This document shows, piece by piece, positions 1 to 28,430 of a stretch of 28,430 nt of DNA; the first letter of the stretch is position 1, and each line of letters starts with the position of its first letter. The stretch is from a virus, in the IMG/VR virus record IMGVR_UViG_3300032224_000934, positions 1-28,430 of that record, one strand, 5' to 3'. Both the position numbers and the translations under genes were made by a program. The notes beneath the pieces were generated by a model, which saw nothing but the letters and a program-made list of their open reading frames with translations, was not told the DNA's origin and searched no databases.

Positions 1-73
1 GGTTGACAACAATCCCAAGATAGGGACCTTTGCCAATTTTTTTCCCAGGACCTCTTTTATCAATACCAGTCAT
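1..73 (-). CDS. 5: Baseplate hub/tail spike protein gp5-like, N-terminal fragment
   Basis: Only the first 24 codons are in the window; the gene runs off the left edge. The start ATG (complement of 71-73) follows the stop of the hub gene after 2 nt, so the two are probably translationally coupled. The peptide opens MTGIDKRGPGKKIGKGPYLG and continues IVVN. A basic, Gly-rich start followed by GPYLGIVVN is what I recall from the OB-fold entrance of gp5/VgrG-type spike proteins. In T4, gp5 forms the trimeric puncturing spike and binds gp27 beneath the tail tube. The neighbouring gp27-like gene supports this reading. Whether a lysozyme domain follows cannot be seen. The identity is inferred from a short segment and from context. 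Confidence 0.6.
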   Translation of the reverse strand, partial: MTGIDKRGPGKKIGKGPYLGIVVN

Positions 74-75
74 TA

Positions 76-3000
76 TTACCCTTCGCCCCATCCGTTGAGG
101 CTATCGTCTTTGTTTACAGATGCTACTAGCGTATCTAAAGGACTTGTTGCTCTAAGAGAACCAAATTTTGCGGCCGCTGTATTAGCTAGGTCGCCGGTTC
201 CGGCTTGCAACATTCCTTTAACTGCCGAGATGTTCGATTCCACGGATCCCAATCCTGCTTGTGCAGGTGATAGACCTGCTAAGCCATTAGATACATTAAG
301 ATTGGATCCAACTATGTTATTTAAACTTGCTTGTGCAGTGGTCAATTTATCTTTGATCGACGACATGCCTATTGGGCCAAGACCTGCTGTTAGGCCACCG
401 GCCGCTTGCCCTAGTTGATTAGTAAGTTGATTGATTCCGGAAATTCCTGGCAAATTGCTTGCATCGGGCAATGATTTTCCTAGTGATGCACCGAGAGAAC
501 TTAATTTGGTTTTTACTTCTGCAAATGTAATAGACGGAGGAACTTCTGGTTGAATTGGTGGTAAGTTTGCAATGTTTTCTTTTGTTAGGTTAGACATAAC
601 AAGGCCTTGGCCTTTGAACGCATTTATATCAACGTTGGCAGGGACTGCATCTTTTATTTCCTGTAGCTGACCAATGACTTTACTCTTTAGTGCGGGATCT
701 AATCCGGCTAATTGTGCAGGATCAATTCCAACACTTGATGCGATCGCACCCGGATCAACATTAGGAACTCCCTTGGTCACTGCAGAAATAGCATCTTGGG
801 CGCCACCTGTTAGTGCGGCCGCTTGACCTTTTACTTGATTGACTGCGTCAACTGATGCTCCTGTTAGTTTAGCTGATAAATCTGTAACTGAGCCGCCCGC
901 ATTTGAAACTTGGCCAACTACTCCTGCGGCTAGAATCGCAGATGAATTTGCATTAGGAAGTATTCCACCTACTATGTTGTTAACGCTGGCTACAGATGCT
1001 GGTGCAAGTTTTGAAAGTCCACCAACAATATTTGAAATACCGCTAGACGAAAGTCTAATTCCCTGTGCTAAAGAATCGAGACCATTAAGACTCGATCCAA
1101 CATTAATACCTAACTGTGGTGCGATTGTTTTTATTTGACCAACAATATTTTGAACTGCCCCACCTAGGCCTGCAACAGATCCTAAGCCGCCTGTTACTAG
1201 ACCAAGTGCGCCGCCGAGGCCGCCGCCAGCCGCATTAACAAAGTTAGGTATTGATCCTGCGCTACCTGCATTGGGCAGGCCACGGACTATACTTGCAACA
1301 TCAAACTCATTTGGGCGCGATCCGCTCGACTGTACCCCGGCTGGAGCAACGTCTTTAATTTGTTGTTCTCCGGGTTTTGGTGTTGCCTTAAATCCGGAAT
1401 CAACTGAAACTTTTTTGGCTTCAATTAACTGGCCTGGCATTCTTAGTAGTTTAAGACTTTGTTTAAATGTACCTCCGGATAAATCAGATGTTACCGTTGT
1501 TACTTTATAAATTCCACTGAATGGTAATAGTTCTGCATCAAAATATACAGATCCGCCTTTTTCAAATGAGTTATAGTCTATAGGAGTACGCCAGTTTACA
1601 TTAATATAAACTTCTCCGGCATACAACGGAGCTTCACCGTTTTTTGTAATGCCTTTATCCGCTAGTTCGTGTGTTTGATTTCCGATACCGCCGGTGGTAA
1701 GATAATAAGGATCACCATAAATGTCTATTGTACAAGTTGCCAAATCAACTGACTGCACAATGGCGTTGTGCATTGTTTGAGATAATGCATGATAGGGTGT
1801 GTCTTGACGTGCTTGTCCAGATATTCCATTGGCAGGAACAAAGCCCCCCGGTACTGTCATTATTTTAGCAGTTGGGTTTTTACTATCGTTCACTGATTGA
1901 ATATCTGCTGTAGGTGCTTGAACATTTTGAGTATTGCCTGCGCCTGCACCTGATGCTGTTGCATTACTATCTCGAGCGCCTGCTCTAGGAGGAATAGATT
2001 GAAAATATAAATTATTAAATTTTAAATTAAAATTAATAACGTCTTTATTTTTACCCATATACAAATAGTCATAGGTTCGTCTAATTTGATTTTTAATACC
2101 TTTAAAATCTGATATGCCCAGCTGTTCTCCTGGTAATCTTGTATAATGTATTTTGTAAGGTGCTACAATAAAACGATATAGAGTATTTTTTGCTAAACCT
2201 TGTGGATCAACTGCTCCAGGTATTACTTCAGTTTCAGTGCGGATCATAAAATAAGTTACGATTCCATCACCTTTTTTAATTTCATCGAGATTTTTAATAA
2301 TATTTTTAGTATACTCACTATCTCTAATTACAGCTTCGATAGCATCTGCAATTGAGGAACCTTGCGGAAACGATGTTTGATTGGTGCCGGGTTCATACTT
2401 GATAGAAGTATTGACTTTTGCTGATGGGTTATTTGTTTGATTTTCTTGCCCCACATATCCGGGGCCTGGATTAGGCGTATCGGGAGTTGACATTGCAGAC
2501 GTTTGATTACTGCGTAACCCTTGATTAAGTTTTGCCGCATATATGCTGTTGGTGTCAGTCCATTCTGGAGTTCTGCCTTCTTTCATCGAAACTATTGTTG
2601 TTCCGGGAGCCTCTTGTTTAGCAAAGTATATCTCAAATTCGTCTTTGTTTCTAGTTTCAGGACCTTTTGTTTTTTCAGCATCTTCAGCAACGGCTTTGTT
2701 TATGTTAACAAACAAATTTTTTAAAAGCTCGCCAACTGTTTCACCTTGTGTTTTTGTATCAGATTTTAACTTGCTTACTTCACCAAATGTCTTCTGGCCA
2801 ACTGGAACACAGGTTACGTGATATGTTGTGCCTTTATCCGTTGTTTCTACTGTAACTGCATTTATTAGTACAGGATAAAATCTAGTGCTTCCTGGAATCA
2901 CCTCGGGACTACCGTCTGGTCCTTCATTTTTATCGTTGTATCCGATAAACTCTATTTTAAAAACAAATTTTCCAGCAGGGTAAGTTATTGCGCCAGTTGC

Positions 3001-3546
3001 TTGAGACGCTACATCCAACGCTTGAAGGAACCCTCCCATACTGTAGGGTTCAATAATATCAAATGTAATTTTATCAGCAAGCGATGTAGTAGTTTCCGGA
3101 GTATATGTCATTAAAGAATTAATTTTCACATTTTCAATAACGAAATCAAACCGTCCAGGACTGTCTTTATTAAAGCCATTAATCAATGAAACAATTTCGT
3201 TGGCATTAGTTGCTGTACTATTAATAACTGCCGTACTTAGTTTATTGGTAATCTGTGCAGAGCCCTTACCTGACGATTTGGCAATGATATATCTCTGGCT
3301 CGATTGTTCGTATGATTTGGGACTTGATAGATCTTTATCTTCTAATGCGCTAAGTGTAAACACATAGTTCCACGACCTATAACTATGCAAGACATTACTT
3401 TGGGTACCTTTAACAATGAAAGGTTGAGAGGAGTTGGTTAGGTCTGCACCGGCCGCGCCTTTTGGTTCTGCACCCTGTTGACTAGTTGCATTAGCGGTTT
3501 GAGTATCTTGGCCTGTTTTAACTTCGGCCGCACCTTGGTCTGCCAT
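76..3546 (-). CDS. Very large baseplate hub protein, gp27/gpD-like, with Gly/Ser/Ala-rich C-terminal extension
   Basis: 1156 aa. Residues 1-40 are a polar, Ala/Gln-rich leader. Residues about 45-520 look like a hub fold: an opening SNVLHSYRSWNYVFTLSAL, a strand-rich stretch near 130-260, and a conserved-looking segment near 485-515 (RTYDYLYMGKNKDVINFNLK). Residues about 600-705 carry a second structural domain ending GGTFKQSLKLLRMPGQL, a pattern found in hub proteins that close the tail tube. From about 720 to the end the protein is low-complexity (Gly, Ser, Ala, Asn, Val), with no cysteines that I noticed. T4 gp27 is about 390 aa, so this is roughly three times longer. It lies between gp53 and gp5 in a coupled minus-strand operon, which fits a role at the hub-spike junction. 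A generic 'large virion structural protein' is the fallback call. I am confident it is a virion protein, less so that it is the gp27 equivalent. Confidence 0.55.
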   Translation of the reverse strand: MADQGAAEVKTGQDTQTANATSQQGAEPKGAAGADLTNSSQPFIVKGTQSNVLHSYRSWNYVFTLSALEDKDLSSPKSYEQSSQRYIIAKSSGKGSAQITNKLSTAVINSTATNANEIVSLINGFNKDSPGRFDFVIENVKINSLMTYTPETTTSLADKITFDIIEPYSMGGFLQALDVASQATGAITYPAGKFVFKIEFIGYNDKNEGPDGSPEVIPGSTRFYPVLINAVTVETTDKGTTYHVTCVPVGQKTFGEVSKLKSDTKTQGETVGELLKNLFVNINKAVAEDAEKTKGPETRNKDEFEIYFAKQEAPGTTIVSMKEGRTPEWTDTNSIYAAKLNQGLRSNQTSAMSTPDTPNPGPGYVGQENQTNNPSAKVNTSIKYEPGTNQTSFPQGSSIADAIEAVIRDSEYTKNIIKNLDEIKKGDGIVTYFMIRTETEVIPGAVDPQGLAKNTLYRFIVAPYKIHYTRLPGEQLGISDFKGIKNQIRRTYDYLYMGKNKDVINFNLKFNNLYFQSIPPRAGARDSNATASGAGAGNTQNVQAPTADIQSVNDSKNPTAKIMTVPGGFVPANGISGQARQDTPYHALSQTMHNAIVQSVDLATCTIDIYGDPYYLTTGGIGNQTHELADKGITKNGEAPLYAGEVYINVNWRTPIDYNSFEKGGSVYFDAELLPFSGIYKVTTVTSDLSGGTFKQSLKLLRMPGQLIEAKKVSVDSGFKATPKPGEQQIKDVAPAGVQSSGSRPNEFDVASIVRGLPNAGSAGSIPNFVNAAGGGLGGALGLVTGGLGSVAGLGGAVQNIVGQIKTIAPQLGINVGSSLNGLDSLAQGIRLSSSGISNIVGGLSKLAPASVASVNNIVGGILPNANSSAILAAGVVGQVSNAGGSVTDLSAKLTGASVDAVNQVKGQAAALTGGAQDAISAVTKGVPNVDPGAIASSVGIDPAQLAGLDPALKSKVIGQLQEIKDAVPANVDINAFKGQGLVMSNLTKENIANLPPIQPEVPPSITFAEVKTKLSSLGASLGKSLPDASNLPGISGINQLTNQLGQAAGGLTAGLGPIGMSSIKDKLTTAQASLNNIVGSNLNVSNGLAGLSPAQAGLGSVESNISAVKGMLQAGTGDLANTAAAKFGSLRATSPLDTLVASVNKDDSLNGWGEG

Positions 3547-3549
3547 TTA

Positions 3550-3849
3550 TTATATTCCTAGTACTGCTTTAAGAGTTGTTATCTTTGGGATGTAGATATT
3601 CTTTCCAGGAACAAGATCGTATATTGGATCTTTTATTATGTCTTTATTCCTTACAGCAAATACCCACCATAAGCCTGTATCTTGATAAAAGTCATAGGCT
3701 AGTAGATCTGGTCTGTGCATATATGTAGGAGTAATTGTGAATACAACATCATCTGCTTGATAGGGAATATCTCTAAATGTATTAACATCAAGGTATCCTT
3801 TTGTTTGATCAGTAAAATAATAAGGACTTGTTTTTGAATAAGATGACAT
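3550..3849 (-). CDS. 53: Baseplate wedge subunit gp53-like
   Basis: 99 aa when started at the ATG at 3849. That ATG overlaps the stop of the upstream gene by one base (TAATG), a coupling pattern used repeatedly in this window. An in-frame ATG at 3888 would add 13 residues read inside the upstream gene and is less likely. The protein is compact. Its recognisable stretch is DLLAYDFYQDTGLWWVFAVR, followed by a DPIYDLVPGKNIYIP motif, which matches the LysM-like gp53 wedge proteins of T4-like phages, where gp53 helps hold wedges together around the hub. T4 gp53 is about 196 aa, so this is a short form, as I recall from other environmental T4-like phages. Its neighbours (tube cap, hub, spike) are all baseplate components. 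Confidence 0.72.
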   Translation of the reverse strand: MSSYSKTSPYYFTDQTKGYLDVNTFRDIPYQADDVVFTITPTYMHRPDLLAYDFYQDTGLWWVFAVRNKDIIKDPIYDLVPGKNIYIPKITTLKAVLGI

Positions 3850-5624
3850 TATAGATATCCTTTGCCGGCTAGTGCGCCCTGTAACCATTTATCAACGCCA
3901 TAGTTCATCATTTCTTGTCTACTGTACATAATGTTCAGCGTAACAGAAATTGTACATGAAGTTGGAACCATTGTATTCCCCCATGCTTTTAAATTAGCCG
4001 CTCTACCAACTGCAATATAGTCTACTCCGTCTGGAAGTTCTACTTTGAAGTCTGCTACTGCGCATGGAATATTTTTAAATTGAGAATCACCGAATGCATC
4101 TAATCGACAAATAGGAGGCGGTGCACCGGCATTTGTGTCGTCACCAAATTTCATCTTTATCAATGCTCTAAGCACATGTTGTACTGATAAAATAATTGCG
4201 GCTTCTGATTCATTTTGTGCTGTAAACTTTCCAGATACAGATATTGGTCCGACTGAACTGTTTTGAAAGTTGTAAAATTGATAGTTAGAGTGTGTTACTT
4301 TATTTTGAGCGTAAGCCGCGGCAGAACTAATACTAACCTGCGGAGTATATGGCCACAGTATTCCGCCCAACTTGGTTAATATTCCTTCAGGACCGGCGCC
4401 GGGTCCTACGAGATAATTAGGTGGGACACGTAGTTTAACTCGCATGTCTTGTGATGTTCCAAACCCGCCAACCGCCGCTACTGGTTTTGACGGCATTGAG
4501 CTTAGTGGTGCTCGTGCGGCGGCCGCCGCAATAAGACTTTCTCCGGGTTTTATTCCTCTGGTTACTGATCCTAACGCCTGGCCTGCTCTATTCTTTAATG
4601 CAGACAAGCTGTCCATAGATCCTATGCCACCGCTTAGGTCAGTTGAGGATTTATTTGTTACACTTGTTCCACCACTTGGATTATCTAATGCAGATTGCGC
4701 ATCAGTAACTGCCTTGTCGGCATTGCTAACTTCGCTTTGTGCGTTTTCTAATTGTCGACGGGCAGTATCTATTTGATTTTGTGCATCATCAACTGCTTGA
4801 GGATCTGCCGGATCTGCGTTTTGAGCAATATCTAATGCATCTTCTGCTTGTTGGACTGCTGTCTCTGCATCGGTCGCAACTTTTACTGCATTGGTATATT
4901 TTTGTTGTGCAGAAGTTAATGCCGCTTGGGCGGCTGACGGTCCGGATGCAGTTCCGTCCGTGGCAGGTGTTGCACTAGTTGTACCATCTGTGTTAGTTGT
5001 TATCGTACTTCCGTCATCAAATGTTTGTACTGTTTGACCGCCTGGTTGTTGAGATGTGTTTGCTCCTGGCTCGCCACTTGGGTTTGTTCCTTGATTTTTA
5101 TTTTCAGAAGTTGATGTTGTAGAAGAACTAGCAGGAGTTGTAGAAGATTCGGTGGTAGTAGTTGGTGCTTGATTAGGCGGAGTATTTTGTTCTTTGATAT
5201 AAGCGGCCGCGTCTGGATATGTACTAGCCTTAGTTGGGTCTGCTTTAACTATTTCAACTTGTAACTCACCTATTTTAGTATCATTTTCGACTAGCGGTTT
5301 TCTAGCCGCTATCGTATTTTGTGTTGCCGCTTCTGCCGCATCAACATATGGTGCATAAGCCGCCTTTGCGGCTTGAAAATCTGTAGCAACTTGGGCCTGT
5401 GCCGCAATCAATGTTGGATTAGTCGGATCGGCCGCAAGAGCTTTATCAGCCGCAATTTTTGCTTTGAACAGAGAACTCACAGGATATTGTTTTGCGGCCG
5501 CATCACGAGCCGCATAGGCCGCTTTCTCGGCCTGAGATGCAACGTCCACTTGCTGTTTAAGCGAGTCTGTTTGGCTAAGGAGCTCTTGTATTTGTGCTTC
5601 TTGCTGAGATGTATTAACGGCCAT
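3849..5624 (-). CDS. Baseplate tail-tube cap gp48/54-like protein with long coiled-coil N-terminal extension
   Basis: 591 aa. Residues 1-140 are an Ala/Gln/Lys-rich predicted coiled coil. Residues 145-220 are a Thr/Ser/Pro/Gly-rich linker (TTTTESSTTPASSSTTSTS). Residues 225-310 form a second Ala/Asp-rich coiled coil. The conserved domain begins near residue 393 (MRVKLRVPPNYLVGPG) and runs to the end. It includes YQFYNFQNSSVGPISVSGKF, an AFGDSQFKNIPCAVADFKVE segment and VPTSCTISVTLNIMYSRQEM. That arrangement (a tube-like sandwich ending in a 'PTS...I.VTL..MYSR' strand) resembles gp48/gp54, which cap the baseplate and start the tail tube in T4. Which of the two it corresponds to is not resolved. 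It is the first gene of the minus-strand baseplate operon, with a TAAATA-type box about 20 nt upstream. The N-terminal 390 residues have no T4 counterpart that I know. Confidence 0.55.
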   Translation of the reverse strand: MAVNTSQQEAQIQELLSQTDSLKQQVDVASQAEKAAYAARDAAAKQYPVSSLFKAKIAADKALAADPTNPTLIAAQAQVATDFQAAKAAYAPYVDAAEAATQNTIAARKPLVENDTKIGELQVEIVKADPTKASTYPDAAAYIKEQNTPPNQAPTTTTESSTTPASSSTTSTSENKNQGTNPSGEPGANTSQQPGGQTVQTFDDGSTITTNTDGTTSATPATDGTASGPSAAQAALTSAQQKYTNAVKVATDAETAVQQAEDALDIAQNADPADPQAVDDAQNQIDTARRQLENAQSEVSNADKAVTDAQSALDNPSGGTSVTNKSSTDLSGGIGSMDSLSALKNRAGQALGSVTRGIKPGESLIAAAAARAPLSSMPSKPVAAVGGFGTSQDMRVKLRVPPNYLVGPGAGPEGILTKLGGILWPYTPQVSISSAAAYAQNKVTHSNYQFYNFQNSSVGPISVSGKFTAQNESEAAIILSVQHVLRALIKMKFGDDTNAGAPPPICRLDAFGDSQFKNIPCAVADFKVELPDGVDYIAVGRAANLKAWGNTMVPTSCTISVTLNIMYSRQEMMNYGVDKWLQGALAGKGYL

Positions 5625-5642
5625 AGTTTTATTCCTGTACGT

Positions 5643-5650
5643 TATTTACC
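5643..5650 (-). promoter_or_regulatory. Candidate late promoter box (GGTAAATA) for the baseplate operon
   Basis: On the minus strand the box GGTAAATA lies about 19 nt before the ATG at 5624, giving a short leader containing AGGA. It matches the TAAATA core found before most other structural units in this window and resembles the T4 late box TATAAATA read by gp55. Confidence 0.5.
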
Positions 5651-5652
5651 CA

Positions 5653-5660
5653 GATAAATA
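5653..5660 (+). promoter_or_regulatory. Candidate late promoter box (GATAAATA) pointing toward gp55
   Basis: GATAAATA on the plus strand, 3 nt from the oppositely directed box at 5643-5650, so the two are divergent. It would leave a leader of about 75 nt before gp55. If used, it would allow late-phase autoregulated transcription of the sigma factor. The same octamer occurs at 22481. Confidence 0.35.
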
Positions 5661-5692
5661 ATGTGTGCAGTTAATCACATTACACTAAATGG

Positions 5693-5722
5693 TTGACACT
5701 CCTGTAAACTTTATGTTACAAT
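5693..5722 (+). promoter_or_regulatory. Host sigma70-type promoter for gp55
   Basis: A perfect TTGACA at 5693-5698 and TACAAT at 5717-5722, separated by 18 nt, lie about 20 nt before the gp55 start codon. This is a good match to the housekeeping-sigma consensus and suits an early or middle gene read by unmodified host RNA polymerase. Confidence 0.6.
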
Positions 5723-5737
5723 ACTAACTGTAGGAGA
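5699..5737 (+). promoter_or_regulatory. gp55 leader: ribosome binding site that can pair with upstream CTCCT
   Basis: CTCCT at 5699-5703 is complementary to AGGAG at 5732-5736, which is the ribosome binding site of gp55 (ATG at 5743). The 28 nt between end in ACTAACT. A second leader with the same parts precedes gp47 at 6648-6683. If the transcript starts upstream of CTCCT, the site could be masked. If it starts at the TTGACA/TACAAT promoter, CTCCT would not be in the RNA, so the two options predict different regulation. Confidence 0.35.
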
Positions 5738-5742
5738 CAATA

Positions 5743-6645
5743 ATGACCGGTATAATAACAACAAGAAAGGTCAAGTATCTCAATAATAGAGATTTACTTG
5801 CGGAAATTCACAAAAGCAAGAATACTTATAGTAGCTTTGTGAAACCAGAATATCATCAATACGACATAATTTTAACCAATATAGATAAAGTTAATATTAG
5901 AACTATTGCTGATGCTAAACGTGCTAGAGCAAAGCGTATTGGTATAGAAGCATTTAATACAGCAAGACTAGCAGGTGATAAGAAAGTCAAGTTAGCAGAA
6001 TGTACTCCAGACTATAAAACAATCGCTAAGACAGATGTCATCATCCGCATTATGACATTTGAACACATTCCGTTGGCGCCAGGCCGCAAAAAGACTGTAA
6101 AAAGCACAGCCGACGGACATGAAAAAGTAAACTTTCCCCCGTTCCAACATTGGAAATTCGATGATTCTGACCAATTAACATGTGTTGGTAAGAGTCATTG
6201 GAAGGGCGGAATGAAAACAGGCAAGTTTAGCAAAGAGCATGGACGCATTACAGAAAACTTAGGTAAGATGTATATCAAACTAAGTGAACGGTATGCACAA
6301 CGTAGTAACTGGCGTGGTTATACCTACATTGAAGAAATGCGTGGACAAGCTATTCTACAGTTAAGTCAAATTGGTCTACAGTTTGACGAATCTAAATCAG
6401 AAAACCCATTTGCTTATTATACTGCCGCAGTTACTAACAGCTTTACCAGAGTTCTTAATATCGAAAAGAAAATGCAAAACATTAGAGACGACATGTTAGA
6501 AGAAGCTGGACTAACTCCTTCATTAACCCGCCAGACCAGGGATGAATTTGCAGACGAGATTGCAAGGCAAGCAGAAATATACAAAAACATGCGGATGCCA
6601 AAATCGGAAGAAGTTCCGGAGGAAGATGGCGAGGAAACTGCTTGA
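5743..6645 (+). CDS. 55: Late transcription sigma factor gp55
   Basis: 300 aa. gp55 is the T4-type sigma-like factor that directs host RNA polymerase to short late promoters having only a -10-like TATAAATA box. The diagnostic part is residues 170-245, a sigma region 2-like segment with RGYTYIEEMRGQAILQLSQI, then NPFAYYTAAVTNSFTRVLNI and EKK, close to the core of T4 gp55 (NPFAYFTQ.. in T4). T4 gp55 is 185 aa. Here an N-terminal domain of about 165 residues is added, beginning KYLNNRDLLAEIHKSKNTYS and rich in basic residues, as I recall from marine T4-like phages. The C-terminus is acidic (EEVPEEDGEETA), and I do not see the hydrophobic sliding-clamp-binding tail of T4 gp55. The start has a good site (TAGGAGA) 5 nt upstream. 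It heads the operon with gp47/gp46. Confidence 0.9.
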   Translation: MTGIITTRKVKYLNNRDLLAEIHKSKNTYSSFVKPEYHQYDIILTNIDKVNIRTIADAKRARAKRIGIEAFNTARLAGDKKVKLAECTPDYKTIAKTDVIIRIMTFEHIPLAPGRKKTVKSTADGHEKVNFPPFQHWKFDDSDQLTCVGKSHWKGGMKTGKFSKEHGRITENLGKMYIKLSERYAQRSNWRGYTYIEEMRGQAILQLSQIGLQFDESKSENPFAYYTAAVTNSFTRVLNIEKKMQNIRDDMLEEAGLTPSLTRQTRDEFADEIARQAEIYKNMRMPKSEEVPEEDGEETA

Positions 6646-6647
6646 TT

Positions 6648-6683
6648 TCTCCTGCGAATTAGTATAAACTAACTATTAGGAGA
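6648..6683 (+). promoter_or_regulatory. gp47 leader: repeat of the gp55 leader elements with RBS-masking potential
   Basis: TCTCCT at 6648-6653 is complementary to AGGAGA at 6678-6683, the ribosome binding site of gp47 (ATG at 6690). ACTAACT lies at 6668-6674, just as in the gp55 leader. TTGATT (6642-6647) and TATAAA (6663-6668), spaced 15 nt apart, could also act as a weak promoter. The inverted repeat TTAGT-ATAA-ACTAA (6659-6672) sits inside. Confidence 0.35.
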
Positions 6684-6689
6684 ATATTA

Positions 6690-7706
6690 ATGACGAACCT
6701 CTTTAAGAAGGTAGCATGTTTTACCGATATACATTTTGGTTTAAAATCTAATAGTCTAACTCACAACCAAGATTGCGAGGACTTTGTAGATTGGTTTATT
6801 GAAGAAGCCAAAAAAGAAGGTGCAGAAACTTGCATCTATCTAGGAGACTGGCATCATAATAGAAACAGTATTAATCTAATTACTCTAAACACCAGCTTAA
6901 GGTGTTTGGAGAAGTTAGGTGCGGCATTTGAACAGTTCTTTTGGTTTCCTGGAAATCACGATTTATTCTATAAAGACAAGCGTGACGTTCATAGCTCAAT
7001 GTTTGGTCGCCATATCCCGGGTGTAACTGTTGTAGATCATATAACCACTCTCAACGATGTTACGCTAGTTCCTTGGTTGGTAGGCGATGAGTGGAAGAAG
7101 ATGAAAGACTTAACGAGCAAATATGTATTTGGTCACTTTGAGCTTCCTAACTTCTTTATGAATGCAATGGTGCAGATGCCCGATCACGGAGAACTTCGTG
7201 CTGAAGACTTCAGCAAGCCAGACTATGTGTTCAGCGGACACTTCCACAAACGGCAGGTTAATCAGAAAGTGCAGTACATCGGTAATGCGTTCCCCCATAA
7301 CTTTGCAGATATATGGGACGATGATCGCGGCATGATGACTATGGAATGGGGAGGCGAGCCGGAATATAAGTCTTGGCCAGACGCACCCAAGTTCCGTACT
7401 ATTAAACTATCCGAGCTTATTGACAAAAAAGACGATATCATGAAGTCTAAAATGTATCTAAAGGTACATTTGGATATTCCTATTAGCTACGAGGAAGCAA
7501 ACTTTATTAAAGAAGAGTTTACTGCCAGCTATGATATCCGTGAAATGAGCTTGATCCAAGAAAAAGACAACGTAGAAGGTACGATTGACGATAACCCAGA
7601 TGCTAAATTTGAATCAGTTGATCAAATTGTTAGCGAACAACTGGTAGCGATCGAATCGGATGCGTTTGATAAATCTCTTTTACTCAACATATACAGTAAC
7701 CTATAA
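6690..7706 (+). CDS. 47: Recombination nuclease subunit gp47 (Mre11-like)
   Basis: 338 aa, nearly identical in length to T4 gp47 (339). It is the metallophosphoesterase half of the SbcCD/Mre11-Rad50-type complex, which resects DNA ends for recombination-dependent replication and, in T4, helps degrade host DNA. All phosphoesterase motifs are visible: D13-I-H15 (motif I), G52-D-W-H-H56 (II), G88-N-H-D91 (III), G148-H-F and S182-G-H-F-H186 (IV/V), with metal ligands intact. The C-terminal 90 residues would bind gp46. The stop codon overlaps the gp46 start (TAATG), which favours balanced expression of the two subunits. The ribosome binding site is AGGAGA, 6 nt upstream of the ATG. Confidence 0.93.
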   Translation: MTNLFKKVACFTDIHFGLKSNSLTHNQDCEDFVDWFIEEAKKEGAETCIYLGDWHHNRNSINLITLNTSLRCLEKLGAAFEQFFWFPGNHDLFYKDKRDVHSSMFGRHIPGVTVVDHITTLNDVTLVPWLVGDEWKKMKDLTSKYVFGHFELPNFFMNAMVQMPDHGELRAEDFSKPDYVFSGHFHKRQVNQKVQYIGNAFPHNFADIWDDDRGMMTMEWGGEPEYKSWPDAPKFRTIKLSELIDKKDDIMKSKMYLKVHLDIPISYEEANFIKEEFTASYDIREMSLIQEKDNVEGTIDDNPDAKFESVDQIVSEQLVAIESDAFDKSLLLNIYSNL

Positions 7707-9493
7707 TGTTTAAAATTAAGAATATAACTGTTAAGAATTTCCTGTCTGTAGGGAATCAAACCCAAGCTGTGGATTTTGACAAAGAGCATTTGACCTTAGT
7801 GCTAGGAGAGAATTTAGACTTAGGTGGGGATGACAGCGGATCTAGAAATGGTACGGGCAAAACAACTATGATCAATGCGTTGAGTTACGCATTGTACGGA
7901 CAAGCACTTACAAATATCCGCAAAGAGAACTTGATTAACAAAACTAACGGTAAGGCTATGCTGGTTACAGTAGAGTTTGATGTTAATGGAATTAATTATC
8001 GTATCGAGCGGGGTCGTAAACCTAATATCTTAAAGCTCTACGTTAATAACGAAGAAGAAACTGCGGATGACGATACAGAAGATGATGCACAAGGTGATAG
8101 CCGCGAAACGCAAAAACACATCGAACAACTGTTAGGCATGAGCCATTTAATGTTCAAGCATTTGGTAGCTTTGAACACATATACTGAACCGTTTTTGAGT
8201 CTTAAAGCGGCAGATCAACGCGAGATCATTGAGCAACTATTAGGCATAACTCTGTTATCAGAGAAAGCAGAAAGCCTTAAAATTATAATGAAAGAAACAA
8301 AAGATGCTATTACATCGGAAACTTTCCGCATTGATGGTGTCAAAGCCGCTAACGAAAACGTGCAAAAAAGCATCGATAGCCTAGTTTTAAAGAGTTCTGC
8401 TTGGGAAAACAAGAAACAAGGAGATGTAGAAAACCTAAGTCGTGCTATTATGCAGTTATCTAGCGTAGATATTGATGCAGAGCTGGTATTACACGCATCT
8501 CTTAAGAAGTGGAATGAAGATAATAACACTATCAAAGAACTTAACAAACAAAAAGCCACGTTAGAATCTGCATTGTCACAGGCAGATCGCAGTTTAAAAA
8601 AATATACAGCTGATTTAGAAAAGCTGAGTAACAAAACATGCCATGCTTGTGAACAAGAACTTCACGATCATAAACATGAAGAAATGACTGCCGAAGCACA
8701 GAAGCACTTGGCAGAAGCAACTCAATATCACAGCAAGGTAGAAAGAGACCTAGCATCTGTACGAGAAGCTGTTGGTACTATCGGTGAGCTTGGTCGTAAG
8801 CCTACAACATTCTACGAAACAGAGAATGAAGCACTAGGACACAAGAATAATTTAGACAGTTTAGAAAAAAATATGATTAGTCGTGCAGACGAAGCTAATC
8901 CGTATGACGAACAGATCGAAGAACTTAAGAAAACTGCTATCCAAGAGATTACTTGGGATGAAGTTAACGAGTTATCTCGAGTTAAAGATCACCAAGAGTT
9001 CTTGTACAAGCTGTTAACTAACAAAGATTCATTTGTTCGCAAGAAGATTATCGATCAAAACTTAACTTATTTGAATAAACGGTTGAGCTATTACATTGAT
9101 AAGATTGGTCTACCACACACAGTTACATTTAAAAATGACCTCAATGTTGAAATTACACAGTTTGGTCAAGACTTAGACTTTGATAACCTATCACGCGGTG
9201 AGCGTAATAGACTTATCTTGTCGCTAAGTTGGGCATTCCGCGATGTTTGGGAAAACTTGTATCAGCATATTAACTTGTTATTCATTGACGAGCTTATTGA
9301 TGCAGGTATGGATGCGGCAGGTGTTGAAGCTGGCGTTGCTGTTTTGAAGAAGATGGCTCGCGAGCGAAACAAAAACATTTACTTAATTTCACATAAAGAT
9401 GAGCTAATAGGCCGAGTGAATACTGTTCTACGTGTTATTAAAGAGAACGGATTTACTTCTTACTCAAACGATGTGGACGTCATTGCAGACTAA
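7706..9493 (+). CDS. 46: Recombination nuclease ATPase subunit gp46 (Rad50-like)
   Basis: 595 aa (T4 gp46 is 560). An SMC/Rad50-family ATPase that partners gp47 in end resection. Walker A is G45-SRNGTGKT-53. A long coiled coil (about 175-440) is interrupted by a zinc hook, C312-H-A-C315, for dimerisation. The ABC signature is L495-SRGERNRL, and Walker B is LLFIDELIDAG near 523-533, with the catalytic Asp-Glu pair present. A conserved His (ISHKDE) follows. The gene begins inside the stop codon of gp47 and ends in a TAATG overlap with the next small gene, so translation is likely coupled along the operon. Nothing looks degraded. Confidence 0.94.
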   Translation: MFKIKNITVKNFLSVGNQTQAVDFDKEHLTLVLGENLDLGGDDSGSRNGTGKTTMINALSYALYGQALTNIRKENLINKTNGKAMLVTVEFDVNGINYRIERGRKPNILKLYVNNEEETADDDTEDDAQGDSRETQKHIEQLLGMSHLMFKHLVALNTYTEPFLSLKAADQREIIEQLLGITLLSEKAESLKIIMKETKDAITSETFRIDGVKAANENVQKSIDSLVLKSSAWENKKQGDVENLSRAIMQLSSVDIDAELVLHASLKKWNEDNNTIKELNKQKATLESALSQADRSLKKYTADLEKLSNKTCHACEQELHDHKHEEMTAEAQKHLAEATQYHSKVERDLASVREAVGTIGELGRKPTTFYETENEALGHKNNLDSLEKNMISRADEANPYDEQIEELKKTAIQEITWDEVNELSRVKDHQEFLYKLLTNKDSFVRKKIIDQNLTYLNKRLSYYIDKIGLPHTVTFKNDLNVEITQFGQDLDFDNLSRGERNRLILSLSWAFRDVWENLYQHINLLFIDELIDAGMDAAGVEAGVAVLKKMARERNKNIYLISHKDELIGRVNTVLRVIKENGFTSYSNDVDVIAD

Positions 9494-9744
9494 TGCTAAA
9501 CAAATACAACGAGCTTCATGAAAGGTTGTTTACTCATCTAGTTGAGTGGTATAATATCCACCAGCACTGGTCGAAAAAACCAACTTATGAAAGAGCGTTT
9601 GAATTACGCAGAACATTAAAACATCTGCGTGAGGTAGAGAAAGAAATTATGGACGAAATCCAAGTAGTTCGAAGGGCTGTTCAAGCAAAGAACAGAGCAG
9701 TTAAGGAGAAAAATAAAAATGAGCGCAACAACACAATCGATTAA
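9493..9744 (+). CDS. Small basic coiled-coil protein of unknown function
   Basis: 83 aa. The start ATG overlaps the gp46 stop (TAATG). The sequence is strongly helical and charged: aromatic and His residues in the first 30 positions (LVEWYNIHQHWSKKPTYERA), then a heptad-like Leu/Ile/Val pattern (LRRTLKHLREVEKEIMDEIQ) and a Lys/Asn-rich basic tail. It overlaps the next gene by 26 nt in another frame, so the tail may be shaped partly by the start and ribosome binding site of the H1-like gene (TTAAGGAG at 9699-9706 lies within it). I do not recognise a family. Its position between a nuclease ATPase and a DNA-binding protein suggests a DNA-metabolism accessory, but this is context only. Confidence 0.7.
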   Translation: MLNKYNELHERLFTHLVEWYNIHQHWSKKPTYERAFELRRTLKHLREVEKEIMDEIQVVRRAVQAKNRAVKEKNKNERNNTID

Positions 9745-9913
9745 AGAAGCATTAGATGCTTTCGTAGCAGAAGATACAAAATTTGAAGCAGGCAATTCTG
9801 CCGCAGGAACTCGTGCTCGTAAAGCATTAGCTGAACTAAGCAAACTAGTTAAAGCTCGCCGTAACGAAATCACAGAAACTAAGAATGCCCGAAAGGAAGC
9901 CAAGACTGCTTAA
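9719..9913 (+). CDS. Histone H1/Hc1-like small DNA-binding protein
   Basis: 64 aa, Lys/Arg/Ala-rich. The stretch FEAGNSAAGTRARKALAELS, followed by KLVKARRNEITETKN, closely follows the pattern of the bacterial and chlamydial histone H1-like (Hc1) family as I recall it from Bacteroidetes (GNKAAGTR.RK...EL...R.E..E.KN). Such proteins bind DNA non-specifically and compact it. The protein is acidic to neutral over residues 1-25 and basic afterwards. A good site (AAGGAG) lies upstream inside the preceding gene, and the stop overlaps the start of the GIY-YIG gene (TAATG). Possible roles are coating phage DNA, reshaping the host nucleoid or protecting ends from gp46/47; the sequence does not say which. 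Assignment is from memory of the family pattern. Confidence 0.65.
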   Translation: MSATTQSIKEALDAFVAEDTKFEAGNSAAGTRARKALAELSKLVKARRNEITETKNARKEAKTA

Positions 9914-10356
9914 TGTCTTGGTCATATCAGGGTACTATCGTTGAAGAACTACCTGAGGACTGTGTTGGATTTGTTTATCTTATCACCAACACAGTAACCG
10001 GGCGCATGTATGTTGGCAAAAAACTTGCAAAGTTCAGCAAGACAACATATAAAGTCGTTAAACAAAAAAACGGAATCAAGAAGAAAAAAAGAATCAAGAG
10101 CAAAATTGATTCTAACTGGCAAACATATTATGGCTCCAACATTGAATTAAACAAAGATGTTGAAGCATTAGGCAACGAAAAATTCACACGCGAAATATTA
10201 CATTATTGCAACTCCAAGGCCCTTACATCATACTTAGAAGCAAAAGAACAGTTTGATCGCAAAGTATTAGAATCACAAGCATATTACAACGGGCACATCC
10301 AAGTTAGAGTCCACGGCTCTCATATCATTAAATCTCAGGCAACTAAAACAGTATAA
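9913..10356 (+). CDS. GIY-YIG superfamily nuclease
   Basis: 147 aa. The N-terminal domain begins GFVYLITNTVTGRMYVGKK (residues about 18-36), with the GIY half represented by F-V-Y-L and the YIG half by Y-V-G, followed by a Lys-rich insertion (about 45-72) and WQTYYGS. The conserved Arg downstream is less clear. EAKEQFDRKV near 115 supplies a candidate metal-binding Glu. GIY-YIG nucleases cut DNA and include homing enzymes (T4 SegA-type, I-TevI), T4 endonuclease II and repair enzymes. This form lacks an obvious separate DNA-binding domain. It is co-translated with the H1-like gene (TAATG) and is the last gene of the operon, immediately before a heavily structured non-coding stretch. Host DNA breakdown, phage DNA processing and homing are all possible. 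Confidence 0.75.
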   Translation: MSWSYQGTIVEELPEDCVGFVYLITNTVTGRMYVGKKLAKFSKTTYKVVKQKNGIKKKKRIKSKIDSNWQTYYGSNIELNKDVEALGNEKFTREILHYCNSKALTSYLEAKEQFDRKVLESQAYYNGHIQVRVHGSHIIKSQATKTV

Positions 10357-10800
10357 GCTAGCACAGGCTAATGTCGTGTGCCCTAAACCCGGATCTCGGA
10401 TCGCGGGGATGGAACTCTCTGCGCTGTACAGAGTACTCAACTACCATCCTTAACAGGACGTCGATCGCAAATGCCGCGGTTTAGTTGTTTGAAAAGAGTG
10501 AAAAAGAGCTAAATGAGGGGACAGTGAAGCCCCGGATTAATGTGTATGTTAGCGTATATTACATTAATTACCGTCATAACAAGACGTAGCTAGGGGTACC
10601 GGATGACCGCCTCAGTAATGCTACAACGCTAAGTGACTTGCGTACTCAGATAATGCCAAGTTTTTTCTTAACCCGTTTCTGGGTTAAGTGTGACCATTAT
10701 ATCTAGATAATATTAATACTGCTTCGCAGTATATTATGTGTTTTACATATCTAAATAGCTTCAAGCGATAGCGCAGAAGCAAGTGAGCGTTAGCTCACAT
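10357..10800 (+). ncRNA. Candidate structured non-coding RNA (about 440 nt, many inverted repeats)
   Basis: No gene in either strand. The stretch is dense with pairings. Listed 5' arm / 3' arm: 10361-10365/10377-10381; a long-range CTAAACC/GGTTTAG closing 10383-10389/10478-10484 around GCGG/CCGC (10403-10406/10474-10477), GGATGG/CCATCC (10407-10412/10444-10449) and ACTCT/AGAGT (10414-10418/10430-10434); GGGG/CCCC 10517-10520/10530-10533; a long stem 10533-10543/10561-10573 with a 2-nt bulge; GTAGC/GCTAC 10586-10590/10620-10624 enclosing AGGGGT/ACC-g-CCT; ACGC-t-AAG/CTTGCGT 10626-10643; CTTAACCC/GGGTTAAG 10667-10674/10681-10688; TACTGC/GCAGTA 10717-10722/10726-10731 extended by ATAATA/TATTAT; GCTTC..GCG/CGC..GAAGC 10758-10780; GTGAGC/GCTCAC 10783-10798. 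I recognise no known RNA class (not tRNA, tmRNA, RNase P or an evident group I intron). Strand is inferred from the flanking genes. It may be one RNA or several. Confidence 0.5.
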
Positions 10801-10823
10801 AAGTACATAAAATCACAATCTGT

Positions 10824-10831
10824 GTTAAATA
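10824..10831 (+). promoter_or_regulatory. Candidate late promoter box (GTTAAATA) for the gene at 10865
   Basis: GTTAAATA lies 33 nt before the ATG, and the leader contains GGAG at 10853-10856. The same octamer precedes the genes at 17797 and 22434. A weaker TCTAAATA occurs further upstream at 10750-10757. Confidence 0.5.
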
Positions 10832-10864
10832 AACAAGCAAATAATCTAAGTTGGAGTTATCTAA

Positions 10865-11926
10865 ATGCGTATTGAAGAACTATTAATAGAAAGTCACAAT
10901 CTTGAAGAAGGTCCTGGATGGGACAAAGCTAAACAAGGATTGAGTCAAGTAGGTCAAGGTATCGGCAATGTAGCAAAAGGTGCTGTTCAAGGTATTCCTG
11001 GCGTAGTAGGTGGTGCCGCTAAAGGTGCTGGTGCTGTTGCAGGTGGAGTTGCCGGCGCATGGGATAAAGCTAAACAAGGATTTCAATCAGGCCGCGCCGC
11101 AGTCGGCGGAGATGCCGCTCCTGGTAATCAACAAGCAGGTGGGCAACAGGCCGCAGGCGCACAAGCTCAAGGTGGTGCCGCAGGTGCTAGCGCACAAAGT
11201 GGCGGACAAGATCCAAATCAATTACGTCAGCAAGGTAAAGCTCTAATTAAACAAGCAGACGACTTAGAAAAACAACAAAAACAACAAAGTCAGCAACAAT
11301 CCCAAGGTAACGGACAACAAGCCGGTAGCAATGCCGCTCCGGCAGATCAAACAAGTGGCATTCCGACAGGATCGCAGAGTAATGCAGAAGGTGGTGCAAA
11401 TGCCGCTCCTGCACAAGGACAAACTGCTCCAGCAGATCAATCTGGAAATAATGTAATGGGAAATATGGCCGCAAGTTTAGGTGGCGCTACAGATCCAAAT
11501 GCTCCAGCACCAAATGCTCCAGCACCAAATGCTCCAGCACCAAGTAGTACAGGCGGAACAATAACTCCTACTCCAACAGGACAAGTTCATACCGCAAACC
11601 CGAATAATCCAAATAATGCACCGCCCGCAGGACAAACCCCGCCGGCAAATACTACAACTCCTCCGGCAAATAATCAACAACAGCAACAACAGAATGCTCC
11701 TGCGGCAACTGCGCCATCTAAGCAAGATAAAAAAGCAATGAAGAATCAATATAAACAAGATGTTAATGCCGCTAATGCCGCCGCACAAAAGCCAGGCTTC
11801 CAGAGAGATGCAACAGATAATTTTGCAATGAAGAAAGTTAACAACACAGGCCAGGGTCCTAAGATAAATGCTTACGGTAAGCAGTATGAGGGATTCGAAA
11901 GTCGTTTCTTAGGAATGATAATCTAA
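10865..11926 (+). CDS. Ala/Gly/Gln/Pro-rich virion-associated protein, possible internal head protein
   Basis: 353 aa, low complexity, with no catalytic domain visible. The N-terminus MRIEELLIESHNLEEG contains L-I-E at residues 7-9, matching the L/I-x-E cleavage rule of the T4 prohead protease gp21 and resembling the roughly 10-residue capsid-targeting leader of T4 internal proteins (MKTYQEFIAE). WDKAKQG occurs twice (near residues 19 and 66) inside Gly/Ala/Val-rich amphipathic stretches. Residues about 85-300 are Gln/Gly/Ala/Pro/Asn-rich, with three perfect 15-bp tandem units encoding APNAP-type repeats. The last 60 residues are basic and end YEGFESRFLGMII, which looks conserved in character. 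It has its own TAAATA box and a strong terminator, so it is monocistronic. Internal head protein is an inference; a decoration or scaffold-associated protein is possible. Confidence 0.6.
   Translation: MRIEELLIESHNLEEGPGWDKAKQGLSQVGQGIGNVAKGAVQGIPGVVGGAAKGAGAVAGGVAGAWDKAKQGFQSGRAAVGGDAAPGNQQAGGQQAAGAQAQGGAAGASAQSGGQDPNQLRQQGKALIKQADDLEKQQKQQSQQQSQGNGQQAGSNAAPADQTSGIPTGSQSNAEGGANAAPAQGQTAPADQSGNNVMGNMAASLGGATDPNAPAPNAPAPNAPAPSSTGGTITPTPTGQVHTANPNNPNNAPPAGQTPPANTTTPPANNQQQQQQNAPAATAPSKQDKKAMKNQYKQDVNAANAAAQKPGFQRDATDNFAMKKVNNTGQGPKINAYGKQYEGFESRFLGMII
11495..11539 (+). repeat. Tandem repeat, 3 x 15 bp
   Basis: Three perfect copies of CCAAATGCTCCAGCA at 11495-11509, 11510-11524 and 11525-11539, in frame in the preceding gene (Pro-Asn-Ala-Pro-Ala units), with a partial fourth. 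Likely a flexible spacer prone to length change. Confidence 0.9.
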
Positions 11927-11943
11927 TAAAGACATACATAAAC

Positions 11944-11969
11944 AAAAGCCTGCTTATGCAGGCTTTTTT
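11944..11969. terminator. Bidirectional Rho-independent terminator
   Basis: Stem AGCCTGC (11947-11953), loop TTAT, stem GCAGGCT (11958-11964), followed on the plus strand by T residues to 11969 and preceded by AAAA, which serves as the U-run for minus-strand transcripts. It separates the convergent genes ending at 11926 (plus) and 11975 (minus). Confidence 0.88.
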
Positions 11970-11974
11970 GTTGA

Positions 11975-12193
11975 TTAAAAGAACGGAAGTCTAGTTTCTT
12001 TTGTTGTTTCTAAGTTTTCTTTTACTAAGTCGCCCATTAATTCTCTTTGAGTTTTATCTGAATTGTACATTTCATCTAGAGATACGCTACCTCGCATGTA
12101 CCAACACAACTTAATTAATTCTTTTTCTCGGGCTCTTGTTTCTGCTTCCATCTCGTCAACTAGCTTAAGAATCTCAGCCATGGAGAGACTCAA
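11975..12193 (-). CDS. 51: gp51-like tail assembly chaperone, probably expressed as a -1 frameshift extension of the gp26-like protein
   Basis: 72 aa when read from TTG at 12193; a possible ATG lies at 12181. The sequence is helical and charged (AEILKLVDEMEAETRAREKE) and ends NLETTKETRLPFF, a tail I recall from the short gp51 homologues of cyanophage-like T4 relatives. T4 gp51 is described as a catalyst of baseplate hub assembly and is about 250 aa, so this is a minimal form. No ribosome binding site is well placed: AAGG is 3 nt from the TTG and about 14 nt from the ATG. Instead, the frame is open upstream across a UUUUUUC slippery heptamer in the end of the gp26-like gene. A frameshift product would be about 363 aa. 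This layout mirrors the G/GT tail chaperones encoded next to tape measure genes. Confidence 0.7.
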   Translation of the reverse strand: MSLSMAEILKLVDEMEAETRAREKELIKLCWYMRGSVSLDEMYNSDKTQRELMGDLVKENLETTKETRLPFF

Positions 12194-12198
12194 GAGCC
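12131..12198 (-). other. Putative frameshift-stimulating stem downstream of the slippery site
   Basis: In the minus-strand mRNA, GGCUCUUG (12198 to 12191) is perfectly complementary to CAAGAGCC (12138 to 12131), an 8-bp stem with a 52-nt intervening loop that can fold further. It starts 6 nt after the UUUUUUC heptamer, within the usual 5-9 nt spacer. Confidence 0.45.
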
Positions 12199-13065
12199 TT
12201 ATACGAAAAAACTTGAGTAATCAAATACGATAGGAAGTTCTACAAACTTAGGATTTTCTGGATCCTTGCTTAGATTAATATTCATAGGCTTAACTCCGTT
12301 AGCTTTTTTCATTTCATCTAAACGAGTTTTAACAATGTCAAATATTTCTCTATCGCTGTTTTCCATAAATTCTGCGATAAACTCTTTATCTTCAGTTGAA
12401 CCTGCATCAGAATCGATCCTGTATACACAATATCCAATTAGGTTAACTGTAATTTCTGTTAATTTTTTAAAACTTTCTTTAAAAAACTCTAAACGTTGTT
12501 CGTCTGTTATTTTTTCATCTTGCACAATACTCATAATTCGTTGGCTTTCAAAATCAGCAAGGCCGTTCTTGTTGGCTGTTGCATAATCGAGAGGTCTAAC
12601 GTATAGAACTAAATTTGGTCTTACTTCAATTCTTTCATCCCAAGAAATAGTTTCTTGCAGTTGATCTAGAATAGTTCGAAGGTCAATTTCAAATTCTCCA
12701 CTACCGTCTTCAAGATCTTCATGTGTGACTTGTAACGGCATCATATGTCCGTAGGTAGCAATCCGAAGTGCGATTAAGATAACATCAATATCAATGTTAG
12801 GGCAGTCCCATGCGTTGATTATATTAGGCATACAGCTTTCAATTACATCAATAACTGCCTGACCGTTAACTAGTGCATCGGGTGTTTTTAACATCAGCTC
12901 GTCTTTGGCAGTCATGGAAAACACAGGATACTCTCCGTTGACACTTACGTTTAAACTGCCTTCTGGCCAGTATTTTCCGCCGCTAGGCAACTTGATGTAA
13001 ATTTTAGGTTGACGCATGTGCGCCAACAGCGGGTTAACTCGCTTGGTTGTGCTTGTAGTATCCAT
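12199..13065 (-). CDS. 26: gp26-like tail/baseplate assembly chaperone
   Basis: 288 aa. The N-terminal region IKLPSGGKYWPEGSLNVSVN, followed by EYPVFSMTAKDELMLKTPDA and LVNGQAVIDVIESCMPNI, is the pattern I recall for gp26 (annotated baseplate hub subunit) in T4-like cyanophages. A helical middle and C-terminus follow, ending FDYSSFFV. T4 gp26 is about 208 aa. More recent thinking treats gp26/gp51 as chaperones rather than structural parts, which agrees with this location: divergent from, and 71 nt away from, the tape measure candidate. The last codons contain a -1 slippery heptamer leading into the gp51-like frame. A CATAAATA box lies about 40 nt upstream, and GGAG is close to the start. Confidence 0.72.
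   Translation of the reverse strand: MDTTSTTKRVNPLLAHMRQPKIYIKLPSGGKYWPEGSLNVSVNGEYPVFSMTAKDELMLKTPDALVNGQAVIDVIESCMPNIINAWDCPNIDIDVILIALRIATYGHMMPLQVTHEDLEDGSGEFEIDLRTILDQLQETISWDERIEVRPNLVLYVRPLDYATANKNGLADFESQRIMSIVQDEKITDEQRLEFFKESFKKLTEITVNLIGYCVYRIDSDAGSTEDKEFIAEFMENSDREIFDIVKTRLDEMKKANGVKPMNINLSKDPENPKFVELPIVFDYSSFFV
12205..12211 (-). other. Programmed -1 frameshift slippery heptamer U UUU UUC
   Basis: On the minus strand, zero-frame codons AGT TTT TTC GTA TAA place T TTT TTC exactly in X XXY YYZ phase, two codons before the gp26-like stop. The -1 frame has a stop (TGA) just upstream and is then open through the gp51-like frame. Confidence 0.6.
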
Positions 13066-13076
13066 TTTTTTCTCCG

Positions 13077-13084
13077 AATAAATA
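13077..13084 (+). promoter_or_regulatory. Candidate late promoter box (AATAAATA) for the tape measure gene
   Basis: AATAAATA, 52 nt before the ATG at 13137; the leader has CCAGGGA at 13124-13130. The same octamer precedes the gene at 23986. It interlocks with the minus-strand box at 13105-13112. Confidence 0.5.
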
Positions 13085-13104
13085 ACTTATTAAATGTACG
13101 TGTG

Positions 13105-13112
13105 TATTTATG
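13105..13112 (-). promoter_or_regulatory. Candidate late promoter box (CATAAATA) for the chaperone genes
   Basis: CATAAATA on the minus strand, about 40 nt before the gp26-like start at 13065, the closest match in the window to the T4 late box TATAAATA together with the GATAAATA sites. Confidence 0.5.
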
Positions 13113-13136
13113 TACCAATATATCCAGGGAAATTAA

Positions 13137-15566
13137 ATGGCGGCAGTAACCGGAACCTTAGGTGGACAGCCCATTGTATTAGACAATGCGGCTACTGATG
13201 ATACTCTTAAACAGATTCTTGCGGCTCTAAGAGGTCAAGGAAGACCAGCGGGCGGTGCCGCGGGCGGTGGTGCAGGAGCGGCAGGCCCTAAAAACTTTGG
13301 TGCCTTGGGTAAAGATGCTGAAGGTGCTAGTACTGCAATGAAGGCGCTTAATAAAGTTGCTGGTAAAGCAGGCGATCAATTTTCAAGTCTAGCTACATCA
13401 AAGATGCCATTGTATGCAAAAGCATTAATGGCAACTATAGAAACTGTAGGTGTACTCGCAGGTGCATTTACCAAGTTAACTAAACAGGCCTACAGCGGTG
13501 ATGTTGCAGTTAGCGACTTCTTCGGGGCACTCGAAGGTGTTCCAATTATTGGTAAAGTATTTGGATTATTTGCCGACCTAGCAAAAATACAAGAAGAAAA
13601 TATGCGGGCCTTTAGGACTATGGCCAAATCGGGCGTAGGGTTTGAAGGAGCGTTAACTACAATCCGCACATCGGCGCTGGCCTTAGGTATGACTGTTGAC
13701 CAGTTTGCCGCGACTATGAAAAACAACACTGATGTATTCCGTATACTAGGTGGCGATGTTGAAACAGGTGCTAAACAGTTTGTAAAATTTGGCGCGGCAT
13801 TGCGTGATAGCCAAGCAGGCGCTAATCTAAGAGCATTAGGCATGACTGCTGAAGATAGCGCAAACACTATGGCTAACTTTATTCGTAACAACGGCGGCCT
13901 AACTGATCGTCAAAAGAAAGATTACGCAGGTGTTGCAGAATCCGTAGCTAATTATGCAAAACAAACAGACAGACTTGCAAAGCTAACTGGAACTAGTGCT
14001 GAAGAAATTGAAAAGAAAATGGCCAAGGAAGCTCAAGACGAAGCGTGGCAAGCAACACTTCAAGGCATGGATGAGAAAGATCGTGAATCTGCAAACGAAG
14101 CTCTTAAAGTTGCAATGGCAACAGGTGGACAAGGTGCAGTTGATGCATTAAAAGCTAAAATGATGGGCTTGCCTCCAATGACTGAAGCAGGTCAAAAGTT
14201 TGTAACAATGAGCGGCAATGCGGCCAAGCGCATGGACGAAATGCAAAAAGTTCTTGGTAGTAATATGACTAAAGAACAGAAACGTCAAAAGTTAGAAGAA
14301 CTTGGCGCTATGATGCAGTTAGATCGTGCAAAAGATGCAGAAGCTATAGGTATACAAACCCTGCAGGCAATGGCCGCACAAGGTGATCAAAATGCGATTG
14401 CTATGTTAAAAGCTAGCAATGACATGAAAAAAGCAGGTGTTACAACCTACGAAGGCGCAGTAGCAAACTTAAAGAAAGCAACTGATTCCCAAAATGCACA
14501 GTTAAAAAGCCAAGCAAGTGCAATGGCTGAAGCTGAAAAAGGATTAAAAGATTTAGGTAAAGTAATGGATGCGTTTATTGCTCCGTTGCTAAACGTGCTG
14601 ACTCCTTTGATGACTAATATCATAACATCATTTACTAACTTTGTATCTGGTCCTGGAATGACCGCATTGTTAAATTTTGGTGTTAAAATGGAAGGTATGA
14701 TTAAAGCAGTCGCCGAATATGTTGGATTTATTTTTAGCAAAGAGGGCGCAATGAAAATTATTAACTCAATGGGGGCATTCTTTTCAGGATTGTGGATTGA
14801 TATCAAACGAGGTATTGCGGCAAGTTTTGGTGAAACAATTGGAAATGCAATTTACAGTGAAGCCGATGCTAAGAAAGACAAAGACGCATTAAAAGAAAGA
14901 CAAAAAATAGAAGACGATAGGCTTACTGCTGTCGGAGTATTACGCAGACGTGAAGAAGAATTTGAAATGGCTAAGTTAGCAATGAACGATAAAGCCATGC
15001 AAGCACAGCGAGCAAGTATCGACAAAAAACAAGCCGAAATGAAAGAATTAAATGCTGTTGATAATAAAAATATGACAGCATTACAACAGATGCAACTTCA
15101 GCAAAAGAAAGACGTCTTGGCAAAAGAAATAGATGCAGACAAGGCAAATCTAGCAAAAGCAGAAGAGATGAGAAAGAGCGGAGCGGCCGCCAAGTTAGAT
15201 GCAGAACGTAAAGGACTTGAAGCCAAGGCTGGCGAAAATAGCAAAGGTGAAAGAGTAGCACCCGATAGTGCTGAAGTTAAAAAACATTTCAATGCAGGAA
15301 CAGCAGGGTCCGGTGAAGTGGTTCAGAACTTTGGTAATTCCACTAATGTAAAACTACACGGTGAAGAAGCTGTACTAAACAAAGAGCAATTAAAGAACTT
15401 GGTAACTAATGCCAAGGGCGGAGGCGGCGGCCAAGAAGCGTTGCTAGGCGCCTTACAAACGTTAAATATGAATACAGAGAAACTAATTGCACTTAGTGCC
15501 GAGCAAGTAAGGCAACAAACCGCATTAGTAAACAAGATACAGTGGACTGGCAACTTGTTTGAATAA
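13137..15566 (+). CDS. Tail tape measure protein candidate
   Basis: 809 aa, mostly helical. Residues 30-50 are Gly/Ala-rich. Hydrophobic segments occur near 92-110 (YAKALMATIETVGVLAGAF), 130-150 (VPIIGKVFGLFADL) and 480-505 (PLLNVLTPLMTNIITSF). The rest is charged helix, including a Lys/Glu/Gln-rich coiled coil at 580-690. Near the C-terminus, residues about 720-755 (GEVVQNFGNSTNVKLHGEEA, then VLNKEQLKNLV) resemble the conserved end of many phage tape measure proteins. Tape measures set tail length at about 0.15 nm per residue, so 809 aa would predict roughly 120 nm, reasonable for a myovirus. T4 gp29 is 590 aa, and I see no direct similarity to it. The chaperone pair lies divergently upstream and the portal gene 11 nt downstream. 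Confidence 0.68.
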   Translation: MAAVTGTLGGQPIVLDNAATDDTLKQILAALRGQGRPAGGAAGGGAGAAGPKNFGALGKDAEGASTAMKALNKVAGKAGDQFSSLATSKMPLYAKALMATIETVGVLAGAFTKLTKQAYSGDVAVSDFFGALEGVPIIGKVFGLFADLAKIQEENMRAFRTMAKSGVGFEGALTTIRTSALALGMTVDQFAATMKNNTDVFRILGGDVETGAKQFVKFGAALRDSQAGANLRALGMTAEDSANTMANFIRNNGGLTDRQKKDYAGVAESVANYAKQTDRLAKLTGTSAEEIEKKMAKEAQDEAWQATLQGMDEKDRESANEALKVAMATGGQGAVDALKAKMMGLPPMTEAGQKFVTMSGNAAKRMDEMQKVLGSNMTKEQKRQKLEELGAMMQLDRAKDAEAIGIQTLQAMAAQGDQNAIAMLKASNDMKKAGVTTYEGAVANLKKATDSQNAQLKSQASAMAEAEKGLKDLGKVMDAFIAPLLNVLTPLMTNIITSFTNFVSGPGMTALLNFGVKMEGMIKAVAEYVGFIFSKEGAMKIINSMGAFFSGLWIDIKRGIAASFGETIGNAIYSEADAKKDKDALKERQKIEDDRLTAVGVLRRREEEFEMAKLAMNDKAMQAQRASIDKKQAEMKELNAVDNKNMTALQQMQLQQKKDVLAKEIDADKANLAKAEEMRKSGAAAKLDAERKGLEAKAGENSKGERVAPDSAEVKKHFNAGTAGSGEVVQNFGNSTNVKLHGEEAVLNKEQLKNLVTNAKGGGGGQEALLGALQTLNMNTEKLIALSAEQVRQQTALVNKIQWTGNLFE

Positions 15567-15577
15567 GGAATAATATA

Positions 15578-17332
15578 ATGGCTTGGAAAAAGTATTTTAC
15601 ACCGGTTTCGACTACAGGACAATTAGGTCCTATTAGTGGTGGGAACAATGGAGGAGCGTCTCCAGCACGATCTAACTATTCAAGTTATCTGCCCGATGTG
15701 TATTCAGGGCACCCAAATCGATTAGAGCGTTACGGTCAGTACGATACTATGGACAGCGATAGTGAAGTTAACGCGGCCTTTGATATTTTAGCAGAATTCT
15801 GTTCCCAACAAAATGATGAGAACATGACTCCGTTTCAAATTGAATTTAAAGACAAAGCTACAAGTACAGAAATCAAAGTTATCAGCAAGTACTTGCAACA
15901 ATGGACAAAACTAAACAAATTTGATACACGTATTTTTAAAATCGTACGTAACGCTTTCAAATACGGCGACAGTTTCTTTGTCCGCGATCCAGAAACACAA
16001 GCATGGATGTACATCGATCCAGCTAAGGTAGATAAAATTATTGTCAACGAAAGTGACGGTAAAAAGCCCGAACAGTATGTAATTCGCGACATCAATCCAA
16101 ATTTACAAAGTTTAGCCGCAACACAGATACAACCAACTGCCGGAACTAGTGGCGGAGGTTTTGGTGCAAACTTTGCACAAGGCGGCGCACAACAACGTGG
16201 CATGACAGGTAGCTACGGTGCTGGCGGTGCAACAGCAGGCGGCTCAGGTAGCCGTTTTATGCAACAGCAAAATCAATGGGCAATTGATGCTAAACACGTT
16301 ATTCATATTAGCTTATCAGAAGGCCTAGACAATAACTTCCCATTTGGTAACAGCCTAATGGAAAGCATTTTCAAAGTCTACAAACAGAAAGAACTGTTAG
16401 AAGATAGTATCATTATCTATCGCGTACAACGTGCTCCAGAACGCAGAGTATTCTATATCGACGTAGGAAATATGCCAAGTCATTTGGCCATGGGATTCGT
16501 CGAACGTATTAAGAACGAAATCAATCAAAGACGCATTCCTAGCGTAACAGGCGGCGGAAATTCGGTGATTGACTCCAGTTATAACCCTTTAAGCATAAAT
16601 GAAGATTACTTCTTCCCACAAACTGCTGAAGGTCGTGGGTCCAAGGTAGAAATTCTACCAGGGGGTACTAACTTAGGAGAAATAGATGACTTACGCTATT
16701 TTACAAATAAACTTTTTAGGGCTTTGCGAATTCCGTCAAGCTACTTGCCTACCGGTTCAGATGATGGAGGTTCTAACTTCAACGATGGCCGAGTGGGTAC
16801 CGCTTATATCCAAGAATTGCGATTTAACAAATACTGCGAAAGATTGCAAAGTCTTTTAAACAGCAATTTCGATACAGAGTTCAAACTGTTCTTAAACAAC
16901 AAAGGTGTTAACATTGATCCTAACATCTTTTCAGTTAAGTTTCAAACTCCGCAAAACTTTGCTTCTTATCGCCAGACAGAAATGGATGCGGCTCGTATTA
17001 CTACATTCGCTAGTATCGTCGAAACTCCATTCATTAGCAAACGCTTTGCACTAAAACGCTTCTTAGGATTGTCACAAGAAGAAATGGCAGAAAACGAAGA
17101 GTTGTGGAAAGAAGAAAATATCGACTTCAAAGACGAGATATCATCTAGCCAAGAGCTACGCGGTGCAGGTATTACTGCCGGCGGCATTAGTGGAGATATG
17201 GAAGCTATGGGCGGAGCCGATGATGGACAAGAAGGAATGGATCCTGCAGACATGGCACCAGAAGGTGACGGTATGCCGGGTGCTCCAGGCGGTGCTCCTC
17301 CAGGCGGAAGTACTCCAGCTCCAACTGTCTAA
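15578..17332 (+). CDS. 20: Portal vertex protein gp20
   Basis: 584 aa (T4 gp20 is 524). gp20 forms the dodecameric portal through which DNA is packaged and to which the neck and tail attach. Recognisable stretches include LERYGQYDTMDSDSEVNAAF, KIVRNAFKYGDSFFVRD, DDLRYFTNKLFRALRIPSSY and QTPQNFASYRQTEMDAARIT, all typical of T4-like portals. A Gly/Ala/Gln-rich insertion at residues about 187-228 (SGGGFGANFAQGGAQQRG) and a Gly/Pro/Asp-rich tail after residue 545 are extras relative to T4. The start has AAGGAA 8 nt upstream. It is followed by the small core gene and the prohead protease, scaffold and capsid genes in T4 order, but preceded by a tape measure rather than the T4 sheath and tube genes 18 and 19. 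Confidence 0.93.
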   Translation: MAWKKYFTPVSTTGQLGPISGGNNGGASPARSNYSSYLPDVYSGHPNRLERYGQYDTMDSDSEVNAAFDILAEFCSQQNDENMTPFQIEFKDKATSTEIKVISKYLQQWTKLNKFDTRIFKIVRNAFKYGDSFFVRDPETQAWMYIDPAKVDKIIVNESDGKKPEQYVIRDINPNLQSLAATQIQPTAGTSGGGFGANFAQGGAQQRGMTGSYGAGGATAGGSGSRFMQQQNQWAIDAKHVIHISLSEGLDNNFPFGNSLMESIFKVYKQKELLEDSIIIYRVQRAPERRVFYIDVGNMPSHLAMGFVERIKNEINQRRIPSVTGGGNSVIDSSYNPLSINEDYFFPQTAEGRGSKVEILPGGTNLGEIDDLRYFTNKLFRALRIPSSYLPTGSDDGGSNFNDGRVGTAYIQELRFNKYCERLQSLLNSNFDTEFKLFLNNKGVNIDPNIFSVKFQTPQNFASYRQTEMDAARITTFASIVETPFISKRFALKRFLGLSQEEMAENEELWKEENIDFKDEISSSQELRGAGITAGGISGDMEAMGGADDGQEGMDPADMAPEGDGMPGAPGGAPPGGSTPAPTV

Positions 17333-17349
17333 ATTTGGTAAATATCCAT

Positions 17350-17598
17350 ATGCTACTAAACGAGTTCATTTATTTTAACGAAACCGATCGCGATATGAAA
17401 GATCAAGATCGCTACGATCCCTTTGATGATAAGAGTATCTTAAAGTCTAAGGATCTACGTAAGACTAGATTAACTCTACGTATGATTAATAAACTACGTA
17501 AAGCAGGCGAAGCACGTGAAAAAGAACAAAAAGAAGATCTAGTTCTTGTGCGTCAAATGTATGCAGTACCTGAGCCGGAAGCCGGAGCCCCGGCTTAA
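17350..17598 (+). CDS. Small basic prohead core protein candidate (gp68 position)
   Basis: 82 aa from ATG 17350; an in-frame TTG at 17335 would add 5 residues but sits 2 nt after the gp20 stop and overlaps a GGTAAATA box (17337-17344). The sequence YDPFDDKSILKSKDLRKTRL, followed by TLRMINKLRKAGEAREKEQK and EDLVLVRQMY, is a highly basic helix that I recall from the gp20-gp21 interval of cyanophage-like T4 relatives. T4 has the core proteins gp67 and gp68 there. The C-terminus is Pro/Glu/Ala-rich. No strong ribosome binding site is visible before 17350. Function is inferred from synteny. Confidence 0.72.
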   Translation: MLLNEFIYFNETDRDMKDQDRYDPFDDKSILKSKDLRKTRLTLRMINKLRKAGEAREKEQKEDLVLVRQMYAVPEPEAGAPA

Positions 17599-17737
17599 AA
17601 TTAAGTTATCTGATAACTTCAATATCGAAAAACTTAAATATTTTTGCGAAAAGACTTCAAAAGTCGTCAAAAGTATATCCATCTAAAGTCAAAAACGGCC
17701 GTTTTTGGCCTGTTTCCCATAAGTAATTAACTCGGTT
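17599..17737. other. Intergenic stretch with three inverted repeats
   Basis: No gene. Inverted repeats: AAGTTATC/GATAACTT (17603-17619), GACTT-CAA-AAGTC (17653-17665) and the 16-bp palindrome AAAAACGGCCGTTTTT (17691-17706). None has the GC-rich stem plus trailing U-run of the three good terminators here. They may slow or attenuate transcription between the portal and core genes. Confidence 0.5.
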
Positions 17738-17745
17738 GTTAAATA
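17738..17745 (+). promoter_or_regulatory. Candidate late promoter box (GTTAAATA) for the prohead/capsid genes
   Basis: GTTAAATA, 52 nt upstream of the ATG at 17797; AGGAG at 17783-17787 is the ribosome binding site. It would drive the core protein, protease, scaffold and capsid genes. Confidence 0.5.
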
Positions 17746-17796
17746 TATGCTGACAGCCTTGCCTTATTACGATTACGATTAAAGGAGAACCCGCAA

Positions 17797-18771
17797 ATGT
17801 CTAAATTTGAACAGTTGCTAGATTTACTTGTTAACGAAGAACATGAAAAAGCGAATGAGCTATTTCACGAGATCGTTGTAGAAAAATCTAGAGAAATATA
17901 TGAAAACCTAATTGCTGAAGAAGCACAAGAAGAAGAAGTTGAAAACCAAGAAGACGAATCTGTAGAAGAAGCGTTTGGAATGGAAGATGATGCTGAAGAT
18001 GAAGAAGGTGACGAAGTAGGTGGCGATGCTACTGATGACTTTGTTAGCGATACTGAATCTCCAGAAGATGAATTTGGTGGAGAAGAAGGTGGAGATGATA
18101 CTCCAGCTACTAAAGCCGATGTACAAGATCTAGAAGATGCTTTAGAAGAATTAAAATCAGAATTTGAGCGTTTAATGAACGCTGAAGAAGCTGAAGAAGA
18201 AGAAAACCCAGGCGTTCACGGCGATGCTAGCTTAGGCGGCGACGACGGCGAAGAGTCCGATGATGCTGAAGATGAAGAAGGTGACGAAGAAGACGAATTT
18301 GAAAGTCTTTATAACGAAAGCCGTCAACTAACACGTGAATATCGTGAAACAGTTGCAAAACCATCTATGACAGACGGTGGTGGCGTTGGTTCTGGTACAG
18401 GCGATAAAGCCGGCCAAACTGGTGCTGTAAACACAAAGAGCCCAGTAAGTTCTGGTTCTGGTAAGCCAACAACTTCAGCAAGTGCTAAGAATATTGCCGC
18501 AGGTGGTACAGGTGAAGGTAACAACACTGGTACAAGTCCTAACGCTAAAGGTCCAGCAGGTGTGTTGAAAGCAGGTGGCGAATTTGTATCCGCAGGTACA
18601 AAGAACGTTTCAGCTAGCTCAACAAGCAAAATGCCAGATGGTGCAAAACTATCAGGTGTTAGCAAGCCAGCTATGAAGAAAGAAGGTGAAGGTGTTGGTG
18701 CAGGTCGCGGCGATAAAGCTGGCCAGACTGGTTCAGTTGACACACGTAGCCCAACAGACCGTAAGTTTTAA
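17797..18771 (+). CDS. 67: Acidic prohead core protein, gp67-like, enlarged
   Basis: 324 aa. Residues 1-45 form a helix (FEQLLDLLVNEEHEKANELF, then HEIVVEKSREIYENLIAEEA) like the start of T4 gp67 (80 aa). The I-A-E motif near residues 39-41 fits gp21 cleavage. Residues 45-185 are extremely acidic (Asp/Glu runs), again as in gp67, with a coiled-coil segment near 108-132. Residues 190-324 are a Gly/Ser/Thr/Lys-rich basic tail not found in T4 gp67. A motif DKAGQTGAVNTKSP recurs as DKAGQTGSVDTRSP near the end, so the tail contains a degenerate repeat. In T4 the core protein is cut to peptides during head maturation. Position, just before gp21, and composition support the call. Confidence 0.72.
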   Translation: MSKFEQLLDLLVNEEHEKANELFHEIVVEKSREIYENLIAEEAQEEEVENQEDESVEEAFGMEDDAEDEEGDEVGGDATDDFVSDTESPEDEFGGEEGGDDTPATKADVQDLEDALEELKSEFERLMNAEEAEEEENPGVHGDASLGGDDGEESDDAEDEEGDEEDEFESLYNESRQLTREYRETVAKPSMTDGGGVGSGTGDKAGQTGAVNTKSPVSSGSGKPTTSASAKNIAAGGTGEGNNTGTSPNAKGPAGVLKAGGEFVSAGTKNVSASSTSKMPDGAKLSGVSKPAMKKEGEGVGAGRGDKAGQTGSVDTRSPTDRKF

Positions 18772-18784
18772 TTAGAGAACCTGG

Positions 18785-19414
18785 ATGATAAAATACCTAA
18801 GAGAAAACCTTAATTTTGATCAAGCTCGTGTAGAATTATACGAAGCTGAGGAGAAAGGCCAGAAAAGTTTATACCTAAAAGGTATTGCTATTCAGGGCGG
18901 CATCCGTAATCAAAACCAACGTGTTTATCCAGTGGGCGAAATCACAAATGCTGTCAAGACATTAAATGATCAAATACAAAATGGTTATTCGGTCTTAGGC
19001 GAAGTTGATCATCCAGATGATTTAAAAGTGAATTTAGACCGTGTTAGCCATATGATCACAGATATGTGGATGGACGGTCCTAATGGATATGGAAAGATGA
19101 AAATCCTTCCTACTCCAATGGGCAACTTGATCAAAACTATGCTCGAAAGCGGTGTGAAACTTGGCGTCAGCTCACGCGGTAGCGGAAACGTTAACGAAAT
19201 GAGCGGTGAAGTATCTGATTTTGAGATTATTACAGTTGATATAGTTGCACAGCCTAGCGCACCAGGCGCTTATCCTACACCGGTTTATGAAGCACTCATG
19301 AATCAACGTGGTGGAAACAGAGCATGGAACGTGGCGACAGAAGTAAAAGAAGATCCAAAGGCCCAGAAGTACATTAAGGAAGCTCTTCTTAATGTTATCA
19401 AAGGTCTAAAATAA
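18785..19414 (+). CDS. 21: Prohead core serine protease gp21
   Basis: 209 aa (T4 gp21 is 212). It degrades the scaffold and trims capsid proteins after L/I-x-E during head maturation. The herpesvirus-assemblin/HK97-type catalytic residues are visible: H76 in GEVDHPDD and Ser in G127-V-S-S-R-G (S129 or S130). The N-terminal LKGIAIQGGIRNQNQRVYP and the late SDFEIITVDIVAQPSAPGAY are also typical. The gene starts 13 nt after the acidic core gene, with a weak upstream site (GAGAACC), so coupling is likely. The next gene is its substrate, the scaffold. Confidence 0.92.
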   Translation: MIKYLRENLNFDQARVELYEAEEKGQKSLYLKGIAIQGGIRNQNQRVYPVGEITNAVKTLNDQIQNGYSVLGEVDHPDDLKVNLDRVSHMITDMWMDGPNGYGKMKILPTPMGNLIKTMLESGVKLGVSSRGSGNVNEMSGEVSDFEIITVDIVAQPSAPGAYPTPVYEALMNQRGGNRAWNVATEVKEDPKAQKYIKEALLNVIKGLK

Positions 19415-19432
19415 GCCTAAGGAGATAGATAG

Positions 19433-20524
19433 ATGTTGGACGCATTCAAACAACTAGTTGAAAGTGGCATGATGTCTGAGGAAGTAAAATCTCAGATTGA
19501 AGAAGCTTTTAATACTAAGATTCAAGAGAATCGCGACCAAGTCACAGCTGAACTACGTGAAGAGTTCTCTCAAAAATATGCACACGATAAGGGTGTTATG
19601 GTTGAGGCACTTGACAACATGATCGGCGAGAGATTGGCCGTAGAGATGGCTGAACTTGCAGAAGACAGAAAAGCTCTTGCTAACGCACAAGCCCAGTATG
19701 CCGCAAAGATGACCGGTGATACCAAAGTAATGGAATCATTTGTTATGACTCAGCTAGCGAAAGAATTAGTTGAATTCCAAAGTGACCGTAAAACAGTTGC
19801 GGAGAATATCAACAAGTTGGAGCAGTTTATTGTTCATGCTCTTGCTAAAGAAATCAAAGAATTTGCCGCGGACAAACGTGATCTAGCCGAAACGAAAGTT
19901 AAGTTAGTAGCGGGTGCTAAAGAGAAATTTGATGAAGTTAAGAAACAATTCATTAGTCGTGCCGCTAAAGTAGTTGAAGGTACAGTAACACAGAAATTAA
20001 CAAACGAAATCAAGCAATTGAAAGAAGATATTGATTCTGCTCGTACTAACAACTTCGGTCGCAAGATTTATGAAGCATTTGCACAAGAGTTTTCTAGTTC
20101 ATATCTAAATGAAAAATCTGAAACAAGTAAATTGTTAAAGGTTATCGCTAAGAAAGAACAAGAAATCGCTGAAGCACAGCAAGCCCTAAATCAAGTACAA
20201 ACCATTGCAGAATCTAAAGACCGCGAAATTCGTGTTGCTAAAGATTTAATGGAACGTAAAGAAGTTATGGGTGAGTTATTAGCACCTCTAAGTGCTGACA
20301 AAAGAGATGTTATGAAGACCTTGTTAGAATCTGTTTCAACACAGAAACTACGCGGTTCTTATGACAAATACCTACCAGCAGTGTTAGAAAGCAATCATCA
20401 GAAACCAAAAGCTGTTTACCTAAAAGAAGCAGTTGAAGTTACTGGCGATCGTGAAGCAAAAAGTCAGCCTGAGGTAGGCTTAGATAATATTATAGACATC
20501 CGCAAACTAGCGGGTCTAAAATAA
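19433..20524 (+). CDS. 22: Prohead core scaffold protein gp22
   Basis: 363 aa (T4 gp22 is 269). Almost entirely helical and charged, with heptad patterns from residue 10 to 285 (RKALANAQAQYAAKM, KELVEFQSDRKTVAENI, KKEQEIAEAQQALNQVQ). The C-terminal region LMERKEVMGELLAPLSADKR, followed by DVMKTLLESV, and the ending DIRKLAGLK are typical of T4-like scaffolds. It builds the inner core around which gp23 assembles and is then digested by gp21. A ribosome binding site (AAGGAG, 19420-19425) lies 7 nt upstream. The order protease-scaffold-capsid is conserved with T4. Confidence 0.9.
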   Translation: MLDAFKQLVESGMMSEEVKSQIEEAFNTKIQENRDQVTAELREEFSQKYAHDKGVMVEALDNMIGERLAVEMAELAEDRKALANAQAQYAAKMTGDTKVMESFVMTQLAKELVEFQSDRKTVAENINKLEQFIVHALAKEIKEFAADKRDLAETKVKLVAGAKEKFDEVKKQFISRAAKVVEGTVTQKLTNEIKQLKEDIDSARTNNFGRKIYEAFAQEFSSSYLNEKSETSKLLKVIAKKEQEIAEAQQALNQVQTIAESKDREIRVAKDLMERKEVMGELLAPLSADKRDVMKTLLESVSTQKLRGSYDKYLPAVLESNHQKPKAVYLKEAVEVTGDREAKSQPEVGLDNIIDIRKLAGLK

Positions 20525-20548
20525 TAAATTCAAGGAGAAAGACATAAA

Positions 20549-21727
20549 ATGTCACAATTATTAAACGAAAGATGGTCAGAGACCAAAGAAGCTCTGCTTG
20601 AAGGCCTACAAGGTAACCGCAAGTCTTCTATGAGCGTTTGCTTAGAGAATACCCGTAAGTACTTGGCTGAAAGCGCAACAGCAGGTGCAACATCTGCAGG
20701 TAACATCGCAACATTAAACCGCGTGATTCTTCCAGTAATCCGTCGTGTAATGCCAACAGTTATCGCTAACGAAATCATCGGTGTACAACCAATGACAGGT
20801 CCAGTTGGACAAATCCATACTCTACGTGTACGTTACGCAGACAATGGCGATCAAGTAACAGCAGGCGATGAGGCACTAAGCCCATTCAAGATTGCGGCCG
20901 CATACAGCGGTAACAATACAGATGCTACTCCAAAGGCTAACACAACAGCCGCAATGGAAGGCACACCTGGTAAGCGTATGAGCATTCAAATCTTGAAGGC
21001 ACCAGTAGAAGCTAAGTCACGCAAGCTATCAGCTCGTTGGACATTCGAAGCCGCTCAAGATGCACAAGCTCAACAAGGTATTGACATCGAAGCAGAAATC
21101 ATGGCCGCTTTAGCTCAAGAAATTACAGCTGAAATCGATCAAGAAATCCTAGCTTCACTAAGCGGATTAGCAACTGTTGAACAAACATATGACCAGTCAT
21201 TAGTTTCTGGTACAGCTACATTCGTAGGTGACGAGCATGCCGCTCTAGCTATCCAAATCAACCGTGTTGCTAACTTAATTGCTCAGCGTACACGTCGTGG
21301 TGCGGCTAACTGGGCTGTTGTTTCTAACCAAGCATTGACAATTCTACAATCTGCTACTACAAGCGCATTTGCTCGTACAACAGAAGGTACATTCGAAGCT
21401 CCTACAAACACTAAGTTTGTTGGTACATTGAATAATGCAATGCGTATCTATGTAAACAGCTACATGCCTGATACAGGTAATGATGACAATCAAGTATTGA
21501 TTGGCTACAAAGGCGCTTCAGAAGCTGATGCTCCTGCGTTCTATTGCCCATACATTCCTTTGATGAGTTCTGGTGTTGTATTAGATCCTAATACATTCGA
21601 GCCAGTAGTTGGCTTCTTAACACGCTACGGCTATGTTGAGTTGACAAATACAGCGTCTAGCTTAGGCAACGCCGCTGACTACTTAGGTAAAGTACGTATT
21701 GTTTCTGCAAACGTAAGTTTCAGTTAA
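20549..21727 (+). CDS. 23: Major capsid protein gp23
   Basis: 392 aa, short compared with T4 gp23 (521). The N-terminus MSQLLNERWSETKEALLEGL is a T4-like prodomain. L39-A-E41 followed by SATAG fits the gp21 cleavage rule and would remove 41 residues. The HK97-type core follows: TLNRVILPVIRRVMPTVIAN, GVQPMTGPVGQIHTLRVRYA, then the SRKLSARWTFEAAQDAQAQQ region, the LIAQRTRRGAANWAVVSN helix, YCPYIPLMSSGVVLDPNTFE and FLTRYGYVELTNTA. The length suggests a reduced or missing insertion domain. The ribosome binding site is AAGGAG 9 nt upstream. Codon use is strongly selected (CGT, GTA, TTA, GCT), as expected of the most abundant virion protein. A strong terminator follows. Confidence 0.95.
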   Translation: MSQLLNERWSETKEALLEGLQGNRKSSMSVCLENTRKYLAESATAGATSAGNIATLNRVILPVIRRVMPTVIANEIIGVQPMTGPVGQIHTLRVRYADNGDQVTAGDEALSPFKIAAAYSGNNTDATPKANTTAAMEGTPGKRMSIQILKAPVEAKSRKLSARWTFEAAQDAQAQQGIDIEAEIMAALAQEITAEIDQEILASLSGLATVEQTYDQSLVSGTATFVGDEHAALAIQINRVANLIAQRTRRGAANWAVVSNQALTILQSATTSAFARTTEGTFEAPTNTKFVGTLNNAMRIYVNSYMPDTGNDDNQVLIGYKGASEADAPAFYCPYIPLMSSGVVLDPNTFEPVVGFLTRYGYVELTNTASSLGNAADYLGKVRIVSANVSFS

Positions 21728-21753
21728 TCAGTAATAGGATTAAACATCCAAAC

Positions 21754-21778
21754 AAAAACCACCCTAGGGTGGTTTTTT
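21754..21778. terminator. Bidirectional Rho-independent terminator after gp23
   Basis: AACCACC, loop CTAG-centred, GGTGGTT, with T6 on the plus side and A5 on the left serving the minus strand. It divides gp23 (plus) from the convergent endolysin gene (minus). Confidence 0.9.
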
Positions 21779-21798
21779 GTTGACTTAAAAAAAATATA

Positions 21799-22434
21799 TT
21801 AACTATCGTCTGCTAAAATATCACAGAAGTTATTATAGTGATCAATACGCTCTTTCATACCTAGCGTACCGCCATTAATACGTTTTGTCATTGATTCTAA
21901 ATCTTCTTGATCCGCTAAAGGATTTAAATTGTTCTTATGCCAGAACCAGCAAGCACTCCACAATGCGCCTTCCTTAGTTTCAAACCAATCTGGATTTTCT
22001 AACAAAGAATCATTTTGATATAGATCATGTGAGCATTGACGATAGTTGTCTTTGCCTGTGATCTGTACAATACCGCGACCGCGGAAACGATATCCGTCGC
22101 CTGATGCTTCAGGACCGTTGCCCATACGTCCACCGTAGGCACGATTAGCAATAGCTTCTGGATTGTGTGCATATTGTTGCGCTACATCTGCTGGAAATAG
22201 TCTTGGCCATACACGACCTAACGTTTCTGCTTTGTAGTTCAAATTTTCGTGAACTACAGTAAAGTCCATACTTTCATGAGCACATTGAGCCAAGAAGGCC
22301 GCTACACGCTGTATTGATGTAATACCAAATTGAGGTAATGTTGCCGCAAGTAATGGATACCATGCGTCAATCTCTTGATTGCGACTTAGGCATTCTTGTA
22401 ACTTGCTAGGGGTAAAATTAAATTCAAAGCTCAT
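21799..22434 (-). CDS. Endolysin, glycoside hydrolase family 19 (chitinase-like lysozyme)
   Basis: 211 aa. A single GH19 domain. H53-E-S with the presumed catalytic Glu54, then E63-N-L-N-Y with a second acidic residue, YGGRMGNGPE near 100, and GYRFRGRGIVQITGKDNY at 114-131, the strongest family signature. GH19 phage enzymes cleave the peptidoglycan glycan strand at the end of infection. No signal peptide or membrane segment is present, so export would need a holin, which I do not find in this window. It is a lone minus-strand gene between the capsid and surface protein genes, with its own TAAATA box and a strong site (AAAAGGAGAG). T4 itself uses the unrelated gpe lysozyme. Confidence 0.88.
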   Translation of the reverse strand: MSFEFNFTPSKLQECLSRNQEIDAWYPLLAATLPQFGITSIQRVAAFLAQCAHESMDFTVVHENLNYKAETLGRVWPRLFPADVAQQYAHNPEAIANRAYGGRMGNGPEASGDGYRFRGRGIVQITGKDNYRQCSHDLYQNDSLLENPDWFETKEGALWSACWFWHKNNLNPLADQEDLESMTKRINGGTLGMKERIDHYNNFCDILADDS

Positions 22435-22456
22435 TCTAGCTCTCCTTTTGTATTGT

Positions 22457-22464
22457 TATTTAAC
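22457..22464 (-). promoter_or_regulatory. Candidate late promoter box (GTTAAATA) for the endolysin
   Basis: GTTAAATA on the minus strand, 22 nt before the ATG at 22434, divergent from the plus-strand box at 22481. Confidence 0.55.
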
Positions 22465-22480
22465 CCTATAACTAATCTTC

Positions 22481-22488
22481 GATAAATA
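22481..22488 (+). promoter_or_regulatory. Candidate late promoter box (GATAAATA) for the gene at 22563
   Basis: GATAAATA, 75 nt before the ATG. The leader holds GTTCA-AA-TGAAC and GCGG-GCCAA-CCGC hairpins and ends with AAGGAG. Confidence 0.55.
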
Positions 22489-22562
22489 ATACTGTTCAAA
22501 TGAACTTGAGCGGGCCAACCGCGCAGTGGCTAGAACCCACATAACATTAAGGAGAAAATAAA

Positions 22563-23126
22563 ATGGCAAAAGGTTTCAAACTCTCAAAAAATAATACTCG
22601 CGGTAGTACACAAGGTAGCTCGGATATTCAAATAGACCAAGCTATAGGTCCACAAACAATCGCATTTCACAGCGTAAACAACACTACAGTTGTTACAGCG
22701 TATGTGGGTGGTACAGGTGGTACTACAGTAGGAACAACTAGCAGAACTATTCAAGTGCATTTCAAAGATGCCGCTGGCAACGCATACAGTGATGGATTTA
22801 TTGTTCGTCAACGCGGCCGTAAACAGTTCTTAGTACAAAGCGTAGGTACAGGTGTTTCATCTTTAACACGTTGTACACTAGTTGAAAGCGGAACACTAGC
22901 CGCAAAGCAAGCATACATCACATTTGGTTATCAAGGTGGTGGTGCACAATATGCTTTCAGAATTTCTGATCGCTTTGTTTGGTCAAATGGTAGCGCACCA
23001 GTGCGTTATCGTTATGTATTGGGTGCAAGTGCGGCTGTTGCGTATCATCAAGGTACGGCTGACACCTACTTTAAAAATTCTGCAGGCGGCGACGAAGGTT
23101 TATTCGCAGTTGTAGAAGGAGCATAA
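22563..23126 (+). CDS. Putative virion structural protein, beta-rich
   Basis: 187 aa, Gly/Thr/Ser-rich and predicted mainly beta. The segment RGRKQFLVQSVGTGVSSLTR, then CTLVESGTLAAKQAYITF, resembles a protein type I recall as common near gp23 in environmental T4-like phages (K..F.V.D....G.C.LV.......), for which virion decoration has been suggested but not to my knowledge shown. A single gene with its own promoter-like box and a terminator directly after the stop, which fits high-level late expression. Strong ribosome binding site (AAGGAG). I do not claim a specific role. Confidence 0.62.
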   Translation: MAKGFKLSKNNTRGSTQGSSDIQIDQAIGPQTIAFHSVNNTTVVTAYVGGTGGTTVGTTSRTIQVHFKDAAGNAYSDGFIVRQRGRKQFLVQSVGTGVSSLTRCTLVESGTLAAKQAYITFGYQGGGAQYAFRISDRFVWSNGSAPVRYRYVLGASAAVAYHQGTADTYFKNSAGGDEGLFAVVEGA

Positions 23127-23128
23127 TG

Positions 23129-23155
23129 AAAGGGCTACCTAGGTAGCCCTTTTTT
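23129..23155 (+). terminator. Rho-independent terminator
   Basis: AAGGGCTAC, loop CTAG, GTAGCCCTT, then T residues to 23155. It has the same CTAG loop as the terminator at 21754. The next start codon (23158) lies only 2 nt beyond the T-run. Confidence 0.88.
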
Positions 23156-23157
23156 GT

Positions 23158-23427
23158 ATGAAATCGTTAGTAACAAGTTTAGATTGGAATGAGATAGAAG
23201 CCGAAATAAAAGGCTTAGAAAACACCCTCCCTCTATTCAAATCAGATGTACAACGATTCTTAAAAGCAATTAGAGAAGATGTAACACAATTAAGCAAGTT
23301 GGAAGTAGATCTTCGCAGGACACATTCAAGACAACTAGAGCGTGAATGTGCTTCTAAAGTAACAAAAATCAACGAACAAATCAAATTAGTCCAAAAATTC
23401 CATCTTATGAGCCTTCTAGCACAGTAG
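23158..23427 (+). CDS. Small coiled-coil protein, function unknown
   Basis: 89 aa, predicted all-helical: WNEIEAEIKGLENTLPLF, then a Leu/Ile-heptad (VTQLSKLEVDLRRTHSRQLE) and a Lys-rich end. The ATG immediately follows a terminator and has no visible ribosome binding site, and no better start exists downstream. Either it is translated from readthrough transcripts by coupling, or expression is very low. Codon use resembles its neighbours and the frame stays open for 89 codons, so I keep it as a gene. It is followed after 13 nt by the next gene. Confidence 0.55.
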   Translation: MKSLVTSLDWNEIEAEIKGLENTLPLFKSDVQRFLKAIREDVTQLSKLEVDLRRTHSRQLERECASKVTKINEQIKLVQKFHLMSLLAQ

Positions 23428-23440
23428 GTAAATAAGATGT

Positions 23441-23962
23441 ATGGCTATCCAATCTAATCTTTTTCACGCTCAAATTATTGATCAAACTACAGATACTGTA
23501 GAGGATATCGAGTGGCAGTTAATTAAACACCCACAAACAGTTAAAAATATTCGACATATAAGTAACTCATCTGTAGGTAACACTAGAGAGCGTACTTGGT
23601 TTATAAACTTTTTAAATTTTGAAATAGACGATACAATGCCTAATGTAATAACAGGCATGAAACTTATTACAAAATGTCGTAGAAGAGGCCGAGTGTTTGA
23701 CGAAACAATATCTATAAGATACGGTGGCAACATTATCAGCGATAATAAAACGTCATATATTACTGACGTAGAACAACACCTTTATAATAACGATAATATG
23801 ATATACGGCGGACCCGGTGATACATGGGGAAGCACAATAACACCAGCAATGGTACAAGATCCTACATGGGGAATAACCATGCGTTTTCAAGCACACCCTA
23901 TGTATCCGCATAACGACGGAATGCAAGTTGACATGGTGCAAATTTGTTTTTACGGCGAATAA
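23441..23962 (+). CDS. Putative virion surface protein, jelly-roll type
   Basis: 173 aa. The pattern of a long strand-rich body with DETISIRYGGNIISDN, then IYGGPGDTWGSTITPAMVQD, PTWGITMRFQAH and a final VDMVQICFYGE matches a widespread class of phage particle proteins with the consensus V.D..I.L.....G.N...YGG..D.WG....P..V.....G...R.......VD.V.I.VYY. I know this pattern from tail fibre or baseplate-periphery genes; a receptor-binding or fibre-adaptor role is plausible but unproven. It sits in a run of surface protein genes. The upstream GTAAATA is too close to be its promoter. Confidence 0.6.
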   Translation: MAIQSNLFHAQIIDQTTDTVEDIEWQLIKHPQTVKNIRHISNSSVGNTRERTWFINFLNFEIDDTMPNVITGMKLITKCRRRGRVFDETISIRYGGNIISDNKTSYITDVEQHLYNNDNMIYGGPGDTWGSTITPAMVQDPTWGITMRFQAHPMYPHNDGMQVDMVQICFYGE

Positions 23963-23965
23963 ATA
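23958..23965 (+). promoter_or_regulatory. Candidate late promoter box (AATAAATA) for the fibre genes
   Basis: AATAAATA, overlapping the TAA stop of the previous gene, 20 nt before the ATG at 23986, with AAAGGAA between. Confidence 0.45.
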
Positions 23966-23985
23966 CACTAAAGGAATCAATCTAA

Positions 23986-25095
23986 ATGGCTATCAGTGAC
24001 GTTTTACGTGTTCAAGGTGATTATGTAATCCAAGCCCCTAACGGCAACATTACATTAAATCCGGGCATTACTTTCACCAATAGTAGCGGTAATACTGCTA
24101 CAACTGGAGTCGTTGTGGTTGAAGGCAACCTAGAAGTTCGTGGAAAAACAACTACGATCGAATCTACAACTGCTACAATTAAAGATAACATTATTGTTAT
24201 TAACAGCGGACAGCCCGGTAACGATATTATAACAAATGGTAGTTCTGGATTTTGGATTGATAGAGGCAACGATGCTGATTTAACTTATAGAGCATCTCTA
24301 ACATTTGATGATACATTTACTTGGCAGTATACTGGATCTCAAACATATAAAGGCTCGTGGAATTTTGTAAGCAAAAACGTAGGTGCCGCAATTAAAGTCA
24401 ACGCCATCCGCTTAGGTAATAATGCACCTGTGCTAGCAGGTAATATAGGTCCATCATTAAGTTTCTTTGGTCCAGAAAATAAAACCTCAGTACTAAGTGT
24501 TTACGGTACAACAAACTACGAAACCTATTGCGGACTTCACAAAGATAATATTCCAAACGTTCAATACGTATTGGATCAAATTATATTAGGTGCGCAGACT
24601 CCACCAAACATTAGAAGACTCGCACAACTAAACAGCGCAGTAACACTAACTGATAACGGAACAGATTCGCCTGATGTTAAAATCAATCTAGGCGGCCCAA
24701 ATGTACAGTACCTGTTTAAAGCCGACGGCGAACTTAGGATTAACGGAATTGATGCATCGTTAAGTATTTTAAATAACTCAGTTACTGCCGTTGCAACAAC
24801 TGGTACAGATGCCGCATTAAATTTAGCGTCAGCCGGTAACACAGGAATTGCTCTAAAAAATTACATCGTAATGACAGATGCAACACAATCTTCAGCTAAC
24901 TGGACAGCGGCTAAGAATGCATTAGGAATTGGCGATACTATCGTGTATTCAAGTGCCACTAGTGCCGTAACAGGCGGCGGCACAAACCTGTTTTTTGTAA
25001 ATAGTAATAATAAGATAGATCCCACAACAAACACAGTGATACCGGAAGAACTAGTATCACGCAGAAGAGCATTAGTTTATGCTATTGTATTTTAA
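23986..25095 (+). CDS. Virion structural / tail fibre-like protein
   Basis: 369 aa, rich in Thr, Asn, Gly, Ile and Val. Residues 1-75 carry VVVEGNLEVRGKTTTIESTT, then ATIKDNIIVINSGQPGN, a beta-repeat opening that I recall from many cyanophage and other environmental myovirus fibre or structural proteins (coordinate lists of 'metadata-like' strands ending NIIVINSG). Residues 80-140 (SSGFWIDRGNDADLTYRASL) resemble the paired domain that follows it. The C-terminus ends SRRRALVYAIVF. No chaperone or peptidase domain is visible. It lies first in a coupled group with the genes at 25105 and 25464. Confidence 0.65.
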   Translation: MAISDVLRVQGDYVIQAPNGNITLNPGITFTNSSGNTATTGVVVVEGNLEVRGKTTTIESTTATIKDNIIVINSGQPGNDIITNGSSGFWIDRGNDADLTYRASLTFDDTFTWQYTGSQTYKGSWNFVSKNVGAAIKVNAIRLGNNAPVLAGNIGPSLSFFGPENKTSVLSVYGTTNYETYCGLHKDNIPNVQYVLDQIILGAQTPPNIRRLAQLNSAVTLTDNGTDSPDVKINLGGPNVQYLFKADGELRINGIDASLSILNNSVTAVATTGTDAALNLASAGNTGIALKNYIVMTDATQSSANWTAAKNALGIGDTIVYSSATSAVTGGGTNLFFVNSNNKIDPTTNTVIPEELVSRRRALVYAIVF

Positions 25096-25104
25096 GGAAA
25101 TTAT

Positions 25105-25464
25105 ATGATCGTAAGTACACAAATCACAGGCGCACCGCAGTCGACAAACATCTTTTTTGCCAGCACAGGTAGCCAGTACGCTGTGACAACAATTATATTA
25201 TGTAATACATCGGCTTCGGCTACTGCCCAAGTTAACGTCTATGCACAGAGTTTTGCAGGCGGTGGCGCAATTGGCGCAACAGGTAGTTTAGGTATTGGTA
25301 CAAGTACTTGTATTTTAAATGCTATCACTCTTCCTCCAACTGAAACATTTGTTATGGACACTGAAAAGTTTATTTTAGAAAGCAACGATCGTTTAGATGC
25401 TCAAGAAGTATCAGGTAACGGTGGTATTGTAACTTGTACAGTTAGCGCAATAGCGACATCATAA
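25105..25464 (+). CDS. Small beta-rich virion protein
   Basis: 119 aa. The arrangement AVTTIILCNTSASATAQVNVYAQ, then LPPTETFVMDTEKFILESND, matches a small phage particle protein type I recall (strand pairs, 'CNTS' and 'F..D.EK..L...D'), often encoded beside fibre genes. It starts 9 nt after the previous gene, with AAGGAA upstream. The stop overlaps the next start (TAATG). Its role could be as a fibre tip or adaptor subunit. Confidence 0.65.
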   Translation: MIVSTQITGAPQSTNIFFASTGSQYAVTTIILCNTSASATAQVNVYAQSFAGGGAIGATGSLGIGTSTCILNAITLPPTETFVMDTEKFILESNDRLDAQEVSGNGGIVTCTVSAIATS

Positions 25465-26255
25465 TGAAATACGTAAAAAGATTAAATCTAAACCGCAAGC
25501 GTCCTGCTAGCCAAGAATTTAACCTAGTAGCAGATCATAATAATCTGTCTGGTATTGCCCAAGAACGAATTGAAACAAACAGTCCTGTAAGTATTCAAAT
25601 TCCTTCCGGCCCGCAAACTGATCGCCCTAAAACTTTTAAGAACGGCCAGCTACGCTACAGTCAAACTCTACAAGAGCTTGAAGCATACGTTAACGGTACG
25701 TGGGAAATTTTAAGAACTATTCGTCAAGCTGACGTTAGTTACAAGAGTTATTCAAACGCTAACTACTTGAACACAATCTTTGGCCCATTGGCGTATAATA
25801 CTGATCTTACTAAACCTCAAAACGTTTCTGTATTTGTTGAAAACGTTCAACAACTACCGGATACAAGTAATATTCCAGGAAGCAACATTTCCGGAAATTT
25901 TTCATTAGTGTTTACTCCTTCGATAGTAACTAACTTAACTGCTCCAGTTGTTCAAGGCGCGATTACATTGAACCTAAAAAGTCTACAAGACGTTGCAGGC
26001 GGTATAAATCAAAAAATATCAGGTGCTGGTATTGCTCCCGGTACAGTTGTTCAATCTATTACTAGTACCGCAACAAATTCTATTAGAATTAGCAGTCCAA
26101 CAACTGCACCTATCGCTACAACAACCAACTTAACATTCACATTTTCTACAGGTACTTACGTACAATTCACCGGCCCTGCGCCATCTAAAACTGTCTATAC
26201 CTTGCAAGGATATGACGGATATTTCCCAACACCTAACGGACTTTTTGAGTCCTAA
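25464..26255 (+). CDS. Virion structural protein, fibre-associated
   Basis: 263 aa. The N-terminal 90 residues are polar and basic, with GPQTDRPKTFKNGQLRYSQT followed by LQELEAYVNGTWEILRTIRQ, which resembles the 'G.IRYN..T..LE.Y..G.W' segment common near the ends of phage fibre proteins. The middle and C-terminus are Thr/Ser/Ile/Asn-rich beta sequence (SIRISSPTTAPIATTTN), ending GYDGYFPTPNGLFES. Coupled to the preceding gene by a TAATG overlap. The exact place in the virion is unknown. Confidence 0.6.
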   Translation: MKYVKRLNLNRKRPASQEFNLVADHNNLSGIAQERIETNSPVSIQIPSGPQTDRPKTFKNGQLRYSQTLQELEAYVNGTWEILRTIRQADVSYKSYSNANYLNTIFGPLAYNTDLTKPQNVSVFVENVQQLPDTSNIPGSNISGNFSLVFTPSIVTNLTAPVVQGAITLNLKSLQDVAGGINQKISGAGIAPGTVVQSITSTATNSIRISSPTTAPIATTTNLTFTFSTGTYVQFTGPAPSKTVYTLQGYDGYFPTPNGLFES

Positions 26256-26277
26256 CATTAGTATTTTAAACTAACCA

Positions 26278-26285
26278 GCTAAATA
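26278..26285 (+). promoter_or_regulatory. Candidate late promoter box (GCTAAATA) for the long fibre gene
   Basis: GCTAAATA, 93 nt before the ATG at 26379. The leader contains the hairpin TGCCG-AATTC-CGGCA and ends in AAGGAG at 26364-26369. Confidence 0.4.
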
Positions 26286-26378
26286 TACTTGATGCCGAAT
26301 TCCGGCAGAACATACTGTGGTAAACCCGCAATGTAAGGTGGTTATCCGTGAAACTCGGTGTATAAGGAGCTCGTTAGC

Positions 26379-28430
26379 ATGGCCATAGGTCGCATTACAG
26401 GTCCGTTACTTGCAAGTAATTTGCTACGTGACGGAATAGACTTACAAGTCGAAAGTGGATTACTTTATTTAGACGTTACTAATGGACGCATCGGTGTTAA
26501 GACTCAATCACCGCTATATGACCTAGATGTAAACGGAACTCTTCACGCAAATAAACTAATAGTTGATACAACTTCAACATTAGGTCTTTTACAAATTTCT
26601 CGATCAGTATCTAGTGCTACTATTAGCACAGTTAGTGGTCCTTTATATATTGCTCCGGCACTAAATCAAACAGTATTCGTTGGTACAGACACTACAGTTG
26701 GCGGCAATTTACATGCCACTGGCAACATTACCGCAGACGGAAATATTGTTTTAGGTAACAATCAATTAGTTGACACATTGTCACTTGGTGCAGAATTAAT
26801 TAGTAGCATCATTCCTAAAACATCCAATACATATAATATCGGTAGTACCGCAAGTACCTGGGCGAACGGTTATTTTAATAGTATTGTTGCAGGTGGTTTA
26901 GGAATTTCCGGAACAACAATAGCACCAACAGTTCCTGGCACAGCGTTAAACATTGGTTCCATCCCACACCAAGACGTTAACATTACACCGGTAACAAACC
27001 CATTAGTCAATATTAACGGTCCTATTAGAGTTTGGGGCGACCATCCATTAGGTACTGCACCAGTTGTTTCAAATGTTCTATATGTTACAATGGACGGCGA
27101 CGATACTAACGATGGCCGAGCAATGGACCCAAGTCGTGCTTGCCGTACAATTAGTGGCGCAACAAAATCACCTTTTTATCAATCAGGCACAAGTATTAAA
27201 GTAGCACCGGGTCGTTACTTAGAAAACAATCCGATTGAAATGAAACCGTACACATCGGTCATTGGTAGTGACTTGCGTACAACAGACGTTGAGCCGATTA
27301 ACAAAACTCGCGACCTATTCCATGTACAGTCTGGTTGCTATGTTGCACAGATGCGTTTACTAAACGGTCGTTCGGGACTAATTCCGGGCGGCTTTGGTGT
27401 TAGCCAGTACGGCTATAAAATAGGAAATAACAGAGGTGCTTATGCAACTGCTTTTCCTAATAACGAAATTATCGACTTATACCATTCGCCGTACATTCAA
27501 AACGTTACTAATCAATCTGGTCCGTGGTTGTATGACGGCACTATGTTTATTCCTAACCAAACTGTTCAAGTTCCGGAAGCAGTTGGTATAGCTAGTTACG
27601 AAGCAAATACAAATACCATTACTGTAAGTATTTCAACAGGAAGTTTATATGTTGGACAATCAGTAAACTCAGGCCCACAGCAAGCAGGATATTTTTCTGC
27701 ACGTACACTATTACTTGCTAACGAATCTTTTATTCAAGAACAAGTTGTTGCATGGACTGACCGAGAATACGGCGGCCCATTCCAATACAACTCTGCAAAG
27801 TGTACTCGCGATACAGGCCTAATTATTGACGGCCTTGCACTTGATGTTTTATATCAAGGACAAAGTCAAACAGTATTTTCAGGTTTACAATATTGGAATC
27901 AAAATGGATATGTTGGTTCTATCGGTGGCGAAGTATCTACAACAACTGCGGCCGTTAACTGGATTTCAAGTCTAACATCTGCGATTATTTTAGGTCAAGC
28001 AGTTCCATTCACTTATCAAAATACAATTACACAAACTGTAGTAACAAGTGTAGGTAATAGTGCAGACGTTACAGCCGTACAAAAAGATTTCAAAGTAATT
28101 ACAGATATTATCACAACAGGTACAACTGCGGTTACTGATAAGATTATCGGCAACGGTGAGGTTACTACAGCTACTCATACTTTAAATGCCTATGCGGCAT
28201 TGCAAGCAAATAAAGCCTTCTTACAGGCAGAAGCTATTGCGTGGGTTGAAGCTAACAAGACTATCGGATTTACATACGACCAAGTTAAATGCAAACGCGA
28301 CACTGGACTAATTGTTGATGCAATCGTTCAGGATATGTTGTTCGGTGGCACAAGCCAATCAACCTTCGCAGGTATTCAATACTGGAACCATAATGGATAT
28401 GTTAATACTTTTGCTAATGAGTTAAGCACA
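26379..28430 (+). CDS. Long tail fibre / virion surface protein, 3' end beyond the window
   Basis: Open for 684 codons to the right edge. Residues 1-200 are fibre-like beta repeats (LDVTNGRIGVKTQSPLYDLD, then a NLHATGNITADGNIVLGNNQ segment and KTSNTYNIGSTASTWANGYF). Residues about 235-330 (YVTMDGDDTNDGRAMDPSRA, IKVAPGRYLENNPIEMKPYT) match the start of a right-handed beta-helix as in many cyanophage structural proteins. From about 450, repeats of about 163 residues appear: FIQEQVVAW...F.Y..AKCTRDTGLIIDGLALD...FSGLQYWNQNGYV recurs at about 614 as FLQAEAIAW...F.Y..VKCKRDTGLIVDAIVQD...FAGIQYWNHNGYV. More copies probably lie beyond the edge. A role in host contact is inferred. Good site AAGGAG 9 nt upstream. 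Confidence 0.8.
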   Translation, partial: MAIGRITGPLLASNLLRDGIDLQVESGLLYLDVTNGRIGVKTQSPLYDLDVNGTLHANKLIVDTTSTLGLLQISRSVSSATISTVSGPLYIAPALNQTVFVGTDTTVGGNLHATGNITADGNIVLGNNQLVDTLSLGAELISSIIPKTSNTYNIGSTASTWANGYFNSIVAGGLGISGTTIAPTVPGTALNIGSIPHQDVNITPVTNPLVNINGPIRVWGDHPLGTAPVVSNVLYVTMDGDDTNDGRAMDPSRACRTISGATKSPFYQSGTSIKVAPGRYLENNPIEMKPYTSVIGSDLRTTDVEPINKTRDLFHVQSGCYVAQMRLLNGRSGLIPGGFGVSQYGYKIGNNRGAYATAFPNNEIIDLYHSPYIQNVTNQSGPWLYDGTMFIPNQTVQVPEAVGIASYEANTNTITVSISTGSLYVGQSVNSGPQQAGYFSARTLLLANESFIQEQVVAWTDREYGGPFQYNSAKCTRDTGLIIDGLALDVLYQGQSQTVFSGLQYWNQNGYVGSIGGEVSTTTAAVNWISSLTSAIILGQAVPFTYQNTITQTVVTSVGNSADVTAVQKDFKVITDIITTGTTAVTDKIIGNGEVTTATHTLNAYAALQANKAFLQAEAIAWVEANKTIGFTYDQVKCKRDTGLIVDAIVQDMLFGGTSQSTFAGIQYWNHNGYVNTFANELST

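Follow-up and report, generated by a model that had tools for sequence, protein, structure and literature searches.

The -1 frameshifts of phage lambda G/GT and of related tail assembly chaperones were reportedly described by Levin in 1993 and by Xu, Hendrix and Duda in 2004. For T4-like phages, the tail assembly chaperones are said to have been identified in 2022 by Vladimirov, Gautam and Davidson (Virology 566:9-15), under a title which makes a case for a non-frameshifting mechanism. That 2022 study is cited in PMC10885494 for T4-like phages possessing a short gene along with a fused long gene, and lambda G/GT-type frameshift work is cited as well in PMC12859696. For T4 itself, PMC3004832 counts both gp26 and gp51 among the hub assembly chaperones, with gp51 needed for assembly but not retained in the final particle. 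Vladimirov 2022 is also what PMC12846349 cites for poly-T slippery signals in the TAC-N genes of T4-like phages. Given these chaperones and these signals, the kind of system that is considered here thus is already known, and a frameshift for the gp26/gp51 pair, of which the original prediction knew no description, is not a new idea.

The TAC locus of Pseudomonas phage Adele, along with those of Vandenendeviridae and Andersonviridae, also resembles what is described below in that a conserved -1 frame, predicted from alignment only, opens at poly-T near the end of TAC-N. That locus differs in belonging to another phage group and in having GTTTTT as its motif, with no covarying stem described in the relevant part of PMC12846349. 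The literature search yielded no paper describing the present junction in either cyanophages or jumbo phages, nor any description of the covarying stem or copy-number pattern, which the full text of Vladimirov 2022 may contain.

The locus lies within a 28,430-nucleotide stretch of viral DNA, the whole of which was analysed and is here called the window. Its features are as follows.

12199-13065, minus strand: gp26-like ORF in the zero frame, the predicted TAC-N, 288 aa (PF12322, phrog_150, hhalign to T4-type gp26).
12205-12211, minus strand: in-phase slippery heptamer, T TTT TTC (sequence and relatives).
12199-12201, minus strand: zero-frame stop, TAA (sequence).
11975-12204, minus strand: -1 frame extension, the predicted TAC-C domain, 76 residues plus stop, counterpart of the T4 gp51 C-terminus.
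12191-12198, minus strand: 5' arm of the stem, GGCUCUUG (folding and covariation).
12131-12138, minus strand: 3' arm of the stem, CAAGAGCC, beyond a 52-nt loop (folding and covariation).
12179-12181, minus strand: ATG, the only one nearby for the second ORF and the start codon in a rival explanation (sequence).
11944-11967, read on both strands: terminator-like inverted repeat that directly follows the second ORF.
13137-15566, plus strand: divergent neighbour of 809 aa, a tape measure candidate by position, with the same placement in RaK2, 121Q and PA5oct.

The gp26-like ORF ends as TCA AGT TTT TTC GTA TAA. A heptamer of the form X XXY YYZ thus is found at 12211-12205, with XXY and YYZ as zero-frame codons, 10 nt before the zero-frame stop and within the overlap of both frames. 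From there the -1 frame, reading FFRIRLLSLSMAEILK...RLPFF*, is open to 11975, so that both the in-phase heptamer near the end of the gp26-like ORF and the stop-free entry into the gp51-like frame are as had been claimed. As TTTTTTC occurs 11 times in the whole window, counting both strands, the heptamer alone nevertheless says little; it is instead position, phase, and conservation which matter. A sigma-70 scan found a number of sites that was not above chance.

What very probably is present is one gene which gives rise to TAC-N and also, by programmed -1 frameshifting, to TAC-NC of a tail assembly chaperone. Most ribosomes would read the gp26-like frame to its stop, yielding the 288-aa TAC-N, with a minority shifting by -1 at T TTT TTC so as to add 76 residues, resulting in a 363-aa TAC-NC (287 + 76) with predicted junction ...SSFF/RIRLL.... 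The ratio of TAC-N to TAC-NC would be set by the heptamer and, in the window's clade, also by the stem. By analogy with lambda G/GT, both forms would handle the tape measure protein during tail tube assembly, and both would be absent from the finished virion. Supporting such frameshifting are conservation among divergent relatives, constraint beyond Phe-Phe, missing start codons, and a covarying stem.

In the alignment of relatives, as had been proposed for checking the heptamer, 127 of 133 distinct junctions have a slippery heptamer that is in phase, these being not independent events, as many of the cyanophage sequences are closely related and the downstream regions form 36 groups at 72% identity. 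The 133 consist of 125 distinct junctions, seven added phages, and T4. Among the 125, the heptamer is in-phase poly-T in 118 and in-phase A AAT TTT in four, with none in Aeromonas 31, Acj9, and Cygsa01. Among the seven added phages it is found in phiW-14, pf16, S-PM2, Ps15, and Aeromonas avDM12-TAAL and is missing from Vibrio K452 and Salmonella SS9, as it is from T4. Heptamer bearers include RaK2/121Q/PA5oct-type jumbo phages, cyanophages, and rhizobial, Delftia, and Pseudomonas phages. The heptamer is in phase in 10 of 10 IMG/VR relatives from the first scan, as well as in 11 of 13 sampled cultured jumbo phages, mostly at less than 30% protein identity; among those sampled, XacN1 and CM1 have T TTT TTT. 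The IMG/VR relatives were gathered by single-protein scans, and one of six peptide patterns in one relative scan contained FF, a mild bias toward FF but not toward its codons. Conservation of the heptamer at this junction is far beyond chance.

Relatives which keep both ORFs without the heptamer, named in the original prediction as evidence against it, do exist, i.e., Cygsa01, Vibrio K452, and Salmonella SS9 (L029, L197, L198). All three have one PF12322 gene along with a -1 frame C-terminal ORF, and have either a T TTY single-codon site or a TAATG overlap instead of a heptamer. In these phages, candidate substitutes would be single-codon slippage at T TTY or else reinitiation.

Reinitiation at the stop, or else initiation at the ATG at 12181, would allow the second ORF to be its own small protein, made without slippage. 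This is the alternative that survives best, albeit as an improbable one. That ATG is present in the window, an ATGA overlap with the stop is seen in four relatives (L002, L009, L014, L017), TAATG is seen in Cygsa01 and K452, and several records annotate the second ORF as a gene of its own. The start site nonetheless is a poor one, as originally claimed, the sole Shine-Dalgarno candidate for the ATG at 12181-12179 being an AAGG that lies far off, about 16 nt upstream, and the start given to this ORF by the ORF lister is instead a TTG, at 12193. Among 120 relatives, moreover, 30 lack an ATG and 22 lack any ATG, GTG, or TTG in reach. The residues from heptamer to ATG are, in addition, kept in the -1 frame, as FFR[IM][RK][LI]L. 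A separate small protein also leaves unexplained the invariant in-phase heptamer and the nearby codon bias. In favour of programmed frameshifting, substitutions in the -1 frame favour third codon positions, and the frame stays open among relatives in which the zero-frame stop varies in position, its distance from the start of the heptamer ranging between 10 and 43 nt.

A further reading, and a very unlikely one, is that the heptamer is kept only for Phe-Phe, with low G+C favouring TTT TTC. FF indeed is conserved at the junction in the zero-frame protein, and T4 gp26 has FF at the same place, but T4 codes it as TTC TTT. Various residues precede FF (S, N, H, R, Y, D, A, T), yet at the junction their codon always ends in T, whereas other FF pairs in the same ORFs, serving as control, have T TTT TTY in only 3 of 149 cases and most commonly are TTC TTT after G. 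A Phe-Phe constraint alone thus is insufficient, i.e., the heptamer and both frames are conserved past protein constraint. Furthermore, where a T-to-C change has broken the T run (L178, L187, L190, L191), an overlapping and in-phase A AAT TTT persists. Least credible, indeed scarcely so at all, is that one continuous gene has been split by sequencing or assembly error or as a pseudogene, for while homopolymer runs are where such errors arise, the same break is found at the same run in more than 120 distinct sequences, including complete cultured-phage genomes, from many laboratories; sequencing error and codon bias were both rejected as causes on the relatives' junctions and the FF control pairs.

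As to what the frames encode, the gp26-like ORF matches PF12322 (1.7e-9, 38.2 bits versus a cut-off of 24.5) and phrog_150 (7.5e-13), and its N domain is in this way that of a T4-like tail assembly chaperone. Alignment by hhalign to single T4 sequences was too weak and small alignments were used instead, with the window's zero frame then matching T4-type gp26 at 4.5e-8. By profile comparison, the window's N domain matches cyanophage gp26 (4.6e-16), which matches in turn both T4-type gp26 (3.2e-21) and the N part of gp51 (1.3e-8). The window's extension matches the cyanophage extension (6.3e-5, hhalign), and the latter matches the C-terminus of T4-type gp51 (3.2e-7, hhalign). Directly against gp51, the window's extension matches weakly (0.003, hhalign), and this is the weakest step in the homology, with the link running through cyanophages. 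The window's extension has no match among PHROGs; those of cyanophages match phrog_634. Along its length T4 gp51 matches phrog_150, with a phrog_634 match at the C-terminus, that is, it is an in-frame N+C protein consisting of PF12322 plus the C-terminal domain which is common to the extensions. Naming these ORFs for gp26 and gp51 therefore finds support in profile comparison, except that the only part of T4 gp51 to which the gp51-like ORF corresponds is its C-terminal domain. The window's locus and T4 gp26/gp51 are of the same family (PF12322, phrog_150, phrog_634), but T4 uses two genes, without a heptamer, for the short and long forms, whereas the window's locus is one, heptamer-bearing gene.

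A confident AlphaFold2 model of the N domain (mean pLDDT of 89.4) has as its best-scoring fold matches T4-like baseplate hub assembly proteins. A search with this model found no PDB match with E <= 0.001, and kinship with lambda-type chaperones thus is not supported by fold. Uncharacterised jumbo-phage proteins of about 500 aa, such as those of RP12, RSF1, and Special G, likewise resemble the model (TM-score of about 0.43-0.52 by query) and possibly are unrecognised tail assembly chaperones.

Similarity to lambda G/GT consists of a short chaperone and a longer -1 product, encoded beside a tape measure gene. Differences are the slippery sequence, T TTT TTC, a gene that is divergent from its tape measure candidate, and membership in the PF12322 family, with no solved-structure match and no placement in the G/GT protein family. 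By analogy, the window's chaperone may nonetheless work like lambda G/GT. The tape measure candidate, the 809-aa ORF at 13137-15566, lies between the gp26-like gene and portal, as in RaK2, 121Q, and PA5oct; it has no Pfam match, and its RaK2 counterpart is noted as similar to tail tape measure protein. The adjacency likened to that of lambda G/GT is therefore found, as the candidate does adjoin, but not the arrangement, lambda's genes being co-directional. In the PA5oct record, mass-spectrometry notes are attached to the portal and tape measure neighbour but not to the gp26-like protein, which fits with, yet does not prove, a chaperone that is absent from the virion.

Elsewhere in the window, at 10356-10490 on the plus strand, is a full-length match to the Rfam Polynucleobacter-1 RNA, RF01718 (111 bits; gathering score 37), adjoining a SegE-like GIY-YIG gene. 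Five contigs among the closest relatives (those behind L002, L003, L004, L007, L008) have this RNA as well, and it was not found in L009, L010, L011, or six cultured phage records that were searched.

The claimed stem of 8 bp, beginning 6 nt past the heptamer, is confirmed: 12198-12191 pairs with 12138-12131, i.e., GGCUCUUG with CAAGAGCC, its distance lying within the 5-9 nt after a heptamer that was taken as the position for a stimulatory structure. Folding of the 96-nt region gives -27.6 kcal/mol (z = -2.0). A stem is found at the same place in the window's clade along with Atu_ph07, Phosso, L009, and L175, with compensatory changes of G-C to A-U, C-G to U-A, and G-C to U-A, such that 89% of cells in the stem alignment are paired. 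Covariation is 0.431 versus 0.197 in shuffles, none of 500 of which reach 0.431, and slid versions do worse; L169 has a similar stem that is one base out of register. The stem probably raises the rate of slipping in the window's clade. Across the 36 lineages, 47% have a stem which starts 2-8 nt downstream at p < 0.05, and some have no downstream stem at all. Alignment of relatives thus bears out the stem in the window's clade but not in all other lineages, the heptamer being general and this stimulator not.

In seven relatives (L010, L117, L119, L123, L128, L156, L164), the first 40 nt after the heptamer are unusually unstructured, and several of these have in common a CTCTCG...TCTGA-like motif. 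Such lineages, if they frameshift, may use another stimulator. That stimulation might in general come from an internal Shine-Dalgarno ahead of the heptamer was also considered and rejected, for although GGAGGG reaches -10.5 kcal/mol in a cyanophage (L026), the corresponding value in the window is a weak -3.2.

As to copy number, exactly one PF12322 gene is found in 18 of 18 heptamer-bearing phage records that have a Pfam match, a set from which SCTP-2 is excluded as its PF12322 gene was missed by the Pfam search, its heptamer notwithstanding. Two PF12322 genes without a heptamer are found in T4, Aeromonas 31, and Acj9. Differing from these is Aeromonas phage avDM12-TAAL (L201, 231 kb, filed under Straboviridae), which keeps T TTT TTC and has PF12322 in one gene only. 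Read most simply, most of the group would have one frameshifted gene, which in T4-type phages, in a direction of change that we infer, was split into gp26 and a fused gp51. With about even chances, one frameshifted gene was that of the T4-superfamily ancestor, kept by cyanophages and jumbo phages as well as by at least one Straboviridae-filed phage of 231 kb, with T4 gp26/gp51 arising from duplication plus in-frame fusion of the second copy, and with a covarying long-range stem, of roughly 50-nt loop, helping the slip in the window's clade.

In current annotation the -1 extension is left out in PA5oct (L012:3831-4055) and RaK2 (L015:3828-4046), while in Atu_ph07 (L014:3816-4049) a short ORF with a later start is annotated in its place. 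The locus thus points to a long chaperone form that is missing from RaK2/121Q/PA5oct-type jumbo phages as annotated, their C-terminal part being either unrecorded, as in RaK2 and PA5oct, or entered as a hypothetical protein of its own. What is revealed is not a new system but instead a refinement of the annotation and evolution of a known one, with the covarying stem as a concrete element, and it offers a reason for the presence of two chaperone genes in T4 as against one in most of the T4-like relatives sampled.
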